Positions 1-64,000 of a stretch of 64,000 bases of DNA are shown here, piece after piece. The stretch lies in assembly GCF_004006175.1 (NCBI RefSeq), contig NZ_CP033219.1, positions 3,782,001 through 3,846,000 on the forward strand, given 5' to 3'. Every line of letters starts with the position of its first letter. The stretch's first letter is position 1. This DNA comes from Parasedimentitalea marina. Lineage in GTDB: Bacteria > Pseudomonadota > Alphaproteobacteria > Rhodobacterales > Rhodobacteraceae. The notes under the pieces are model-generated. The model did no database searches and was not told where the DNA came from. It saw only the letters and a program-made list of their open reading frames with translations. The translations under genes were made by a program, and so were the position numbers.

Positions 1-76
1 CGGCAATAAAGACGGGAATGGTGCCAATCGGATCGATGACAACCCACAGGGTGATGAAACGTTCAAGTAAATCCAT
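1..76 (-). CDS. MarC family integral membrane protein, N-terminal fragment
   Basis: Only the first 25 codons are in the window; the gene runs off the left edge. The minus-strand reading starts at an ATG at 76 and gives MDLLERFITLWVVIDPIGTI followed by PVFIA. A short N-terminal helix with VVIDPIG-x-x-PVF is the typical opening of the MarC/UPF0056 family of six-helix inner membrane proteins, whose transport role is unsettled. It lies downstream of the dat gene on the same strand, but the strong terminator at 157-182 makes it a separate transcript. The family call rests on this short stretch alone. Confidence 0.6.
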   Translation of the reverse strand, partial: MDLLERFITLWVVIDPIGTIPVFIA

Positions 77-156
77 GGCCGCACAGAAGCACAGGCGTCA
101 GCCTGATGCACGACTTAACAACCACCCCGCAACTTCACCCGCAAGATCCCGCCCAC

Positions 157-182
157 AAAAAAGCCGCCCCAGTGGGGCGGCT
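157..182 (-). terminator. Rho-independent terminator after the dat gene
   Basis: On the minus strand a 9-bp stem built on GCCGCCCC and GGGGCGGC with a 3-nt loop (162-182) is followed directly by six T. It lies 25 bp past the dat stop codon and ends the dgcN-dgcA-dat transcript before the marC-like gene. Confidence 0.88.
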
Positions 183-206
183 CTAGAAAATCAATGTCCA
201 GACTTA

Positions 207-1067
207 TCAGACCGCAGCTTTGCGGCTCTCGTCCAGATAGATCTCGCGCAGACGCTTGGCGATTGGCCCCGGAGTACCATCACCCAGTTGCACGCCGTCA
301 ATCTCAACCACCGGCATCACAAAGGCACTCGCCGAGGTGGTAAAGGCCTCGTCCGCCTCCTTCGCCTCGTCAATGGTGAACAGACGCTCTTCGATCTTCA
401 ACTGCGCCTCAGCCGCCATGCGCAGCACCGCCTTACGGGTGATACCATGCAAAATATCCGTCGACAGCGGACGGGTTACAATGGTGCCATCCTTGACGAA
501 ATAGGCATTGTTGCTGGTGCCTTCGGTGACATGACCATCTTCGATCAACCAGGCGTCATCACAGCCGGCTTTCTTGGCCATCATCTTACCCATCGAGGGG
601 TACAGCAACTGCACAGTCTTGATATCGCGGCGGCCCCATCGAATATCCTCGATCGAAATGATCTTTGCACCCTTCTTGGCGGCAGGGTTGTCCGCCAAAT
701 TGGGCTTGTTCTGGGTGAACAACACGATTGTCGGCTTGGTATCCGCCGATGGGAACACAAAATCACGGTCGCCATCTGATCCACGGGTGATCTGCAGATA
801 GACCAGACCCTCGACAATATCGTTGCGCTTTACCAGCTCGCGGTGGATCTCCAGCAGCTCATCCTTAGAGCAGGCCGCCTGCATCTCCAGCTCGTCCAGC
901 GACCGCTGCAGGCGCACGGCGTGGCCTTCAAAATCAATCAGCTTGCCGTCCAGCACCGATGTCACCTCATAGACGCCATCCGCCATCAGGAAACCACGGT
1001 CAAAGATAGAGACCGTGGCCTCGGTTTCCGGCAGGTATACGCCGTTTACATATACGGTACGGGTCAT
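207..1067 (-). CDS. dat: D-amino-acid transaminase (class IV aminotransferase)
   Basis: This 286-residue PLP enzyme belongs to fold type IV (branched-chain/D-amino-acid aminotransferases). The N-terminus MTRTVYVNGVYLPETEATVS followed by IFDRGFLMADGVYE is typical of D-alanine transaminases. The PLP lysine is probably K150 in RRDIKTVQLL, and VTEGTSNNAYFV is the conserved cofactor loop. It would move amino groups between D-amino acids and 2-oxo acids, making or using D-glutamate. It is the last gene of a minus-strand set dgcN-dgcA-dat, 10 bp after dgcA, which fits a D-glutamate/D-alanine role. The exact substrate is inferred from context. Confidence 0.88.
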   Translation of the reverse strand: MTRTVYVNGVYLPETEATVSIFDRGFLMADGVYEVTSVLDGKLIDFEGHAVRLQRSLDELEMQAACSKDELLEIHRELVKRNDIVEGLVYLQITRGSDGDRDFVFPSADTKPTIVLFTQNKPNLADNPAAKKGAKIISIEDIRWGRRDIKTVQLLYPSMGKMMAKKAGCDDAWLIEDGHVTEGTSNNAYFVKDGTIVTRPLSTDILHGITRKAVLRMAAEAQLKIEERLFTIDEAKEADEAFTTSASAFVMPVVEIDGVQLGDGTPGPIAKRLREIYLDESRKAAV

Positions 1068-1077
1068 GTACGTCTCC

Positions 1078-2043
1078 TTAGCCCCAGAGATCCGCTACCG
1101 GCGGGTGTACTCCGGAGACATCAAAAATCAATGGCTCGGCACGGTCTTCGGCCAACAGCAGCGGTCCGTCAAGATCTGTTACGGTGACACCCTGTGCCAC
1201 CAACGTCGCCGGAGCCATCGCCAGGGATGAGCCAACCATGCAACCGACCATCACCTGATACCCCTGCGCCAGTGCCTCATCGCGCAATTTCAGCGCCTCG
1301 GTCAAGCCGCCAGTCTTGTCCAGCTTGATGTTCACCACATCATATTTGCCCTTCAATTTGGGCAGACTTGCACGGTCATGGCAACTCTCGTCGGCGCAAA
1401 CAGGCACCGGGCGATCCATGCCAATCAAGGCCTCGTCTTCGCCAGCAGGCAGGGGTTGCTCTACCAATTCGACCCCCAGGCGCACCAGATGCGGCGCCAA
1501 CTCGGCATAGACTTCGGCCGACCAACCCTCATTGGCATCGATGATGATCGACGCCTCGGGCGCACCAGCGCGCACCGCTTCCAGCCGCGGCATATCATCC
1601 GGCGTTCCCAGCTTGATCTTCAGCAAAGGACGGAACGCATTCTCAGCCGCCTGCGCTTGCATTTTTTCTGGCGTATCCAGCGATAGGGTATAGGCGGTGA
1701 TCTCAGGTCCCGGCGCGGCCAGCCCGGCCAGCTCCCAAACCCGTTTCCCGGCCTGCTTGGCCTCCAGATCCCACAGTGCACAATCCACCGCATTGCGGGC
1801 CGCACCTGCCGGCAGCAGCGATTGCAGCTCGGCACGGGTGAATTCAGCAGGCAGGCCCTCGATTTCAGCGGTCACTGACTCCAGCGTTTCATCGTAACGC
1901 GCATAGGGCACACATTCGCCCCAGCCGGTCAGTCCACCCTGCTCAACCTTCACCGTCAGCACCTTGGCCTCGGTGCGCGAGCCACGTGAAATTGTGAAAA
2001 CCTGCGCCAGCTTGAACACATCCCGCGTCACTGTAATCCGCAT
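1078..2043 (-). CDS. dgcA: Enolase-superfamily racemase, N-acetyl-D-glutamate racemase type (DgcA)
   Basis: This 321-residue protein is a muconate-lactonizing/dipeptide-epimerase subgroup member of the enolase superfamily. Visible landmarks are the K-x-K catalytic lysines (KIK, 142-144), metal ligands D169 (IIIDANEGW), E195 (VELVEQPLP) and D218 (CADES), and the opposite-face lysine K240 (NIKLDKTGG). Older annotation would call it an L-Ala-D/L-Glu epimerase. Pairing with the DUF1611 gene upstream matches the DgcN-DgcA pathway described in marine bacteria, in which D-glutamate is N-acetylated and then racemised to N-acetyl-L-glutamate. The substrate is inferred from this pairing, and dipeptide epimerase activity remains possible. 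Confidence 0.82.
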   Translation of the reverse strand: MRITVTRDVFKLAQVFTISRGSRTEAKVLTVKVEQGGLTGWGECVPYARYDETLESVTAEIEGLPAEFTRAELQSLLPAGAARNAVDCALWDLEAKQAGKRVWELAGLAAPGPEITAYTLSLDTPEKMQAQAAENAFRPLLKIKLGTPDDMPRLEAVRAGAPEASIIIDANEGWSAEVYAELAPHLVRLGVELVEQPLPAGEDEALIGMDRPVPVCADESCHDRASLPKLKGKYDVVNIKLDKTGGLTEALKLRDEALAQGYQVMVGCMVGSSLAMAPATLVAQGVTVTDLDGPLLLAEDRAEPLIFDVSGVHPPVADLWG

Positions 2044-2051
2044 GCCATCCC

Positions 2052-2082
2052 CTTCATCTTTTTTAAAATACTCCCGCCGGAG
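2052..2082 (+). repeat. Degenerate copy of the CATCTGG-ATATCC dispersed repeat
   Basis: The dgcN-dgcA gap holds CTTCATCTTTTTTAAAATAC followed by a CCGCCGGAGG inverted stretch. It resembles the boxes at 18326, 29389 and 57386 in layout, with an A-rich centre and a GC hairpin, but has diverged. It is listed with low confidence. Confidence 0.3.
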
Positions 2083-2115
2083 GCATCCAACAGATCCCCC
2101 GGCGCCGAGCTTAGA

Positions 2116-3117
2116 TCAGATCGCGTCCAGCGCGTCCACCAGACGGCCCGCACCATGGCGGAACGGATCGACCGCAGGCAGACCCATACGCGCCTCGACC
2201 TCAGCCAAATATGTCACGGCTTCGTCTTCGCTCAGGTGCTGGGTGTTGACGGAAATACCCACGACCTGACACCCCGGATTGGCGACCTGTGCCAGCGGCA
2301 GTGCGGTGTCGCGCAGGCGCTCCAGTGTTGGCAGATCATAGCCCGGCAATCCACGCATATGCTCACGTGTTGGTTCGTGACACAGGATCAGCGCATCCGG
2401 CTGGCCACCATGCACCAGCGCCATGGTCACACCAGAGTAGGACACGTGAAACAGGCTGCCCTGCCCCTCGATGTGATCCCAGTGATCGTCGTCATTATCA
2501 GGGGTCAGGTATTCAACCGCCCCAGCCATGAAGTCAGCAATCACCGCATCCAGTGGCACACCATGGCCGGTGATCAGAATGCCCGTCTGGCCAGTGGCCC
2601 GAAAGGTCGACTTCATGCCACGCGTCTGCATCTCGGCGTCGATCGACAGCGCGGTATACATCTTGCCGACAGAACAGTCAGTGCCAATCGCCAGACACCG
2701 CTTGCCAGTCCGCTTAACGCCATTGGCAATTGGGTAGCCAACGGTTGGCACGCGCACGTCGTGCAATGTGCCGCCGTGGGTCTGCGCCGCGGCAACCAGA
2801 TCACCCTCATCGCGCAGCAGGTTGTGCAGGCCCGAGGCCAGATCATAGCCCATCTCCAGCGCCTCGATCAGCACCTCTTTCCAAGCGGCTGAGATCACTC
2901 CGCCGCGGTTGGCCACACCAATCACCAGCGTCTTGGCACCGGCTGCTTTTGCCTCGGCCAGCGTCATATCGGCCAGGCCCAGATCAGCACCACAGCCCGG
3001 CAGGCGGAACTGCGCAACAGCATTCTCCGGACGCCAGTCTTTGATACCAATGGCAACTTTGGCCGCCAGCATATCGGGTGCGTCACCCAGGAATAGCAAG
3101 TAAGGGGTCTCGATCAT
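2116..3117 (-). CDS. dgcN: DUF1611 family protein, D-glutamate N-acetyltransferase type (DgcN)
   Basis: The product has 333 residues from the ATG at 3117. This start is preferred to an in-frame ATG five codons upstream because GGAG lies 9 nt before it and MIETPYLLFLGDAPDMLAAK is the usual family opening. The protein has an N-terminal alpha/beta domain and a P-loop-like GTDCSVGK at about residues 145-152 followed by MYTAL, as in DUF1611 proteins. DgcN proteins are reported to acetylate D-glutamate before DgcA racemises it. It heads the minus-strand cluster dgcN-dgcA-dat, with 72 bp to dgcA containing a degenerate repeat. The enzymatic role is taken from the known pathway and is not visible in the motifs themselves. 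Confidence 0.8.
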   Translation of the reverse strand: MIETPYLLFLGDAPDMLAAKVAIGIKDWRPENAVAQFRLPGCGADLGLADMTLAEAKAAGAKTLVIGVANRGGVISAAWKEVLIEALEMGYDLASGLHNLLRDEGDLVAAAQTHGGTLHDVRVPTVGYPIANGVKRTGKRCLAIGTDCSVGKMYTALSIDAEMQTRGMKSTFRATGQTGILITGHGVPLDAVIADFMAGAVEYLTPDNDDDHWDHIEGQGSLFHVSYSGVTMALVHGGQPDALILCHEPTREHMRGLPGYDLPTLERLRDTALPLAQVANPGCQVVGISVNTQHLSEDEAVTYLAEVEARMGLPAVDPFRHGAGRLVDALDAI

Positions 3118-3305
3118 CTCGGGGCACTCCATGGAATTTCACTTTGTGCGCGACTTTAGGCGAGCCTTGACGCGAAGAGGTCCCATTTTGACATTGCCGA
3201 CCCACATCCTGCGCACATTCATCCCGTCATTTCCCAAATTTGTCGAATATTCTTCGATCCAGAAATTTCAAACCACTGATCCTTGCGCCAACTTCGGGAA
3301 TAGCG

Positions 3306-3330
3306 AGCATTGCTGCGTCAGCATTGCTGC
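3306..3330. promoter_or_regulatory. Tandem 11-bp direct repeat upstream of mcl1
   Basis: AGCATTGCTGC occurs twice, at 3306-3316 and 3320-3330, with a 14-bp period. It lies in the roughly 300-bp gap between divergent dgcN and mcl1. It may be a regulator site or a local duplication. No known consensus is recognised. Confidence 0.4.
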
Positions 3331-3346
3331 ACTCGCACAATAAGAC

Positions 3347-3364
3347 TTGCGCGCTGTCGCGCAA
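3347..3364. promoter_or_regulatory. Perfect inverted repeat, candidate operator of mcl1
   Basis: TTGCGCG-CTGT-CGCGCAA is an exact 7+4+7 palindrome centred about 68 bp before the mcl1 start codon. The position suits a regulator of mcl1 or dgcN. It is not the TTTGCAAA pair known for PccR-type regulators, so the cognate protein is unknown. Confidence 0.5.
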
Positions 3365-3423
3365 TTTAATACCACACATAGGGAAAAAATCGCAACTTAC
3401 TTACCCAGTCAGGTGATCCGCAT

Positions 3424-4383
3424 ATGAGCTTTCGCATCCAGCCCACCGCCCCGGCCCGTCCCAATCGCTGCCAATTGTTCGGCCCCGGCTCAAACACCAA
3501 GCTGTTCCCCAAAATGGCCGCCTCGGCTGCGGATGTGATCAACCTCGACCTCGAAGATTCGGTTGCGCCCTCGGACAAAGACAGCGCCCGCGCCAATGTG
3601 ATCGAGGCCATCAACACCATCGACTGGGGCAACAAATACCTGTCCGTGCGTATCAACGGGCTGGATACGCCCTATTGGTACCGCGACGTGGTCGAGGTGC
3701 TGGAGCAGGCCGGCGAGAGGCTGGACCAGATCATGATCCCCAAGGTGGGATGTGCCGCTGACGTCTATGCGGTGGATGCACTGGTCACCGCAATTGAGCG
3801 CGCCAAAGGCTATAGCAAACCAATCTCATTCGAGCTGATCATCGAATCGGCTGCGGGCATTGCCCATGTCGAAGAGATCGCCGCCTCGTCGCCCCGCCTG
3901 CAGGCGATGTCGCTGGGTGCGGCGGATTTTGCCGCCTCGATGGGCATGCAGACCACGGGCATCGGTGGCACGCAGGAAAACTATTACATGCTGCACCAGG
4001 GTCAAAAACACTGGTCCGACCCCTGGCATTGGGCACAGACCGCCATCGTAGCCGCCTGCCGCACCCATGGGGTGCTGCCGGTAGACGGCCCGTTTGGCGA
4101 CTTCTCGGATGACGAAGGATTCCGCGCTCAGGCGTTACGTTCGGCAACCTTGGGCATGGTTGGTAAATGGGCCATTCACCCCAAACAGATCGCGCTGGCA
4201 AACGAGATCTTCACGCCGTCTGACGAGGCCGTCACCGAAGCCCGCGAAATCCTCGCCGCGATGGAGGCCGCTAAGGCCAATGGCGAAGGCGCCACGGTCT
4301 ACAAGGGGCGTCTGGTCGATATCGCCAGCATCAAACAAGCCGAAGTTATCGTCGCGCAGTCAGAACTGATTGCAAACAACTAA
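3424..4383 (+). CDS. mcl1: L-malyl-CoA/beta-methylmalyl-CoA lyase
   Basis: This 319-residue protein of the HpcH/HpaI (CitE-like) TIM-barrel family closely resembles Rhodobacter Mcl1 from the first residues (MSFRIQP..ARPNRCQLFGPG) to the end. Diagnostic stretches are the Mg-binding NLDLEDSVAP, ELIIESAAGIAHVEEIAA with its active-site glutamate, and GMVGKWAIHPKQ. It cleaves (3S)-malyl-CoA and (2R,3S)-beta-methylmalyl-CoA to glyoxylate plus acetyl-CoA or propionyl-CoA in the ethylmalonyl-CoA pathway of acetate assimilation. That suits a genome that makes acetyl-CoA from taurine. A candidate operator lies 60 bp upstream. Confidence 0.95.
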   Translation: MSFRIQPTAPARPNRCQLFGPGSNTKLFPKMAASAADVINLDLEDSVAPSDKDSARANVIEAINTIDWGNKYLSVRINGLDTPYWYRDVVEVLEQAGERLDQIMIPKVGCAADVYAVDALVTAIERAKGYSKPISFELIIESAAGIAHVEEIAASSPRLQAMSLGAADFAASMGMQTTGIGGTQENYYMLHQGQKHWSDPWHWAQTAIVAACRTHGVLPVDGPFGDFSDDEGFRAQALRSATLGMVGKWAIHPKQIALANEIFTPSDEAVTEAREILAAMEAAKANGEGATVYKGRLVDIASIKQAEVIVAQSELIANN

Positions 4384-4398
4384 CTTTTGCCTGTGCGG

Positions 4399-4418
4399 GG
4401 TGCGTGATTGCACGCACC
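4399..4418 (+). terminator. Hairpin between mcl1 and the racemase-like gene
   Basis: GGTGCGTG-ATTG-CACGCACC forms an 8-bp perfect stem, extendable by a G-T and a G-C pair, 15 bp after the mcl1 stop. No T-run follows, so it is more likely an attenuating or mRNA-protecting hairpin than a full terminator. The next gene starts 20 bp later. Confidence 0.45.
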
Positions 4419-4438
4419 TCTTAAGGGAAGCCACCCAC

Positions 4439-5038
4439 ATGCCCGACCTGACCCTTATTCATACTGCGCAGGTGCACTGCGCCACTTTTGACGGGTTGGC
4501 ACCACAAGCAGACCTGCGCCATAATGTGCGGCCCGACTGGCTGGCGCGCGCTCAAAACGGAATTGATGACAGGCTCGCCGCCGAGATAGCTGCGGCAATC
4601 CAGGCAGCAGAAGGTCCGGTTCTGTGCAGCTGCACCACCCTCGGCCCAGTGGCCGAGGCCGCCGGGGCAATCCGCATTGACTGGCCCATGATGCAGCGGG
4701 CCGCAGAAATCGGCGGGCCGGTGTTGCTGGTTTATTGCCTCGACAGCACCGCCCAGCCATCCCAAGACTTGCTGCGGCGCGCCTTTGGCAATGCTGACCC
4801 GCAACTGACCTGCCTGCTGCTGGCGCAGCATTGGCCACTGTTTGAGGCGGGCGAGGTTGACGCCTTCAATCAGGCTCTGGCCGTGAACATTGAAACAGCA
4901 CTGAAACAAAACCACTATGGCTGTGTTGTTCTGGCCCAGGCCTCGATGGCGGGGGTGGCAACCGTCATACAGGCCGATGTGCCGGTGCTGGCCTCGCCAG
5001 AAATTGCAGTGCAGTCGCTTCTTGCGCCGCAACAATAG
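4439..5038 (+). CDS. Asp/Glu racemase-like protein of unknown function
   Basis: The 199-residue product starts at the ATG at 4439, after GGGAAG. The pattern of a buried CSCTTLG (about residues 60-66) and a later VVLAQASMAGVA segment (about residues 165-176) recalls the two half-sites of Asp/Glu/hydantoin racemases. The second catalytic cysteine expected in the CxG/CTG loop is replaced here (AQASM), so a racemase reaction is doubtful. It follows mcl1 on the same strand, 55 bp downstream, possibly co-transcribed through the hairpin. A degenerate racemase or a ligand-binding protein are both possible. Confidence 0.6.
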   Translation: MPDLTLIHTAQVHCATFDGLAPQADLRHNVRPDWLARAQNGIDDRLAAEIAAAIQAAEGPVLCSCTTLGPVAEAAGAIRIDWPMMQRAAEIGGPVLLVYCLDSTAQPSQDLLRRAFGNADPQLTCLLLAQHWPLFEAGEVDAFNQALAVNIETALKQNHYGCVVLAQASMAGVATVIQADVPVLASPEIAVQSLLAPQQ

Positions 5039-5104
5039 CGCAACCAGCGCCAAGGCCTTAGCCCTGTCGTTTATATCCGTTTCTACGGGTCATCACTGAT
5101 GATC

Positions 5105-5300
5105 GATAAGAATGGCGGCACCGCCAAAGCGGAGGTGGACGGGAGATCAGTCCCGTATGCTAAACGTTGTCTCTGCAAGCCCTTGGGTGCTGGGCCCTGT
5201 TCCAAATGCCGGGGGTGTCAAACCCGGCGGTGACTGCAATCCCGCCCAGAGTGCCGGGTAAAGGAAAACTCTGCGTTACATAAGCGCGCGCGGGTTGCGC
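5105..5300. ncRNA. Structured non-coding region, candidate RNA of unknown class
   Basis: The 290-bp gap between convergent genes has no credible ORF but several hairpins: GGCGG-CA-CCGCC (5114-5125), ACGGGA-GATCAG-TCCCGT (5139-5156), and GCCGGG with CCCGGC (5208-5228) enclosed by CTGGGC with GCCCAG (5190-5249). This nested layout is more than expected by chance. Known riboswitch signatures (cobalamin B12 box, SAM, TPP, FMN, glycine), tmRNA, SRP RNA and RNase P motifs were looked for and not seen. It could be a trans-acting RNA, a 6S-like RNA, or long structured 3' UTRs. Confidence 0.35.
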
Positions 5301-5328
5301 AACACTCCGGTCGCACCGCCTGCCTCAC

Positions 5329-5781
5329 TCAGGCGCGCAGATCCTTGGGTGACCCCATAACCACGTAGGTGGTGATCGCCGTCACATAGGGCGAGGTGCC
5401 CAAAATATCGGTGTGAAAGCGTTTATAGCTGGGCAGATCCGGACACTCGACCCGCAACAGATATTCGATAGTGCCGGTGATATTGTGGCACTCCACCACC
5501 TCGGAGGCCGCGTCCATCGCCCTTTCAAAGGCTTTTTGCGCTTCTTTGGTGTGCTCGCCCAGGCCAACCCCGATGTAGGTGACAAAGCCGGACCCCATCG
5601 CCTGCCGGTCAAGCACAGCGCGATACCCGGTGATGATGCCTTCCCGCTCCAGATCCTGCACCCGACGCAGGCACGCCGATGGCGACAGGCCAACACGGTC
5701 GGCCAATTCCAGATTGCTGATACGGCCATCGCTGGACAGCTCTTGCAATATACGGTGGTTTATACTGTCGAATTTCGCCAT
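5329..5781 (-). CDS. Lrp/AsnC family transcriptional regulator
   Basis: The product has 150 residues from the ATG at 5781, giving MAKFDSINHRILQELSSDGR. The longer in-frame start at 5844 would read through the promoter of the divergent exporter. An N-terminal winged helix-turn-helix (ISNLELADRVGLSPSACLRRVQDLE, about residues 20-44) is followed by the RAM ligand-binding domain with the typical ending VTAITTYVVMGSPKDL. It is divergent from a LysE-type exporter with 54 bp between start codons, the classic arrangement for amino-acid-responsive control of an exporter. The effector amino acid cannot be told from sequence. Confidence 0.93.
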   Translation of the reverse strand: MAKFDSINHRILQELSSDGRISNLELADRVGLSPSACLRRVQDLEREGIITGYRAVLDRQAMGSGFVTYIGVGLGEHTKEAQKAFERAMDAASEVVECHNITGTIEYLLRVECPDLPSYKRFHTDILGTSPYVTAITTYVVMGSPKDLRA

Positions 5782-5786
5782 TAGTT

Positions 5787-5830
5787 GCAAAACTTGCCAG
5801 TGCACACTGCAAAACGCAATTACATTTTGC
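5787..5830. promoter_or_regulatory. Repeated GCAAAAC motifs in the Lrp/LysE intergenic region
   Basis: GCAAAAC occurs at 5787-5793 and 5809-5815, 22 bp apart, and the inverse TTTTGC at 5825-5830. Phased A-rich half sites in a divergent Lrp/LysE promoter are what an Lrp-family regulator would bind. This is inference only. Confidence 0.4.
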
Positions 5831-5835
5831 CCTAA

Positions 5836-6450
5836 ATGTCGCAAACATCCCGAATGACATATGATCTTCTATTAGCGCTAGCGCTGTTTGCCTTTGTCTC
5901 GTCGATCACGCCGGGACCCAACAATCTCATGCTTATGGCCTCGGGGGCCAATTTCGGCTTTCGCCGCACCATTCCCCATATGATGGGCGTGGCGCTTGGC
6001 TTCGTGTTCATGGTGCTGCTGGTTGGCGCCGGATTGGTGCAGGTGTTTGACACCTACCCCATCAGCTATGTGGTGCTAAAGATCGGATCAGTTGTCTACC
6101 TGCTATGGCTTGCATGGAAAATCGCACATTCTGCCCCGATTAATTCCGACGATGAAAGCAGCCGCCCGATGACCTTTGTGCAGGCCGCCGCCTTCCAGTG
6201 GGTAAACCCCAAGGCCTGGGCAATGGCCCTGACCGCAATCAGTGCCTACACACCGGATCAAACCCTCAGCGCCATTCTACTGGTCGGGCTGGTGTTTGGC
6301 GCCGTCAACCTGCCCTCTGTCAGCTCCTGGACCGTCCTCGGGCAGCAGATGGCAAGAGTCTTAACAAACCCACGCCGCCTGAGCCTGTTCAACTGGACCA
6401 TGGCGACACTGCTGGTGGCCTCGCTCTATCCGGTAATTTGGCCCTCATAA
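5836..6450 (+). CDS. LysE family amino-acid exporter
   Basis: The product has 204 residues, or 198 from the second ATG at 5854, which opens with MTYDLLLALALFAF and may be the real start. The family signature SSITPGPNNLMLMASG sits at the first loop, and five to six hydrophobic helices follow, ending in VASLYPVIWP. LysE/RhtB proteins export amino acids or homoserine lactones across the inner membrane. It is driven divergently from the Lrp-type regulator, which probably controls it. It is convergent with the AraC-type gene downstream, with a GC-rich hairpin in between. Confidence 0.92.
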   Translation: MSQTSRMTYDLLLALALFAFVSSITPGPNNLMLMASGANFGFRRTIPHMMGVALGFVFMVLLVGAGLVQVFDTYPISYVVLKIGSVVYLLWLAWKIAHSAPINSDDESSRPMTFVQAAAFQWVNPKAWAMALTAISAYTPDQTLSAILLVGLVFGAVNLPSVSSWTVLGQQMARVLTNPRRLSLFNWTMATLLVASLYPVIWPS

Positions 6451-6484
6451 CGCGACGAGGCACTTTCTGATGGAATTGGGCAGT

Positions 6485-6505
6485 GCCCGGCCTCGACGGC
6501 CGGGC
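6485..6505. terminator. Shared hairpin between convergent lysE-like and araC-like genes
   Basis: GCCCGGCC-TCGAC-GGCCGGGC is a perfect 8-bp stem midway between the two convergent stop codons (6450 and 6512). It has no strong T-run on either side, so it is a likely but weak bidirectional terminator. Confidence 0.6.
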
Positions 6506-6511
6506 AAAGAG

Positions 6512-7345
6512 TTATTTTAGGGGCAGGCAGATCTCGGTCAACAAATCCTCGGGCGCTGTGTCACGAGGGGAGTTGAGCGAGAGTTCGTAGCAGGGCATGT
6601 CAGCGGGTTCCTCACCCGATTTCGGCAGCCAATCCCCAAATAAACTCCGGTAGGCGTCGGCCAAACCAGCATAAGGTCCTTTGTAAATCATCACTGCGGT
6701 TTTGCCGCCGGACAGATGATATTCCTCCAGCCCCTCGGGCATGTCAGCGCCCTGCCAGATAAGGCCTGCACGGCTGTTCAACTTATCCTCGGGGATCACC
6801 TCGGGGTTGTCACAGTAGACACCGACAGCGCCGCTGATGTTGGGCCACAGACTGCGTGCCTCGCAGATGGCCATTAGGGTCTCAAAGACCTTGCCAATTT
6901 TGTAATAGGGCCCGACATGATGCAGGGTCGCCAAACGGCGGTCAGGTTCGTTGCGGATAGTAACTGGGAACATTCTGAAATCTCCTGATTTAAGGTCTGA
7001 CACAGGAGGCAGCAAACGACCCGCCGCACGAAACGCTGTTGGACGCGCCCCGAACACCTCGGCAAATGCCCGGGCAAAGCTGGCTGTATTAAGATAGCCG
7101 CAGTCCGTCGCAACCTGGTCAATAGTCCGATCGCTTTGCACCAACCAGATTGACCCCCGATGCAAGCGGATACGCCGCACCGCCTGGGCACAGGTCTCGC
7201 CGGTCATGGCACGATACACCCGGTGCCAGTGAAACCGCGACATCGCCGCGACATCCGCTAGGGTGTCCAGTGACAGATCCCCAGCGGGATTGTCGTGGAT
7301 GTAATTTAGCACCCGCAGAATCCGGTCTTCGTAACTGTTTGGCAT
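6512..7345 (-). CDS. AraC family regulator with GyrI-like effector domain
   Basis: This 277-residue protein has an N-terminal AraC/XylS DNA-binding domain (residues 1-105) with two helix-turn-helix units (LSLDTLADVAAMSRFHWHRV and TIDQVATDCGYLNTASFARA) and the GARPTAFR ending. A GyrI/Rob-type small-molecule-binding domain follows (about residues 125-277, with RRLATLHHVGPYYKIGKVFE). This HTH-first, GyrI-second order is that of Rob/SoxS-like regulators that sense amphipathic or toxic compounds. No clear target is adjacent; the divergent gene is accA, 121 bp away. Confidence 0.92.
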   Translation of the reverse strand: MPNSYEDRILRVLNYIHDNPAGDLSLDTLADVAAMSRFHWHRVYRAMTGETCAQAVRRIRLHRGSIWLVQSDRTIDQVATDCGYLNTASFARAFAEVFGARPTAFRAAGRLLPPVSDLKSGDFRMFPVTIRNEPDRRLATLHHVGPYYKIGKVFETLMAICEARSLWPNISGAVGVYCDNPEVIPEDKLNSRAGLIWQGADMPEGLEEYHLSGGKTAVMIYKGPYAGLADAYRSLFGDWLPKSGEEPADMPCYELSLNSPRDTAPEDLLTEICLPLK

Positions 7346-7466
7346 GGTCGTTTATTGCTCCTGTGTCCCCAGTGATGTGCCACGTGCGCGAATTACAAAT
7401 CTTGCTGAGTTGCATCTGACCGCAGGTAAGGCCATATATCTGGAAATTCCGCGCGTGTGAGGCGAT

Positions 7467-8429
7467 ATGACCCAGTATCTGGATTTTGAAAAACCCCTGG
7501 CCGAAATTGAAGGCAAGGCAGAAGAATTACGCGCTTTGGCGCGGGCCAATGAAGAGATGGACATCGAGGCTGAGGCCGCTGCGCTGGACCTTAAAGCCGG
7601 ACAACTGCTTGAGGATCTGTACAAAGATCTGACCCCCTGGCGCAAATGCCAGGTGGCGCGCCATCCAGAGCGGCCCCATTGCAAAGATTACATCTCGGCG
7701 CTGTTCACAGAATTCACACCATTGGCAGGCGACCGCAACTTTGCGGATGATCTAGCGGTGATGGGCGGTCTGGCCCGGTTCAACGATCAGCCCGTCATGG
7801 TGATCGGCCACGAAAAGGGCAGCGACACCAAATCCCGCATTGAGCGGAATTTTGGCATGGCCCGCCCCGAAGGCTACCGCAAGGCGATTCGGCTGATGCA
7901 GATGGCGGACAAATTTGGCCTGCCGGTGATCACGCTGGTGGACACCCCCGGCGCCTACCCCGGTAAAGGCGCCGAGGAGCGCGGCCAGTCCGAAGCGATT
8001 GCCCGCTCCACCGAGGCCTGCCTGCAAATTGGTGTGCCGCTGGTGTCGATCGTGATCGGCGAAGGCGGATCGGGCGGTGCTGTGGCTTTTGCCTCGGCCA
8101 ACCGCGTGGCGATGCTGGAACATTCGGTCTATTCGGTGATCACCCCCGAGGGCTGTGCCTCTATCCTGTGGAAAGACGCCGAGAAAATGCGCGAGGCGGC
8201 GCAGGCGTTGCGTTTGACCGCCAAGGACCTGGCAGAGCTGGGTGTGGTCGATCATGTCATCGAAGAACCCAAAGGTGGTGCCCACCGGGACGCCGACACG
8301 GCAATTCAGGCCGTAGGCGAGACCATCCAACAGTTGCTGAACGAGCTAAAGGCAATGGATGGCCCGGCACTGATCAAAGATCGTCAGCAGAAATATCTAG
8401 ATCTTGGCTCCAAGGGGCTGGCGGCCTGA
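7467..8429 (+). CDS. accA: Acetyl-CoA carboxylase carboxyltransferase subunit alpha
   Basis: At 320 residues this has the usual AccA length. It opens with a coiled N-terminus ([20 protein letters not shown]) and carries the crotonase-fold carboxyltransferase core with [13 protein letters not shown] and [22 protein letters not shown] motifs, the [13 protein letters not shown] oxyanion region and the [15 protein letters not shown] signature. With AccD it transfers carboxyl from carboxybiotin to acetyl-CoA to make malonyl-CoA for fatty acid synthesis. It stands alone, as is usual for accA in this group, and is closed by a strong terminator 25 bp downstream. Confidence 0.97.
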
Positions 8430-8454
8430 GGTCTTCCTAAAATTAGAAATTGAC

Positions 8455-8488
8455 AAAGCCCCGACCGAAAGGTTCGGGGCTTTTTTTC
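8455..8488 (+). terminator. Rho-independent terminator of accA
   Basis: GCCCCGA...TCGGGGC with a CCGAAAGG centre is followed by seven T (8481-8487), 25 bp after the accA stop codon. Confidence 0.93.
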
Positions 8489-8554
8489 CTAGCGAGTAAT
8501 GGTCAGCGTAGATTCCAAAATGTGGGATAATACGCTTTCTGTGAATTTCGATTT

Positions 8555-9586
8555 TCAACGACAGCCGGGCCAGTTGCCTTTCGCCAACATCCGGTTCACG
8601 TCAGTAACAAATCGGGGTGACCCCCAATAGGATGCATCGTCAATCAACGACTGCGCAGGGCTGGCGAAAGGGAACGGGTAGGCCGCTGCTTGCATAAGGG
8701 CCCACGCTCCATCAGCATAGCAAGCTTCCTGCTGAACAGTTTTGCACTTGGTTTCGCAAAAGAGTCTCAACGGTTGAAGTTCGGGAAGCTCATTAACGAT
8801 TTTTGCTAGTCGAACACGATCCTCCGCTCGGTCAGGGTGTGCAAAGCGGAAAGGCATGAGGTACTCCGGCACATCGTCAGGCTGTGCAACACGGTCTGAT
8901 GCGATGCGTATAAGCCCCGAAGATGCAAATTCGTTCACGTCGGATCGCAACCAATTGAGATACTCTTGGGCTTTCGCAGATGTATTTATCGTACTTGGGA
9001 GGGGGAGAGGTTTTCCGGCGTTAGCCATCGATTGGATGATAGAGCCTAATCGGTAACGACCAGCAGCCCCAAAAGCCTCGTCATTCTCAAGAAGAATTTG
9101 TGCAACAAATTCAAAAACCTCGAAATCCCACATTTCGACAAAGTAGTCAAATACGGGTCTGATTTCGCCATAGGCGACCAATGTCGGGATAATGGTTTCA
9201 TAGTCTGGCTGAGCGAGTTCCGATGACTGTATCACCCAAAGCGCATTTGCCAGATCACTTTCTTCCGAGGCGCTTAAAAGCCAGTCACGCCCGGAAAGAC
9301 CCTTGGGTTCACGAAAGAGATTGATCCTTTCCTTTCGGGAAAGCTGTGCGGTGATATGCGCGCTGAATTTCGGTGTGTCGGCTATTCGTGACAGAAGTAT
9401 TTTCGCCGGAATGTGACCCTCACGCGCAAGAGTTGCCAGGCCTTGCAGCGCCTCAACATCTTGGCCATCAAGCCATGCTTCCTTTGCCTGAATGAAATCG
9501 GCGCTATCGGCACCCGTCACGTCTTTCGCCGCCAAGGTGCTTGTGTTCACGAATAGGAATACTATCGCCCAAATTGCTTTCATCAA
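8555..9586 (-). CDS. Hypothetical exported protein
   Basis: The product has 343 residues, starting at the ATG at 9586 or the adjacent ATG at 9583. It carries a signal peptide (MKAIWAIVFLFVNTSTLAAK), so it is probably periplasmic. The first third reads like helical tetratricopeptide/Sel1-type repeats (AWLDGQDVEALQGLATLARE, GHIPAKILLSRIA), but no family is recognised with certainty. The C-terminal part has several cysteines (LFCETKCKTVQQEACYADGA and the final GCR), suggesting disulfides outside the cytoplasm. Base composition is visibly more AT-rich than in neighbours such as accA, and it stands alone between accA and a GntR gene. Function is unknown. Confidence 0.72.
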   Translation of the reverse strand: MMKAIWAIVFLFVNTSTLAAKDVTGADSADFIQAKEAWLDGQDVEALQGLATLAREGHIPAKILLSRIADTPKFSAHITAQLSRKERINLFREPKGLSGRDWLLSASEESDLANALWVIQSSELAQPDYETIIPTLVAYGEIRPVFDYFVEMWDFEVFEFVAQILLENDEAFGAAGRYRLGSIIQSMANAGKPLPLPSTINTSAKAQEYLNWLRSDVNEFASSGLIRIASDRVAQPDDVPEYLMPFRFAHPDRAEDRVRLAKIVNELPELQPLRLFCETKCKTVQQEACYADGAWALMQAAAYPFPFASPAQSLIDDASYWGSPRFVTDVNRMLAKGNWPGCR

Positions 9587-9757
9587 TGCCTCACCCTCAA
9601 AGTTTAATACTACGCCACAAATTTGTGGCCTAATTTACTGTCCCCTTAAAAAGTTTTCACTAATTGCCAAGTCACGCCGTACTACTGCGCATTCAAGAAG
9701 TCACAACTAAAATTCTCTTTGCTCGCAAAACCATCATTCATCCGACAAACCTACCTT

Positions 9758-10408
9758 CTACCCCGCCAGCATTCGCAACCCATGGGTCACGTCTGATCGC
9801 ACTGCCAGTCGTAGGCCCGGCTCATCCCCGGCCTTTAGCGCGGCGATGATCAGTTTGTGATTGCGGGGCGGATCCGTGCGGCGCAGGCGGCCATAGAGCG
9901 CCCGCATGGTGGGGCCAAGCTGCAACCAGACGGTTTCAGCCATCGCCAGCATCGCGGGCGCCTGAGCGCGCAGATACAGCGTGCGGTGAAATTCGAGGTT
10001 TGAGCGAATATAGCCAACAGCATCGCGTTTCGACACCGCCTCAGCCACAGTCATGTTGATGCTCTGCAGCCGGTCAATCAGCGCCATATGCGCCCGGGGC
10101 AGGGCCCGGCTGGCCAGCTCGACCTCAAGCAGGGCGCGCAGGGCCGCCAGCTCTTCGATCCGCTCGTTGCTGGGCTCAGGTGTCGACACCCGCCCGGACG
10201 AGGACAGGAACAAGGCGCCTTCGGCCACAAGGCGGCGGACGGATTCGCGCGCAGGCGTCATGGACACGTCGAACTCGCGGCCAATACCGCGCAGGGTCAG
10301 CGCCTGCCCCGGCCCGATCTCGCCGTGCATGATCCGGGTGCGCAAAGCACGATAAACCCGCTCATGTGCAGATGTGGATACGTCAGAAGGGCGTGGAGAA
10401 ACCATCAT
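9758..10408 (-). CDS. GntR family regulator, FadR subfamily (FCD domain)
   Basis: The product has 216 residues, with starts at 10408 or 10405. The N-terminal winged helix (AHERVYRALRTRIMHGEIGP, then LTLRGIGREFDVSMTPARESVRRL) is a typical GntR DNA-binding domain, and residues 85-210 form the all-helical FCD ligand domain (LRALLEVELASRAL, NLEFHRTLYLRA, RNHKLIIAALKAGD). Such proteins usually repress organic-acid or sugar-acid catabolism. A TGTGATCACA palindrome just upstream of its start suggests autoregulation. No catabolic target gene lies next to it. Confidence 0.92.
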   Translation of the reverse strand: MMVSPRPSDVSTSAHERVYRALRTRIMHGEIGPGQALTLRGIGREFDVSMTPARESVRRLVAEGALFLSSSGRVSTPEPSNERIEELAALRALLEVELASRALPRAHMALIDRLQSINMTVAEAVSKRDAVGYIRSNLEFHRTLYLRAQAPAMLAMAETVWLQLGPTMRALYGRLRRTDPPRNHKLIIAALKAGDEPGLRLAVRSDVTHGLRMLAG

Positions 10409-10415
10409 GCATCCA

Positions 10416-10425
10416 TGTGATCACA
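10416..10425. promoter_or_regulatory. Palindrome upstream of the GntR gene, candidate operator
   Basis: TGTGATCACA is a perfect 10-bp palindrome 8 nt before the first GntR start codon. The TGT-n4-ACA layout resembles FadR-subfamily half-sites. Autoregulation is inferred. Confidence 0.4.
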
Positions 10426-10478
10426 AATCAACGTGCAGTCAACAGCCGTTGGGCCAAGATCGGCAGCCCATAACCGGC

Positions 10479-11165
10479 TTAAACGTCAAACCGATAGCGG
10501 TGCAGGCGATTGCCTTGCTTCTTTAGCCAGCTCCGAGGACTTTGATAATCGCCATATAGATGCGCAACCTGCGCCCAAAAAGCGGGTGAGTGGTTCATTT
10601 CCGCCAGATGCGCGACCTCATGGGCGGCAACGTAGCGCAACACCTCTGGCGGGGCCAGGATCAGCCGCCATGAATACATCAACCCACCATCCGAGGTACA
10701 GGACCCCCAGCGCGAACGGGTATCGCGCAGGGTGATGCGGGTATAGGGCCGACCCAAGGTGGCAGCATAGTGATCCGAGGCCGCGGCCAGCCGGTCCCGT
10801 GCCAATTCGCGCAGGAACCGTTGCAGGACCCGCCCCGGCCGATCGCCTGGTACTTCTATTTCATCCTCGCGGATCAGGACGCGCTTACCGGTGGCCGTGA
10901 CAATGCGGCGATCAATGCCGTCAATCGGCAAACGGATCCCCAGCTGAACGTCCAATGCTTCGGGATGTTTGGCCAGATGGCTTCTGATCCAGCCTTCTTT
11001 CTCAGCGGCAAATTCCAGCGCCTCCCGTTCAGGCAGCGATTTCGGCAGCGTCAGCGTCACCCGCCCATCCAGCGCCGAGATCCGCAAACTGATGCGCCGC
11101 GCCCGTGGGGAACGACGCAGAGTCAGCGGGACTGGCGGGTCTCCGGGCAGATGATGGTCAGCCAT
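10479..11165 (-). CDS. YgjP-like metallopeptidase domain protein (M48/DUF45)
   Basis: This 228-residue protein belongs to the SprT/YgjP zincin-like group. The N-terminal half is beta-rich (RRSPRARRISLRISALDGRV), as in this family. The zinc site is the VAAHEVAHLAEMNHSPAFW segment, with HExxH and the downstream NHSxxFW (about residues 178-196), preceded by the usual RWGSCTSDGGLMYSWRLILAP. The substrate is unknown for the family. It is transcribed away from the TIGR02300 gene and its 3' end lies 70 bp from the GntR start. Confidence 0.9.
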   Translation of the reverse strand: MADHHLPGDPPVPLTLRRSPRARRISLRISALDGRVTLTLPKSLPEREALEFAAEKEGWIRSHLAKHPEALDVQLGIRLPIDGIDRRIVTATGKRVLIREDEIEVPGDRPGRVLQRFLRELARDRLAAASDHYAATLGRPYTRITLRDTRSRWGSCTSDGGLMYSWRLILAPPEVLRYVAAHEVAHLAEMNHSPAFWAQVAHLYGDYQSPRSWLKKQGNRLHRYRFDV

Positions 11166-11265
11166 GCGGACCCCTTATTGGACTAAAGCCTTTGACAGTT
11201 CCCACCTCATATGGCACGTCACCGGAATCGTCGATACGACTCATACATAAATCAGGGGGATTCAC

Positions 11266-11598
11266 ATGCCCAAGGAAGAATGGGGTGTAAAGCGCATCTG
11301 CCCAACGACCGGCAAGCGTTTTTACGACCTGAACAAAACACCAATCATCAGCCCTTACACGGGTGAAGCGGTGGAAATTCTGTCCGGCAAAGGCCGGATG
11401 ATCGCAGCCGATGCAGAAGATGCGGCCTCGATGAAGGCCAAAGAAGACTCCAGCTCGGACGAAGACACAGTGCTGGACGATGACGATACAAGCGATATCG
11501 ATCTGGGCGATGATGTTCTGGATGATGATGACGACGACGAGGATACTGTTCCTCTCGAAGAAATCGCTGATGTCGCTGCGAACGACGACGATTCCTAA
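11266..11598 (+). CDS. TIGR02300 family protein
   Basis: This 110-residue acidic protein opens with PKEEWGVKRICPTTGKRFYD and DLNKTPIISPYTGE, the conserved head of the TIGR02300 family found in Alphaproteobacteria. The second half is a low-complexity acidic tail, with runs of Asp such as LDDDDTSDIDLGDDVLDDDD. The head carries only one cysteine, so a full zinc knuckle is not present. It is often found near a tRNA, as here (tRNA-Ala 162 bp downstream). Function is unknown. Confidence 0.88.
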   Translation: MPKEEWGVKRICPTTGKRFYDLNKTPIISPYTGEAVEILSGKGRMIAADAEDAASMKAKEDSSSDEDTVLDDDDTSDIDLGDDVLDDDDDDEDTVPLEEIADVAANDDDS

Positions 11599-11760
11599 TC
11601 GTTAATCGCGCTAGGGGAGACTGCTTTTTGCCCTGAAGAGCTGAATTTCAGCTCCTCGAAAAAAAGCTTAGATGGTGGCGCATTTTCCACTTGCGGAGTG
11701 CGCCATCGTCCCTTAAATCACCCTCACACCGCAAGACGGAAACGTCGAACGGAACAGGTT

Positions 11761-11836
11761 GGGGCCTTAGCTCAGCTGGGAGAGCGCCTCGCTGGCAGCG
11801 AGGAGGTCAGGAGTTCGATCCTCCTAGGCTCCACCA
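11761..11836 (+). tRNA. tRNA-Ala (anticodon GGC)
   Basis: A full cloverleaf is visible: acceptor GGGGCCT with AGGCTCC (one G-T pair), D arm AGCTCAGCTGGGAGAGC, anticodon stem CCTCG/CGAGG with loop CTGGCAG (anticodon GGC), and T arm AGGAG-TTCGATC-CTCCT. The discriminator A is followed by an encoded CCA (11834-11836). Confidence 0.97.
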
Positions 11837-11903
11837 ACCTTTCTTTTCGAAACAGTGGATGTGGCAATCGCCTGTTTTGACTGACCTAGTCGCATGAAAC
11901 CAG

Positions 11904-12143
11904 TCAGCTCTCGTGGTCTCCATTTTCTTCTTTCGACAACAGCCGTCTGGCTAGATCGATACAACGCCCAAATGCGAGAAAGTAGAAGAAAGCCAACACA
12001 AACAAGGCTGCACCAAACAACATTTCCATTGTTTCATTGATGAAGATTCGCGTATCCCAAAGAAGGTAGATTGGGACACCACCCAAACACCAAATCAAAA
12101 TACCTAAACCGCTTTCCAAATTGTTCGGCTGCTTTGAGCTCAT
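11904..12143 (-). CDS. Small two-helix membrane protein of unknown function
   Basis: The product has 79 residues from the ATG at 12143, chosen because GGAG lies 8 nt upstream; an ATG at 12158 is also possible. Two hydrophobic segments are clear (LGILIWCLGGVPIYLLW and MLFGAALFVLAFFYFLAFG), joined by a short polar loop, with a charged tail (LLSKEENGDHES). No family is recognised. It lies between tRNA-Ala and the aminotransferase gene and is more AT-rich than its surroundings. The position next to a tRNA could mean acquired DNA, but no integrase or att repeat is seen. Confidence 0.6.
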   Translation of the reverse strand: MSSKQPNNLESGLGILIWCLGGVPIYLLWDTRIFINETMEMLFGAALFVLAFFYFLAFGRCIDLARRLLSKEENGDHES

Positions 12144-12247
12144 CCTGCTCGCTCCCATCAATCGAAAATTTACACACTGGTATCCTGTGGAGGAAAACCT
12201 CTGCACGCAACCCCGTCCGAGACGCCTTGCGGCTCGGGCATGCGCCT

Positions 12248-12265
12248 GCCCGCCCCACGGCGGGC
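12248..12265 (-). terminator. GC hairpin downstream of the class III aminotransferase
   Basis: GCCCGCC-CCAC-GGCGGGC forms a perfect 7-bp stem about 80 bp past the aminotransferase stop, in a 200-bp gap with no ORF. No T-run follows, so the terminator function is tentative. Confidence 0.35.
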
Positions 12266-12344
12266 GCATTCTGCACCCACCCGGACAGGCGCTTGCCCTC
12301 TGTATCGCGCAAAGTGGGACGAGGCGAGGGAAGTGGGTCCGGCC

Positions 12345-13673
12345 CTAGACTTCGGGCAAACTCTGCCCGATCGCCAATTCCAGCTTATCAACCACCTCTG
12401 TGATCTGCTCATCACTGATTATAAACGGCGGTGCCAGCAGGATGTGGTCGCCGTTGACGCCGTCGCGGGTGCCCGACATCGGATAGCAGATCAATCCGGC
12501 CTCAAATGCGGCCTTCTTTATTTTCTTGGCCAAACCCAGGCTTGGATCAAACGGAGTTTTGGTTTCGCGATCTGCAACCAGTTCAACCCCACGGAACAGG
12601 CCCCGGCCGCGGATATCGCCGACATTGGGATGCTGGCCGAATCGCGCGACCAGTGCGGTCTGCAGCTTCTCGCCCATCTCGGCGCTGCGCTGTACCAATC
12701 CGCGATCAAGCATCCCGCGCACCACCGCCAATGCGGCAGCCGTCGCCACCGGGTGGCCTATATAGGTGTGACCATGCTGGAAAAATCCGCTGCCGCCCTC
12801 GATCGCCTGATAGATTTGTTTGGAACACATCATCGCACCAATGGGCTGATATCCAGCCCCTAACCCTTTGGCAATACACAGGATATCCGGCGCGACATCG
12901 TCCGCGTCGCAGGCAAACAAATGGCCAGTGCGGCCCATACCGCACATCACTTCGTCCAGGATCAGCAAGACACCGTATTGATCACAGATTTCGCGGACGC
13001 GCTTGAAATACCCCTCAACTGGCGGCACCGCCCCCGAGGTGGCTCCGACCACCGGTTCAGCCATAAAGGCCATCACTGTTTCCGGACCAAGGCGCAGGAT
13101 TTCCGCCTCCAACTCGTTGGCGACGCGCTGGCCGTAATCATGGGGGGTCTCGGCCTCACGACGCTCGGCGTATTCATAACAGGGAGCGATGTGTGAGATG
13201 TCGATCAAAAGTGGTGCAAACTGTTGGCGACGCCATTCGTTGCCACCCGCAGCCAGTGCGCCCAGCGTGTTGCCATGGTAGCTTTGCCGCCGGGCAATCA
13301 CATGACGGCGCTTTGGCTGGTCAATTTCCAAATAATACTGCCGCGCCAGTTTAATCGCAGCCTCGGTTGCCTCGGACCCGCCGGACACAAAATAAACCCG
13401 GTCCAGATCGCCGGGCGCATTGGCGATCAGCAAATCAGCCAGCTCCTCGGCCGGCTCTGAGGTCAGGAAACTTGTATGGGCAAAGGCCAATTTGCCAACC
13501 TGTTCCTGCACCGCACGGATCACATCCGCGTCAGAATGACCCAGACAAGACACTGCCGCTCCACCTGACCCGTCGAAATACCGTTTGCCGTCTGCATCGA
13601 TCAAATAGCAGCCATCGCCAGCCACAGCAGTGGGTAATTGCGCCTTGGTGTGGCGGGGAAACACGTGACTCAT
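12345..13673 (-). CDS. Class III (omega) aminotransferase, aspartate aminotransferase family
   Basis: This 442-residue PLP enzyme of the ornithine/GABA/omega-amino-acid group has the cofactor-binding signature LLILDEVMCGMGRTG followed by CIAKGLGAGYQPIGAMM, where the lysine in AKG forms the internal aldimine. YFVSGGSEATEAAIKLARQYY is the phosphate-binding loop. Substrate is not evident; omega-amino acids or polyamines are likely. It is divergent from tpa and shares its 181-bp promoter region, which contains TauR-type boxes. A role in using taurine-like amines (hypotaurine, homotaurine) or simple co-location are both possible. Confidence 0.88.
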   Translation of the reverse strand: MSHVFPRHTKAQLPTAVAGDGCYLIDADGKRYFDGSGGAAVSCLGHSDADVIRAVQEQVGKLAFAHTSFLTSEPAEELADLLIANAPGDLDRVYFVSGGSEATEAAIKLARQYYLEIDQPKRRHVIARRQSYHGNTLGALAAGGNEWRRQQFAPLLIDISHIAPCYEYAERREAETPHDYGQRVANELEAEILRLGPETVMAFMAEPVVGATSGAVPPVEGYFKRVREICDQYGVLLILDEVMCGMGRTGHLFACDADDVAPDILCIAKGLGAGYQPIGAMMCSKQIYQAIEGGSGFFQHGHTYIGHPVATAAALAVVRGMLDRGLVQRSAEMGEKLQTALVARFGQHPNVGDIRGRGLFRGVELVADRETKTPFDPSLGLAKKIKKAAFEAGLICYPMSGTRDGVNGDHILLAPPFIISDEQITEVVDKLELAIGQSLPEV

Positions 13674-13722
13674 TCTTCAGCTCTCCATCGATGCGTTGCC
13701 AGTATTCTGCGCGCCCTTGCCA

Positions 13723-13754
13723 CTGGACACAATGCTCGTCAAAATCTGGACCTA
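13723..13754 (+). promoter_or_regulatory. Candidate TauR operator of tpa
   Basis: Two CTGGAC boxes, CTGGACACA at 13723 and CTGGACCTA at 13746, lie 23 bp apart in the gap before tpa. In Rhodobacter TauR binds direct repeats of CTGGAC-type sequence upstream of tpa. The same spacing recurs before tauR and xsc in this window. Confidence 0.7.
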
Positions 13755-13854
13755 GAGCTTACCCAATTAATAGCGTTTCTGGAATCTGAAGCGACTCAGA
13801 CGGCCGTGTTGTCAAAGCGCTATACAGCTACTCAAATTGCGGAAAGGAATTGTC

Positions 13855-15252
13855 ATGGATGGCACCTTCAATGAAAACGACATTAGCCACATCGTCGATG
13901 CCGATAAGGCTCATGTTTGGCACCATCTGATCCAGCATAAGCAGTTTGAAACCAAAGATCCGCGCATCATCCTTGAGGGCAAAGGCATGCGCGTCTGGGA
14001 TCAGAACGGCAAAGAATATCTGGATGCAGTGTCTGGCGGTGTCTGGACCGTCAACGTTGGCTACGGTCGCGAAAGCATTGCCAAGGCGGTCTACGACCAG
14101 CTGATGAAGCTGTGCTATTTCGCCCAAACGGCTGGTTCTATCCCCGGCTCGCTTTATGCCGAAAAACTGATCTCGAAGATGCCAGGCATGAGCCGGGTCT
14201 ATTACACCAACTCAGGATCCGAGGCCAACGAGAAGGCCTTTAAGATGGTGCGCCAGATCGCGCACAAACGTTTTGGCGGCAAGAAACACAAGATCCTGTA
14301 TCGTGATCGCGACTACCACGGCGGCACCTTGGCCACTATGTCGGCCGGCGGTCAGGACGAGCGCGTGATGCAGTATGGACCACTGGCGCCGGGCTTTGTC
14401 CGCGTGCCGCACTGCATGGAATACCGCAACCACGAGCAGGGTCTGGATCACCTGTCGAGCGAAGAATACGGCATTGCCTCGGCCAATCTGATCGAAGAGG
14501 TCATCCTGCGCGAAGGTGCTGATACCATTGGCGCATTGTGCCTGGAGCCGGTGACTGCGGGTGGTGGTGTTATCACGCCTCCGCCTGGTTACTGGGATCG
14601 GGTGCAGGAGATCTGCAAGAAGTATGACATCCTGCTGCACATCGACGAAGTTGTCTGTGGCGTCGGCCGCACCGGCACCTGGTTTGGCTATCAGCAATAC
14701 GGCATCAAGCCGGATATCGTAACCATGGCCAAAGGCGTGGCCTCGGGTTATGCGGCGATTGCGCTCTGTGTCACCACCGAAGCGGTGTTTGACATGTTCA
14801 AGGACGATCCAAGCGATCCCCTTGGCTTTTTCCGTGATATCTCAACCTTTGGTGGCTGTACTGCTGGCCCGGCGGCGGCGCTGGAAAACATGCGGATCAT
14901 CGAAGACGAGGACCTGCTGGGCAACTGTAATGCCATGGGCGACCGTATGATCGGCAACCTGCAGGGGCTGATGGAAAAGCACAAAGTGATCGGCGACGTG
15001 CGCGGCAAGGGCCTGTTCCTGGGCGCCGAGCTGGTTGCAGATCGTGGCACCAAAGATCCGGTAACCGAAGCACAGATCGCGCAAGTGGCTGCCGAATGCG
15101 GCGCCCAAGGCGTGATCATCGGCATGTCGAATAAATCCATTCCGGGCAGAAACAACGTGCTGTGCTTCTCGCCTGCGCTAATCGCCACGGCGGATGACAT
15201 CGACGAAATCACCGAGTCGGTGGACAAAGCCCTGACCAAAGTCTTTGGCTAA
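13855..15252 (+). CDS. tpa: Taurine:pyruvate aminotransferase
   Basis: The product has 465 residues from the ATG at 13855, preceded by GGAAAGGA; a TTG further upstream is less likely. Strong family markers are TWHHL-like HVWHHLIQHKQFETKDPRII, DAVSGGVWTVNVGYGRE, and LLHIDEVVCGVGRTGTWFGY with the PLP lysine in TMAKGVASGYAAIA. It transfers the amino group of taurine to pyruvate, giving sulfoacetaldehyde and alanine, in the cytoplasm. Sulfoacetaldehyde is the substrate of Xsc, encoded 6 kb downstream. Two CTGGAC boxes upstream suggest TauR activation. Tpa is usually adjacent to tauR-xsc; here it is separated by six other genes. Confidence 0.95.
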   Translation: MDGTFNENDISHIVDADKAHVWHHLIQHKQFETKDPRIILEGKGMRVWDQNGKEYLDAVSGGVWTVNVGYGRESIAKAVYDQLMKLCYFAQTAGSIPGSLYAEKLISKMPGMSRVYYTNSGSEANEKAFKMVRQIAHKRFGGKKHKILYRDRDYHGGTLATMSAGGQDERVMQYGPLAPGFVRVPHCMEYRNHEQGLDHLSSEEYGIASANLIEEVILREGADTIGALCLEPVTAGGGVITPPPGYWDRVQEICKKYDILLHIDEVVCGVGRTGTWFGYQQYGIKPDIVTMAKGVASGYAAIALCVTTEAVFDMFKDDPSDPLGFFRDISTFGGCTAGPAAALENMRIIEDEDLLGNCNAMGDRMIGNLQGLMEKHKVIGDVRGKGLFLGAELVADRGTKDPVTEAQIAQVAAECGAQGVIIGMSNKSIPGRNNVLCFSPALIATADDIDEITESVDKALTKVFG

Positions 15253-15294
15253 AAATCTCCTCGCCACCCCGGTTTGGGATGGCAAGAACAACCT

Positions 15295-15323
15295 AACGCT
15301 CCGTCTTTGACGGGGCGTTTTTT
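15295..15323 (+). terminator. Rho-independent terminator of tpa
   Basis: AACGCTCCGTC-TTT-GACGGGGCG with one imperfect pair is followed by seven T, 42 bp after the tpa stop codon. Confidence 0.92.
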
Positions 15324-15423
15324 TATGGCACCTATTTTTCAGATGGGCTGATAGACGTTACACTCACACCTGATTAATTAATCTCCGCCTTGTTTCACGG
15401 TAACTTCAGCTCTTGGGAATTGG

Positions 15424-15813
15424 ATGCTTTCATTTATCTTGTCTCTGATACTGCCGCAGGATCGAGCAGTCACACTTGAAATTTGGCTGCGCGAATACAG
15501 CGTTCTGTGTGTTGTGACACTCGTGGCGGCTATAGGCGCGGGCGCTCTGTTTTTCGGTTTAGAGCCGAAGATACACCGCCATGAATCTTATCAAACGGTC
15601 CAGGTTACAGGCACCATCCCAACTGGCAGCGATACGGGCAGAATGCTCGTTGATGTAACCTTGCCGGACGGTTCAGCTCGACGCATGAGTACAACGAGCG
15701 GCACAGTCCTTGGCGGGATTACAAAAACTGCTTGTATTGAACGCCGCAAGCAGGTTCCCACCGGCAAACACCTTTATCGCCTAGTACCAGCTCATAACTG
15801 CGTTGGCCTTTAG
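15424..15813 (+). CDS. Hypothetical membrane-anchored protein
   Basis: This 129-residue protein has one or two N-terminal hydrophobic stretches (MLSFILSLILPQ, then VLCVVTLVAAIGAGALFFGL) and a soluble remainder predicted to be beta-rich (YQTVQVTGTIPTGSDTGRML, VDVTLPDGSARRMSTTSG). The tail has two cysteines. No family is recognised. It stands alone between tpa and a methyltransferase gene, with short gaps showing no clear promoter. AT content is somewhat above that of its neighbours. Confidence 0.6.
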   Translation: MLSFILSLILPQDRAVTLEIWLREYSVLCVVTLVAAIGAGALFFGLEPKIHRHESYQTVQVTGTIPTGSDTGRMLVDVTLPDGSARRMSTTSGTVLGGITKTACIERRKQVPTGKHLYRLVPAHNCVGL

Positions 15814-16004
15814 CTGTGCATAAGCAGGTCTGAATGCGGCGTATTAACGGAGTGTATTCGCTACAACGCTTGACCCTGCACACCGATGACAAACGGCCTG
15901 TTTGGCGATCTAAAACACAATCGGTCCAGCGTTAACGTGATCCTCAGCTTTTTGCGAAAATTTGCGTCAAAGACGGCACGCAATCCCTGATCAAAAGGTA
16001 ATTC

Positions 16005-17594
16005 ATGAACGACTGGACCTCTGGCTACGTGGCTGACATCGACTATACCCATGATTTCTTTCGCGAACTAACACCGTCCCATCTGGGATTCTGCGCCTTA
16101 TCCAAGGGGCATGATCACGCCCTGAACGGCGCCAAGCTAACCTATTGTGAATTGGGCTGCGGTCAGGGTTTCTCTGCCAATCTGCTCGGCGCCGCCAATC
16201 CGCATATTGAGTTCCACGCCATGGATTTTAATCCCGCCCATATGGCAGGCGCCGCCAATCTTGCCCGCGATGCCGGTTTGGACAATGTCCACTTCTATGA
16301 GCGCTCATTCGAGGATTTTGGCGCGGCACCGGGTTTGCCGCAAGAGTTTGATGTTATTGCGTTGCATGGCGTGTACAGCTGGGTCTCCGAACAGCATCAG
16401 CAGCACATCACCGACTTCATCTCAACCCGGCTAAAGCCCGGCGGACTTGTGTACCTCAGCTACAATGCGCTGCCCGGCTGGGCCCCAGCCCTGCCCCTCC
16501 GCCGCATCCTGACAAACCGGGCGGAACAGGGAACTGGCCCGCTGAGCGATCGCATCGCAGAGGCCGTAGAGTTCGCCCACCAGCTAGAGCAGAACGGGGC
16601 GACCTACTTCACCAGCAACCCGGCCCTGTCAAAACGGCTCAGCAAAATGAAATCCGCGCCCGCCAACTACCTGGCACATGAATACTTCAACAAGGACTGG
16701 ACCCCGTTCCACTTCGAAGACATTGCCCGCGACATGTCACAGGCCAAACTGAAATTTCTGGGCGCCGCAGAACCGCGCGATCACATAGACGACATTTCGT
16801 TTTCCGAAGAGCAGCAGCAGTTGCTGCAAATGGAACGTGATCCGGTGCAGTGTGAAAGCCTGCGTGACATCCTGCTGAACGAGCAATTCCGGACAGATGT
16901 TTTTGTAAAAGGCAAACTGCCCTTTACCGAACGTGGTGCCGTCGGGGCCTGGTTCAAAACCCCGCTGGCGCTGACCCGGCACTATAGCGGCGGCGAGATC
17001 AAGCTGTCGTGGCGTCGGGGTGACATCGCAATGGATCAGGACCAGTATGGCCCCGTTCTGACCGCGCTATCGCAAGGACCTATGACCACCCGGGCGCTGC
17101 TGGAAAGTGGCGTATTTGGCGAAATGGGCTGGGCAGACATCACCCGACTGCTGACCCTGTTGATTGGCGACGGGTATCTTGCCCCCAGCCTGCCCCAGGA
17201 GGGGCTGGCCGAGCGGAGCGAACGGTGCCGTGCCTTCAACAAGGAAGTTGCAAAACGATCCGAGGACAGCGAATCCCTGCACTTTTTCGCCTCCCCCGTC
17301 ACGGGCGGCGGCATTGCTCTGGATCGCTTTGAACAATTGTTCCTGCTCGCCCGCAGCGAAGGGAAGAAAACCCCATCGGACTGGGCTGACCTGGTCTGGC
17401 AAATTCTGGCGCCACAGGGTCAAAGACTGCAGCAGGATGGGCGCATCTTGGAAACTGCCGAGGAGAATTTGGCGGTGCTATACGCCCGCGCCAATGCCTT
17501 TGCTGCCCGGCGTTTGCCTCTGTGCGAGCTCCTCGGCCTCACTCTTGAGCCTCCGGTTACAGCAGCACGTCGACGTGGCAAGGCTGTGGCTTAA
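16005..17594 (+). CDS. SAM-dependent methyltransferase with methyltransferase regulatory domain
   Basis: This 529-residue protein starts at the ATG at 16005, after AAAGGT. An N-terminal class I Rossmann methyltransferase domain (residues 1-200) has the SAM motif YCELGCGQGFSANLLGAA, the acidic motif II in FHAMDFNPAHM, and a VIALHGVYSWV stretch. The central and C-terminal parts (about 210-520) match the predicted methyltransferase regulatory domain often fused to such enzymes in Proteobacteria. Substrate is unknown; relatives are linked to surface polysaccharide or small molecules without firm proof. It is a single-gene unit ended by a 13-bp hairpin terminator. Confidence 0.86.
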   Translation: MNDWTSGYVADIDYTHDFFRELTPSHLGFCALSKGHDHALNGAKLTYCELGCGQGFSANLLGAANPHIEFHAMDFNPAHMAGAANLARDAGLDNVHFYERSFEDFGAAPGLPQEFDVIALHGVYSWVSEQHQQHITDFISTRLKPGGLVYLSYNALPGWAPALPLRRILTNRAEQGTGPLSDRIAEAVEFAHQLEQNGATYFTSNPALSKRLSKMKSAPANYLAHEYFNKDWTPFHFEDIARDMSQAKLKFLGAAEPRDHIDDISFSEEQQQLLQMERDPVQCESLRDILLNEQFRTDVFVKGKLPFTERGAVGAWFKTPLALTRHYSGGEIKLSWRRGDIAMDQDQYGPVLTALSQGPMTTRALLESGVFGEMGWADITRLLTLLIGDGYLAPSLPQEGLAERSERCRAFNKEVAKRSEDSESLHFFASPVTGGGIALDRFEQLFLLARSEGKKTPSDWADLVWQILAPQGQRLQQDGRILETAEENLAVLYARANAFAARRLPLCELLGLTLEPPVTAARRRGKAVA

Positions 17595-17644
17595 CCCGCG
17601 CCACCCAAACAGTCCCCCCCCAAACTGGACCGGTATAAATTATC

Positions 17645-17674
17645 AAAAGCGGATCTTTTTTAAGATCCGCTTTT
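17645..17674. terminator. Long symmetric terminator after the methyltransferase gene
   Basis: AAAAGCGGATCTT-TTTT-AAGATCCGCTTTT is a perfect 13-bp stem with A and T runs at its ends. It can act on either strand. It separates the methyltransferase gene from the GNAT gene, whose start is 42 bp on. Confidence 0.9.
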
Positions 17675-17716
17675 GCGCCATTGGTAGGGCTGCACCCTGC
17701 GAAAGGACCAATCGAT

Positions 17717-18316
17717 ATGTGGGCAAAACCTGTTACACTTAAAGGCAATATCGCGACGCTTGCCCCTCTTGACCAAAGCCACGCCGCCGACTTGGCCGAG
17801 GCCAGTGCCGATGGTGCGCTGCACCAGTTGTGGTACACCACGGTTCCATCGCCAAACGATGTGCCTGCCGAGATCACCCGCCGTCTGACCCTTTGCGATC
17901 AAGGCACCATGATCCCCTTTGCAATTCTTGATGCAAGCGGTCGCGCCGTGGGCATGACCACCTATATGAACATCGACCACAGCAACCGCCGACTGGAAAT
18001 CGGGTCGACCTGGTACCGGAAATCTGTGCAACGCACGGGGCTGAACACCGAGTGCAAATGGCTGATGCTGCATCACGCCTTTGAGACCCTGAATGCCATC
18101 GCAGTCGAATTCCGGACCCATGTGATCAATGTGCAAAGCCGGCGCGCCATTGAACGGCTGGGCGCCAAACAGGACGGCATCCTGCGTGCCCACATGATCC
18201 TGAGCAATGGCACCCTTCGCGACACTGCCGTCTATTCCATCACGGCCACCGACTGGCCCACCACCAAGGCCCACCTCAACTTCCAGCGACAGCGCCACCG
18301 GGCTGACTCAAAGTGA
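17717..18316 (+). CDS. GNAT family N-acetyltransferase
   Basis: The product has 199 residues from the ATG at 17717, which has GAAAGGA 10 nt upstream; an earlier in-frame start would lie in the terminator. The RimJ/RimL-like acetyltransferase pattern is seen: an N-terminal strand (KPVTLKGNIATLAPLDQSHA), AVGMTTYMNIDHSNRRLEIG with strand-turn-strand, WYRKSVQRTGLNTECKWLML as the acetyl-CoA-binding helix, and INVQSRRAIERLGAKQDGIL as the signature motif B. It probably acetylates a small amine or peptide N-terminus. The stop codon is followed closely by a dispersed repeat. Confidence 0.9.
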   Translation: MWAKPVTLKGNIATLAPLDQSHAADLAEASADGALHQLWYTTVPSPNDVPAEITRRLTLCDQGTMIPFAILDASGRAVGMTTYMNIDHSNRRLEIGSTWYRKSVQRTGLNTECKWLMLHHAFETLNAIAVEFRTHVINVQSRRAIERLGAKQDGILRAHMILSNGTLRDTAVYSITATDWPTTKAHLNFQRQRHRADSK

Positions 18317-18323
18317 TCCTCTA

Positions 18324-18385
18324 TTCATCTGGCCAAAAATATCCTGGGGGAGTCGCGGCCTGCCGCGGCGGGGGCAAAGCCCCCA
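18324..18385 (+). repeat. Dispersed box-plus-hairpin repeat, copy 1
   Basis: CATCTGGCCAAAAATATCC (18326-18344) followed by TGGGGGAG, then a GC-rich hairpin GGGGGC-AAA-GCCCCC (18370-18384). It lies between the GNAT gene and the convergent permease gene. The same box and hairpin recur at 29389 and 57386. Confidence 0.7.
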
Positions 18386-18405
18386 CTCTCCCCACGCCCG
18401 GACAC

Positions 18406-19434
18406 TCAGACCATCTGAAACACAATCCCTGACACAATCGCCCCGCTGACTCCCAGCCCAAGATAGGTGGCAAAGACCTGCGGCTTGACCAGTGACCAAA
18501 CCGCCAGCATTGCCGGGATCGAGCTGACCGCGCCTGCCACCATGAACGACATCGCTGCCCCGTTGCTCATGCCTTGGTCAATCAGCCCTGCCAGCAGTGG
18601 CGGCGCCACATAAGAGTTCAGGTATGCGGGCATTCCGACCAATGCGGCGATCGCAATTGGCAACACTCCTTCACCGCCGACCAAGGTGGCAATCAAATCA
18701 GCCGGGACATAATGAACCAGCAGCGCCTCCAGCACATAGGCCAGCGCCAACCACTTCAGCAGGAAGATGCCATTTGAAATGAACTCGGCTTTGAAATGAT
18801 CACGACGAGGTTGATGCTGCCAGAATTTCCACACCGGCTTTGTTTCCAGTTTTGGGGCTCCACAGCCACAGCCGGTCGTCGGCGCAACGCGCAGCGGCGA
18901 GGTAAACAACCCACCTCGCATCAAGGCCCTGACCGTGAAACCACCAAACAGACCCAGAGCGACGGCGATAATTGCCTTGCCAATGGCAAACGGCCATCCC
19001 AGCGCCCCAGCCGTGATCAGCAATGTTGGCGGATCAATCAGAGGTGAGGACAACCAGAACGCCATCACAGCCGACAAAGGTGCGCCCAGCGCCAGCAACC
19101 CGGCGATAAAGGGAATCACTTCGCACGAGCAAAATGGGGCCAGCCCCCCAAACAAGGCTGCCATGAATATCATTCGGGTCTCGCGACCTTCAAAGGCCTT
19201 GGCGACCATGACCTCGGCACCGGTGGCCTTGAGATAAGCCAGTAGCAGCACGGCAAACAGAATGTATCGCCCGGTGCTCAGCAGTGCCAGCACGGCAAAC
19301 TCACCCACCGAGGTAAAGTTAGCCGGGTCCAGAACGGCCACAGCGAGCAACAGGACCACAACCAGCGTCCATGGCGTTTTCAACCACTTCAACGCATCGC
19401 CGGGGCCACTTGGGTTTTGGCTGAGATCAGACAT
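18406..19434 (-). CDS. UPF0718-type permease (YraQ/ArsP-like)
   Basis: The product has 342 residues from the ATG at 19434, which overlaps the arsR end by 8 bp; the longer frame to 19485 would lie inside arsR. About eight to ten membrane helices are visible. The family signatures are present: GLAPFCSCEVIPFIAGLLAL near the fourth helix and the cysteine-rich loop GCGCGAPK (about residue 190). Relatives include ArsP, which exports organoarsenicals, and uncharacterised YraQ permeases. The ArsR-type gene in the same transcript suggests metal or metalloid induction. The transported compound is unknown. Confidence 0.88.
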   Translation of the reverse strand: MSDLSQNPSGPGDALKWLKTPWTLVVVLLLAVAVLDPANFTSVGEFAVLALLSTGRYILFAVLLLAYLKATGAEVMVAKAFEGRETRMIFMAALFGGLAPFCSCEVIPFIAGLLALGAPLSAVMAFWLSSPLIDPPTLLITAGALGWPFAIGKAIIAVALGLFGGFTVRALMRGGLFTSPLRVAPTTGCGCGAPKLETKPVWKFWQHQPRRDHFKAEFISNGIFLLKWLALAYVLEALLVHYVPADLIATLVGGEGVLPIAIAALVGMPAYLNSYVAPPLLAGLIDQGMSNGAAMSFMVAGAVSSIPAMLAVWSLVKPQVFATYLGLGVSGAIVSGIVFQMV

Positions 19435-19747
19435 CGTTTGCCGCCTTCTTGCTATGGGCATCTTCACAGCATTCGCTGAGAACAAACTGCGCCAGGGCCT
19501 CTAGCTGTTCAAAACTGGCCCGGTTGATGGTCGAACGTCCGACCTTCTCCTGCTCGACCACGCCGGCACCGGTCAAGAACTTGAGATGATGCGCCAATGT
19601 CGAAGGCGCGATGCCGGTACGATCCTGAATTTCATTGACCATCAGCCCATCCTGACCCGCCCGGATCAGACAGCGCAGCACTTGTAGCCGCGCCTCGGAC
19701 CCCATCGCAGCAAACCCCTGTGCCGCTTGTTCCCATAACATTGTCAT
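19427..19747 (-). CDS. ArsR family transcriptional regulator
   Basis: The product has 106 residues, with ATG at 19747 or 19741. It is a winged helix repressor of the ArsR/SmtB fold with the typical FAAMGSEARLQVLRCLIRAG start and the recognition helix region APSTLAHHLKFLTGAGVVEQ, then a wing (EKVGRSTINRAS). The C-terminal pair of cysteines in LSECCEDAHSK may bind a metal or metalloid, though the classic ArsR motif ELCVCDL is absent. It overlaps the permease gene by 8 bp. A 16-bp palindrome 17 bp upstream is its likely operator. Confidence 0.9.
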   Translation of the reverse strand: MTMLWEQAAQGFAAMGSEARLQVLRCLIRAGQDGLMVNEIQDRTGIAPSTLAHHLKFLTGAGVVEQEKVGRSTINRASFEQLEALAQFVLSECCEDAHSKKAANDV

Positions 19748-19763
19748 TTCTCCGGTTGATTCT

Positions 19764-19779
19764 ATAAAACTAGTTTTAT
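19764..19779. promoter_or_regulatory. Palindromic candidate operator of arsR-permease
   Basis: ATAAAACTAGTTTTAT is a perfect 16-bp palindrome 17 bp before the arsR start. ArsR-family repressors bind AT-rich inverted repeats of this size near the -10 region. Autoregulation is inferred. Confidence 0.6.
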
Positions 19780-19826
19780 GGTTTCTTTATTCAGAATGCA
19801 ATACTGATTATTTTGTCGCCCATCCC

Positions 19827-19857
19827 TAAGTCCAGATTGCACCCCACTTAAGTCCAG
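19827..19857 (-). promoter_or_regulatory. Candidate TauR operator upstream of tauR
   Basis: TAAGTCCAG occurs at 19827-19835 and 19849-19857, exactly 22 bp apart. Read on the minus strand each is CTGGACTTA, the box reported for Rhodobacter TauR. The second box ends 15 nt before the tauR start codon, which fits autoregulation. Confidence 0.72.
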
Positions 19858-19872
19858 CCTAAGGTGCATCGC

Positions 19873-21333
19873 ATGGCAATATCCGTCGACACATTCTTTC
19901 TGAGCCCCAAAGCACATGGCACCCTGCAGGCGCAAATCCAGCAGATGATAGCCGAGGGCATCTTATCCGGCCGTTTCCATGTCGGAGAAAAACTGCCCTC
20001 GTCGCGCAAGCTGGCGATGCATCTTGGCATCAGCCGGATTACCGTAACGCTGGCCTATACCGAGTTGCTGGCCAACGATTACCTGACCTCGCGTGGGCGA
20101 TCGGGTTATTATGTGTCGGAAAACGCACCAGTACCACCCAGCTATACTCCGCCAGAGAAATCTGATGAAACCGTGGACTGGTCAAAGGCAATGGCGCGTC
20201 AGTTCACCGGCGGCGACACCCCGCGCAAACCGCAGGACTGGCGCGACTACAAATACCCGTTCATCTACGGCCAGGCCGACCCCTCGTTGTTTGATCACGC
20301 AAACTGGCGCCTTTGTGCCTTGCGGGCGCTGGGGCAAAAGGATTTTGCGGCCCTGACAACCGATTATTTCGACCAAGACGACCCGTTGTTGATCGAATAT
20401 ATCGCCCGCCACACCCTGCCCCGACGCGGCATCACGGCCCGGCCCGAAGAGATCCTGATTACGCTAGGGGCACAGAACGCCCTATGGTTGGTTTCGCAAA
20501 TTCTGCTGAGCCAGCAGCGAAAAGCGGCGATAGAGGATCCTTGCTATTATACCTTACGGGATCAGTTGGTTCACAGCCGATGTCAGATTGATGCCATTGC
20601 GGTAGACCGAGATGGATTGCCTCCGGAACACATCACCGATGACACTGACGTCATATTCACCACCCCCAGCCACCAAAGCCCAACCACCGCGACCATGCCG
20701 ATGGAACGCCGCCGGGCCTTGCTGGACCGGGCCCGTGACATCGATGCCGTGATCGTCGAGGACGACTATGAATTTGAGATGTCGTTCCTGTCGGCCCCCT
20801 CGCCTGCGCTAAAGTCGTTGGATCGTGACGGCCGGGTGGTCTACGTTGGCAGCTTCTCAAAATCGCTGTTTCCGGGATTACGACTGGGATATCTGGTAGG
20901 GTCTGAGCCCTTTATCCGGCAGGCCCGTGCCCTGCGCGCCAATGTTCTTCGCCACCCGCCCGGGCATATTCAACGCACAGTGGCCTACTTCCTTTCACTG
21001 GGTCACTACGACGCCCAAATACGGCGCACCGCAAAAAAGTTGCACCAACGCCGCACTGTGATGGAAGAAGCCATTACCGAACATGGTCTGACCATTGCCG
21101 GACGGGGTGTTTACGGCGGTTCCTCGATCTGGATGCAGGCTGACCCCTCGGTGGACATGGCAACTGTCGCGCGCAGCCTGATGCCGCAGAGCGTTTTGGT
21201 CGAGCCCGGCGCACCCTTTTTTGCCGAAAAAAACCGTCAGCATAATTATTATCGCCTGGGATATTCGTCAATTGCACAGAACCGCATTGAACCGGGTTTG
21301 GCACTGCTGGCCAAGGCATTACTGCCCACCTGA
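19873..21333 (+). CDS. tauR: Taurine catabolism regulator TauR (MocR/GabR type)
   Basis: The product has 486 residues from the ATG at 19873, with AAGG 8 nt upstream. An N-terminal GntR-type winged helix (GTLQAQIQQMIAEGILSGRF, then SSRKLAMHLGISRITVTLAY) is joined to a class I aminotransferase-like domain. In that domain FSKSLFPGLRLGYLVG carries the PLP lysine and VIVEDDYEFEMSF the cofactor Asp/Tyr pair. MocR proteins sense PLP-amine adducts; TauR activates tpa and xsc in response to taurine. It stands just ahead of xsc on the same strand and shares operator-like boxes with tpa and xsc. Confidence 0.93.
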   Translation: MAISVDTFFLSPKAHGTLQAQIQQMIAEGILSGRFHVGEKLPSSRKLAMHLGISRITVTLAYTELLANDYLTSRGRSGYYVSENAPVPPSYTPPEKSDETVDWSKAMARQFTGGDTPRKPQDWRDYKYPFIYGQADPSLFDHANWRLCALRALGQKDFAALTTDYFDQDDPLLIEYIARHTLPRRGITARPEEILITLGAQNALWLVSQILLSQQRKAAIEDPCYYTLRDQLVHSRCQIDAIAVDRDGLPPEHITDDTDVIFTTPSHQSPTTATMPMERRRALLDRARDIDAVIVEDDYEFEMSFLSAPSPALKSLDRDGRVVYVGSFSKSLFPGLRLGYLVGSEPFIRQARALRANVLRHPPGHIQRTVAYFLSLGHYDAQIRRTAKKLHQRRTVMEEAITEHGLTIAGRGVYGGSSIWMQADPSVDMATVARSLMPQSVLVEPGAPFFAEKNRQHNYYRLGYSSIAQNRIEPGLALLAKALLPT

Positions 21334-21335
21334 GA

Positions 21336-21368
21336 CTGGCCCTAATCTGGTGTCACATCTGGCCCTAA
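21336..21368 (+). promoter_or_regulatory. Direct repeats before xsc, candidate TauR operator
   Basis: CTGGCCCTAA occurs twice, at 21336-21345 and 21359-21368, exactly 23 bp apart, starting 3 nt after the tauR stop and 81 bp before the xsc start. It differs from the CTGGAC box in one core base but keeps spacing and direction. Confidence 0.7.
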
Positions 21369-21449
21369 CGGCTGTCAGCCCCACACCATAAACCAAGGGT
21401 AATCCGGCATATTGCCGGCCCTTTCGGCATCTCGTCAGGAGAATTTAAA

Positions 21450-23225
21450 ATGAAAATGACCACCGAAGAAGCCTTTGTAAAAACACTGCAAATGCACGGT
21501 ATTGAGCATGCTTTTGGCATCATCGGATCAGCCATGATGCCGATCTCCGATATCTTTGAGCCTGCTGGCATCACGTTCTGGGACTGTGCCCACGAAGGGT
21601 CCGGCGGCATGATGGCCGACGGTTACACCCGTGCCACCGGAAAAATGTCGATGATGATCGCGCAAAACGGCCCCGGCATCACCAACTTTGTCACTGCTGT
21701 AAAAACAGCCTACTGGAACCACACCCCGCTGCTGCTGGTTACTCCGCAGGCTGCGAACAAGACCATGGGTCAGGGCGGTTTCCAGGAAATGGAACAGATG
21801 AACGCCTTTGCTGATTGCGTCTGCTATCAGGAAGAAGTGCGCGACCCGACCCGTATGGCCGAAGTTCTGAGCCGCGTCATCATGCAGGCCAAGCGTCACA
21901 GCGCCCCGGCCCAGATCAACGTACCACGTGACTATTTCACCCAAGTGGTTGACATCGACCTGCCTGCTATCGTCGATTTTGAGCGCCCCGCAGGCGGAGC
22001 AGAAGCACTGGAACAGGCCGCTGAGCTGCTGTCGAGTGCCAAATTCCCCGTCATTCTGAACGGCGCTGGCGTTGTCATCGGTGGCGCAATCCCGGCTTCT
22101 ATCGCTTTGGCTGAACGTCTGGACGCCCCGGTTTGCTGTGGCTACCAACACAACGACGCCTTCCCCGGTTCGCACCCGCTGCACGCAGGTCCTTTGGGTT
22201 ATAACGGCTCCAAGGCCGCAATGGAGCTGATCTCGAAAGCTGACGTTGTACTGGCTTTGGGCACCCGCCTGAACCCGTTCTCGACCCTGCCCGGCTATGG
22301 CATCGATTACTGGCCGACAGAGGCGAAAATCATCCAGGTCGACATCAACCCTGACCGTATTGGCCTGACCAAGAAAGTCACCGTTGGTATCATTGGCGAT
22401 GCAAAATCCGTGGCTGACACCATCCTCTCTAAACTGGCTGACACCGCCGGAGACGAAGGCCGCACCGCGCGCAAGGATCTGATTGCCACCACCAAATCGG
22501 CATGGGCCCAAGAACTGTCATCGATGGACAGCGAGCAGGACGATCCTGGTACCACCTGGAACCAGCGCGCCCGCGCCGCTAAGCCAGACTGGCTGAGCCC
22601 ACGCCGCGCCTGGCGTGCCATTCAGGCCGCTCTGCCTGAAAATGCGATCATCTCGTCTGACATCGGCAACAACTGTGCCATCGGTAACGCCTATCCTTCA
22701 TTCGAAGAAGGCCGTAAGTACTTGGCACCAGGCCTGTTCGGCCCCTGTGGCTATGGTCTGCCAGCGGTTGTTGGTGCGAAAATCGGTCGCCCTGACGTTC
22801 CGGTTGTTGGTTTTTCGGGTGACGGCGCATTTGGTATCGCCGTGACCGAGCTGACCGCCATTGGTCGCGAAGAATGGCCGGGTGTAACCCAGGTTGTGTT
22901 CCGCAACTACCAGTGGGGTGCTGAAAAGCGCAACTCGACCCTGTGGTTCGACGACAACTTTGTCGGCACCGAGCTGGACACCAAAGTGTCTTATGCCGGT
23001 ATCGCCAATGCCTGTGGTCTGAAAGGCGTTGTAGCGCGCACCATGGACGAGCTGACCGACGCACTGCGTCAGGCCTGTGAAGATCAGAAACAGGGTATCA
23101 CCACCCTGATCGAAGCAATGATCAACCAGGAACTGGGCGAACCATTCCGCCGTGACGCGATGAAGAACCCAGTTGAAGTTGCTGGGATCAGCGCCGCCGA
23201 CATGCGCCCTCAGAAAGGCGCCTAA
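21450..23225 (+). CDS. xsc: Sulfoacetaldehyde acetyltransferase
   Basis: This 591-residue thiamine diphosphate enzyme is related to acetolactate synthase. The N-terminal domain has EEAFVKTLQMHGIEHAFGII and DCAHEGSGGMMADGYTRATG (the catalytic Glu region). The C-terminal ThDP motif is GFSGDGAFGIAVTELTAIGR, running through to FRNYQWGAEKRNS. It cleaves sulfoacetaldehyde with phosphate to acetyl phosphate and sulfite, the desulfonation step. RBS AGGAGA stands 8 nt before ATG. It lies between tauR and ackA, with the ackA start one base past its stop. Codon use looks even and T-ending, as in a highly expressed gene. Confidence 0.97.
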   Translation: MKMTTEEAFVKTLQMHGIEHAFGIIGSAMMPISDIFEPAGITFWDCAHEGSGGMMADGYTRATGKMSMMIAQNGPGITNFVTAVKTAYWNHTPLLLVTPQAANKTMGQGGFQEMEQMNAFADCVCYQEEVRDPTRMAEVLSRVIMQAKRHSAPAQINVPRDYFTQVVDIDLPAIVDFERPAGGAEALEQAAELLSSAKFPVILNGAGVVIGGAIPASIALAERLDAPVCCGYQHNDAFPGSHPLHAGPLGYNGSKAAMELISKADVVLALGTRLNPFSTLPGYGIDYWPTEAKIIQVDINPDRIGLTKKVTVGIIGDAKSVADTILSKLADTAGDEGRTARKDLIATTKSAWAQELSSMDSEQDDPGTTWNQRARAAKPDWLSPRRAWRAIQAALPENAIISSDIGNNCAIGNAYPSFEEGRKYLAPGLFGPCGYGLPAVVGAKIGRPDVPVVGFSGDGAFGIAVTELTAIGREEWPGVTQVVFRNYQWGAEKRNSTLWFDDNFVGTELDTKVSYAGIANACGLKGVVARTMDELTDALRQACEDQKQGITTLIEAMINQELGEPFRRDAMKNPVEVAGISAADMRPQKGA

Positions 23226-23226
23226 A

Positions 23227-24402
23227 GTGACTGGGGACAAGGATCAAAGCCTGGGCAACCAACAGCTGATCCTTGTCCTCAACGCGGGGTCATCCTCGAT
23301 TAAATTTGCCGTATTCGACAAAGCCTTGTCCGAGGTGCTGTCGGGTATGGCCGAAGGTATTGGTGGCGCCTCACGACTTAAGGTCGGCGCCACCGAGATT
23401 GAAACACCCTTCATCGATCATCGCTCGGCGCTATCGGCCATTCTGAAACTGCTGCCCAAACATGGCATTGCCCTGACCGACCTGCGCGCCGCAGGGCACC
23501 GGGTGGTGCATGGTGGCAGCAAGCTGACCGCGCCTGTGCGGGTAACGCCTGAGGTCCGCGCCGAAATCTCCAGTTGCACGCCACTGGCACCGCTGCACAA
23601 CCCTCATAATCTGGCGGCTATCGATACGCTGGCCGAACTCACGCCGGACCTGCCGCAGTTCGCCAGCTTTGACACCTCGTTCCACGCCAGTAACCCCGAG
23701 GTCGCAACCCGCTATGCGATCCCCAAGATGATCGAGACCAAGGGCATTCGGCGCTACGGGTTTCACGGGCTGTCCTATTCATCGCTGGTGCGCCGCCTGC
23801 CCGAGATCTCGGGCGAGAAGCTGCCCTCGCGCCTGCTGGCGTTTCACCTGGGCAACGGTGCTTCGCTTTGTGCTATCAAGAACGGGCGGTCGGTTGCCAC
23901 CACTATGGGCTATTCGCCACTGGATGGGCTGACCATGGGCACGCGTTCAGGTGGGATCGACGCCAATGCGGTGCTGCGTCTGGTTGAAGACAACGGGTTA
24001 GAGCGCACAAAAGCGATCCTGAACCACGAAAGCGGATTGCTGGGGCTGTCGGGTGGTAAATCGGACATGCGCAACCTGATGCTGGACCCCAGCGCCGACA
24101 GCGCCTTTGCCATCGAACACTTCTGCTACTGGTCGCTGCGCCACGCCGGATCGCTGATTGCCGCAATGGAGGGGGTGGATGCCATCGCCTTTACTGGCGG
24201 CATTGGAGAGAACGCGGTGGGCGTGCGTGCGCGCATTCTGCGCGGTCTGGAATGGATTGGGGTGCGAATGGATGTGGATGCCAACCACGCCCGCAAGGCC
24301 CAGCTGCACGCCGCCAGCTCCAAGGTGCACATCTGGATGGTCCCGGCCGAAGAGGAACGGATGATCGCCATCGACGCGGCCGCGTTGCTGGAGGCGGTAT
24401 GA
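23227..24402 (+). CDS. ackA: Acetate kinase
   Basis: The product has 391 residues from a GTG at 23227, one base after the xsc stop, with AAAGG 8 nt before it inside xsc. ASKHA-fold markers are LILVLNAGSSSIKFAVFD (phosphate 1), GHRVVHGGS, FDTSFHASNPEVATRYAIP, RRYGFHGLSYSSLVRRL, FHLGNGASLCAIKNGRS and AFTGGIGENAVGVRARIL. It interconverts acetyl phosphate plus ADP and acetate plus ATP. Placed directly after xsc it can turn the Xsc product into ATP by substrate-level phosphorylation and release acetate, an alternative to Pta. It is convergent with pta, 16 bp apart. Confidence 0.95.
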   Translation: MTGDKDQSLGNQQLILVLNAGSSSIKFAVFDKALSEVLSGMAEGIGGASRLKVGATEIETPFIDHRSALSAILKLLPKHGIALTDLRAAGHRVVHGGSKLTAPVRVTPEVRAEISSCTPLAPLHNPHNLAAIDTLAELTPDLPQFASFDTSFHASNPEVATRYAIPKMIETKGIRRYGFHGLSYSSLVRRLPEISGEKLPSRLLAFHLGNGASLCAIKNGRSVATTMGYSPLDGLTMGTRSGGIDANAVLRLVEDNGLERTKAILNHESGLLGLSGGKSDMRNLMLDPSADSAFAIEHFCYWSLRHAGSLIAAMEGVDAIAFTGGIGENAVGVRARILRGLEWIGVRMDVDANHARKAQLHAASSKVHIWMVPAEEERMIAIDAAALLEAV

Positions 24403-24418
24403 GTGCCTCCGACTGTGA

Positions 24419-25273
24419 TCAGGCCTGCGCTGCCGTCAACACGGCGGCGGCTACGATATCCTCGACCGAGGCGCCACGGCTTAGGTCGCAAACAGGGCGT
24501 GCAAACCCCTGCAGGAAGGGGCCCAGCGCCTGTGCGCCACCCAGTTCCTGGCACAGCTTATATGCAATATTACCCGCATCCAGTGAGGGAAAGATCAGCA
24601 CATTAGCGTCCAAGGGCGTGATCCCTTTCTTGCCTGCGACCACGCTGTTCAGGGCTGCGTCGGCCTGGACCGGTCCGGCGAACCCGGCCTGCTCTGCGGC
24701 CTCACGCACCCGCGTCACGCTGTCGCCATCTCCTGAGGTGCCGGTGGAAAACGACAACATCGCCACCCGCGCAACCCCCAAAAGCGATTCGGCCGAGGTG
24801 GCCGAGGCCCGCGCGATATCCGCAAGTTGCGCTGCATCAGGGGCCACATTTACAGCGCAATCGGCAAATACCATCTCGCGGCCATCCGGGAATACCATCA
24901 GGAAAAACGACGACGGTATCGACACCCCCGAAGACAGTCCGATGCCAATACTTGCCGCCTCGATCACCCGGCGTGTCGGCACATCGGCCCCCGCCACCAT
25001 CGCATCGGCCTCACCTGTCGCGACCATAGCAGCAGCCCGGTATAAGGGCTTGGAAATCATACGTTTTGCGATCGATTCCTTTAGCCCGCGCGCTTCGACC
25101 AAAGCCGCAACATGGGCCTCGGACGGGGCAGACAGTGGCAAGGGGTCACACAGGCCTTCGGCTTTCAACCGGACTGCGGCCTCTGCCACGCGGGGGTCTT
25201 CCATTTCCGGAAACACCACCCGAGCAGACCGCGATTTTGCGACTGCATATGCATTTTCAAGTACAGACATCAA
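24419..25273 (-). CDS. pta: Phosphate acetyltransferase, short form
   Basis: The product has 284 residues, with starts at 25273 or 25270. This is the minimal phosphotransacetylase fold without the N-terminal regulatory domain of the long Pta. Typical segments are ARVVFPEMEDPRVAEAAVRL, EADAMVAGADVPTRRVIEAA, FFLMVFPDGREMVFADCAVN and ANVLIFPSLDAGNIAYKL. It converts acetyl phosphate and CoA to acetyl-CoA and phosphate. In roseobacters a pta usually follows xsc; here it is on the opposite strand, end-to-end with ackA and start-to-start with a citrate synthase only about 30 bp away. Confidence 0.95.
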   Translation of the reverse strand: MMSVLENAYAVAKSRSARVVFPEMEDPRVAEAAVRLKAEGLCDPLPLSAPSEAHVAALVEARGLKESIAKRMISKPLYRAAAMVATGEADAMVAGADVPTRRVIEAASIGIGLSSGVSIPSSFFLMVFPDGREMVFADCAVNVAPDAAQLADIARASATSAESLLGVARVAMLSFSTGTSGDGDSVTRVREAAEQAGFAGPVQADAALNSVVAGKKGITPLDANVLIFPSLDAGNIAYKLCQELGGAQALGPFLQGFARPVCDLSRGASVEDIVAAAVLTAAQA

Positions 25274-25303
25274 TTACTCCCTAGTCATGGGAAGGAGCCA
25301 GCA

Positions 25304-26437
25304 ATGAGCGAAAACGTCAAGATCAACCGTGGTCTCAAAGGAGTTTACTTTGAGCGGTCCGGTGTCAGTGACATCGACGGCAGCAAAGGCGAGCTGAGCT
25401 ATCGTGGCTATTCGATCCATGATCTGGCCACGAAATCCACATTCGAAGAAGTCTGTTATCTGCTGATCCACGGAGAGCTTCCAACCGCCGCCGAACTGGC
25501 CGGGTTTGATGCCCAGTTGAAATCAGCGCGTAGCCTGCCAGCTGCGATCTATGACATCATATCCGCCTGCAAAGATGGCCACCCGATGGACGTGCTGCGC
25601 ACCGCTGTTTCAGCACTGGCCGCGATGGAGCCAGACAGTCAGACCGTCGGTGAGGAGGCCTTTGTTGCCAATGGTATCCGCCTGACCAGCCAGGTGCCGA
25701 TGATCATCGCCGCCCACGAGGCCATTCGCAACGGTCGCACCCCTGTGGCTGCCGATCCCGCACTCAGCCACGCCGCCAACTGGCTGTGGATGCTGAAAGG
25801 CACCAAACCCAGCGCCGAGGCCGCACGGCTGGCCGATGTTGATTTCATCCTGCACGCCGAACATGGGGCCAATGCCTCTAGCTTTGCCGCGCGGGTCTGT
25901 ATCGGCACCGAGGCCAACCTGCACGGCGGCATCGTCACTGCGCTGTCGACCCTTGCCGGTCCGGCCCACGGGGGCGCCGCCGAAGATGTCATGAAGATGG
26001 TGCAAGAGATCGGCACTCCGGAAAACGCCGCCGCCTATGTCAAAGAGAAGCGCGGCAACCGCGAAGCCGTCACTGGTTTTGGTCACCGCGTCTATCGCAA
26101 AGAAGATCCCCGCGCACGCCACATGCGCGAAGGTGTCCGCCAGCTGGGCGAAGAAATGGGCGCTCCGGAATGGTACGCGATCCTTCAGGGTGTTGTTGAC
26201 GCGATGAAACCCTATGCGCGCCATGGTCTGAATGTGAACGTCGATTTCTATTCTGGGGTGATTTACCAACTTCACGGCATTCCGATGGACCTCTACGTGC
26301 CGATCTTTGCCATCGGCCGCATGCCCGGCTGGATCATCCAGTGCATCGAGCAGCAGCGCGGCAATATCCTGATCCGCCCGCTGACCTTGTACAACGGCCC
26401 AGAGCCGCGGGATTACACAGCCCTTGGGGACAGATGA
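25304..26437 (+). CDS. Citrate synthase family protein, short (377 aa) form
   Basis: The start ATG at 25304 has GGAAGGAG ahead. The short form resembles archaeal, Gram-positive and methylcitrate-type synthases. Motifs are LKGVYFERSGVSDIDGSKGE at the N-terminus, FILHAEHGANASSFAAR with the active-site His, GPAHGGAAEDVMKM, VTGFGHRVYRKEDPRARHM, and NVDFYSGVIYQLHGIP with the catalytic Asp. It condenses oxaloacetate with acetyl-CoA or possibly propionyl-CoA. The TCA enzyme of this group is usually a longer gltA elsewhere, so this is likely a second copy. Its place between pta and soeABC suggests a share in clearing taurine-derived acetyl-CoA, but methylcitrate synthase activity is also possible. 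Confidence 0.88.
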   Translation: MSENVKINRGLKGVYFERSGVSDIDGSKGELSYRGYSIHDLATKSTFEEVCYLLIHGELPTAAELAGFDAQLKSARSLPAAIYDIISACKDGHPMDVLRTAVSALAAMEPDSQTVGEEAFVANGIRLTSQVPMIIAAHEAIRNGRTPVAADPALSHAANWLWMLKGTKPSAEAARLADVDFILHAEHGANASSFAARVCIGTEANLHGGIVTALSTLAGPAHGGAAEDVMKMVQEIGTPENAAAYVKEKRGNREAVTGFGHRVYRKEDPRARHMREGVRQLGEEMGAPEWYAILQGVVDAMKPYARHGLNVNVDFYSGVIYQLHGIPMDLYVPIFAIGRMPGWIIQCIEQQRGNILIRPLTLYNGPEPRDYTALGDR

Positions 26438-26554
26438 TCGAAAACCAGCTGCGGGATCGGGAAATAAATCCAAATCCGGTCCGCATGAAAGAAAATTCTT
26501 GCGCATCCCCGAGGATCGCAGCAGCGTGCACTGACGCGAACAACAAGGAATACC

Positions 26555-29377
26555 ATGGCTCATTCTCAGCCCCAGCTTGATACCTCGCCGCATGTTTCGG
26601 ACGAGATCCGCAAGACAACCTGCTACATGTGCGCCTGTCGCTGTGGCATCAATGTGCACATGAAGGACGGCAAAGTTGCCTATATCGAGGGCAACCGCGA
26701 TCACCCGGTCAACAAAGGCGTGCTTTGCGCCAAAGGCTCGGCCGGCATCATGCAGGTCAACGCGCCCTCACGGCTTAAGTCACCGCTGAAACGAGTGGGC
26801 CCGCGCGGTTCCGGTGAATTCGTCGAAATTTCCTGGGATGAGGCGATCAGCACTGCCGTTGGCTGGCTGAACGAGCTGCACGAGACCGCACCGCACAAGC
26901 TGGCGTTTTTCACCGGCCGCGATCAATCGCAAAGCTTCACCTCGTTCTGGGCACAAAACTTTGGCACCCCCAACTACGCGGCGCATGGTGGCTTTTGCTC
27001 GGTCAATATGGCGGCGGCTGGTATCTACACAATGGGCGGTGCATTTTGGGAGTTCGGCCAACCCGACTGGGACCACACCAAGCTGTTCATGATGTTCGGC
27101 GTGGCCGAAGATCACGACAGCAACCCGATTAAGGCCGGTCTGGGCAAGATTAAAGCGCGCGGCGCCAAGGTGATTGGCGTCAACCCGATCCGCTCGGGCT
27201 ATAACGCCATTGCCGACGAATGGGTCGGCATCACACCGGGCACCGACGGGTTATTCATCCTGTCACTGATCCACGTGCTTATGAAAGCGGGTAAGATTGA
27301 TCTGGACTACCTGAGCCGCTATACCAATGCGCCAGTGCTGGTAAATGCCGCTGAAGGCCCGGAACAGGGTCTGTTTTTGCGCGACGCCGACGGCAAACCG
27401 CTGGTCATAGATCGCAAAACCGGCGACCTTACCGCCTTTGATAAACCCGGCGTGCGGCCAGATTTGTCCGCCACTTACGAAAAAGACGGCATCACCCACC
27501 GCCCGGTGTTCCACCAAATGGCCGACCGCTACCTCAGCGACGACTACGCCCCCGAGGCAGTGGCCGAACGCTGCGGCATCCCGGCCCAACGCATCCGCGC
27601 CATTGGCGCCGAAATCGCCCGCGTCGCCTTTGACGAGGCGATCGAACTGGATCTGGAGTGGACCGATTTTCGCGGCGAGGTCCACAAGAAAATGACAGGC
27701 CGCCCGGTCAGCTTCCACGCCATGCGCGGTATCTCGGCCCATGCCAACGGCTTCCAGACTTGCCGCGCGTTGCATGTGCTGCAGATCCTGCTGGGCACCG
27801 TCGAGGTCCCCGGTGGTTTCCGCTTCAAACCGCCCTATCCCAAACCCGCCGAGGCCCACCCCGCGCCGCATTGTAACGGCCGTCCCGGACAACCGCTCGA
27901 CGGGCCACACTTGGGCTTTGTCCAGGGGCCCGAACATCTGGCGCTAAAGGACGACGGCAGTCCGGCCCGGATTGACAAGGCCTTCACCTGGGAAAACCCG
28001 ATGTCCAGCCATGGGCTGATGCATATGGTGATCTCAAACGCCTATGCGGGCGATCCCTACAGGATCAACACCCTGTTCATGTATATGGCCAACATGTCGT
28101 GGAACTCGTCGATGAACACCACCGGCGTGATGGAGATGCTGTCGGCGCGCAATGACGATGGCGGTTATGTCATCCCGCACATCATCTATTCCGACGCCTA
28201 TAACTCGGAAATGGTCAGCTACGCCGACCTGATCCTGCCCGACACCACCTATCTGGAGCGCCACGACTGCATCTCGCTGCTGGACCGGCCAATCTGCGAG
28301 GCCGATGCCGCCGCAGACGCCATCCGCTGGCCGGTGATCGAACCCGACCGCGACGTGCGCGGCTTTCAGTCAGTTCTTGTCGAACTGGCGAACCGCATGC
28401 AACTGCCCGGATTCACTCACGCAGACGGCAGCCCCAAATGGAAAGACTACGCCGATTACATCGTCAACCACGAGCGCAAGCCAGGCATCGGCCCATTGGC
28501 AGGCTTTCGCGGGGCAGATGGCGACAAGGTCGGCCGCGGCGAGGTCAACCCCGAGCAATTGGACAAATACATCGAAAACGGCGGCTTCTTCGTCGAACAC
28601 ATCCCGACCGAAGCCAGCTATTACAAACCCTGGAACACCGCCTATCAGGACTGGGCGGTGGGCATGGGCATTTTTGATAGCCCGCAGCCCTATCTGTTCC
28701 AGCTCTATGTGGAACCCATGCGCAAGTTCCAGCTGGCCGCCGAAGGCCACGGCGACCGTCAACCGCCGGATCACCTGCGCCCGCAGATCAAACACACAAT
28801 GGACCCGCTTCCAATCTGGTATGAAACCGACCAACAGGGCAACGAAGGCTATACCATCAATGCGCTGACCCAGCGACCCATGGCCATGTACCACTCCTGG
28901 GGCGGCCAGAACGCCTGGCTGCGTCAGTTGCACGGCCGCAACCCGCTCTATGCGCCAACCAAACTAATGCGCGACAACGGCTTACAAGATGGCGATTGGG
29001 CCAAGGTCTCATCGCCGCACGGTGAAATCACCGTACCGGTGATGGAGATGGCAGCGCTGAACGACAACACCGTCTGGACCTGGAACGCCATCGGCAAACG
29101 CAAAGGCACCTGGGCCCTGGACGAAGACGCCCCCGAGGCCACCAAGGGTTTCCTGCTCAACCACCTGATCCATGAATTGCTACCGCCAAAAGGTGATGGC
29201 ATGCGCTGGTCAAACTCGGACCCAATCACCGGTCAGGCCGCCTGGTTCGACCTGAAGGTAAAACTGGAAAAAGCCGCTGCGCCTGACGATCTGGAGCAAA
29301 GCAAACCGGACATCCCTCCGCTGAAATCCCCGATCGACTCTGGCCCCAATGAGCTGAAGTGGAAGGTTGGCAAATGA
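26555..29377 (+). CDS. soeA: Sulfite dehydrogenase (quinone), molybdenum subunit SoeA
   Basis: This 940-residue DMSO-reductase-family molybdopterin protein has an N-terminal 4Fe-4S site C-x2-C-x3-C...C (CYMCACRCG and VLCAKGSAG, about residues 23-58). No twin-arginine signal precedes it, which fits SoeA acting on the cytoplasmic side. Bis-MGD binding segments include FFTGRDQSQSFTSFWAQNFG, GARVIGVNPIRSGYN-like AKVIGVNPIRSG, and the C-terminal YHSWGGQNAWLRQL and RKGTWALDEDAPEATKG. With SoeB and SoeC it oxidises sulfite from Xsc to sulfate and passes electrons to quinone. It begins the soeABC set, 118 bp after the citrate synthase gene. Confidence 0.9.
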   Translation: MAHSQPQLDTSPHVSDEIRKTTCYMCACRCGINVHMKDGKVAYIEGNRDHPVNKGVLCAKGSAGIMQVNAPSRLKSPLKRVGPRGSGEFVEISWDEAISTAVGWLNELHETAPHKLAFFTGRDQSQSFTSFWAQNFGTPNYAAHGGFCSVNMAAAGIYTMGGAFWEFGQPDWDHTKLFMMFGVAEDHDSNPIKAGLGKIKARGAKVIGVNPIRSGYNAIADEWVGITPGTDGLFILSLIHVLMKAGKIDLDYLSRYTNAPVLVNAAEGPEQGLFLRDADGKPLVIDRKTGDLTAFDKPGVRPDLSATYEKDGITHRPVFHQMADRYLSDDYAPEAVAERCGIPAQRIRAIGAEIARVAFDEAIELDLEWTDFRGEVHKKMTGRPVSFHAMRGISAHANGFQTCRALHVLQILLGTVEVPGGFRFKPPYPKPAEAHPAPHCNGRPGQPLDGPHLGFVQGPEHLALKDDGSPARIDKAFTWENPMSSHGLMHMVISNAYAGDPYRINTLFMYMANMSWNSSMNTTGVMEMLSARNDDGGYVIPHIIYSDAYNSEMVSYADLILPDTTYLERHDCISLLDRPICEADAAADAIRWPVIEPDRDVRGFQSVLVELANRMQLPGFTHADGSPKWKDYADYIVNHERKPGIGPLAGFRGADGDKVGRGEVNPEQLDKYIENGGFFVEHIPTEASYYKPWNTAYQDWAVGMGIFDSPQPYLFQLYVEPMRKFQLAAEGHGDRQPPDHLRPQIKHTMDPLPIWYETDQQGNEGYTINALTQRPMAMYHSWGGQNAWLRQLHGRNPLYAPTKLMRDNGLQDGDWAKVSSPHGEITVPVMEMAALNDNTVWTWNAIGKRKGTWALDEDAPEATKGFLLNHLIHELLPPKGDGMRWSNSDPITGQAAWFDLKVKLEKAAAPDDLEQSKPDIPPLKSPIDSGPNELKWKVGK

Positions 29378-29386
29378 TCCCCCTGC

Positions 29387-29430
29387 TTCATCTGGCTAAA
29401 AATATCCCGGGGTCTGGGGCAGCGCCCCAG
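29387..29430 (+). repeat. Dispersed box-plus-hairpin repeat, copy 2 (between soeA and soeB)
   Basis: CATCTGGCTAAAAATATCC (29389-29407) followed by CGGGG, then CTGGGGC-AGC-GCCCCAG (29414-29430). It fills the soeA-soeB gap, so it lies inside an operon and may form a hairpin that sets different levels of the two subunits. Confidence 0.72.
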
Positions 29431-29465
29431 CTCCGCCGCCACCTCCAGCGCGGAGACCTGCTGAC

Positions 29466-30248
29466 ATGACCGAACTCCCCCTCGCCACCACCCGCAAAAT
29501 GGGTCTGGTCATCGACCTGGACACCTGCGTCGGCTGCCATGCCTGTGTGATATCCTGCAAGGGCTGGAACACCGAAAACTACGGCGCTCCGCTTAGCGAT
29601 CAGGACCCCTACGGCGGCGATCCGTCAGGCACCTTCCTGAACCGGGTGCACTCGTTTGAGGTACAGCCGCCGGCCTGCGATTCCCAACCTGCCCCTGCCG
29701 CACAGCTGGTCCACTTCCCCAAATCCTGCCTGCATTGCGAGGACGCGCCCTGCGTCACCGTCTGTCCCACCGGCGCCAGCTACAAACGGGTCGAGGACGG
29801 CATCGTCCTGGTCAACGAAAGCGATTGTATCGGCTGCGGGCTCTGCGCCTGGTCCTGCCCCTACGGCGCCCGCGAGCTGGATCTGGCCGCAGGTGTGATG
29901 AAAAAATGCACCCTCTGCGTCGACCGGATCTATAACGACAACCTCCCCGAGGAAGACCGCATTCCATCTTGTGTGCGCACTTGCCCATCAGGCGCGCGGC
30001 ACTTTGGCGATCTTGGCGATCCCGAAAGCGATGTGTCCAAACTGGTCGCCGAACGCGAAGGTTTTGATCTGATGCCGGAAATGGGCACCAAACCCGTCAA
30101 CAAATACCTGCCACCGCGCCCCAAGGACCAGATTGAAGATCAAATCGACATCCTCGCCCCCCTCTTGGCCCCGGTCGCCGAACAGGGCGATGGTTTCCTG
30201 GGCTGGCTGGACAAGGCCCTCGACAAACTTCCCGGAGGAGCAAACTGA
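29466..30248 (+). CDS. soeB: Sulfite dehydrogenase iron-sulfur subunit SoeB
   Basis: This 260-residue DmsB-type ferredoxin subunit has four Cys-rich blocks for four 4Fe-4S clusters: CVGCHACVISCKGWN (about residues 18-32), CLHCEDAPCVTVCPTGAS, CIGCGLCAWSCPYGAR with KKCTLCVDRI, and CVRTCPSGARHFG. It carries electrons from the molybdenum centre of SoeA to the membrane subunit. Stop and next start overlap in TGATG (30246-30250), so SoeC is translationally coupled. Separation from soeA by a hairpin repeat may lower its level relative to soeA. Confidence 0.92.
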   Translation: MTELPLATTRKMGLVIDLDTCVGCHACVISCKGWNTENYGAPLSDQDPYGGDPSGTFLNRVHSFEVQPPACDSQPAPAAQLVHFPKSCLHCEDAPCVTVCPTGASYKRVEDGIVLVNESDCIGCGLCAWSCPYGARELDLAAGVMKKCTLCVDRIYNDNLPEEDRIPSCVRTCPSGARHFGDLGDPESDVSKLVAEREGFDLMPEMGTKPVNKYLPPRPKDQIEDQIDILAPLLAPVAEQGDGFLGWLDKALDKLPGGAN

Positions 30249-31135
30249 TGCATCCTGCACCTTCTGTTATTCTCTTCACCACCCTGTCCGGGTTTGGCTT
30301 TGGCCTGCTGTTCTTCCTTGGCCTTGGCCTGCCCGATGTATCGGGGGGAGTTGCCTTTGTGTTCTTTGCCATCGCCTATGCGCTGGCGGTGGGCGGATTG
30401 CTGGCCTCGACCTTTCACCTTGGCCACCCCGAGCGCGCCATGAAGGCGTTCAGTCAGTGGAAAACCAGCTGGCTCAGCCGCGAAGGCTGCTGCGCGGTGG
30501 CGGCCCTGCTGGTGATGGGGCTCTATGCCATCGGTCCGGTGTTCTTGAATACGGTCTGGCCGGTGATCGGGTTGATCGGCGCTGGCCTTAGCCTGGCGAC
30601 GGTCTTCACCACCTCGATGATCTACACCCAGCTGAAAACGATCCCGCGCTGGAACATACCGCTGACCCCAGCCCTGTTCCTTGGCTACGCACTTGCGGGC
30701 GGCGCCTTGTTGGCGGGTCAGGAAACACTGGCAACAGCTTTGCTGATCATCGCGGGCGCCATTCAGCTGGCTTATTGGGCCAAAGGCGATCAGGCCTTTG
30801 CCGCCTCGGGGACCTCGCTTGGCACCGCAACGGGTCTTGGCGATCGCGGCACTGTTCGCGCGTTTGAGCCACCACATACTGGAACCAACTACCTGCTGCG
30901 TGAATTCGTGCATGTGGTGGGGCGCAAGCACAGCCAAAAACTGCGCATCATTGGGTTTGCCCTTGGGTTTGCCCTGCCACTATTGCTACTGGTGCTGCCC
31001 TTCGATGGCTTGGTGCTAAAGCACATAATGGCGCTTGTTGCGGTACTGTCCCATCTGGCCGGTGTCGCCTGCACCCGCTGGCTGTTCTTTGCCGAGGCCG
31101 AGCATGTGGTCGGTCTGTACTACGGCAAACGTTGA
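30248..31135 (+). CDS. soeC: Sulfite dehydrogenase membrane anchor SoeC (DmsC family)
   Basis: This 295-residue protein has eight hydrophobic helices and the opening MHPAPSVILFTTLSGFGFGL typical of DmsC-like quinol-binding anchors. Other DmsC-like stretches are STFHLGHPERAMKAFSQWKT and SWLSREGCCAVAALL. It fixes SoeAB at the cytoplasmic face of the inner membrane and passes electrons to the quinone pool. The start overlaps the soeB stop by one base. A perfect 11-bp hairpin 30 bp downstream ends the operon before the convergent amtB. Confidence 0.92.
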   Translation: MHPAPSVILFTTLSGFGFGLLFFLGLGLPDVSGGVAFVFFAIAYALAVGGLLASTFHLGHPERAMKAFSQWKTSWLSREGCCAVAALLVMGLYAIGPVFLNTVWPVIGLIGAGLSLATVFTTSMIYTQLKTIPRWNIPLTPALFLGYALAGGALLAGQETLATALLIIAGAIQLAYWAKGDQAFAASGTSLGTATGLGDRGTVRAFEPPHTGTNYLLREFVHVVGRKHSQKLRIIGFALGFALPLLLLVLPFDGLVLKHIMALVAVLSHLAGVACTRWLFFAEAEHVVGLYYGKR

Positions 31136-31164
31136 AAACGGTCTAAGAACCGCAATCAAAATGC

Positions 31165-31191
31165 AAGGGCCGTGTGAAATACACGGCCCTT
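31165..31191. terminator. Bidirectional terminator between soeC and amtB
   Basis: AAGGGCCGTGT-GAAAT-ACACGGCCCTT is a perfect 11-bp stem located between the convergent stops at 31135 and 31202. Only short T stretches follow (TTAGTTATT on the plus side; TTGCATTTTG on the minus side). Confidence 0.82.
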
Positions 31192-31201
31192 AGTTATTGA
31201 A

Positions 31202-32380
31202 TTACGAGGTAAATTCGTAGGCGCGTTCACCATGTTCTTCAAGATCCAGACCATTGACTTCCATCTCTTCCGAGACCCGGAAGCTCGTGATGAGTGAGCA
31301 GAGTTTCACCAGCACGACGGTCACAACCAGCGTATACAGTCCGACAATCGCCAGTCCGCCCAGTTGCGCAACCCATGACCCTTCACCCAATACGGCGATC
31401 ATGATGATACCAAAGATGCCACCAACTCCGTGCACTGCGAACACATCCAAGGTGTCGTCAATTTTGACGCCGTTGCGAATGAAATTCACGGCTTCCTGAC
31501 ACAAGATACCAGCGATGCCACCAATGATCATGGCCTCTACTGGGCCGACAAAGCCCGAGGCGGGTGTAATCGACGCCAGACCGGCGATCGTCCCGGTCAC
31601 CAGCCCTACCAGGCTTGCCTTGCCATATTTGATACGCTCCCACAGGGCCCAGCTCAGCGAGGCCGCTGCGGCAGAGATATGTGTGACCGTGATGGCCATA
31701 GCCGCACCGCCATCTGCCGCCAGTTGCGATCCGCCGTTAAACCCGAACCAACCGACCCAGAGCATGCCCGCGCCAATCATCACAAAGGGCGGCGAATGCG
31801 GTGGTTTGTTGGACACTTTGCGCGCCCCCAGCATAACCGCCAGAACCAGCGCCGCGATGCCAGCCGTTTCATGCACAACAATACCGCCCGCGAAATCCTT
31901 GACGCCGACGTCGCCGAAAAGGCCACCGTCTGCCATAAAGCCACCGCCCCAGATCCAATGCACCACCGGCGCATAGCACAACAGCATCCAAAGGCCCGAG
32001 AACAACAGAACAAAGCCAAAGTGGATGCGTTCCACATAGGCGCCGACAATCAGGGCCGGCGTGATGATCGCAAAGGTCATCTGGAAGGCAAAGAACAATA
32101 TCTCAGGCAGGGTACCCGTCAGGCTGTCGGCTGTCACACCGTCGAGGAACATCTTGCCAAGACCACCCCAATAGGCGTTGCCATCGCCAAAGGCGATTGT
32201 ATAGCCAAAGGCGAACCACAGCAGGCTCATCAAACAGGCAATTGCATAGCAATGCATGAATACGCTCAGCACATTGCGCGCCCGCACAAGGCCGCCATAA
32301 AAAAGCGCAAGCCCGGGCAGTGTCATAAATAACACCAACGCGGTTGCGACCATAATCCAAGCGGTATCTGCCCCGTTCAT
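31202..32380 (-). CDS. amtB: Ammonium transporter (Amt/MEP/Rh)
   Basis: The product has 392 residues from the ATG at 32380, which is preceded by GGAGAGAG; longer in-frame starts lack such a site. Eleven hydrophobic helices are visible. Family marks are ALVLFMTLPGLALFYGGLVR, FAIITPALIVGAYVERIHFG, and the twin pore histidines in GGIVVHETAGIAALV and VFAVHGVGGIFGI. It takes up ammonium/ammonia across the inner membrane. No glnK gene lies beside it, unlike the usual glnK-amtB pair, so control by PII must come from elsewhere. Confidence 0.95.
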   Translation of the reverse strand: MNGADTAWIMVATALVLFMTLPGLALFYGGLVRARNVLSVFMHCYAIACLMSLLWFAFGYTIAFGDGNAYWGGLGKMFLDGVTADSLTGTLPEILFFAFQMTFAIITPALIVGAYVERIHFGFVLLFSGLWMLLCYAPVVHWIWGGGFMADGGLFGDVGVKDFAGGIVVHETAGIAALVLAVMLGARKVSNKPPHSPPFVMIGAGMLWVGWFGFNGGSQLAADGGAAMAITVTHISAAAASLSWALWERIKYGKASLVGLVTGTIAGLASITPASGFVGPVEAMIIGGIAGILCQEAVNFIRNGVKIDDTLDVFAVHGVGGIFGIIMIAVLGEGSWVAQLGGLAIVGLYTLVVTVVLVKLCSLITSFRVSEEMEVNGLDLEEHGERAYEFTS

Positions 32381-32655
32381 ATCTCTCTCCATTCGCGGTT
32401 GGTTGGCAACGTTCATGCGATCAAGCGTTTTGGTCGCGCAAAAGAAAGAGACGTCATCGCAATAGAGGGGTTAAAATAACCGCAGTTCGGGAACTGATCC
32501 TAATTTGTGCGAAAAACTCGAGGAACGCCCAAAAATGCACCGCATTGCGAAGGCGGCCCAAACAGCGGCAAAACCGCATGAAGGTTAGCGTTCCGGGTAC
32601 AATTGGCTTTGCAGACTGGCGACGAAAGGTCCGCCACGCGTGCGATCAAACCGGA
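32381..32655. other. Intergenic region upstream of amtB
   Basis: This is the promoter side of amtB and lies beyond the 3' end of dapA. No ORF, tRNA or clear repeat is visible. I looked for a sigma-54 (GG-N10-GC) promoter on the minus strand and saw no convincing match. TGCACCGCATTGCG at about 32535 is only half of an NtrC-like palindrome. Confidence 0.5.
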
Positions 32656-32689
32656 CAAAAAAGGCGGCGCTCCGAATGGAGGCCGCCTT
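32656..32689 (-). terminator. Rho-independent terminator of dapA
   Basis: On the minus strand AAGGCGGC-CTCC-ATTC-GGAG-GCCGCCTT forms a long stem with one bulge and is followed by TTTTTT. It lies 22 bp past the dapA stop codon. Confidence 0.9.
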
Positions 32690-32710
32690 GATCGTAAAGA
32701 TGTGTGTGTC

Positions 32711-33589
32711 TTACAACAGGCCGGCGTATGCCATGGCCGCATCAATTGCAGTTTTGGTGCTGTCCTGCAGTCCTGTCAGTGGCGAGCGGACTTCGGGACG
32801 GCACAGGCCCAGTTTGCTGAGACCATATTTGGCGCCAACCAGACCGGGTTCGATAAAGATCGCCTCGTGCAGGGGCATCAACCTGTCCTGATATTCCAGC
32901 GCCAGTGCGTAATCACCGGCCAGCGTGGCGGCCTGGAACTCAGCGCAGAGTTTTGGCGCGACGTTGGCCGTCACCGAAATACAGCCGATACCACCATGGG
33001 CGTTAAAGCCCAGTGCAGTGGCGTCTTCACCGGACAATTGCACAAAATCGGCACCGCAGGTCATACGCTGCTGGCTCACCCGGGCGATATCACCGGTAGC
33101 GTCTTTGACGCCGATGATGTTTGGCAGTTTGGCCAGCTCACCCATGGTTTCGGGCGTCATGTCGACAATCGAACGGCCAGGGATGTTGTAGATCACAATT
33201 GGCAGATCCGCACAGTCATGTGCCGCGGTGAAGTGGGCCACCAAACCGCGCTGCGTCGGCTTGTTGTAGTAGGGCGTCACCACCAGGGCCGCAGCCGCAC
33301 CGGCTTGCTTAGCGAATTCAACAAAACGAATCGTCTCAACCGTGTTGTTGGACCCAGCACCGGCAATCACCGGCACCCGGCCAGCGGCTGCCTTTACGAC
33401 CTCTGCAATCACAGCTTCGTGCTCGTCATGGGTCAACGTGGGGCTTTCGCCGGTGGTGCCAACAGGGACCAAACCGGTTGATCCCTCGCTGATATGCCAT
33501 TCCACAAGGTGTTTGAGTGCATCCAGATCCAACTCGCCGTTGTTAAACGGTGTGACGAGGGCTGGCATAGAGCCTTTGAACATGGACAC
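32711..33589 (-). CDS. dapA: 4-hydroxy-tetrahydrodipicolinate synthase
   Basis: The product has 292 residues, with the likely start at the ATG at 33583 ([13 protein letters not shown]); 33589 is the other option. Class I aldolase TIM barrel marks are [48 protein letters not shown] (active-site Tyr), [13 protein letters not shown], and the Schiff-base lysine in [11 protein letters not shown]. It condenses pyruvate with aspartate semialdehyde in lysine and diaminopimelate synthesis. It is divergent from a lytic transglycosylase, so wall precursor synthesis and wall turnover share a promoter region. Confidence 0.96.
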
Positions 33590-33722
33590 GCTCCCTTAGC
33601 TGTGCTTCTCAGGCGGGCAAAGCCCCGCCGACGTGGTGGACTGCCGATAAATTGAGTTGAACCCGGCATGTCACAGATTATCGTCAATGGCTCTAGCCTT
33701 GGTTCATTGGGAAATGCAAGTG

Positions 33723-35687
33723 ATGACACGCATTCTGATCTTTCTAGCACTGTTTTCTGCCCTCTGGACCAACTCTGCTCTTGCCCAACAGGGTCAACAG
33801 CTGGGTGCGGCATTGGATTTGATGCGTTCCGAAAAATGGAGTCAGGCGGCAACCACGGCTGCAAAGTCGGGCGATGTGGCCGCTGATGTGATCGAATGGC
33901 ACCGGTTGCGCGAAGGCATGGGATCGGCGGATGACGCGCTGGCCTTTCTGCAACGGCGCCCGGATTGGCCGGGTCTGGCCTACCTGCGCCGCAAAAGCGA
34001 ACCCGCCGTTGCAGCCGCAGGGACTGATACTATTTTGAAGTTCTACGCCACCGAGTCTCCTCAGACAGCCGAAGGCGTTCTTAGCTTTGCCAAAGCCCTG
34101 ATTGCCACAGGGAAACGAGGTGACGGTGAGGCGAATCTTGTGGTCGCATGGCGGACCATGGCAATGGGATCCGGATTGCAGGCCGCTTACCTAAAGGACT
34201 ATTCAACGCTGCTAAAACCCCATCACGCCGCGCGTTTGGATCGGCTATTGTGGGACAAGCATCTGGTCAGCTCTAAACGAATGTTGTCGCTGGTCCCTGA
34301 TGGGGATCGCAAGCTGGCCGAGGCCCGCATCGCCCTGAAGGAAAAGGCTGCAGGCGTCGATGCCAAGATAGAGGCCATCCCGGAAGACCTGCGCAACGCG
34401 CCGGGACTGGCACATGACCGGTTTAACTGGCGCGACCGCAAAAAACGGCGCGAAGACGCCATCAAACTGATGCTGGAACGCAGCGCCAGTGCCTCGGGCT
34501 TGGGTGAGCCCGAGCAATGGGCCCGGCGGCGGCGGGATCTGGCCCGTCAGGACATGCGTGACGGCAATCATCAGCGGGCCTACCAACTGGCCGCACGGCA
34601 TTTCACCACACCAGAGGCCGGTTATAATTACTCGGATCTGGAATGGCTGGCCGGCTATATTGCTCTGCAAAAGCTGAACGACCCGGCCTCGGCCGTGCAA
34701 CATTTTCTGAGGTTCCTGGATTCTATAGAGACCCCGATTTCGATTGGCCGCGGCGGCTATTGGCTGGGCCGTGCCTATGCCGCACAGGGTGAGCCAGACA
34801 AAGCCCACGAGGCCTATGCGCTGGGGGCCAATTATCAGACTTCGTTTTATGGATTACTGGCCGCCGAACAGATCGGCCGCGGCTTTAACCCAGCGTTGGA
34901 AAATCCGCCTGTAGTGCCGTCGTGGGAACAAGCGGGTTTTGCCAAGTCTACAGTAACCAAGGCCGCGCTGATGATGATCGACACTGGCGAGCTGGATCTG
35001 GCCGAACGGTTCCTGACCCATCTGGTCGAGGGCCTGGACGAGGTTCAGGCACGACAATTGGGTTTGATGGCGGTTGAGATGGACCAGTCGCATCTTGCCG
35101 TGATGATCGCCAAACGCGCAGCACGTCAAAGTATGGAACTGCATGGCGCTTATTTCCCTTTGCATCCGGTGGCAAAGCAACCGCTGCCTATGGCCATGGA
35201 CATGGTGCTGGCAATTTCAAGACGCGAGAGCGAGTTTGACCATGTGGTCATCAGCGGTGCAGGGGCGCGCGGATTGATGCAGGTGATGCCGGCCACCGCG
35301 AAACTGGTCGCAGGTGAGCTGGGCATCCTGGCCAAGCACGCCACTTCGCGGCTGACCGCTGAATGGGACTATAACGCCAAACTAGGGGCCAACTATCTGG
35401 CCGGGCTGGCGGGCAGTTTCAATGGCAACGTAGTGATGATGGCCGCAGGCTATAACGCCGGGCCCAGACGCCCCATCGCCTGGATGGAACGCTATGGCGA
35501 CCCGCGTGACGGCACTCCGGATATCGTGGACTGGATCGAGCACATCCCCTTTAACGAAACCCGCAATTATGTGATGCGCGTCACCGAAAGCCTGCCGGTT
35601 TACCGCGCCCGGCTGGGCAAAACGCCTCTGCCCATCCCGTTTTCACAGGAGCTCTCAGGGTCAACCCTTAGCTCGTTCGCGCCATAA
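33723..35687 (+). CDS. Soluble lytic murein transglycosylase, exported
   Basis: The product has 654 residues from the ATG at 33723, chosen since it begins the signal peptide MTRILIFLALFSALWTNSALA; an ATG at 33714 is nearly as good. A long helical superhelix domain (about residues 30-480) precedes a C-terminal GH23 lysozyme-like domain with the catalytic Glu in ISRRESEFDHVVISGAGARG, then LMQVMPATAKLVA and AGYNAGPRRP. It cuts peptidoglycan glycan strands in the periplasm, forming 1,6-anhydro ends. Its last 27 bp overlap the 3' end of the convergent DMT transporter gene. Confidence 0.94.
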   Translation: MTRILIFLALFSALWTNSALAQQGQQLGAALDLMRSEKWSQAATTAAKSGDVAADVIEWHRLREGMGSADDALAFLQRRPDWPGLAYLRRKSEPAVAAAGTDTILKFYATESPQTAEGVLSFAKALIATGKRGDGEANLVVAWRTMAMGSGLQAAYLKDYSTLLKPHHAARLDRLLWDKHLVSSKRMLSLVPDGDRKLAEARIALKEKAAGVDAKIEAIPEDLRNAPGLAHDRFNWRDRKKRREDAIKLMLERSASASGLGEPEQWARRRRDLARQDMRDGNHQRAYQLAARHFTTPEAGYNYSDLEWLAGYIALQKLNDPASAVQHFLRFLDSIETPISIGRGGYWLGRAYAAQGEPDKAHEAYALGANYQTSFYGLLAAEQIGRGFNPALENPPVVPSWEQAGFAKSTVTKAALMMIDTGELDLAERFLTHLVEGLDEVQARQLGLMAVEMDQSHLAVMIAKRAARQSMELHGAYFPLHPVAKQPLPMAMDMVLAISRRESEFDHVVISGAGARGLMQVMPATAKLVAGELGILAKHATSRLTAEWDYNAKLGANYLAGLAGSFNGNVVMMAAGYNAGPRRPIAWMERYGDPRDGTPDIVDWIEHIPFNETRNYVMRVTESLPVYRARLGKTPLPIPFSQELSGSTLSSFAP

Positions 35688-36560
35688 GGTGAACAGGCCC
35701 GCCGCCATGATGATCGCGGCCCCTATGACCACGTTGTCGCGGATCACTTCTCCAAAGACCCAGACTCCTAGGAATGCGGCCCAAATCAAGTGGAAATAGG
35801 CAAAGGGCTGCACGGCGCTGGCCTCGGCCACCTCATAGCATTTAATCAGCAACCAATGACCGGCTACGCCTGAAACGCAGAGCAAACCCATCCACAGCCA
35901 ATCGCGGCCCACCATCGGCTCCCAAAACCACATGCCTACAGCTGTCAATACAACGGCTCCGGCGATACCTGTCCAAAAGAAGCTGGTGGCCGTGCTGTCA
36001 CGGCGGGCTGCATAGCGGGTCAGCAAGCCATAGACCGCGAACATCAGCGCCGAGACGAACGGGATCACCGCCGCCGGATTGAAAACCCCTGCCCCTGGCT
36101 GCAGAATGATCATTACCCCGATCAAGCCCAGCCCAATCGCCATCCAGCGGCGCCAGCCGACGCTCTCGCCCAGCACCGGACCGCTCAGCGCCGCCACCAG
36201 CAGCGGGTAACAGATGAACACCGCCTGACTTTCGATCAGACCTAAGATCGTGAACCCATAAACCGCCACCACGATTTCACCCGCCAGCAGCACGCCGCGC
36301 AGGATCTGCAGGCCCAGCTGATCGGTGCGGGCTGTTGCGCGCACGCCACCCGGTGCACGCATCGCCAGAAACACCACGAAGGCCGCAAAGAACCAGTAGC
36401 GCACCATCACTACCATATAGGTGTTATAGGTACCGGCCAGATGCCGCGAGATACCGTCCTGCAGGGCAAACACCACCGTCGCCCCAATCATCAGCATCAC
36501 ACCCAGCGATACATTGTTGGTCTGGCGCTGTGCTTTAGCTGCTGTAGCCGTCGTCGTCAT
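35661..36560 (-). CDS. DMT family transporter (EamA)
   Basis: This 299-residue protein has ten hydrophobic helices in two EamA repeats (LGVMLMIGATVVFALQDGIS and VIPFVSALMFAVYGLLTRYA). The roseobacter type has a short N-terminal tail and the VQPFAYFHLIWAAFLGVWVF segment. Substrate is unknown; metabolite efflux is likely. Its start overlaps the mnmD stop in an ATGA (36557-36560), so it is translationally coupled to mnmD. The 3' end overlaps slt by 27 bp on the other strand. Confidence 0.9.
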   Translation of the reverse strand: MTTTATAAKAQRQTNNVSLGVMLMIGATVVFALQDGISRHLAGTYNTYMVVMVRYWFFAAFVVFLAMRAPGGVRATARTDQLGLQILRGVLLAGEIVVAVYGFTILGLIESQAVFICYPLLVAALSGPVLGESVGWRRWMAIGLGLIGVMIILQPGAGVFNPAAVIPFVSALMFAVYGLLTRYAARRDSTATSFFWTGIAGAVVLTAVGMWFWEPMVGRDWLWMGLLCVSGVAGHWLLIKCYEVAEASAVQPFAYFHLIWAAFLGVWVFGEVIRDNVVIGAAIIMAAGLFTLWRERAKG

Positions 36561-37225
36561 GGCATCTGTGCCCTTGTCATATGTCGCTTACGCCCAAAAC
36601 CGGGCACGCGGGTTACCTCGAATCCTGCGTCCTCTAACCCACGCCGCACAAATCCTGCGGCGGTATAGGTCGCGGCACAGCCCCCTGACCTGGTATGGCG
36701 CCCCACCTGGGCCATCAGATCGGCCTGCCACAGCTCGGGGTTTTTCGCCGGAGAGAACCCGTCCAGAAACCAGGCATCTGCCTGGCCTGTCCACTCTGGC
36801 AGCGACCTTCGGGCGTCGCCTATGATCACCTCTAGCTGCAACGTGCCCAAATCGCAGGTCCCGCCGCCCTGCCAATGGGGCAGGAACCGGGCGGCCCAGG
36901 GGGCAATGTCGGGAAACGCCTCCAGTGCATGGGCCATGTCTTCGGGTGCCATCGGAAAGGCCTCGAAGCTGGTAAAACGCAGGGGCGTGGTCATCCCCGC
37001 CTGTTCCCAGGCTTTCCAGGCCGTCAACGCCGACAACCCGGTGCCAAAGCCCAGTTCGGCGATCTGAAACCCTAGCGCGAACCGCGCGGGCAGATCGTTG
37101 CCCGCCAAAAACACATGCTCGCCCTCGGCCAAGCCGCCCTGCAGCGAAAAATAGGGATCATCAAACTGGTCGGACACCGGAATGGTGCCGTCACGCCAGC
37201 TCAGGCGCGCCTGCTGGTCTGCCAT
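36557..37225 (-). CDS. mnmD: tRNA 5-methylaminomethyl-2-thiouridine methyltransferase MnmD
   Basis: The product has 222 residues from the ATG at 37225, which opens with MADQQARLSWRDGTIPVSDQ and FDDPYFS; upstream codons belong to the divergent gene's leader. It is the MnmC methyltransferase half, with IAELGFGTGLSALTAWKAWE for SAM binding, the WFLDGFSPAKNPELWQADLM motif, and ATYTAAGFVRRGLEDAGFEV. It makes the last methylation of mnm5s2U at wobble position 34 of tRNA. In E. coli this domain is fused to the FAD oxidase half; here that half is the divergent gene at 37284. Confidence 0.9.
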   Translation of the reverse strand: MADQQARLSWRDGTIPVSDQFDDPYFSLQGGLAEGEHVFLAGNDLPARFALGFQIAELGFGTGLSALTAWKAWEQAGMTTPLRFTSFEAFPMAPEDMAHALEAFPDIAPWAARFLPHWQGGGTCDLGTLQLEVIIGDARRSLPEWTGQADAWFLDGFSPAKNPELWQADLMAQVGRHTRSGGCAATYTAAGFVRRGLEDAGFEVTRVPGFGRKRHMTRAQMP

Positions 37226-37283
37226 GAAAATATCCCTTAGATGGTGATTTGAAACGGCGCGACACTGGCGAAAGGATAGGCAA

Positions 37284-38324
37284 ATGGCAATGGCTGACAT
37301 AACGGTGCGTGGCGCGGGCGCCTTTGGGCTGACAATCGCCTGGGTCTGTGCCCAGCGCGGCGCCAAGGTGCAGGTGATCGACCCCTACGGCGCGGGTTCG
37401 GGCTCCAGTGGCGGGTTGGTCGGTGCTCTTGCCCCCCATGTGCCGGAAAAGTGGAACCCCAAGAAAGCCTTTCAGCTGAGCAGCTTGCTGATGGCGGAAA
37501 AGTTCTGGTCCGAGGTTGAAACCACTGGCGGCGTCTCCCCCGGATATGGTCGCACTGGCCGTTTGCAGCCGATCAAGGATGAAAAGGCCCTGGCATTTGC
37601 CCACAGGCGCGCTGAAACCGCGCGCACCCTGTGGCAAGGTGAGGCCGAGTGGACCGTCTGCAAGGTGTCCGACTTGGGCCCCTGGTGCCCCTCTAGCCCC
37701 ACTGGATACATCATCCATGATACGCTGGCTGCGCGAATGTCACCGCGCCACGCCAGCGCCAGCCTGATTGCAGCACTTGCGGTGATGGGTATCAAGGTGG
37801 TGGCTGAGGCCCCGGATCAGGGACAGGTGGTCCATGCCAAAGGCATTGCTGGCCTGCTGGAACTGAACGCCGAGTTGGGCAAGCCAGTGGGCAGCGGCGT
37901 CAAAGGTCAATCCGCCGTATTGCGCTTTAATGCCGGCGAAGCACCGCAGATTCTGGCCGACAATCTTTACATGATCCCGCATGCTGAGGGGACATTGGCC
38001 ATCGGATCGACCAGTGAGCGCCTGTTCGATGCCCCAGATGAGACCGACGACAAGCTGGAAGACGTGATCGAGCGTGTCCGCGCCATTATGCCGGTTTTGC
38101 ATGGGGCCGAGGTCATCGACCGCTGGGCGGGCGTGCGTCCTCGCGCCAAATCCCGCTGCCCCATGCTGGGAGAATACCCAGGTCGCCCCGGCCATTTCAT
38201 CGCCAACGGAGGCTTCAAGATCGGTTTTGGCATGGCCCCCAAAGTGGCACATGTGATGGCAGATCTGCTATTGGATGGCGTAGATACCATCCCCCGGGGG
38301 TTTCGGGTCGAGGATAATCTTTAG
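37284..38324 (+). CDS. FAD-dependent oxidoreductase, MnmC C-terminal-like (DAO family)
   Basis: The product has 346 residues; ATG at 37284 or 37290. A Rossmann FAD site is present (ITVRGAGAFGLTIAWVCAQR and GAKVQVIDPYGAGSGSSGG). Later motifs match D-amino-acid-oxidase-fold proteins: LYMIPHAEGTLAIGSTSER, DRWAGVRPRAKSRCPMLGEY and FIANGGFKIGFGMAPKVAHV. With mnmD directly divergent, it is likely the oxidase that removes the carboxymethyl group of cmnm5s2U in tRNA. A different glycine-oxidase-like role cannot be excluded. Confidence 0.82.
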   Translation: MAMADITVRGAGAFGLTIAWVCAQRGAKVQVIDPYGAGSGSSGGLVGALAPHVPEKWNPKKAFQLSSLLMAEKFWSEVETTGGVSPGYGRTGRLQPIKDEKALAFAHRRAETARTLWQGEAEWTVCKVSDLGPWCPSSPTGYIIHDTLAARMSPRHASASLIAALAVMGIKVVAEAPDQGQVVHAKGIAGLLELNAELGKPVGSGVKGQSAVLRFNAGEAPQILADNLYMIPHAEGTLAIGSTSERLFDAPDETDDKLEDVIERVRAIMPVLHGAEVIDRWAGVRPRAKSRCPMLGEYPGRPGHFIANGGFKIGFGMAPKVAHVMADLLLDGVDTIPRGFRVEDNL

Positions 38325-38339
38325 GCGAACTGTTTTGCC

Positions 38340-38876
38340 CTAAATCTCGGCGCGCAGCTTTTGCATTAACGCCGCAAGCGTCGTCACATGCGCGTCACTG
38401 GTCAGATGACCACTCTCGTCAAACTGGCTGCCAGACCCGCCCAAATGCAGTTTTGGCTCATCCAGGACCCTGGGCCTGAATGACACCAGAAACGTCCGCA
38501 GAATCTCTTGCGCCTTGGCCCCGCCTGCCGCACCTGCCGCCGCTGACATCACTGCCACTGGTTTGTCCGCAAAGGGGCGGCCTTCGGTTCGGCTGACCCA
38601 GTCGAGCGCGTTTTTCAACACTCCGGATGGGGCTCCGTTATATTCCGGAGTAGAGATCAGAACGGCATCCGCCGCCGTGATCTGATCTGCCAGAACCTGA
38701 ACCGCCGCCGGAACGCCATCGCGCGTCTCGACGTCGCCATCATAGAGCGGCAGATCCAGGTCAGCCACAACATGAGTGGCATCGCCAAACAGCCGTACGG
38801 CCTCTAGCAGAAGTTTGCGGTTGGTGGCATCACGGCGCAACGAGCCGGACAGTGTCAAAAGCACAGGCGTTGGCAT
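38340..38876 (-). CDS. NADPH-dependent FMN reductase
   Basis: This 178-residue protein has a flavodoxin-like fold with TLSGSLRRDATNRKLLLEAV for the FMN phosphate, ADLDLPLYDGDVE, ISTPEYNGAPSGVLKNALDW (the family signature), and MSAAAGAAGGAKAQEILRTF. It probably reduces FMN or a quinone/azo-type compound with NAD(P)H. It is convergent with the MnmC-like gene and stands alone. Confidence 0.92.
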   Translation of the reverse strand: MPTPVLLTLSGSLRRDATNRKLLLEAVRLFGDATHVVADLDLPLYDGDVETRDGVPAAVQVLADQITAADAVLISTPEYNGAPSGVLKNALDWVSRTEGRPFADKPVAVMSAAAGAAGGAKAQEILRTFLVSFRPRVLDEPKLHLGGSGSQFDESGHLTSDAHVTTLAALMQKLRAEI

Positions 38877-39017
38877 AAAGGCATCCTTTGTTCATAAGAG
38901 AAAGCTTGCCCCAACACTTACGCGTTGATGGCAATTGCAAAAGCCCAAACACTGCGCACCTTATGTGCGCGGCTGCAAAATCCGGTCGCAATAGCACGCC
39001 TGCAAGACGGGTTGCCC

Positions 39018-39689
39018 TTAGCTAGATTGTGGTTTCACCACTATCTCAACCCGACGGTTCTGTGCCTTGCCTTCCGGTGTCAGATTGCTGGCAACGGGCT
39101 GGTCTTCGCCCTCTCCCGTCGTCTGCACCCGATTATAGGGCACGCCGCCAGCCTGAATCTGATCGGCAACTGCGTCCGCACGCTTGACGGAAAGGCCTTG
39201 ATTATAGCTGGCATCACCATCGCTGTCGGTGTGACCAATCACTTGAACTGAACTATCCGGATAGCGCAGCAGACTGTCGGCGATTTTCTGCAGATCGGAC
39301 TGCACTGCCGAACTGATGGCATAGCTGTCACTGGCAAACGTTAGATCATTGGGCAAAGAGACAATCAGCCGATCGCCGGTATTGACGATTGTGATACCGT
39401 CATTGGCCAGCTGCTGACGTAGTTCAGCCGCTTGCTGATCCAGGCCGTGCCCAATCGCGCCGCCTGCGGCTGCTCCCAGGACCGCGCCACCGATTACCGC
39501 AGCACCTTTATTACTGCTGTTGGACAAGGCGCCAACGCTGGCCCCCAGAATACCGCCAATGATTGCACCGCTTTTGGTGTTCTGATTGGGGTCGCCGTTA
39601 TAATTGTCTATCAGTGTCGCATTGGTACAGGCGCCCAGGCCCAGTGCAGCAACCAACACGGTTGCAGTCGAGAATTTCAGCATGGTCAT
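39018..39689 (-). CDS. OmpA family lipoprotein
   Basis: The product has 223 residues from the ATG at 39689 (MTMLKFSTAT); the longer frame lacks a signal. A lipoprotein signal ends in the lipobox LGAC (LGLGACTN), so the cysteine is likely lipidated. A glycine-rich stretch (SGAIIGGILGASVGALSNSS, then GAAVIGGAVLGAAAGGAIGH) resembles glycine-zipper segments. The C-terminal OmpA domain has VQVIGHTDSDGDASYNQGLS and SVKRADAVADQI, with the peptidoglycan-binding NRRVEIVV end. It links outer membrane and wall. Confidence 0.93.
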   Translation of the reverse strand: MTMLKFSTATVLVAALGLGACTNATLIDNYNGDPNQNTKSGAIIGGILGASVGALSNSSNKGAAVIGGAVLGAAAGGAIGHGLDQQAAELRQQLANDGITIVNTGDRLIVSLPNDLTFASDSYAISSAVQSDLQKIADSLLRYPDSSVQVIGHTDSDGDASYNQGLSVKRADAVADQIQAGGVPYNRVQTTGEGEDQPVASNLTPEGKAQNRRVEIVVKPQSS

Positions 39690-39834
39690 GGTATTGCCTT
39701 TTCTGCTCGGAACCGCGCCTGCCGCGCGTCTTTTGCGGCAATGTATCATGCTTGTGGGGTCAAGGCTCAACCCCAGCCCCCTGCAGATCGGCAATTCCCC
39801 GCGCACAAACCGTCATTCAAGGCGGAAACGCGCC

Positions 39835-40692
39835 TTAAGCGTCGCTGCGCTCTTCACTGCGCGCCGCCTCGAACGCCAGCATGGCGCGTTTCACTGGCAG
39901 CCCCCAGTGATACCCCCCCAAGGCACCAGATTTACGCAAAGCCCGGTGGCACGGGATCAACCAAGACACCGGATTGCGGCCCACAGCGGTGCCAACCGCC
40001 CGCTGAGCACGGGGCGCGCCAATCGACTGGGCGATTTCGGAATAGGTTGAAACATGCCCCGAGGGAATACGCAGCAGGGCCTCCCAGACTTTGATCTGTA
40101 ACGGCGCACCAATCATATGCAGGGCAGTTTCACCGCGTTGATCAAAGGCCGCCGTCACCAAGGGCCGCAGCATCATTGGATCCTCAATGAAAGTGGCCTT
40201 GGGCCAGCGGGACTGCATATCGGCCATGGTTGCCTCGGTGCCGGTTTCGGCAGCAAAGGCCATACCGCAGATGCCCTTGGCCGTGCCCATGGCCAAGGCC
40301 AACCCAAAGGGGCTGTCGAACCAGCCCCAGGAAATCTGCATCTCTGCACCCTTGCGGGCATATTCACCCGGGCTCATCGCCTCCCAACGCAGAAAGAGGT
40401 CGTGCAGACGTCCGGTTCCAGACAGTCCAACCGCATGCGCTGTGCCTAGCGTGGTGAAATTACCGTGCAACAAGGATTTGGCATGACCCAACCGCAAGTA
40501 CTGCTGATAGCGTTTCGGCGAAACCCCAACCCAGGCCGAGAACAGCCGCTGAAAGTGAGCCGGACTCATGCCCATCTTTTTAGCCAGGTCCTCGAGCGAC
40601 AGATCCTCGCCGCCCTCATCGATCAGTTCAATCGCCCGGCGCATGACACCATAGTGATAGCTTTTCTCATTGGCCTGAGTGTTCATCAGCAC
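39835..40692 (-). CDS. Ada-like protein: AraC HTH plus O6-methylguanine-DNA methyltransferase
   Basis: The product has 285 residues. An N-terminal AraC-type helix-turn-helix (LSLEDLAKKMGMSPAHFQRL, then WVGVSPKRYQQYLRLGHAKS) is followed by the methyltransferase domain with the acceptor cysteine in WLIPCHRALRKSGALGGYHWG. The N-terminal zinc/phosphotriester domain of E. coli Ada, with its own acceptor cysteine, is missing. It probably repairs O6-methylguanine and may regulate itself, but the usual Ada switch cannot work without that domain. Confidence 0.9.
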   Translation of the reverse strand: MLMNTQANEKSYHYGVMRRAIELIDEGGEDLSLEDLAKKMGMSPAHFQRLFSAWVGVSPKRYQQYLRLGHAKSLLHGNFTTLGTAHAVGLSGTGRLHDLFLRWEAMSPGEYARKGAEMQISWGWFDSPFGLALAMGTAKGICGMAFAAETGTEATMADMQSRWPKATFIEDPMMLRPLVTAAFDQRGETALHMIGAPLQIKVWEALLRIPSGHVSTYSEIAQSIGAPRAQRAVGTAVGRNPVSWLIPCHRALRKSGALGGYHWGLPVKRAMLAFEAARSEERSDA

Positions 40693-40934
40693 GTCTCCTG
40701 TCGTCGTCTGATGTCAGATTAGGGAATAACCTGCGCACAAACGACCCGAAACCTGCGCCTTGTGTTGGTTAAAGTGGTGTTTCCCAGCGTCTTCATCCGC
40801 AACATCAGCCAATAGGTTCTTCCAGACCTTGGAACACGTGCGGCATCGGCCAGGAACGGCAAATTAAGGGGCTCGCTGCGTCGAATACCAACGACCGCAG
40901 TGCGGGACTTAGCGAATTTTGGGTATGCACATTA

Positions 40935-41309
40935 CTATGCCAAGGCTATCACAACCGCCAAAGCCTCGCCATTTAGTGGTCTGGCACCATGCCCTTTTCC
41001 GGTGACGTCTTCCATTAGCAGGCGATCGCCTGCTCTAAAGGTTCTGGTCTCGCCGATGCTTGTCCAACCTTCGACCACTCCTTCCAATACGACGAACAAT
41101 TGTCTGCGCGGGGATGGATGAGCCGCATCCTCCCAGTCTTTCGGAAAGCGAAGCCAGAAATACCGAGTTGCGTCAGTCGATTCTGAGAGGTCCAATGCCG
41201 GAGCTGGTGGAGCGTATTGTATTGACGACATGTCAATCTCAATATCCTCAAAATGACTTTCTCCACGGTCATCTGAAAAAAGACGGGTGCATTTGATAGG
41301 GCTCGGCAT
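40935..41309 (-). CDS. Cupin domain protein
   Basis: This 124-residue single-domain cupin has the first motif region around YFWLRFPKDWEDAAHPSPRR, a QLFVVLEGVVEGWTSIGETR barrel, and FRAGDRLLMEDVTGKGHGAR as the second motif with its histidine. The full metal-binding HxH set is not clear. Function is unknown. The 242-bp gap to the Ada-like gene and the 277-bp gap to nth hold nothing I can assign. Confidence 0.82.
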   Translation of the reverse strand: MPSPIKCTRLFSDDRGESHFEDIEIDMSSIQYAPPAPALDLSESTDATRYFWLRFPKDWEDAAHPSPRRQLFVVLEGVVEGWTSIGETRTFRAGDRLLMEDVTGKGHGARPLNGEALAVVIALA

Positions 41310-41586
41310 GATATCCCAACAAAGTTGTTATAAATGTGTGGCTAGGAGTGTGGAAGAGCGCGTAGGTAGCGTCAATCCCACGCTTAGAGCATTTTATCAG
41401 TCGGGGCTTGAAGCAACCGATCACCATAAAGACCAATCATGGCCGAAGTGGCCCGTTCGCACGATCTTAGTCAACCACATGAATGGTCGGATAGCTGTTG
41501 CGAAACAGCACAGGGTTAACCCGGCCTGAGCCATTTTACAGGTTTCCCGTTGCGATACAGGGCGGGTCACGTCATTAAGGCCGCCG
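41310..41586. other. Intergenic region between cupin gene and nth
   Basis: A short ORF crosses it (41287-41529, plus) but begins inside the cupin gene, has no ribosome site and no recognisable family. No repeat or RNA feature is seen. Confidence 0.4.
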
Positions 41587-42231
41587 ATGGCAAAGCAACT
41601 CGATTATCATACGATCCGAGAGATTTTTACTCGGTTTCAGGATTCTGAACCAGAACCCAAAGGGGAGCTGGATCATGTCAATGTTTACACCCTGACAGTG
41701 GCGGTCGCCCTGTCGGCGCAGGCCACGGATGCCGGGGTGAACAAAGCAACCCGCGCCTTGTTCCAAATTGCCGACACGCCGCAGAAAATGCTGGATCTGG
41801 GCGAAGCCGGGCTGACCGAGCATATCAAGACCATCGGGCTGTTTCGCCAAAAAGCCAAGAATGTGATCAAGATGAGCCGCATTCTGGTGGATGATTACAA
41901 CGGCGAGGTCCCCAATTCCCGCGCTGCACTACAATCATTGCCGGGTGTCGGGCGCAAGACCGCCAATGTGGTTCTGAACATGTGGTGGCAGCAACCGGCA
42001 CAGGCCGTCGACACTCATATCTACCGCGTTGGCAACCGGTCCGGCATTGCGCCGGGCAAGGATGTCGATGCGGTTGAACGCGCCGTCGAAGACAATATTC
42101 CCGCTGATTTTCAGCTTCACGCCCATCACTGGCTGATCTTACACGGCCGTTATCATTGTAAAGCACGCAAACCGCTCTGTGGCACCTGCCTGATCCGCGA
42201 CCTGTGCATGTTTGAGGACAAAAACCTATGA
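41587..42231 (+). CDS. nth: Endonuclease III
   Basis: This 214-residue bifunctional DNA glycosylase/AP lyase removes oxidised pyrimidines. It has the helix-hairpin-helix LPGVGRKTANVVLNMWW and the catalytic Asp in VDTHIYRVGNRSGI. The 4Fe-4S cluster is C-x6-C-x2-C-x5-C (CKARKPLCGTCLIRDLC) at the C-terminus. The expected lysine lies just before the HhH. Its stop overlaps the adenosine kinase start in ATGA (42228-42231). Confidence 0.96.
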   Translation: MAKQLDYHTIREIFTRFQDSEPEPKGELDHVNVYTLTVAVALSAQATDAGVNKATRALFQIADTPQKMLDLGEAGLTEHIKTIGLFRQKAKNVIKMSRILVDDYNGEVPNSRAALQSLPGVGRKTANVVLNMWWQQPAQAVDTHIYRVGNRSGIAPGKDVDAVERAVEDNIPADFQLHAHHWLILHGRYHCKARKPLCGTCLIRDLCMFEDKNL

Positions 42232-43217
42232 AGACCTACCAGATTGTTGGCATCGGCAATGCCGTTGTGGATGTCATCAGCCAAAGCGACGACAGCTTTC
42301 TTGACCTGATGGGCATCGAAAAAGGCATCATGCAGCTGATCGAGCGCGAACGCGGCGAGGTGCTTTATGCCGCGATGCAAGGTCGGGTGCAGACACCGGG
42401 CGGATCTGTGGCCAATACCATCGCTGGCGCCGGTGCGCTGGGGCTGGATGCTGCCTTTATTGGTCGCGTACATGACGATGCCCTGGGGCAATTCTACGCC
42501 AAATCGATGAGCGACGATGGCGTTGATTTTGTGAACCCACCTGTTGAAGGCGGCGAGTTGCCGACCTCGCGCTCGATGATTTTTGTCTCACCCGACGGTG
42601 AACGGTCGATGAACACCTATCTGGGTATCTCCTCCGAGCTGAGCTCGGCTGATGTATCCAAAGATGTCGCGGGCCAAGCCCAGATCATGTTCCTTGAGGG
42701 CTATCTGTTCGACAAGGACAAAGGCAAAACCGCGTTCCTGGAAGCCGCACGCAGCTGTCACGAGGGTGGCGGTAAGGCTGGCATCGCGATCTCTGATCCG
42801 TTCTGTGTGGAACGCCACCGCGCTGATTTCCTGTCGCTGATCGAAAACGAGCTGGACTATGTGATCGGCAACGAGGACGAGATCAGGTCGTTGTTCGAAA
42901 CCGACGATCTGGAGGAGGCACTAGCCAAAACCGCCGCGATCTGCCCGCTGGTCGTCTGCACCCGCTCGGGCGATGGCGTGACAGTTGTTTCCGAAGGTAA
43001 GCACATCGAAGTCCCTGTGACCAAAGTTGTTCCGGTTGATGCCACTGGTGCTGGCGATCAGTTTGCGGCTGGCTTTTTGTTTGGGCTGGCCACTGGTCGG
43101 GATCTGGAAACCTGTGCGAAAATCGGCTGTGTCTGCGCTGGCGAGGTGATCAGTCACATCGGTCCCCGCCCAGAGGCCAACATGCTGCACATGCTGAAGG
43201 CCGAAGGCCTGATTTGA
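42228..43217 (+). CDS. Adenosine kinase (PfkB family)
   Basis: The product has 329 residues. Ribokinase-like fold marks are IVGIGNAVVDVISQ at the N-terminus, TPGGSVANTIAGAGALG for substrate binding, and VPVDATGAGDQFAAGFLFGL with the catalytic Asp. Members of this clade in Alphaproteobacteria are annotated as adenosine kinases, which phosphorylate adenosine to AMP, for example after S-adenosylhomocysteine breakdown. It is coupled to nth by a 4-bp overlap and followed by a strong terminator. Confidence 0.92.
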   Translation: MKTYQIVGIGNAVVDVISQSDDSFLDLMGIEKGIMQLIERERGEVLYAAMQGRVQTPGGSVANTIAGAGALGLDAAFIGRVHDDALGQFYAKSMSDDGVDFVNPPVEGGELPTSRSMIFVSPDGERSMNTYLGISSELSSADVSKDVAGQAQIMFLEGYLFDKDKGKTAFLEAARSCHEGGGKAGIAISDPFCVERHRADFLSLIENELDYVIGNEDEIRSLFETDDLEEALAKTAAICPLVVCTRSGDGVTVVSEGKHIEVPVTKVVPVDATGAGDQFAAGFLFGLATGRDLETCAKIGCVCAGEVISHIGPRPEANMLHMLKAEGLI

Positions 43218-43245
43218 TATCAGCTTAACTAAATGAAACATCGAC

Positions 43246-43274
43246 AGGCCGCCCCTTTTCGGGCGGCCTTTTCT
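43246..43274 (+). terminator. Rho-independent terminator of the nth-adenosine kinase operon
   Basis: AGGCCGCCC-CTTTTC-GGGCGGCCT is a perfect 9-bp stem followed by TTTTCTT, 29 bp past the kinase stop. It ends just before the convergent MarR gene. Confidence 0.92.
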
Positions 43275-43276
43275 TG

Positions 43277-43774
43277 TCAGGGGTCCTGGCCAAGGTCAGC
43301 AGAAACCAGGGCCTTGCTCAGCAAAGCCTGCAAGGCCTCGACTTCAGTAGGATCAAGGCCAGCCATCATAGACGCCTGAATTTGCACATGTTCGGTGACC
43401 ACCTCATCAACCAGTGTCAGCCCCCTGTCCGTGAGAGAAATCAGGAAACTGCGGCTATCGTCCGGGTTCACGCTGCGCCTGACCAAACCATCTTTTTCAA
43501 GCCGATCTATGCGGTTGGTCATGGTCCCCGAAGCCACCATCGTTGCCTGAAGCAAAGCACCGGGTGACAACATGTGTGGTGCGCCCGCCCGGCGCAGCGT
43601 CGCCAGCACATCGAACTTTGCAGAATTCAGGCCAAACCTAACAAAATTCCGGTTCATTTCCTTTTGATAGGCCAGGTACAAAAGCGCGACGCGACCAATG
43701 ATCCCCATGGCCGTCACATCAAGATCTGGCCGCTCTTTTTCCCACTGTCGGGTAATGAAATCTACGTGGTCCAT
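43277..43774 (-). CDS. MarR family transcriptional regulator
   Basis: This 165-residue winged helix protein carries FGLNSAKFDVLATLRRAGAP, the recognition region LQATMVASGTMTNRIDRLEK and the wing DGLVRRSVNPDDSRSFLISL. It faces a DMT exporter divergently across 77 bp holding two inverted repeats, the standard set-up for a repressor that is released by the exporter's substrate. Confidence 0.94.
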   Translation of the reverse strand: MDHVDFITRQWEKERPDLDVTAMGIIGRVALLYLAYQKEMNRNFVRFGLNSAKFDVLATLRRAGAPHMLSPGALLQATMVASGTMTNRIDRLEKDGLVRRSVNPDDSRSFLISLTDRGLTLVDEVVTEHVQIQASMMAGLDPTEVEALQALLSKALVSADLGQDP

Positions 43775-43794
43775 ATTCTCTTGTCGCAGATTTT

Positions 43795-43838
43795 ATCTTG
43801 ACGTCAAGATTTAATCCAATTATCTCGACATCAAGATA
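43795..43838. promoter_or_regulatory. Two MarR-type operators in the marR/eamA promoter
   Basis: ATCTTGACGTCAAGAT (43795-43810) is a perfect palindrome; TATCTCGACATCAAGATA (43821-43838) is an imperfect second copy. Their centres are 27 bp apart. Both start codons lie within 25 bp. Confidence 0.75.
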
Positions 43839-43851
43839 AAAGGAGATTCCC

Positions 43852-44730
43852 ATGTCCAGACGACTAGATTTGCTGCTCACCGCACTTGCACCTGCCATCT
43901 GGGGGAGCAGTTATATCGTGACCACCCAGTTCCTGCCCGAGCACTCGGCCATGACAGTGGCATTCCTACGCGCCCTGCCCGCCGGATTGTTACTGCTGCT
44001 GATTGTGCGGCAACTGCCGCCGCTGAACTGGCTTGGCAAAATCTTCATCCTTGGCGCGCTGAATTTCTCGATCTTCTGGGCCATGCTGTTCATCTCGGCC
44101 TATCGCCTACCGGGCGGCGTCGCCGCAACGCTGGGGGCTGTTCAGCCGCTAATTGTGATCTTTCTGTCTGGCTTAGTGCTGCAAACTCAAATTCGCGGTG
44201 GCCAAATTCTTGCCGCTCTGTTGGGCATTGCAGGTGTTGCGCTGTTGCTTCTGACACCGGCAGCCAAATTGGACACGGTCGGGGTTCTGGCCGGCTTGGG
44301 CGGTGCGGCAGCAATGGCGGCTGGCGTGGTTCTGACCCGGAAATGGCAGCCACCCGTACCGCCGCTGACCTTTACCGCGTGGCAGATGACGGCAGGTGGG
44401 CTGTTGTTGCTACCAGTGGCCTTGTGGATCACACCTGAGATCCCCAGCTTCAGCCCGGCAAACCTGCTGGGTCTGGCCTACCTTGGTCTGATCGGCGGCG
44501 CGCTGACCTATGTGCTGTGGTTCCGTGGAATTGCGCGGATTGATCCAGCATCAGTGTCTATTCTGGGCGTATTCAGCCCCTTGTCAGCCGTACTCCTTGG
44601 CTGGGTCGTCATGGGGGAGACACTGTCGCCAAGTCAGGGTGCTGGCGCATTGCTAGCCCTGTTCAGCGTGTGGTTGGGGCAAAGCAAACTGAACCTGCGC
44701 CCTTTCAGCTTCACGTCACAGAAAGTCTGA
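43852..44730 (+). CDS. DMT family transporter (EamA) under MarR control
   Basis: This 292-residue protein has ten hydrophobic helices. It opens with LDLLLTALAPAIWGSSYIVT and carries the second EamA repeat around LLGLAYLGLIGGALTYVLWF. AGGAG stands before ATG. It probably exports a metabolite or drug-like compound sensed by the divergent MarR protein. It is convergent with rppH, with a hairpin between. Confidence 0.92.
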   Translation: MSRRLDLLLTALAPAIWGSSYIVTTQFLPEHSAMTVAFLRALPAGLLLLLIVRQLPPLNWLGKIFILGALNFSIFWAMLFISAYRLPGGVAATLGAVQPLIVIFLSGLVLQTQIRGGQILAALLGIAGVALLLLTPAAKLDTVGVLAGLGGAAAMAAGVVLTRKWQPPVPPLTFTAWQMTAGGLLLLPVALWITPEIPSFSPANLLGLAYLGLIGGALTYVLWFRGIARIDPASVSILGVFSPLSAVLLGWVVMGETLSPSQGAGALLALFSVWLGQSKLNLRPFSFTSQKV

Positions 44731-44747
44731 TCCAGCCTAGAGATACC

Positions 44748-44772
44748 CATGTCAGCCCTTGGGGCTGGCATG
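44748..44772. terminator. Hairpin between convergent eamA-like gene and rppH
   Basis: CATGTCAGCCC and GGGCTGGCATG form an 11-bp stem with one G-T pair and a very short loop. No T-run follows. Bidirectional termination is plausible. Confidence 0.5.
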
Positions 44773-44804
44773 ACCAAACATAGCGCAACTTACAGGCCAA
44801 AGCC

Positions 44805-45287
44805 CTACAAATGCGCCTTAAATTCTACAATCACACGCGCATAAACCTCACGCTTGAACGGCACAATCTTGTCGACCAGCTGATCCACCGGCTGCCAGCA
44901 CCAGGTCGAAAACTCGGGGTGGTCGGTGTCAATGTTGACCTGATCATCCGTCCCGGTGAACCGCATCAGGTACCATTTCTGCTCTTGGCCGCGATACTTG
45001 CCACCCCAGAATTTGGGCACCACGTCGTGCGGTAGATCATAGGGCAGCCAGCCATCGCTTTCGGCGATGATCGTGACCAGATCTGGCGTGACGCCGGTTT
45101 CCTCTTCCAGTTCACGCAGGACAGCTGCGCGGGGATCTTCGCCCGGGTCAATGCCACCCTGCGGCATCTGCCAAGCGTCCTTGAACCGATCCTTGCGCTG
45201 ACCGACGAACACATCGCCATCCGCGTTGATCATCATCACACCGACATTGGGGCGGTAAGGCAGCTTGGCAATCTCACTCGGGGTCAT
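44805..45287 (-). CDS. rppH: RNA pyrophosphohydrolase (Nudix)
   Basis: The product has 160 residues from the ATG at 45287, with GGAGAGCGAG ahead; the much longer frame upstream has no family match. It opens with [20 protein letters not shown], then [20 protein letters not shown] with the Nudix box [20 protein letters not shown] and ETGV. RppH removes pyrophosphate from the 5' end of mRNA to start decay; in Alphaproteobacteria the group also covers Ap4A hydrolases. It is divergent from the fadH-like gene. Confidence 0.94.
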
Positions 45288-45366
45288 CTCGCTCTCCTGT
45301 TGTTGTGTGCTACTGTTTAGCGTTGCCCCAGCGTCGTACAAGAGGGTGACGCGGCGTTTCGGATGA

Positions 45367-47445
<2,079 letters not shown>

Positions 47446-47550
47446 ATAAATAGACGCTCATCTGTTTCACCGGTGAGCGTCATCTAAAACGTTGTCAGTG
47501 AATATTTTTGTCTCAGTGCTCAGTACTCCTTTTTTTGGGACCTACGTTTG

Positions 47551-47889
47551 CTAAGAAAGATACGCCCTGTTTATCAAAAAGTACTTTGCGGCCTCTACCA
47601 ACCTTTCGCTGGAGGCATTGCCCGACTGCTCACTAAAATATGTCTTGATGCTCTTCAAACTATAAAGCTCTACTTCCCAGTTGTACTTTTGACCTTTGAA
47701 CTCGAGAAATTCATCGTCTGCATCACTGTAAACATCTGTTTCAAGAACAAGGACATCATTAGAGCACGAACCATCTGGGGCTAACGCATACGCAACGAGA
47801 TAATCACCATCTAGTTCGTCAACTGCCTGCATAAGGCTCTCTAAGCCCATTACCTTGTAAGAGATTATCACCGGGTGTGTTATCTGCAC
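47551..47889 (-). CDS. Small acidic protein, DUF7716-like, in an AT-rich insert
   Basis: The product has 112 residues from a GTG at 47889, preceded by GGAGAGGA. The longer frame to 47979 runs antisense through the fadH remnant and is unlikely. The pattern of YALAPDGSCSNDVLVLETDV, DADDEFLEFKG, a C-terminal SSERLVEAAKYFLINRAYL and high acidity recalls DUF7716-type proteins, some of which sit near toxin or immunity genes. The resemblance is by eye and weak. Base composition is clearly more AT-rich than flanking genes. It lies between two copies of the fadH 3' end, so it was probably acquired. Confidence 0.6.
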   Translation of the reverse strand: MQITHPVIISYKVMGLESLMQAVDELDGDYLVAYALAPDGSCSNDVLVLETDVYSDADDEFLEFKGQKYNWEVELYSLKSIKTYFSEQSGNASSERLVEAAKYFLINRAYLS

Positions 47890-47925
47890 GACTTTCCTCT
47901 CCCCATTGTTTTCCCCACTTATTCC

Positions 47926-47970
47926 AAACGGGCGATCAATCAGGGGACCCGACTGGCCGCTGCATTCTGA
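47926..47970 (+). pseudogene. Fossil copy of the fadH 3' end
   Basis: Read on the plus strand this gives KRAINQGTRLAAAF followed by a stop, against [18 protein letters not shown] at the end of the intact gene (47401-47445). 35 of 45 bases match, and most of the differences are silent. It looks like the original gene tail displaced by an insertion at the 3' end of fadH. Confidence 0.75.
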
Positions 47971-47991
47971 ACCACACACCCTACGCCCCTC

Positions 47992-48336
47992 TCAACCGTG
48001 GATGTCTCGGCTGTCTGTCGGGGCCTGATCCCGGTCATTCATACCATAGTCACGGATCACGCTGGCCACCCGCAGGCGATAATCGGCAAAGATACCATTG
48101 CGTCCGCTGTCCTGCCCGGCGCGATGTTCTGTCAGTGCCCGCCAATTGGCCACCGCCTCTTCATCGCGCCAAAAAGACAGCGACAGCAATTTGTCCGGAT
48201 CACTCAGACTTTGGAACCGCTCAACCGAGATGAAGCCATCAATCTGCTGCAACACTGGCAACAGGTCAGCGGCAACCTGCAGGTAATCGGGTTTGCGGCC
48301 CTCGGCGATACGGACTTCGAACAGGACAGCTATCAT
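47992..48336 (-). CDS. Antibiotic biosynthesis monooxygenase (ABM) domain protein
   Basis: This 114-residue dimeric alpha-beta barrel protein opens with IAVLFEVRIAEGRKPDYLQV and carries DGFISVERFQSLSDPDKLLS and LSFWRDEEAVANWRA. ABM proteins are often heme- or cofactor-free oxygenases or of unknown role. Its start overlaps the end of the NIPSNAP gene in ATGA (48333-48336). Both are members of the same fold superfamily, so they may form a functional pair. Confidence 0.9.
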   Translation of the reverse strand: MIAVLFEVRIAEGRKPDYLQVAADLLPVLQQIDGFISVERFQSLSDPDKLLSLSFWRDEEAVANWRALTEHRAGQDSGRNGIFADYRLRVASVIRDYGMNDRDQAPTDSRDIHG

Positions 48337-48656
48337 TCAGGGTCTCCATGCGGTGAAGAGGCCAACTTCAACCAGGTCCGGTCTTCGCGCAACAGGAACT
48401 TCTCCTTCTGTGCGAACTCATAGTTTTCTCGCCCCAATGGATCGGCGGAAAGCCGGGCTCGATAGGATTCGTAATCGGCCAGACTGGCGACATTGTAGAT
48501 ACCATAGGCCAATGTCGATGAGCCTTCGTGCGGGGCATAGTATCCGATCAGGTCAGCGCCGCAGCGTGGGATCGCTTGCCCCCAGTTGCGGGCGTATTGC
48601 TCGAACATAGCTTTCTTTGTTGGGTCAATTTGGTAGCGGATAATACAGGTCAGCAT
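48333..48656 (-). CDS. NIPSNAP family protein
   Basis: This 107-residue ferredoxin-like barrel protein opens with MLTCIIRYQIDPTKKAMFEQ, has LIGYYAPHEGSSTLAYGIYN and ends with EFAQKEKFLLREDRTWLKL. The biochemical role of bacterial NIPSNAP proteins is unknown. It is first in a two-gene set with the ABM gene, translationally coupled. Confidence 0.9.
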   Translation of the reverse strand: MLTCIIRYQIDPTKKAMFEQYARNWGQAIPRCGADLIGYYAPHEGSSTLAYGIYNVASLADYESYRARLSADPLGRENYEFAQKEKFLLREDRTWLKLASSPHGDPE

Positions 48657-48756
48657 AGATGTCTCCGTGTTGCTGACCTGCTTCTATCTGCTTGGGCTGC
48701 TGTGATGTTTCGCCGGCGACCGAAGTATCCCGCCACATCGCGCTACCAGCCCGCGA

Positions 48757-49197
48757 TCATTCAACGATGATCGTGATCACTTCAGAGACAATGGGCTTTG
48801 AATGTGGCACATGGCCCAAATCACCCAAGACCAGTTGCAATGTGTGCTGGCCGGGCTCCAGATCAATTGAAGCCTCGGTTTGACCACCGCCAAAATGCAG
48901 GTGCTGCTCATCCGACATAATGCCATTGGACAATTCGTCGACACCATCTTCGCCCTGCCCCAGTGGAGGGCGATCAATCAGCAGATGGTGGTGACCAGTG
49001 TTTTCCTTTTCGGTGCCCGCCGGGGCCACACCCATGCCAGACAGGCCAAATACAACTTTGACCGGAGAGACAAAGGTATCACCGTCCTGAATGTTTACAA
49101 AATAGACCTGCGCATCAGGGTTCGAAGCGGTCTCTCCTCCGGCCCAAACCGGGCTGGCTAGACTGGCTGCAATCAATGCCGCTGTAATAGTTTTCAT
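48757..49197 (-). CDS. DUF4399 domain exported protein
   Basis: The product has 146 residues. A signal peptide (MKTITAALIAASLASPVWAG) is followed by a single beta-rich domain with VYFVNIQDGDTFVSPVKVVF, ENTGHHHLLIDRPPL and DEQHLHFGGGQTEASIDLEP. The histidine-rich strands are the DUF4399 hallmark and suggest metal binding in the periplasm. Function is unknown. It is divergent from the LysR gene. Confidence 0.93.
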   Translation of the reverse strand: MKTITAALIAASLASPVWAGGETASNPDAQVYFVNIQDGDTFVSPVKVVFGLSGMGVAPAGTEKENTGHHHLLIDRPPLGQGEDGVDELSNGIMSDEQHLHFGGGQTEASIDLEPGQHTLQLVLGDLGHVPHSKPIVSEVITIIVE

Positions 49198-49479
49198 CAG
49201 ACTTACCTCTAAACTGGAACCATAATAGCATCAGCCTAACCGTCACGCCCTGCAATTGCGACCTGCAACTGGGCCTCGTTGTGATAAACGTTTCAGGATC
49301 AATCGCCCTTTAAAACATGACCCATGTGTCGATTTTCACCGACTTGCCATGGTCTTGGCGATCGTTTCCAATGACTCAACGATCCCACGAAAACCCCGGT
49401 ATTATCCCACCAGCGCCCCGAAGTTGCCTGAATTCACCGTCATTCACGGTCACAGAACCGAATGTTCGAGGGGAACGAG

Positions 49480-50385
49480 ATGGACCGACTGACCGAAATG
49501 GAAGCCTTTGCCAACGTAGTGGACCAAGGTGGGTTTACAGACGCTGCGCGCAAGATGGGTATTTCCAAGTCTGCTGTCTCAAAGCACGTTTCCAGCCTTG
49601 AGGCCCGTTTGGGTGCTCGCCTGCTGAATCGCACAACTCGCCGGGTATCACCAACCGAGATTGGTCTGGCCTATTACGACCGGGCGCGACGGGTGCTGAA
49701 CGACGCTGGCGAAGCGGACGCGCTGGTGACCTCGATGCAATCGGCACCCTCCGGGCTGCTACGCATTTCCGTGGCCACAGATTTTGGCGTCAACCATCTG
49801 TCGCCGGTCCTGTCCGAATTCCTGAACGACTTCCCTGACATCACCGTCAACATGGTCCTGAACAACCGATTTGTAGAGCTGATCTCTGAAGGCTTCGACA
49901 TGGCGCTGCGGATTGGTGAGCTGGAAGACAGCACCCTGCGCGCCCGTAAATTGACCGAGACCACCAAGCGGATGATTGCCTCGCCAGAATATCTGGAGAA
50001 GTTTGGCCGACCGCAAAAGATTGACGACTTGAACACGCATAAACTGCTGCATTATTCGAACCAATCCAGCGGCAATATGTGGAAACTTACGGCGCCATCC
50101 GGCGAAAAGCGTCAGGTGCGCACGGCCGGCTGGCTGAGTGTCAATGATGGCCAATCGCTGCTGAACGCGGCCATTTCAGGCCTCGGTATCGCCTATTTGC
50201 CCAGCTACCTGTATTCCAGTGCGATGGCAGAGGGCTTGGTCGAAGATGTCATGCCAACGCTGCCAATCGAAACCCAAGGCATCTATGCCGTCTATCCACC
50301 CGGCCGCTTTACCCAACCCAAAGTGCGCGCATTTATTGATTTTCTAGTCCACGCCTTTGCAGATAAGGGCGCCGGCGACTGGTAA
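49480..50385 (+). CDS. LysR family transcriptional regulator
   Basis: The product has 301 residues from the ATG at 49480, after GAGGGGAACGAG. The winged helix-turn-helix (MEAFANVVDQGGFTDAARKM, GISKSAVSKHVSSLEARLGA) is followed by RLLNRTTRRVSPTEIGLAYY and the two-lobe effector domain. It belongs to the DsdA/CrgA-like group with a typical NDGQSLLNAAISGLGIAYLP segment. Target is unknown; the divergent gene is the DUF4399 protein, 282 bp away. Confidence 0.94.
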   Translation: MDRLTEMEAFANVVDQGGFTDAARKMGISKSAVSKHVSSLEARLGARLLNRTTRRVSPTEIGLAYYDRARRVLNDAGEADALVTSMQSAPSGLLRISVATDFGVNHLSPVLSEFLNDFPDITVNMVLNNRFVELISEGFDMALRIGELEDSTLRARKLTETTKRMIASPEYLEKFGRPQKIDDLNTHKLLHYSNQSSGNMWKLTAPSGEKRQVRTAGWLSVNDGQSLLNAAISGLGIAYLPSYLYSSAMAEGLVEDVMPTLPIETQGIYAVYPPGRFTQPKVRAFIDFLVHAFADKGAGDW

Positions 50386-50406
50386 TCCAGTGACCCTCGG
50401 TGATCT

Positions 50407-50433
50407 GCCCCGTGCTTTTGGCGCGGGGCTTTT
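50407..50433 (+). terminator. Rho-independent terminator of the lysR-like gene
   Basis: GCCCCGTGC-TTTTG-GCGCGGGGC is a 9-bp stem with one G-T pair followed by TTTT, 21 bp past the stop codon. It separates the gene from the convergent OmpA gene. Confidence 0.85.
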
Positions 50434-50466
50434 CTGTCTGTGGTTGCCGACCCCGTCGCTGGAACG

Positions 50467-51402
50467 TTATTGCGACAACAGCACCGCTTCGACCCGGCGA
50501 TTGGCGTCCCGCCCACTGGCAGTCAAGTTACTGGTCAGTGGGGCCATATACCCCACACCGGCGGTCTCAATCCGAGCTCCATCGATCTCAAACTGCTTCA
50601 ACAGTCTTTCCCGGACGGCATTGGCACGTTGGCGCGACAAAGTGGTATTCTTGTCCTGGTCACCAACGTTATCTGTATGACCAACCAACGAAATACGCAT
50701 TTCGGGAGAGGCCGCCAATACCTCCGCCAGTTTGGTCAGGTTATCGAACGGCCCGGTGCCAAGGCGCGCAGACCCGGTTTCAAACTCCAGCCCCTCTAGC
50801 ACCACGCGACCATTGGACGTCAAGGCCTCCATCAAGCTGACCTCATCGGTCTGCCTGGGCTGATCTGAAGCACTCACCTCTACTCCGGCCTCAAGTGGTG
50901 CAATCTCTATCGGATCAGAACTGGCCGGGGCCACTTCGATCACTTGAATATACGTCGTATTTCCCGAGCGGGACACCAGCACCGACAGCGCCTGGCTGTC
51001 GCCTTTGGTTGCAGAGAGGAACAGGAAATCACCAATATCCACGGTCATATCCGGCGCTGGCACCACTTCGATGCCAAATCGGAAATCAAACCCTCCGCAC
51101 TCTCGGGCCTGGCATTGGTACAGGACCTCATAGCCCGCATCCTGCACCTGCTGTCGCATCGGGGAAAACAGCTGCATCGCGCTGGTCTGCCCGGTCAAAC
51201 GCCAAGTGCGCCGCAGCACCTGACCTTCAAAATGCTGAACCGGGACGATGTCGCCTGCCGCAGGGCCCGTAGGCAGGGCATACCGCGCCAAGGGGCTTTG
51301 CCGCTCGCTTAGGAACTGGACACCTGCGGGCAAGATCAGTTCGCTTGCCAGAACCGGCAAGGCCAGCACTGCAACACCGACTATGGCAAGCGCGCGGATC
51401 AC
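50467..51402 (-). CDS. OmpA family protein with N-terminal DUF4892-like region
   Basis: The product has 311 residues. A signal peptide (MIRALAIVGVAVLALPVLAS) is followed by a beta-rich region (about residues 25-170) with QVQDAGYEVLYQCQARECGG, as in DUF4892-type proteins, then a linker. The C-terminal OmpA domain (about 205-311) has LEGLEFETGSARLGTGPFDN and ISLVGHTDNVGDQDKNTTLS, ending NRRVEAVLL. It likely binds peptidoglycan. Start and upstream stop overlap in ATGA (51399-51402). Confidence 0.92.
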   Translation of the reverse strand: MIRALAIVGVAVLALPVLASELILPAGVQFLSERQSPLARYALPTGPAAGDIVPVQHFEGQVLRRTWRLTGQTSAMQLFSPMRQQVQDAGYEVLYQCQARECGGFDFRFGIEVVPAPDMTVDIGDFLFLSATKGDSQALSVLVSRSGNTTYIQVIEVAPASSDPIEIAPLEAGVEVSASDQPRQTDEVSLMEALTSNGRVVLEGLEFETGSARLGTGPFDNLTKLAEVLAASPEMRISLVGHTDNVGDQDKNTTLSRQRANAVRERLLKQFEIDGARIETAGVGYMAPLTSNLTASGRDANRRVEAVLLSQ

Positions 51403-51971
51403 CGGAACTGGCTGTGATATTCGTCGTTCGGCACCATTCCTGTGGCGCTGGCGACCCGGTTGGACATGTTGTAAAATCCGGTCACATTGGCAATGTCCCA
51501 GATGTCACGATCGCTAAACCCAACATCCCGTAACCCCTGCCGGTCTGCCTCGGAAATCTCGGCGCTGGCGGTGGTCATTTTGGTTGCAAAATCCAGCATC
51601 CCACGCTGACGGTCATCCAGCGGCGCCACCCGGTAATTCATCACCAGCATTTCGCCCAATATCGGATCGCCCGATAGCTGGCGCACAGCCGCGCCATGGG
51701 CAACAAGGCAATAAAAACACTTGTTGATCGCCGAAACCACCACCGCGATCATCTCTCGCTCCAGCTTGCTTAACCCGCTATCCGCCAGCATCACATCGTT
51801 ATACATACCGGTAAATGCGTTCAGCTTATCGATATCAAAGGCGTTTGCCTTCAATACGTTAGGGACCATGCCTAGTTTCTCGATACAGATATCAAAGTAC
51901 TTTTGCGTTTGCGGCGGCAGCGGGTCCACCATCGGCAGGTCCAGTGCGGTGGGCATGGTTTCATCGGTCAT
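51399..51971 (-). CDS. Carboxymuconolactone decarboxylase / peroxidase-related protein
   Basis: This 190-residue helical AhpD-like protein carries the redox CxxC-x3-H site in NKCFYCLVAHGAAVRQLSG (C-F-Y-C). It matches the group of uncharacterised peroxidase-related enzymes, with LGMVPNVLKANAFDIDKLNA near the start and RDIWDIANVTGFYNMSNRVA near the end. A thiol-based peroxidase role is inferred. It is in a minus-strand run cinA-GNAT-this-ompA with tight joins. Confidence 0.92.
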   Translation of the reverse strand: MTDETMPTALDLPMVDPLPPQTQKYFDICIEKLGMVPNVLKANAFDIDKLNAFTGMYNDVMLADSGLSKLEREMIAVVVSAINKCFYCLVAHGAAVRQLSGDPILGEMLVMNYRVAPLDDRQRGMLDFATKMTTASAEISEADRQGLRDVGFSDRDIWDIANVTGFYNMSNRVASATGMVPNDEYHSQFR

Positions 51972-51977
51972 TCTGGA

Positions 51978-52703
51978 TCAGTCTCCGTTCGGCAAAATTC
52001 GATAATGATACTGTCCCACAGAGGTCATGCCGAGGGAAGCATAGAGACCATTTGCACCGGTGTTACGTTTGGTACATATCACCGTCAGTTCCGTGGCACC
52101 GTTATCGCGCGCCCAGAGGGCCGCTTGCCGCATCATCCACACCCCCATGCCTTTGCGACGTTGATGTGGCAAAATTTCCAGCGCGTGCACCATCGCTGTG
52201 CCGTCGTGGATGGCGCAGAACGCGGTTCCGGCGGGTTGTTCATTGCCGCGACTTAGAATCGACGTCTTTGGCCCCTTGACCCGGTCCATCACCGCCAGCC
52301 GCTCGGGACCAATACCGCCCGCCGCCCAAATTTCAGCCTGAATTGCCAGCGGCGTCCAGATGCAAAACGTGGTGACCCGGGGAATTTTGACATCGGTCAG
52401 CAAGGAAACCGGGCAGGACCACAGGTTGACGGGGTCTTTCACCGAATAGCCGCGCCCGGCCAGTTGAACATCCAGCTCACCCTCGCCATCGCGGATCATG
52501 AACAGTGGCACCTGCCCCATGTCACGCATGCCGGTTTCCGCAGCGGCGATATCGCTGTCTGTCACTGGACCGTTGAGTGTTGCCGCAGACACCCGGCTGC
52601 CACCGCCCTGCCCTTCGCGCAGGGTGATTGGCCCAAGGGGAAGCTGTCGGACGCAGGGCCATGTCGACTCGGCGACTGTATATAACCGCGGATCTGTGTT
52701 CAA
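51978..52703 (-). CDS. GNAT family N-acetyltransferase
   Basis: The product has 241 residues. A diverged N-terminal half is followed by a clear GNAT half (about residues 155-241) with EILPHQRRKGMGVWMMRQAA for acetyl-CoA binding and NTGANGLYASLGMTSVGQYH. Substrate is unknown. The start overlaps the cinA-like stop in ATGA (52700-52703), and 6 bp separate it from the next gene. Confidence 0.9.
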   Translation of the reverse strand: MNTDPRLYTVAESTWPCVRQLPLGPITLREGQGGGSRVSAATLNGPVTDSDIAAAETGMRDMGQVPLFMIRDGEGELDVQLAGRGYSVKDPVNLWSCPVSLLTDVKIPRVTTFCIWTPLAIQAEIWAAGGIGPERLAVMDRVKGPKTSILSRGNEQPAGTAFCAIHDGTAMVHALEILPHQRRKGMGVWMMRQAALWARDNGATELTVICTKRNTGANGLYASLGMTSVGQYHYRILPNGD

Positions 52704-53422
52704 AGCTCCAGCTCCCTGGCCAATTGCGTCATCGCGGCATCAATACGTGCGCCTGTCGTGCCGCGAATGACAATATTGGCGCCAAATGTGCCGTCCTGCT
52801 GAAACGGGTAACAGCCGATGGACAGGTCATCATAGCTCTCTGCCAATGCGCCAAGTGTCGGGGCGATGTCGCCTTCGCCACGCAGCACCCGCAGTGTCTG
52901 CGACAACATCGGCTGCCCGCCGGTCAATGTCGGCAGTACCGAGGCCACCATGGCCTGAAACACCATCGGCACCCCGGCCATCACATGCACGTTGCCAAGG
53001 GTAAATCCCGGCGCAACCGAGACGGGGTTATCAATCAACGTCGCGCCGTCTGGGATACGCGCCATACGCAAACGCGCCTCGTTCAGCTCTTTACCGGTCT
53101 TCTCATAATGGGCGGCCAAAAGGGCCCGCGCGTCATCGCGAACATCAATTGGGGCCCCAAAGGCCTGCGAGATACAGTCAGCGGTTATGTCATCATGGGT
53201 CGGGCCGATACCGCCGCTGGTAAACACCTGGTCATAGCCAGCTGACAGCGCCTGAACTGCCGCGACAATCGCCGCGCTGTCATCGCTGACAATTCTGACT
53301 TCAGCCAGATTTATTCCGTGTTTGGTCAATTCGCCCGCCAGAAAATACATATTGGCATCACGTGTACGCCCCGAGAGGATCTCATCACCAATGACCAGCA
53401 TGGCAGCGGTAGGGTTTGGCAT
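52700..53422 (-). CDS. CinA-like molybdopterin-binding domain protein
   Basis: The product has 240 residues from the ATG at 53422, with GGAGTGAG ahead. A single MoCF-biosynthesis-type domain is present (AAMLVIGDEILSGRTRDANM, QVFTSGGIGPTHDDITADCI, VMAGVPMVFQAMVAS). It lacks the C-terminal nicotinamide-nucleotide deamidase domain of full CinA, as in many Alphaproteobacteria where it is a stand-alone competence/damage-inducible-type protein. Its role may be ADP-ribose or pyridine nucleotide hydrolysis. Confidence 0.92.
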   Translation of the reverse strand: MPNPTAAMLVIGDEILSGRTRDANMYFLAGELTKHGINLAEVRIVSDDSAAIVAAVQALSAGYDQVFTSGGIGPTHDDITADCISQAFGAPIDVRDDARALLAAHYEKTGKELNEARLRMARIPDGATLIDNPVSVAPGFTLGNVHVMAGVPMVFQAMVASVLPTLTGGQPMLSQTLRVLRGEGDIAPTLGALAESYDDLSIGCYPFQQDGTFGANIVIRGTTGARIDAAMTQLARELEL

Positions 53423-53494
53423 TGTCTCACTCCTTCGGCATTTTTTCCGCAAGATACGCCCCCCCGCCGCGAGGGCAAGCACGCAGTTCCGTTT

Positions 53495-54031
53495 TCAACT
53501 GTAACCGGCAGTGATCCGGTCAAACAAAGCGTCATCCTGCAGGCTTCGCGACAGGATCATCGCTCCTTCAAGTGCCGCAATCATGCAGGCGGCCTCGGTT
53601 TCGGCATCTTCAGGTTTTAGCCCCTTGGCCTGAAATACCTGCCCCAGCCAATGGATGTTTCGGTCAAAAAAGGCCCGGGTTTGACGTGCAACAGGATCGG
53701 GCAGACCGCGAATTTCAGCGCCAAATATACCGCAGAGGCACATTTGCCCGTCCTCTACCAGCGCTTGACGATAGCTGGCGGTGTAACGACGCAGCATTTC
53801 ATCCGGCCGCTCGGCTGTTGGCGCGCCCAGCGCCGCCAGGAACCGATTGGTATAGCGATCCGCCAACGCCGCTCCCAATACTTCCTTGTTGGCAAAGTGG
53901 TAATGCACACTGGCCGACTTGATACCGATTTCGGCAGCGATCTCGCGAAAAGAGAAACTGTTATAGCCACCCTGTCGCGCCATCCGTTCAGCGCTGTCCA
54001 GGATGCGGCTGGCGGTTTCTGAATAGGTCAT
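53495..54031 (-). CDS. TetR family transcriptional regulator
   Basis: The product has 178 residues. The N-terminal TetR helix-turn-helix (RILDSAERMARQGGYNSFSF, REIAAEIGIKSASVHYHFAN, KEVLGAALADRYT) is followed by a helical ligand domain with cysteines in DGQMCLCGIFGAEIRGLP. It belongs to the AcuR/NemR-like group that often senses reactive electrophiles. It faces an SDR gene divergently, with palindromes between. Confidence 0.93.
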   Translation of the reverse strand: MTYSETASRILDSAERMARQGGYNSFSFREIAAEIGIKSASVHYHFANKEVLGAALADRYTNRFLAALGAPTAERPDEMLRRYTASYRQALVEDGQMCLCGIFGAEIRGLPDPVARQTRAFFDRNIHWLGQVFQAKGLKPEDAETEAACMIAALEGAMILSRSLQDDALFDRITAGYS

Positions 54032-54051
54032 GCTGCCCTCTTTTTATCTAC

Positions 54052-54116
54052 CTACCTGCAGATAGGGGTTGACGGATCATCATGCAATCGCAATATGACT
54101 ACCTATCGATAGGTAG
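54052..54116. promoter_or_regulatory. TetR/SDR divergent promoter with two palindromes
   Basis: CTACCTATCGATAGGTAG (54099-54116) is a perfect 18-bp palindrome just before the SDR start; CTACCTGCAGATAG (54052-54065) is a related imperfect one nearer tetR. A TTGACG -35-like box at 54069 and an AATATG region at 54092 sit between, so the regulator would cover the start site. Confidence 0.7.
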
Positions 54117-54133
54117 GTAAAAGGAAGAACGTC

Positions 54134-54886
54134 ATGACTACGACAACACTCATCATCGGCGGCTCCAGCGGTATGGGGTTTGAAACCGCCCGACATCTGA
54201 CCGCCCAAGGCCAACACGTCACATTGGTCGGCCGATCAGCGGCAAAGCTGGACGCCGCCAAGGCTGAACTGGGTAATCTGGTGGAAACAGCCCAACTGGA
54301 CTTGCTCGATGCGCAGGCAACTGATGCCTTTGCCGCCGACCTTAAAACGAGCAAGCGCCATATCAGCCAATTGGTAAATGCCGCCGGCATTTTCGCCCCC
54401 AAACCGTTTCTTGACCATACGGGCGAGGATTTTGACGCCTACATGGGTTTGAACCGGGCGACCTTTTTCATCACTCAGGCCGTCGCCGAAAACATGAAGG
54501 CTCACGGTGGTGGCTCGATCGTCAACATTGGGTCAATGTGGGCGAAACAGGCGATCAAGGCGACACCGTCGTCGGCCTACTCCATGGCCAAGGCCGGGTT
54601 GCACGCGCTGACCCAGCATCTGGCAATGGAGTTGGGAGACCATGGCATTCGCGTCAACGCGGTCTCTCCTGCTGTTGTTGTCACCCCGATCTATGGCGCC
54701 TTCATTGACCCAGACCAGATAGAGGACACGCTGACCGGCGCCTTTGATGCCTTTCACCCCATTGGCCGGGTTGGCCGGCCAACAGATGTTGCTGCCACCG
54801 TGGTTCATTTGCTGTCGGATCAGGCTGCTTGGGTTACCGGTGCCATCTGGGATGTAGACGGCGGCGTCATGGCCGGCCGCAACTGA
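54134..54886 (+). CDS. Short-chain dehydrogenase/reductase
   Basis: This 250-residue Rossmann enzyme opens with [20 protein letters not shown] (the GxxxGxG cofactor motif) and has [13 protein letters not shown] (NAG-like). The catalytic Ser-Tyr-Lys set is [20 protein letters not shown] and MAKAG, ending in [17 protein letters not shown]. It reduces or oxidises an unknown carbonyl/alcohol. TetR control suggests a role against a toxic aldehyde or similar compound. RBS AAGGAAG. Confidence 0.93.
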
Positions 54887-54924
54887 TGCTTTGACACCAG
54901 GCGGGGGTGCGCTAGGCAGGTGCC

Positions 54925-55626
54925 ATGAAATTTGCCACGCCCCTCATCCCCGCCACATTGATCCGCCGCTACAAACGGTTCCTGGCCGATTGCCTGTTAG
55001 ACGACGGCAGCGAAGTCACCGCGCATTGCGCCAATCCCGGCTCGATGATGGGGATGGCAGAGCCCGGGATTCGGATCTGGCTAGAGCCGAACGACGACCC
55101 CAAGAAAAAGCTGAACTACGGCTGGCGCCTGATCGAGCATAAGAACGGCCATTTCACCGGCGTCGACACCTCTGTCCCCAACCGGGCGCTGCGCACATCA
55201 CTAGACTCCCAGGGTATTGCCGAATTGGCTGCCTATGAAACCATTCGACCCGAGGTCAAATACGGCGAGAACAGCCGCATCGACTTTCTGCTCACTCAAC
55301 CGGGCCTGCCGGACTGCTACGTCGAAGTCAAAAGCGCCACCCTGTCGCGCCAGCCCGGGCTGGTTGAATTCCCCGACAGCGTCACCAAGCGCGGCACCAA
55401 GCACCTGGGCGAATTGGCCAATATGGCGCAACAGGGCCATAGGGCCGTGATGCTCTATCTGGTGCAACGCACCGATTGCCACCGCTTCCAACTGGCCGCC
55501 GACATTGACCCCACCTACGCGGCGGCCTTTGCCCAGGCTAGGGCCGCAGGTGTTGAAAGACTGATCTACACAACCAATATATCACCGGATGAGATTACCC
55601 TTGGCGCTGCCATTCCCGCAGCCTGA
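54925..55626 (+). CDS. sfsA: SfsA family DNA/RNA nuclease-like protein
   Basis: This 233-residue protein opens with MKFATPLIPATLIRRYKRFL and has the conserved CANPGSMMGM, VDTSVPNRAL, RIDFLLTQPGLPDCYVEVKS with its PD-ExK-like acidic residues, and VEFPDSVTKRGTKHLGELAN. SfsA was first linked to sugar fermentation; the fold is a nuclease-like one, and the real role is uncertain. It follows the SDR gene by 38 bp and precedes map. Confidence 0.95.
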   Translation: MKFATPLIPATLIRRYKRFLADCLLDDGSEVTAHCANPGSMMGMAEPGIRIWLEPNDDPKKKLNYGWRLIEHKNGHFTGVDTSVPNRALRTSLDSQGIAELAAYETIRPEVKYGENSRIDFLLTQPGLPDCYVEVKSATLSRQPGLVEFPDSVTKRGTKHLGELANMAQQGHRAVMLYLVQRTDCHRFQLAADIDPTYAAAFAQARAAGVERLIYTTNISPDEITLGAAIPAA

Positions 55627-55710
55627 CAGATGTCGTATCACAGGCTATGGCCCTTTGGCGCCAATACCCCTAGAAAGCAGTCTAAGACTGCAGCGATGGA
55701 GCCCATCTAG

Positions 55711-56520
55711 ATGAGAAATAACGATGGCCGGACGACCAAGGACGGCATTCGCATTTACCAACAGGCCGACTATGCCGGCATGCATGTGGCCGGGGAATTG
55801 GCCGCCCGCATTCTCGACGATATTACGGCGCATATTTTTGTTGGCCAAACCACTGGCGCGATCGACGGCTTGATCACAAAAATGGTCGAAGATGCTGGCG
55901 CCACGTCGGCCACCATCGGTTACAAGGGCTATCAGCACGCCAGCTGCATCTCGGTGAACCACGTGGTTTGCCATGGCATCCCCGGCGACAAAAAGCTGAA
56001 GGATGGCGATATCCTCAACATCGACGTCACTGTGATTGTCGATGGGTGGTTCGGCGACACCAGCCGGATGTTTGTGGCAGGCAAACTCCCCCTCAAAGCA
56101 AAGCGCCTGATCCAGGTCACCCATGACTCGCTGATGAAGGGCATCGAGGCAGTGAAGCCCGGCAATACCTTTGGCGACATCGGTCATGCCATTCAGGCCT
56201 ATGCTGAAAGCCAACGGATGAGCGTGGTCCGCGATTTCTGTGGCCACGGGTTGGGTCTGGTCTTTCACGCACCACCCAACGTGTTGCACTACGGTCGCCC
56301 CGGCACCGGCCCCACACTTGAAGAAGGCATGTTCTTCACCATCGAGCCGATGATCAACCTGGGCCGCCCCGAGACCAAGATCCTGGCCGATGACTGGACC
56401 GCCGTGACGCGTGACAAATCCCTGTCGGCCCAGTTCGAACACTCAATTGGAGTGACGGCCGACGGCTGCGAGGTTTTCACCCTGTCACCCGGTGATAAAT
56501 TTCACCCAACATACGGCTGA
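55711..56520 (+). CDS. map: Methionine aminopeptidase, type I
   Basis: The product has 269 residues; GGAG lies 9 nt before the ATG. Metal and substrate residues are visible in SCISVNHVVCHGIPGDKKLK (His), NIDVTVIVDGWFGDTSRMFV (Asp pair), CGHGLGLVFHAPPNV (His), FTIEPMINLGRPETK (Glu) and QFEHSIGVTADGCEV (Glu). It removes the initiator methionine from nascent proteins in the cytoplasm. It is the third gene of the SDR-sfsA-map run, though an 84-bp gap may hold its own promoter. Confidence 0.96.
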   Translation: MRNNDGRTTKDGIRIYQQADYAGMHVAGELAARILDDITAHIFVGQTTGAIDGLITKMVEDAGATSATIGYKGYQHASCISVNHVVCHGIPGDKKLKDGDILNIDVTVIVDGWFGDTSRMFVAGKLPLKAKRLIQVTHDSLMKGIEAVKPGNTFGDIGHAIQAYAESQRMSVVRDFCGHGLGLVFHAPPNVLHYGRPGTGPTLEEGMFFTIEPMINLGRPETKILADDWTAVTRDKSLSAQFEHSIGVTADGCEVFTLSPGDKFHPTYG

Positions 56521-56678
56521 TTTCTCACAATTCGACTGCCACATCGCCTGACAGGGACCGGGCGATGTGGACCAGGCCATGTGGACCAGGCGGCCAATAA
56601 CTCCCGCACCAACTCCCAATATTTGACGAAACCTGCAAATACTCTAAGCTGAGCCTTGTTTTAACAAGGTGATTTGTC

Positions 56679-57353
56679 ATGAGTATTAAAGCCGCCATAA
56701 CCGCGTTGGCGCTGCTGGGCTTCGCGCCCGCAGCACAGTCCCAGGACGCCAGCTTCTCCTTCAATCTGTTCAGTTACGAAGGGGCCTATCTCAATCGGAT
56801 TTTTCGGTTTAATGCGGATTACACCGCCAAATACAACATCCCGATTGACGTACCCTTTGCCTTGCAGATCCCGGTCCGCTCGGATGTCGAGCTGATCGCC
56901 GACGGTCGCCCCAGCGGTGGCATTGTCAAATTCACTTTCGCCACCAAAGACCCATCCGGACGAAAATTCATCGAGAACTTCCATGTGATCGATGCAAGCT
57001 TTCCAATCCCCCAGGGCAGCAGTGACCCAATGCCCATCCGACTGCAAAGCGCCGCCAAGGCCCTGACACAATCGGCCTATCCTTCGGCGGTCCAGGGTTT
57101 CACAGATGCCAAAATCATCAGCACCCTTGAGATTGCCGTCAACGGCATGCGCGCGGTTGAACTTCTGGGCACCTACACCGACCCATCCAACGGTCCAATG
57201 GTGCTACAACTGGTTGCCATTCCCCATCCGGACCGCGCCGAAAGCTACTTCATCCTGCACAACATCAACCGCACTTTGGTGCCGATGAGTGGCCCCGAGC
57301 AATTGCCCGAAACCTTAGGGGGGCGCGTATTGGATAGCTTCACCTATGAATAG
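56679..57353 (+). CDS. Hypothetical exported protein
   Basis: The product has 224 residues; AAGGTGA lies before the ATG. A signal peptide (MSIKAAITALALLGFAPAAQ, cleaved near AQSQDA) is followed by a single predicted beta-rich periplasmic domain (FSFNLFSYEGAYLNRIFRFN, VNGMRAVELLGTYTDPSNGP). No cysteines and no recognised motif are present. Similar orphan proteins are common in roseobacters, but I cannot name a family. It is alone; a dispersed repeat follows its stop. Confidence 0.72.
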   Translation: MSIKAAITALALLGFAPAAQSQDASFSFNLFSYEGAYLNRIFRFNADYTAKYNIPIDVPFALQIPVRSDVELIADGRPSGGIVKFTFATKDPSGRKFIENFHVIDASFPIPQGSSDPMPIRLQSAAKALTQSAYPSAVQGFTDAKIISTLEIAVNGMRAVELLGTYTDPSNGPMVLQLVAIPHPDRAESYFILHNINRTLVPMSGPEQLPETLGGRVLDSFTYE

Positions 57354-57383
57354 CCCTTGCGTCACAGCCTGATCTCAATCCCT

Positions 57384-57452
57384 TTCATCTGGCCATAAAT
57401 ATCCCAGGGGGTGAATTGCCGCCCCAGCGGCAAGAGGGGGGCAGCGCCCCCC
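57384..57452 (+). repeat. Dispersed box-plus-hairpin repeat, copy 3
   Basis: CATCTGGCCATAAATATCC (57386-57404) followed by CAGGGGGTG, then GGGGGGC-AGC-GCCCCCC (57436-57452). It lies in the gap between the hypothetical gene and the convergent HAD gene. It matches copies 1 and 2 in both order and spacing of parts. Confidence 0.72.
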
Positions 57453-57454
57453 AA

Positions 57455-58132
57455 CTACGCCCCGGCGTCACTCAACCCAATCAGCCCCGGCACTTGATGC
57501 ATGGCGCCAAACACTTCGGCGCCCTGTTCTAGCAGCTTTGCTCCGGTCCCTTCGGGCGCATATCCCAGGCAGCGCATACCGGCCCGCGACGCCGCCCGCG
57601 CCCCGGTTGCACTGTCCTCAATCACCAAACAGTCCCGCGCCTGAACGTCAAAATGGCTGGCCGCCGCCAGAAACAGCCCCGGTTCGGGCTTGGCAACCCC
57701 CAGCGTATGCGCCGAAAATATCGCGTTAGGGTGAAAGCGCTGCCACAGACCACTCGGACCCAGTGTGATCCGCATCTTCTCCTCGCTGCCATTCGAGGCC
57801 ACACAAACCGGAATGCCCCGCGTGTCCAGCATAGCAAGAAGCCCAGGAATACCGTCAACCAGCGGCACGCCCTGCTTCAGTCTGGTGTAAATCTCCTGAT
57901 ACACATCAGCGACCCAGTCCGCGGGCAGATCTGCCTCCATGTCCCGCGCCTTGGCCATCACACCTTTCATAGTGCCGCCAACAAACAACTCCATACACTC
58001 CGCAAGGGTCAACTGCAGACCATAGCGCGTCAGATTGGCCACCAGCACTTCGTTTGACGCGACCTCACTATCGACCAGAACGCCGTCACAATCAAAAATC
58101 ACCAGTTTGGGGGTAGGGAAAGTCGTTGGCAT
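57455..58132 (-). CDS. HAD family hydrolase (phosphatase/phosphonatase-like)
   Basis: The product has 225 residues. Motif I is VIFDCDGVLVDSEVASNEVL (Asp nucleophile), motif II around CVASNGSEEKMRITLGPSGL, motif III Lys in THTLGVAKPEPGLFLAAA-like HTLGVAKPEPGLF, and motif IV CLVIEDSATGARAASRAGMR. It has a helical cap and probably dephosphorylates a small sugar phosphate. It is the last of the rsmD-side minus genes, 55 bp from rsmD. Confidence 0.93.
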   Translation of the reverse strand: MPTTFPTPKLVIFDCDGVLVDSEVASNEVLVANLTRYGLQLTLAECMELFVGGTMKGVMAKARDMEADLPADWVADVYQEIYTRLKQGVPLVDGIPGLLAMLDTRGIPVCVASNGSEEKMRITLGPSGLWQRFHPNAIFSAHTLGVAKPEPGLFLAAASHFDVQARDCLVIEDSATGARAASRAGMRCLGYAPEGTGAKLLEQGAEVFGAMHQVPGLIGLSDAGA

Positions 58133-58187
58133 TCATCGAAATCCTATTTTAATACAAAACAACACCGCGCAGAGGGCCAAGTTCGCT

Positions 58188-58742
58188 CTAAATATCCCGC
58201 CACATCAGGGTGATATGGGTGTCACCATACTTACGACTGTCGCGTAATTGATAGCCCTCTGGCGCGGCCATCGGGGTGCTTTCTTCCCAGACCACCAATG
58301 CCTCGTCATCGATCCAGCCCGCATCGGCAGCCACCTCCAGGGCTTTTTCGCCCAGGCCTTTGCCATAAGGCGGATCCAGAAAAATCAAATCATACGGCGC
58401 ATCCGGATTGCGGGGCAGCTTCAGCGCGTCCCGCTTGATCAAACTGGTGCTATCCTTACTACCCGTGATGTCGATATTCTTGCGGATCAGGCCCGATGAC
58501 ACCCGCCCATCATCAACGAAGCTCACCCAGGAGGCCCCCCTTGACAGCGCCTCCAACCCCAACGCTCCGGTGCCAGCAAACAGGTCCAAAACCCGTGCAC
58601 CCGGAATGACCCCGGTATTGTTCAAAACATTGAACAGACTTTCGCGCACCCGGTCGGTCGTGGGGCGCAAATGTGCGCCTGCGTCGCCCTTGCCCACAGC
58701 GGCAAGGGCACGACCGCGAAAATCTCCGGCGATGATCCTCAT
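58188..58742 (-). CDS. rsmD: 16S rRNA (guanine966-N2)-methyltransferase
   Basis: This 184-residue SAM methyltransferase opens with MRIIAGDFRGRALAAV and has RPTTDRVRESLFNVLNNTGV, VLDLFAGTGALGLEALSRGA for SAM, and DLIFLDPPYGKGLGEKALEV with the DPPY catalytic motif. It methylates G966 of 16S rRNA during 30S assembly. The start overlaps the stop of the flavoprotein gene in ATGA (58739-58742). Confidence 0.96.
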   Translation of the reverse strand: MRIIAGDFRGRALAAVGKGDAGAHLRPTTDRVRESLFNVLNNTGVIPGARVLDLFAGTGALGLEALSRGASWVSFVDDGRVSSGLIRKNIDITGSKDSTSLIKRDALKLPRNPDAPYDLIFLDPPYGKGLGEKALEVAADAGWIDDEALVVWEESTPMAAPEGYQLRDSRKYGDTHITLMWRDI

Positions 58743-59950
58743 GCTTTCAGCAGGGACTTCAGGTCAGTGTCGGGATTTGCTGCGACCAAGGGATCACATG
58801 TTTTACCCATATCGATCAACCGCTTGCCCACCATATAGGCGCGCGGATCATTCATCGCGTCCACCGCCAGCAACTGGTCATCCCTGAAATACCAGAACGA
58901 CACCGATGCGCCTGCACCGGGACGGGTGACCACATGGGTATAGCCGGTGTTCAGTCCGGCGATCTGCAGCTTAACGTCATACTGGTCAGACCAGAACCAC
59001 GGCTTGGCTGCGTATTCTTTACCTGTCCCCATGATGTTCTGCGCCACGATCTCAGACTGATCGATGGCGTTGGGCACGCTTTCCAGCCGAATGCGCCCGC
59101 CCTGATAGGGAAACGAGGCACAATCGCCGGCCGCCCAGATCGAGGCATCCGAAGTTCGCCCCTGTGCATCCGTTTCGATCCCGTTGTTCAGCGTCACACC
59201 AGCCATTTCGGCCAGCTGCGTAGCGGGCGTAATACCAACACCTACAACGACAAAATCCAACTCCAGCGTAGACCCATCGCTCAGCACCGCACCGGTGACT
59301 TTGCCGTCCTTGCCCAGTAAGCGCTCCAGCCCAACGCCTTCGCGGATGTCGACCCCATGGGCGCCATGCAGGTTGCGGAAATAATCTGATGTTTCGGGGG
59401 CTGCGACCCGTTGCAAAATTCGGTCTCCCATTTCGACCAGCACCACGTTCACACCGCGCTTGGCGCACACTGCTGCGGCCTCTAGCCCGATATAGCCGCC
59501 ACCAACGATCAGCGTGCGGGCGCCTTCGGTCACCGACGGTGCCATCGCGTCCACGTCACCCAGCCCACGCACCACAAACACGCCGTCCAGATCCCCCCCA
59601 ATCGCCGCAGGCAGGCGGCGCGGATCTGATCCGGTGGTCAGTGCCAGATGATCATAGGCAATCACTTCGTCACCAATGCTGACTGTCTTGGCAGTCGCAT
59701 CAATAGCTGTGACCGGTTGGCCCAGTTTCAGCGTGATATTGTTATCGGCATAAAAGCTCTCGGGCCGCAAAAACAACCGCTCCAGCGCCATGTCCCCCAA
59801 CAGATAGGCCTTTGACAACGGCGGGCGCTGATAAGGCAATGCAGTCTCGGCCCCAATCAGAGTGATCTCGCCGTCAAACCCGTCTTTGCGCAGCTTGGCA
59901 ACCAGCGAAGAACCCGCCTGCCCTGCTCCTATCACAACGATGTGGCTCAT
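58739..59950 (-). CDS. FAD-dependent NAD(P)-disulfide-type oxidoreductase (ferredoxin reductase-like)
   Basis: The product has 403 residues. It has FAD binding IVVIGAGQAGSSLVAKLRKD, GAETALPYQRPPLSKAYLLG (the rubredoxin/putidaredoxin reductase signature), NAD binding TLIVGGGYIGLEAAAVCAKR and WAAGDCASFPYQGGRIRLES. A C-terminal reductase-type domain follows (WFWSDQYDVKLQIAGLNTGY). It likely moves electrons from NAD(P)H to a ferredoxin or rubredoxin for an oxygenase not found nearby. It is coupled to rsmD, an unusual partner. Confidence 0.93.
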   Translation of the reverse strand: MSHIVVIGAGQAGSSLVAKLRKDGFDGEITLIGAETALPYQRPPLSKAYLLGDMALERLFLRPESFYADNNITLKLGQPVTAIDATAKTVSIGDEVIAYDHLALTTGSDPRRLPAAIGGDLDGVFVVRGLGDVDAMAPSVTEGARTLIVGGGYIGLEAAAVCAKRGVNVVLVEMGDRILQRVAAPETSDYFRNLHGAHGVDIREGVGLERLLGKDGKVTGAVLSDGSTLELDFVVVGVGITPATQLAEMAGVTLNNGIETDAQGRTSDASIWAAGDCASFPYQGGRIRLESVPNAIDQSEIVAQNIMGTGKEYAAKPWFWSDQYDVKLQIAGLNTGYTHVVTRPGAGASVSFWYFRDDQLLAVDAMNDPRAYMVGKRLIDMGKTCDPLVAANPDTDLKSLLKA

Positions 59951-60044
59951 GTTGCCCTTGCCTCCGTGTTCTGTTGTTATCCCGGTTCAGCCGGACCCTA
60001 TATGCGGGTCCATCCAAAACGCAAACATAAGTGACGAGGCGCAG

Positions 60045-60533
60045 ATGATTTCAGTAGGCGAAAAGCTACCAAAGGCCACATTGGTGCAGATGGGAGCCCA
60101 TGGTCCGGAGCCGATTTCCATTGCCGACAAGACCAAGGGCCGCACTGTAGCGATCTTTGCGGTCCCGGGTGCCTATACCCCAACCTGCAGTGCCGCCCAT
60201 GTCCCCAGCTTTATCCGCACCAAGGACCAGTTCATCGCCAAAGGCGTCGACGAGATCATCTGCATTTCGGTCAATGATCCCTTTGTGATGGCCGCCTGGG
60301 GCAAAGAAACTGGCGCTTCCCAAGCCGGTATCACCATGCTGGCCGATGCCGACTGCAGCCTGACCGAGGCCATGGGCATGCGTTTTGATGCCGCCGCCGC
60401 CGGGCTGCTTGCCCGCTCGATCCGCTATGCGATGCTGGTCGAAAATGGTGAAGTGAAGATCCTGCAGATGGAACAAGGTCCCGGCGTCTGCGAATTGACC
60501 GCCGGCGAAGGCCTGCTAGAGGCAATGGTCTGA
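60045..60533 (+). CDS. Peroxiredoxin, Prx5 type
   Basis: The product has 162 residues from the ATG at 60045; the longer frame starts within the flavoprotein gene on the other strand. The peroxidatic cysteine is in VPGAYTPTCSAAHVPSFIRT, with the supporting arginine in a SIRYAMLVENGEVKILQMEQ segment; a second cysteine lies at GVCELTAGEGLL and a third in DADCSLTEAM. It reduces hydrogen and alkyl peroxides with thiol donors such as glutathione or thioredoxin. It is divergent from the flavoprotein gene. Confidence 0.94.
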   Translation: MISVGEKLPKATLVQMGAHGPEPISIADKTKGRTVAIFAVPGAYTPTCSAAHVPSFIRTKDQFIAKGVDEIICISVNDPFVMAAWGKETGASQAGITMLADADCSLTEAMGMRFDAAAAGLLARSIRYAMLVENGEVKILQMEQGPGVCELTAGEGLLEAMV

Positions 60534-60551
60534 TCATTGCCCAAACACACC

Positions 60552-60578
60552 AAAGCCCCGGCGGGTCCGGGGCTTTTT
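60552..60578. terminator. Bidirectional terminator between prx and phhB
   Basis: AAAGCCCCGG-CGGGT-CCGGGGCTTT is a 10-bp stem with TTTTT on the plus side, located between the convergent stops at 60533 and 60582. Confidence 0.92.
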
Positions 60579-60581
60579 ATC

Positions 60582-60875
60582 TTAGACCAGGCTGTCAAAC
60601 TTTCGCGCCAATTTGGCATCCTGCGAACTAACCCCGCCCACGTCATGGGTCGTCAGTACCACTGTCACCTTGTTGTAAATGTTACTCCACTCGGGATGGT
60701 GGTTCCATTTCTCTGCCCAGATCGCGGCCCGGGTCATCCAGCCAAAAGCGTCAACAAACGTGTTAAACTTATAGGTTTTGATGATCGCATCACGATCCCC
60801 AAGCAAGGTCCACCCTGTTTGGAACAATGGGTCCAACAATGGCCCCCGGGTTGCGTCTGACAGTTTCTCGGTCAT
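60582..60875 (-). CDS. phhB: 4a-hydroxytetrahydrobiopterin dehydratase
   Basis: This 97-residue pterin-4a-carbinolamine dehydratase fold protein has [20 protein letters not shown], the [20 protein letters not shown] stretch with the active-site histidines, and the [17 protein letters not shown] end. It regenerates pterin after phenylalanine hydroxylase, although no phhA gene is in the window. In bacteria without phhA it may aid folate or molybdopterin metabolism. The start overlaps the upstream gene's stop (60872-60875). Confidence 0.95.
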
Positions 60876-62059
60876 TGCTGTTCCTCCACCTCTAGCTTTT
60901 TGAACGGCCCATAGTCGGTCAGGATCTCAATCTCTTCTTCAATCGCCAAACGTTCCGCTTCCAGATACCGGGCCACTGCATCAGCAAAGCCGGGATCCCC
61001 CAGCCAATGCAAGGAATGTGTCTGCGTCGGCAAATATCCGCGCGCCAGCTTGTGCTCGCCCTGAGCGCCAGCCTCGATCCGCGCCAACCCCATCGAGATT
61101 GCCAGATCCATAGCCTGATAGTAGCACAGTTCGAAATGAAGGCAGGGATGGTGCTCACTGCATCCCCAATATCGGCCATAAAGCGTGTCACGGCCAATGA
61201 AATTCAGCGCACCGGCCACATAATCTCCGTCCCGCCGCGCCAGAATCAGTGCCATGTCATCTGCCATGGTGTCTTGTGCAATGTCGAAGAAGCTGCGGGA
61301 TAAATAGGGCGACCCCCATTTGCGCGCGCCGGTATCCTGATAGAAGGTCCAGAATGCATCCCAATGTTCAGGCCGCAGGTCAGCGCCACTGAACACCTCG
61401 ATTTCACCGCCGAACCCCTGCGCCTGAGCCCGCTCTTTGCGGATATTCTTGCGTTTTCGCGACGACAGGCTGGCTAGGAAGTCGTCAAATTTGTGATAAC
61501 CCTGATTGAGCCAGTGAAACTGCTGCGTCAGGCGCGGCATCAGTCCCATTTGCGCACCCGCCCTGGCCTCTTCGTCGGTGCAGAATGTCACATGCAGCGA
61601 GGACAGTTTGTTATTTGCGGCCAGTTGCACTGCCCCTTGCACCAGCGCCGAATGACCAACACCTTCGAACCCGGGGCGCACCAGCAATCGCCGACCTGTG
61701 ACCGGCGTAAAGGGCACTGCCATTTGCAATTTCGGGTAATATCGCCCACCTGCCTGTTCAAAGGCATGCGCCCAGTTGTGGTCGAAAATATACTCGCCCT
61801 GACTGTGCGACTTGGCATACATCGGCGCGCAACCGATCAGTTGTCCGTCCAGATAAGCCGTTAGATACTGCGGTTGCCACCCGGTGCCACGACCCACCGA
61901 CCCGCTGTCTTCCAGTGCGCAGAGAAACCGGTAGGTGGTGAAGGGATCGTTGGGGCGGCCCCCGTCCGCTGCCTCGGGGCAAGCACATGCGTCCCACTCA
62001 TCTGCGCCTATCTGTGCCAGTGAGCCTAGTAATTGAATTTCAATTTGCGCTTGATCCAT
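60872..62059 (-). CDS. GNAT-fold peptidoglycan biosynthesis/recognition-like protein (PF04339 type)
   Basis: The product has 395 residues from the ATG at 62059, with AGGGGGA ahead. FemAB-like double GNAT fold: [60 protein letters not shown] with its basic run, and [20 protein letters not shown], a strongly conserved stretch in this family. Annotated as peptidoglycan-linked by analogy; enzymatic role is untested. It is in the minus operon ridA-gdpd-this-phhB. Confidence 0.9.
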
Positions 62060-62104
62060 AGATCCCCCTTGCCCCTGCAATACTTGGGCAGAGACACCCG
62101 GCTA

Positions 62105-62878
62105 TCAACCCGGCAAAGGGGAAAGATAGCCCTCAAAGGTCACATTATCGGCAAAGGCTCGCGCGGCGCGCTCCTCGGCCTCCGATTGAACAGTCCAGCA
62201 CAGGATCAGCAGCCCCGTGTCGCGCGTTTGCCGCACCAATGGTCGCGACAGATCACTGGCCTCATGGCTGATAAAGCTGGCCCCAACCCGGTCAAGGTCC
62301 GGCATTTCACGAAGCCGGTCGCAAATCGGGCCGGTCAGTTCCGGCCAGGAGGCAAGATCATAGGCACTGGTCACAATGCCCCGTGGGACTTCCGGCGACA
62401 ACCGGGCCAATTCAGCCACTGAATTTGGGTTAAACGACATCAACGCCACCAGACCTGAGTAGCCTTTCAATGCCTCAGCCGCCGCCCGTTCCAGCGCGCC
62501 AACATCGGGACCAAGCTGACCATCCTGATCCTTGACCTCAATCAGCAGCGGCACTTGACCGGCAACCAGATCCAACACCGTGGCCAGATCCGGAATACCT
62601 TCACCGTCACCGCCGATCAGCGGGATGGCCTGTGCCTGCTCTCGGGTCAGCAGGTTGATCGGCCCGCTGCCTTCTGCCAGCCGCTCCAGATTATAATCAT
62701 GGAACACCATCGCATGTCCGTCAGCACTCAGCTGCAGGTCAATTTCGATACCATAGCCCGCGGCAATCGCCGCGCGGATAGCGGCAAGGCTGTTCTCCGG
62801 TCGCCCATCCGTCACATCATGCAGGGCACGATGCGCAATGGGCAACCGAAGGAAATCCGCGGGGAGTGCCAGCGTCAT
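62105..62878 (-). CDS. Glycerophosphodiester phosphodiesterase
   Basis: The product has 257 residues. TIM barrel marks are IAHRALHDVTDGRPENSLAA (catalytic His-Arg and Glu), GIEIDLQLSADGHAMVFHDY (metal Glu/Asp and His), VPLLIEVKDQDGQ and GLVALMSFNPNSVAELARL. It hydrolyses glycerophosphodiesters to glycerol-3-phosphate and an alcohol. No signal peptide is seen, so it acts in the cytoplasm (UgpQ-like). The start overlaps the ridA stop by 4 bp (62875-62878). Confidence 0.93.
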   Translation of the reverse strand: MTLALPADFLRLPIAHRALHDVTDGRPENSLAAIRAAIAAGYGIEIDLQLSADGHAMVFHDYNLERLAEGSGPINLLTREQAQAIPLIGGDGEGIPDLATVLDLVAGQVPLLIEVKDQDGQLGPDVGALERAAAEALKGYSGLVALMSFNPNSVAELARLSPEVPRGIVTSAYDLASWPELTGPICDRLREMPDLDRVGASFISHEASDLSRPLVRQTRDTGLLILCWTVQSEAEERAARAFADNVTFEGYLSPLPG

Positions 62879-63333
62879 TTGATCTGAAAGACCCCGTCGA
62901 TCTCAACTGCAACACCCAGCGGCAACGAGGGGCAGCTAACGGCCGAGCGCGCATGGCGGCCGGTATCGCCCAGTGCCGCAACCATAAAGTCCGACGCACC
63001 ATTCACCACCATTGGCTGCTGCGTAAAACCATCGGTTGAGTTCACAAAAGCGCCCAGCTTCACAACCTTCACCAGCCGGTCCAGATCCCCACCGCAGGCC
63101 GCCTTCACTTGCGCCAGCAACGATATGGCACAGGTTTTAGCCGCCGCTGCGCCTGCTTCAACATCCATATCCGCACCCAATGTGCCTGTGATCAGACCCG
63201 CACTATCTGCCGAGATCTGCCCCGAGACATAAACCATGTCGCCCACGACAACATAGGGTACATAATTGGCAGCCGGAGCCGGAGCATCAGGCAGGGTCAC
63301 ACCCAGTTCGTTCAGTTTCGCTTCAAAACCCAT
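62875..63333 (-). CDS. RidA family protein
   Basis: This 152-residue YjgF/YER057c/UK114 fold protein opens with MGFEAKLNELGVTLPDAPAP and carries VGDMVYVSGQISADSAGLIT, with the signature region GRHARSAVSCPSLPLGVAVEIDG, whose arginine is the usual enamine/imine deaminase residue. It removes reactive 2-aminoacrylate-type intermediates. It begins the operon with GDPD, a pairing common in roseobacters. Confidence 0.93.
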   Translation of the reverse strand: MGFEAKLNELGVTLPDAPAPAANYVPYVVVGDMVYVSGQISADSAGLITGTLGADMDVEAGAAAAKTCAISLLAQVKAACGGDLDRLVKVVKLGAFVNSTDGFTQQPMVVNGASDFMVAALGDTGRHARSAVSCPSLPLGVAVEIDGVFQIK

Positions 63334-63415
63334 GACATCAATCCTCCAACAAGTGTTTCGCCGGCGACGCTACTCGGGATGCAATTCAGCCGAAAGGGAA
63401 AAACGCAGGCCGGTC

Positions 63416-64000
63416 TCAGCTCTCGCGGAATGCTTTGACAAAGTAGTCGGCCAGCGGCTTGATCAAATAGGACAGCGGCGAGTGGTCAGCGGTTCGAATA
63501 TAGCTTTCCACCGGCATTCCAGGGACCAGAACGACACCCTCGGGCAGTTTGGTGATCTCGCCTTCCTTCAATTCAATTTCAGCGCGGTAATAGGACTGAC
63601 GGCTGGTTTCGTCCTCGAAAGCATCAGCCGAGATCAGCGTAACGATGCCAAACAGGTCCGGCGTTGCCCGTTGATCCAGCGTCGAGAACCGGAGCGTCAC
63701 CGATTGGCCCACATAGACTTCATCAATGTTGATCGGCGACACCTGCGCCGCCACGACCAAGGGGCGATCCTGTGGCACCAGATACAACACCGGCTCGGCC
63801 GGGCGTATCACTGACCGGGGCGTATGAACCTGCAATCCATAAACAATTCCAGATACCGGCGCCTTGATGTCCAGCCGTTCCAGTTGTTCGATCAGCGACC
63901 GTCGCGTCTCGACCAGTTCCAACTCTTGGTAACGCAGGTCGCGCAGCCGGGTGATCGCCTCTTCACGCTGACGGGTCCCCAGTTTCAGAATTTCAATCTC
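63416..64000 (-). CDS. HlyD family type I secretion membrane fusion protein, C-terminal part
   Basis: The frame is open from its stop at 63416 to the window edge, so the start is outside. Reading inward it begins with a coiled-coil part (EIEILKLGTRQREEAITRLR). Next come the lipoyl/barrel segment KAPVSGIVYGLQVHTPRSVI, the GLVYL-like VLYLVPQDRPLVVAAQVSPI, and VGQSVTLRFSTLDQRATPDL. The end, PVESYIRTADHSPLSYLIKP followed by LADYF, is typical of PrtE/LapC-type adaptors. It would link an inner membrane ABC exporter to TolC. The partner genes are probably beyond the right edge. Confidence 0.9.
   Translation of the reverse strand, partial: EIEILKLGTRQREEAITRLRDLRYQELELVETRRSLIEQLERLDIKAPVSGIVYGLQVHTPRSVIRPAEPVLYLVPQDRPLVVAAQVSPINIDEVYVGQSVTLRFSTLDQRATPDLFGIVTLISADAFEDETSRQSYYRAEIELKEGEITKLPEGVVLVPGMPVESYIRTADHSPLSYLIKPLADYFVKAFRES

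Follow-up and report, generated by a model that had tools for sequence, protein, structure and literature searches.

Predicted TauR operators and the regulator that may bind them

Can one MocR-type regulator switch on certain targets and hold down its own gene from variants of the same paired site? The window studied here, the whole stretch of 64 kb of Parasedimentitalea marina DNA that was analysed, raises this question with three pairs of boxes, located before tpa, tauR and xsc. These are very probably sites for the taurine sensor TauR, and we consider it likely that TauR would activate tpa and xsc (together with ackA) from the two forward pairs and repress tauR from the reversed one. The TauR regulon is already known in outline, and both tpa and xsc were previously placed in alphaproteobacterial TauR regulons. 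What we add is a testable rule by which a single MocR protein could be an activator at some promoters and a repressor at its own, through an operator that is turned round, spaced 1 bp shorter and placed on the promoter, with a leaderless tauR message as a further concrete prediction. Taurine is in wide use among marine microbes, according to the available text of PMC13155104.

The tauR gene (19873..21333, plus strand) encodes a MocR-subfamily regulator with a GntR winged helix-turn-helix and a class-I aminotransferase domain (the Pfam models GntR and Aminotran_1_2 exceed their cut-offs, at 51.3 and 60.8 bits, respectively), and its best PDB relatives are GabR chains. PdxR was the sole model above cut-off among the best 25 of 59 NCBIfam models (346.8 bits vs 320), and there was no TauR-named model among these 25. 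The protein is approximately 51.7% identical to the regulator adjoining tauA on pSymB of Sinorhizobium meliloti. It shares with known TauR proteins the proximity to taurine dissimilation genes, as xsc lies directly downstream of tauR and the end of tpa 4.6 kb upstream, and at the sequence level also the CTGGACYTAA direct repeats before its targets. In Rhodobacter capsulatus, TauR is a MocR activator of taurine genes with CTGGACYTAA direct repeats as its site (Wiethaus et al. 2008, as cited in the part of PMC5320631 available to us), which the pairs in the window match.

Probable forward operators before tpa and xsc

The predicted operator before tpa (13723..13755, plus strand; −132 to −100 from the tpa ATG) consists of CTGGACACAA at 13723-13732 and CTGGACCTAG at 13746-13755, 23 bp apart from start to start. 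The gene itself (13855..15252, plus strand) encodes a class-III aminotransferase (Pfam Aminotran_3), putatively the taurine-pyruvate aminotransferase; none of the best 25 of 69 NCBIfam models was above cut-off for this protein, and the name tpa is given because of its neighbours and the operator. A search for the −10 element of tpa resolved no clear candidate. We also considered whether the tpa operator is held in common with the divergent aminotransferase gene at 12345-13673. A relative scoring above 450 bits is present in 15/80 named loci, but L101 and L102, which are the closest ones, are alone in having it no more than about 180 bp from tpa, so such sharing would be at most genus-specific.

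Before xsc, the predicted operator (21336..21368, plus strand; −114 to −82 from the ATG) carries CTGGCCCTAA twice, at 21336-21345 and 21359-21368, again 23 bp apart, and is followed by a −10-like element TAAACC (21389..21394, plus strand) 30 bases past the start of box 2. Among the named loci that have xsc in range, 48/66 carry a TA at that spacing from box 2, and the position of the pair directly upstream of a −10-like element suggests an activator site. The xsc gene (21450..23225, plus strand) is assigned to sulfoacetaldehyde acetyltransferase by NCBIfam TIGR03457 (923.1 bits vs a cut-off of 676.4). The end of xsc is overlapped by the ORF of ackA (23173..24402, plus strand; acetate/propionate kinase family, NCBIfam TIGR00016 above cut-off), of which the true start codon is uncertain. 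No box pair of its own was found for ackA in the weight-matrix scan of the window, and it is probably co-transcribed with xsc; the same scan gave no pair for the convergent pta (24419-25273). This resembles the alphaproteobacterial TauR regulogs that Suvorova and Rodionov described (2016, PMC5320631), which, in the text available, hold tpa, xsc and ackA plus the motif, and in which pta and ackA are said never to share one regulon: here ackA follows the xsc operator and pta is without a pair.

Conservation was counted over 80 named-record tauR loci, of which 66 have xsc and 45 have tpa in range, and also in a family set of 37 loci. The pair was plus-oriented at all 45 tpa and all 66 xsc loci, with the 23 bp spacing in 40 and 60 of these, respectively, and Shine-Dalgarno-like motifs were present before tpa in 39/45 and before xsc in 64/66 loci. 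According to the available text of PMC5320631, MocR operators are direct repeats that face one side of the DNA, at a distance of two or three helical turns. The first-pass annotation had joined tpa, tauR and xsc into one TauR regulon and had staked this in part on the conservation of boxes and spacing in close relatives; the box pairs are real, at the coordinates, strands and spacings it gave, and boxes, orientation and spacing are all conserved in those relatives, which upholds a regulon that the available part of PMC5320631 had largely described already. Its suggestion of an A-to-C core change as a tuning of the xsc operator is not supported in the sense of an xsc-specific feature: C is also the commonest base at box 2 of tpa (30/45), and box 1 of xsc has A at this position in 42/66 loci. 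Base 7 of box 2 is the better sequence marker of the predicted operator classes, being C in 45/45 tpa and 66/66 xsc loci and T in 69/75 tauR loci.

A probable reversed operator on a predicted leaderless tauR promoter

The predicted operator before tauR lies on the minus strand (19826..19857) and ends 15 bases before the ATG, with box 1 CTGGACTTAA at 19848-19857 and box 2 CTGGACTTAG at 19826-19835, 22 bp apart. It coincides with a predicted plus-strand promoter, made up of a −35 element TTGCAC (19837..19842), located between both boxes, and a −10 element TAAGGT (19860..19865), separated from the −35 by 17 bp and from the ATG by 7 bases, such that box 1 sits in the −35/−10 spacer. Of the 80 named loci, 78 scored at least 15 of 20 and all 78 of these were minus-oriented; in 75/80 the minus pair has a 22 bp spacing and 13-15 bases from its end to the ATG. 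A predicted promoter, ending 5-7 bases before the ATG, underlies the pair in 74/80 loci when searched as TTGNNN-17-TANNNT or TATAA, a motif widened from TANNNT only (55/80) after reading the 25 misses, which were mostly TATAAG or TATAAC at 17 bp. This widened motif was also applied to the tpa and xsc loci and to shuffled sequences, with matches in 0/45 tpa and 0/66 xsc loci and in 81/16000 shuffles; an alternative with TATAA at 16 bp, the wrong spacing, matched nothing. Since the promoter lies this close to the ATG in 74/80 loci and a Shine-Dalgarno-like motif precedes tauR in only 2/80, the tauR mRNA is probably leaderless, with a predicted start at or next to the ATG.

We infer that TauR bound to its own −35 region would be an autorepressor. 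An operator overlapping the regulator's own promoter is a trait of GabR-type autorepressors, and is found at tauR in relation to the predicted promoter. The different sign suggested for tauR in the first-pass annotation is supported by this architecture, as most relatives examined have the reversed 22-bp pair over the −35 element and spacer of a predicted leaderless promoter.

The tauR-side pair might instead serve the arsR-permease genes, which diverge from tauR on the minus strand (18406-19747); towards them the pair would be forward and activating, leaving tauR unregulated. From their side the pair does read forward, about 80 bp upstream of the first of them (ORF 19427-19747), and in S. meliloti ml47 and Aminobacter a minus 22-bp pair lies between tauR and a divergent tauA; the S. 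meliloti tauA promoter requires TauR, as stated in the available part of PMC4254191. Against this, the position of the pair before tauR is unchanged in 75/80 loci and is independent of a divergent neighbour, because mechanical ORF calls place a divergent ORF nearest upstream in 44 of the 80 and a tandem one in the other 36. Furthermore, on the divergent side none of the 42 loci with a divergent neighbour and the pair in place has a TA at the −10 distance, vs 48/66 for xsc, and the tauR −35 element lies inside the pair. We regard this alternative as unlikely.

With regard to the sign at tauR itself, regulators such as MerR activate from within the −35/−10 spacer, and the location of box 1 in the tauR spacer would also fit an activating TauR at this position. 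The spacer is 17 bp in the 74/80 loci with the promoter, a value fixed by the motif, and with spacings of 13-21 allowed 55 of 57 matches were still at 17 bp; no untwisting would be needed at this promoter, because 17 bp is the usual optimum. MocR regulators are moreover often auto-repressors, according to the available text of PMC5320631, and activation of tauR in the manner of MerR seems to us quite improbable.

In the preferred reading, TauR would bind the forward direct repeats with 23-bp spacing before tpa and xsc(-ackA), which would lie upstream of the −35 region or touch it; in the presence of taurine, TauR would activate transcription of these genes. At tauR, it would bind the reversed 22-bp repeat, flanking the −35 and covering the −35/−10 spacer, where it would block RNA polymerase and so keep its own level down.

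Rarity of the paired boxes and limits of conservation

A pattern scan for CTGGMC-N16/17-CTGGMC gave exactly three matches in the window, whereas over 100 dinucleotide shuffles the same scan averaged 0.08 matches, with no more than 1 in any shuffle and none reaching 3; as the pattern was drawn from the finding itself, the expectation of 0.08 is post hoc, and conservation is the independent test. With a weight matrix made from the operators of relatives, which included the window's own sites and its own genus, the three pairs scored 34.5, 33.2 and 30.8 bits, the next-best site in the window 15.4 bits and the best site in five Markov shuffles 16.0 bits. A profile without the own genus, searched against the whole own genome, placed tauR first (24.8 bits, E 1.3e-4), xsc second (21.8 bits, E 1.1e-3) and tpa fourth (14.8 bits, E 0.21, not significant alone), ranks which apply among the 150 scored of 2019 first-look candidates. 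The genome-wide search with a 23-bp pattern allowing 2 mismatches gave 3 sites, vs 8 for a backwards-pattern control whose mismatch levels were not given. That the boxes are chance matches or a generic repeat unrelated to TauR is hardly credible: CTGG-type hexamers are frequent in GC-rich DNA and the 2-mismatch scan was no richer than its control, but the window holds 3 pairs vs 0.08 expected, and conservation of position, orientation and spacing in dozens of loci makes chance very unlikely.

Markov-simulated upstream sequences reached a score of at least 17 in 0/1960 cases and of at least 15 in 85/1960. These replaced a coding-region control of 392 segments, 17 of which scored 17-20, which was contaminated: segments of the tauR loci pass the end of tauR into the xsc operator, a likely cause of the high scores. 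A Fisher test of spacing was set aside, as it ignores relatedness.

Conservation of the tauR operator is not complete. In the 37-locus family set, a 22-bp minus pair is present 12-16 bases before the tauR ATG in 31 loci and the tauR promoter motif in 28; L007 and L010 are without a best minus pair before tauR, and in L022, L023, L030 and L031 the pair deviates in spacing or place. The minus pair was not the best match at tauR in 5/28 more distant homologues, nor in either of the two Paracoccus records examined.

Comparison with known MocR systems

Our reading of TauR as activator and autorepressor draws on the precedent set by GabR, also a MocR protein, which activates gabTD and in vitro represses its own gene, according to the available text of PMC6917764. 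Bacillus subtilis GabR is, as proposed here for TauR, an activator of catabolic genes and an autorepressor, with GABA as its ligand, unlike TauR. GabR reportedly works from one divergent intergenic region, whereas the three operators in the window are separate.

Compared with R. capsulatus TauR, as known from the available part of the citing paper (PMC5320631), the operators studied here split into classes, with pairs at tpa and xsc that read forward and mostly have the 23 bp spacing, and a reversed 22-bp pair over a predicted leaderless promoter at tauR. The available text of the taurine section in PMC5320631 gives no orientation or spacing per target, no leaderless tauR and no YciI-like target. 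Among the papers listed by our literature search, which covered mainly open-access texts, we found no leaderless MocR gene, no TauR autorepression and no list of TauR sites, which does not mean that these are unpublished.

A broader reading, which we offer tentatively and hold at somewhat less than even, is a three-part code of orientation, 22 or 23 bp spacing and box-2 base 7, in which forward/23/C7 would mean activation and reversed/22/T7 over the −35 of a leaderless promoter self-repression, conserved among roseobacter genera irrespective of the adjacent gene. Under this reading the roseobacter tauR operator would perhaps be half of an ancestral divergent promoter left after loss of the transporter genes, because a reversed 22-bp pair is also present in the rhizobial tauR-tauA divergon, and the regulon might extend to a YciI-like protein: a fourth candidate TauR site lies upstream of a YciI-like gene.

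TauR-type box pairs in the window

The pairs of CTGGMC-type boxes that the first-pass annotation had placed before tpa (13723-13755, plus strand), tauR (19826-19857, minus strand) and xsc (21336-21368, plus strand) were all recovered at exactly these positions. The pattern CTGGMC-N16/17-CTGGMC, which is derived from the finding itself, has three matches in 64 kb against 0.08 expected, and none of 100 shuffles reached three. The putative tpa gene (ATG 13855, +) encodes a class-III aminotransferase domain; of the 25 NCBIfam models listed, not one scores its product above cut-off. The product of tauR (19873-21333, ATG 19873, +) combines a GntR winged helix with a class-I aminotransferase domain, and xsc (ATG 21450, +) is above the curated cut-off of the Xsc NCBIfam equivalog. 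The NCBIfam PdxR equivalog also exceeds its cut-off on the TauR-like protein, and automatic annotation may thus label it PdxR.

PMC5320631 gives CTGGACYTAA direct repeats as the binding site of R. capsulatus TauR, puts the repeats of MocR sites at a distance of two or three helical turns, and counts tpa, xsc and ackA among the members of reconstructed alphaproteobacterial TauR regulons. The window likewise has direct repeats together with tpa and xsc and, since this source already gives both the TauR site and its tpa, xsc and ackA targets, the finding is, as judged from sequence, correct and adds one more example of a regulon already known. Its taurine section mentions no division of sites by orientation, spacing or promoter class, no leaderless tauR and no YciI-like target.

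Conservation of orientation and spacing

A family set of 37 loci was made up of the best 30 loci, including the window's own, from 100 family genomes searched for TauR relatives (57 matched at E 1e-100), plus seven further own-genus genomes; of the 30 genomes behind the best loci, 27 have tpa and 25 have xsc, and tpa is present in 7/7 of the additions. The 350 bp before each gene were searched on both strands for pairs spaced 21-24 bp (box start to box start), keeping the best match; in Markov-simulated upstream controls a score of 15 (maximum 20) was reached in 85/1960 and a score of 17 in 0/1960. A minus pair (orientation relative to the downstream gene) scoring at least 15 was the best match before tauR in 35/37 loci (22 bp in 32, 23 bp in three), with a 22-bp minus pair located 12-16 bases before the ATG in 31/37. 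L010 has no such pair in the 350 bp (both strands) upstream of tauR, the minus pair of L007 only ties with a plus pair, and those of L022, L023, L030 and L031 deviate in spacing or position. Plus pairs precede tpa in 34/34 cases (23 bp in 31) and xsc in 25/27 (23 bp in 22), the two xsc genes lacking one being second copies in genomes G055 (G055:C1:1823091-1824863, L084) and G031 (G031:C22:401770-403542, L085). Some 7 kb from each of these second copies there is a tauR-like gene of greater distance (L223, L224), and this one does carry a minus pair. In all eight own-genus loci the xsc pair is found downstream of tauR, scoring 19-20.

The named set consists of the best 80 of 560 confirmed tauR loci from a scan of GTDB representatives, spanning Phaeobacter, Leisingera, Ruegeria, Shimia, Tritonibacter, Roseovarius and others, some being unclassified or metagenome bins; five of the 80 are shared with the family set. 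These loci are kin and their counts not independent, with distinct upstream sequences numbering 80/80 for tauR, 45/45 for tpa and 65/66 for xsc. Before tauR the score was at least 15 in 78/80, all 78 in minus orientation, and in 75/80 the pair has 22-bp spacing and ends 13-15 bases before the ATG; in L159 and L168 it is in place with a score of 14, and in L123, L136 and L142 the best match is located elsewhere. Plus pairs were found at 45/45 tpa loci in range (23 bp in 40, 22 bp in five) and 66/66 xsc loci in range (23 bp in 60, 22 bp in six), with tpa in 35 and xsc in 14 of the 80 loci missing from the flanks (up to 9 kb) or under the score limit. The check in relatives suggested by the first-pass annotation thus found boxes, orientation and spacing kept in most loci of both sets.

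Distant tauR homologues (46-66% identity) were scanned with 20-25 bp spacing allowed and partly ambiguous start codons, and 23/28 have a minus pair of at least 15 as best match (22 bp in 16, 23 bp in four, 24 bp in two, 21 bp in one); the remainder comprise one locus with a plus pair and four without any. Two Paracoccus records likewise gave no pair, their best score being 13.

The tauR site and its predicted promoter

Base 7 of box 2 divides the tauR site (T in 69/75) from the tpa and xsc sites (C in 45/45 and 66/66), while base 7 of box 1 is mixed at tpa and xsc. The A-to-C core change, previously seen as particular to xsc, is instead graded, as base 5 of box 2 is C in 61/66 xsc and 30/45 tpa sites (A in the other 15/45) and A in 58/75 tauR sites. 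Read on the tauR strand, the tauR inter-box spacer has a conserved TTGC; the tpa and xsc spacers have in common with it only the AT adjoining box 2.

A promoter motif (TTGNNN-17-TANNNT or TATAA within 60 bases before the ATG) was present in 74/80 named tauR loci, its end always 5-7 bases upstream of the ATG, and in 28/37 of the family set, compared with 0/45 tpa, 0/66 xsc and 81/16000 shuffles. In the window the predicted -35 (TTGCAC, 19837-19842, +) and -10 (TAAGGT, 19860-19865, +) positions would place the start of tauR transcription at or near the ATG. A Shine-Dalgarno-like motif (AGGA, GGAG or GAGG) located 4-17 bases upstream of the start codon was found in 2/80 tauR, 39/45 tpa and 64/66 xsc upstreams. 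As the predicted promoter abuts the ATG and such motifs are rare, a leaderless tauR message is probable, with an operator that would span about -47 to -16; own-gene repression is common among MocR regulators (PMC5320631). At xsc, counting from the start of box 2, 48/66 loci have the TA of a -10-like element 30 bases further on, a distance which would set box 2 against the -35 position in an activator layout; a -10 element was also sought at tpa, and none was resolved.

The tauR operator sits in a gap shared with minus-strand genes (18406-19747), first that of an ArsR-type regulator (19427-19747; above the Pfam cut-offs of HTH_20 and HTH_5) and then that of an ArsP-type permease, and the pair may have a second role at this divergent neighbour. 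By mechanical ORF call, the nearest upstream ORF is divergent in 44/80 and tandem in 36/80 loci; despite these mixed neighbours the pair is in the same place in 75/80, and of the 42 divergent loci that keep the pair there, none has a TA at -10 distance on its far side. Because of this constant place and the lack of a far-side TA, the reversed pair is best read as belonging to tauR itself. In two records whose tauR and tauA genes diverge, the annotated tauR start is preceded by a 22-bp minus pair, at 48-16 bases in Sinorhizobium meliloti ml47 (score 16) and at 51-19 bases in Aminobacter (score 15, tying with a plus match), and this rhizobial arrangement suggests that the tauR pair could descend from a divergon.

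A candidate fourth site before a YciI-like gene

When a profile that left out the own genus was run over the whole own genome, the top sites were those of tauR (24.8 bits), xsc (21.8), a YciI-like gene (18.4) and tpa (14.8), the next reaching 13.5. Before the YciI-like gene (20.8 bits with Pfam YCII, under the cut-off of 24) lies the TauR-like pair CTGGAAATAA and CTGGCCCTAT, spaced 23 bp (own genome C1:2563268-2563300, minus strand; L182:1501-1533). Of the five closest same-genus relatives, four have a plus 23-bp pair whose end is 51-64 bases upstream of the ATG (scores 17 in L189, 16 in L190 and L191, 15 in L193), with no such pair in the fifth, L192. In L194, a more distant relative, such a pair ends 49 bases before the ATG (score 17); L195 has no such pair and L196 only a 20-bp match (score 15), the comparison covering L189 to L196. 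Outside the genus, 27 of 29 other genera have no homologue at E 1e-15, and weaker pairs occur in two relatives (L227, L228). It is plausible that the YciI-like gene is an extra member of the TauR regulon.

Neighbouring genes

A pta-type phosphate acetyltransferase gene (24419-25273, minus strand; Pfam PTA_PTB) converges on ackA, placing both routes from acetyl phosphate side by side, and the window scan found no TauR pair at pta. A second class-III-type aminotransferase gene (12345-13673, minus strand) diverges from tpa, their gap holding the tpa operator, and this tight layout recurs in 2/80 named loci, the closest ones.
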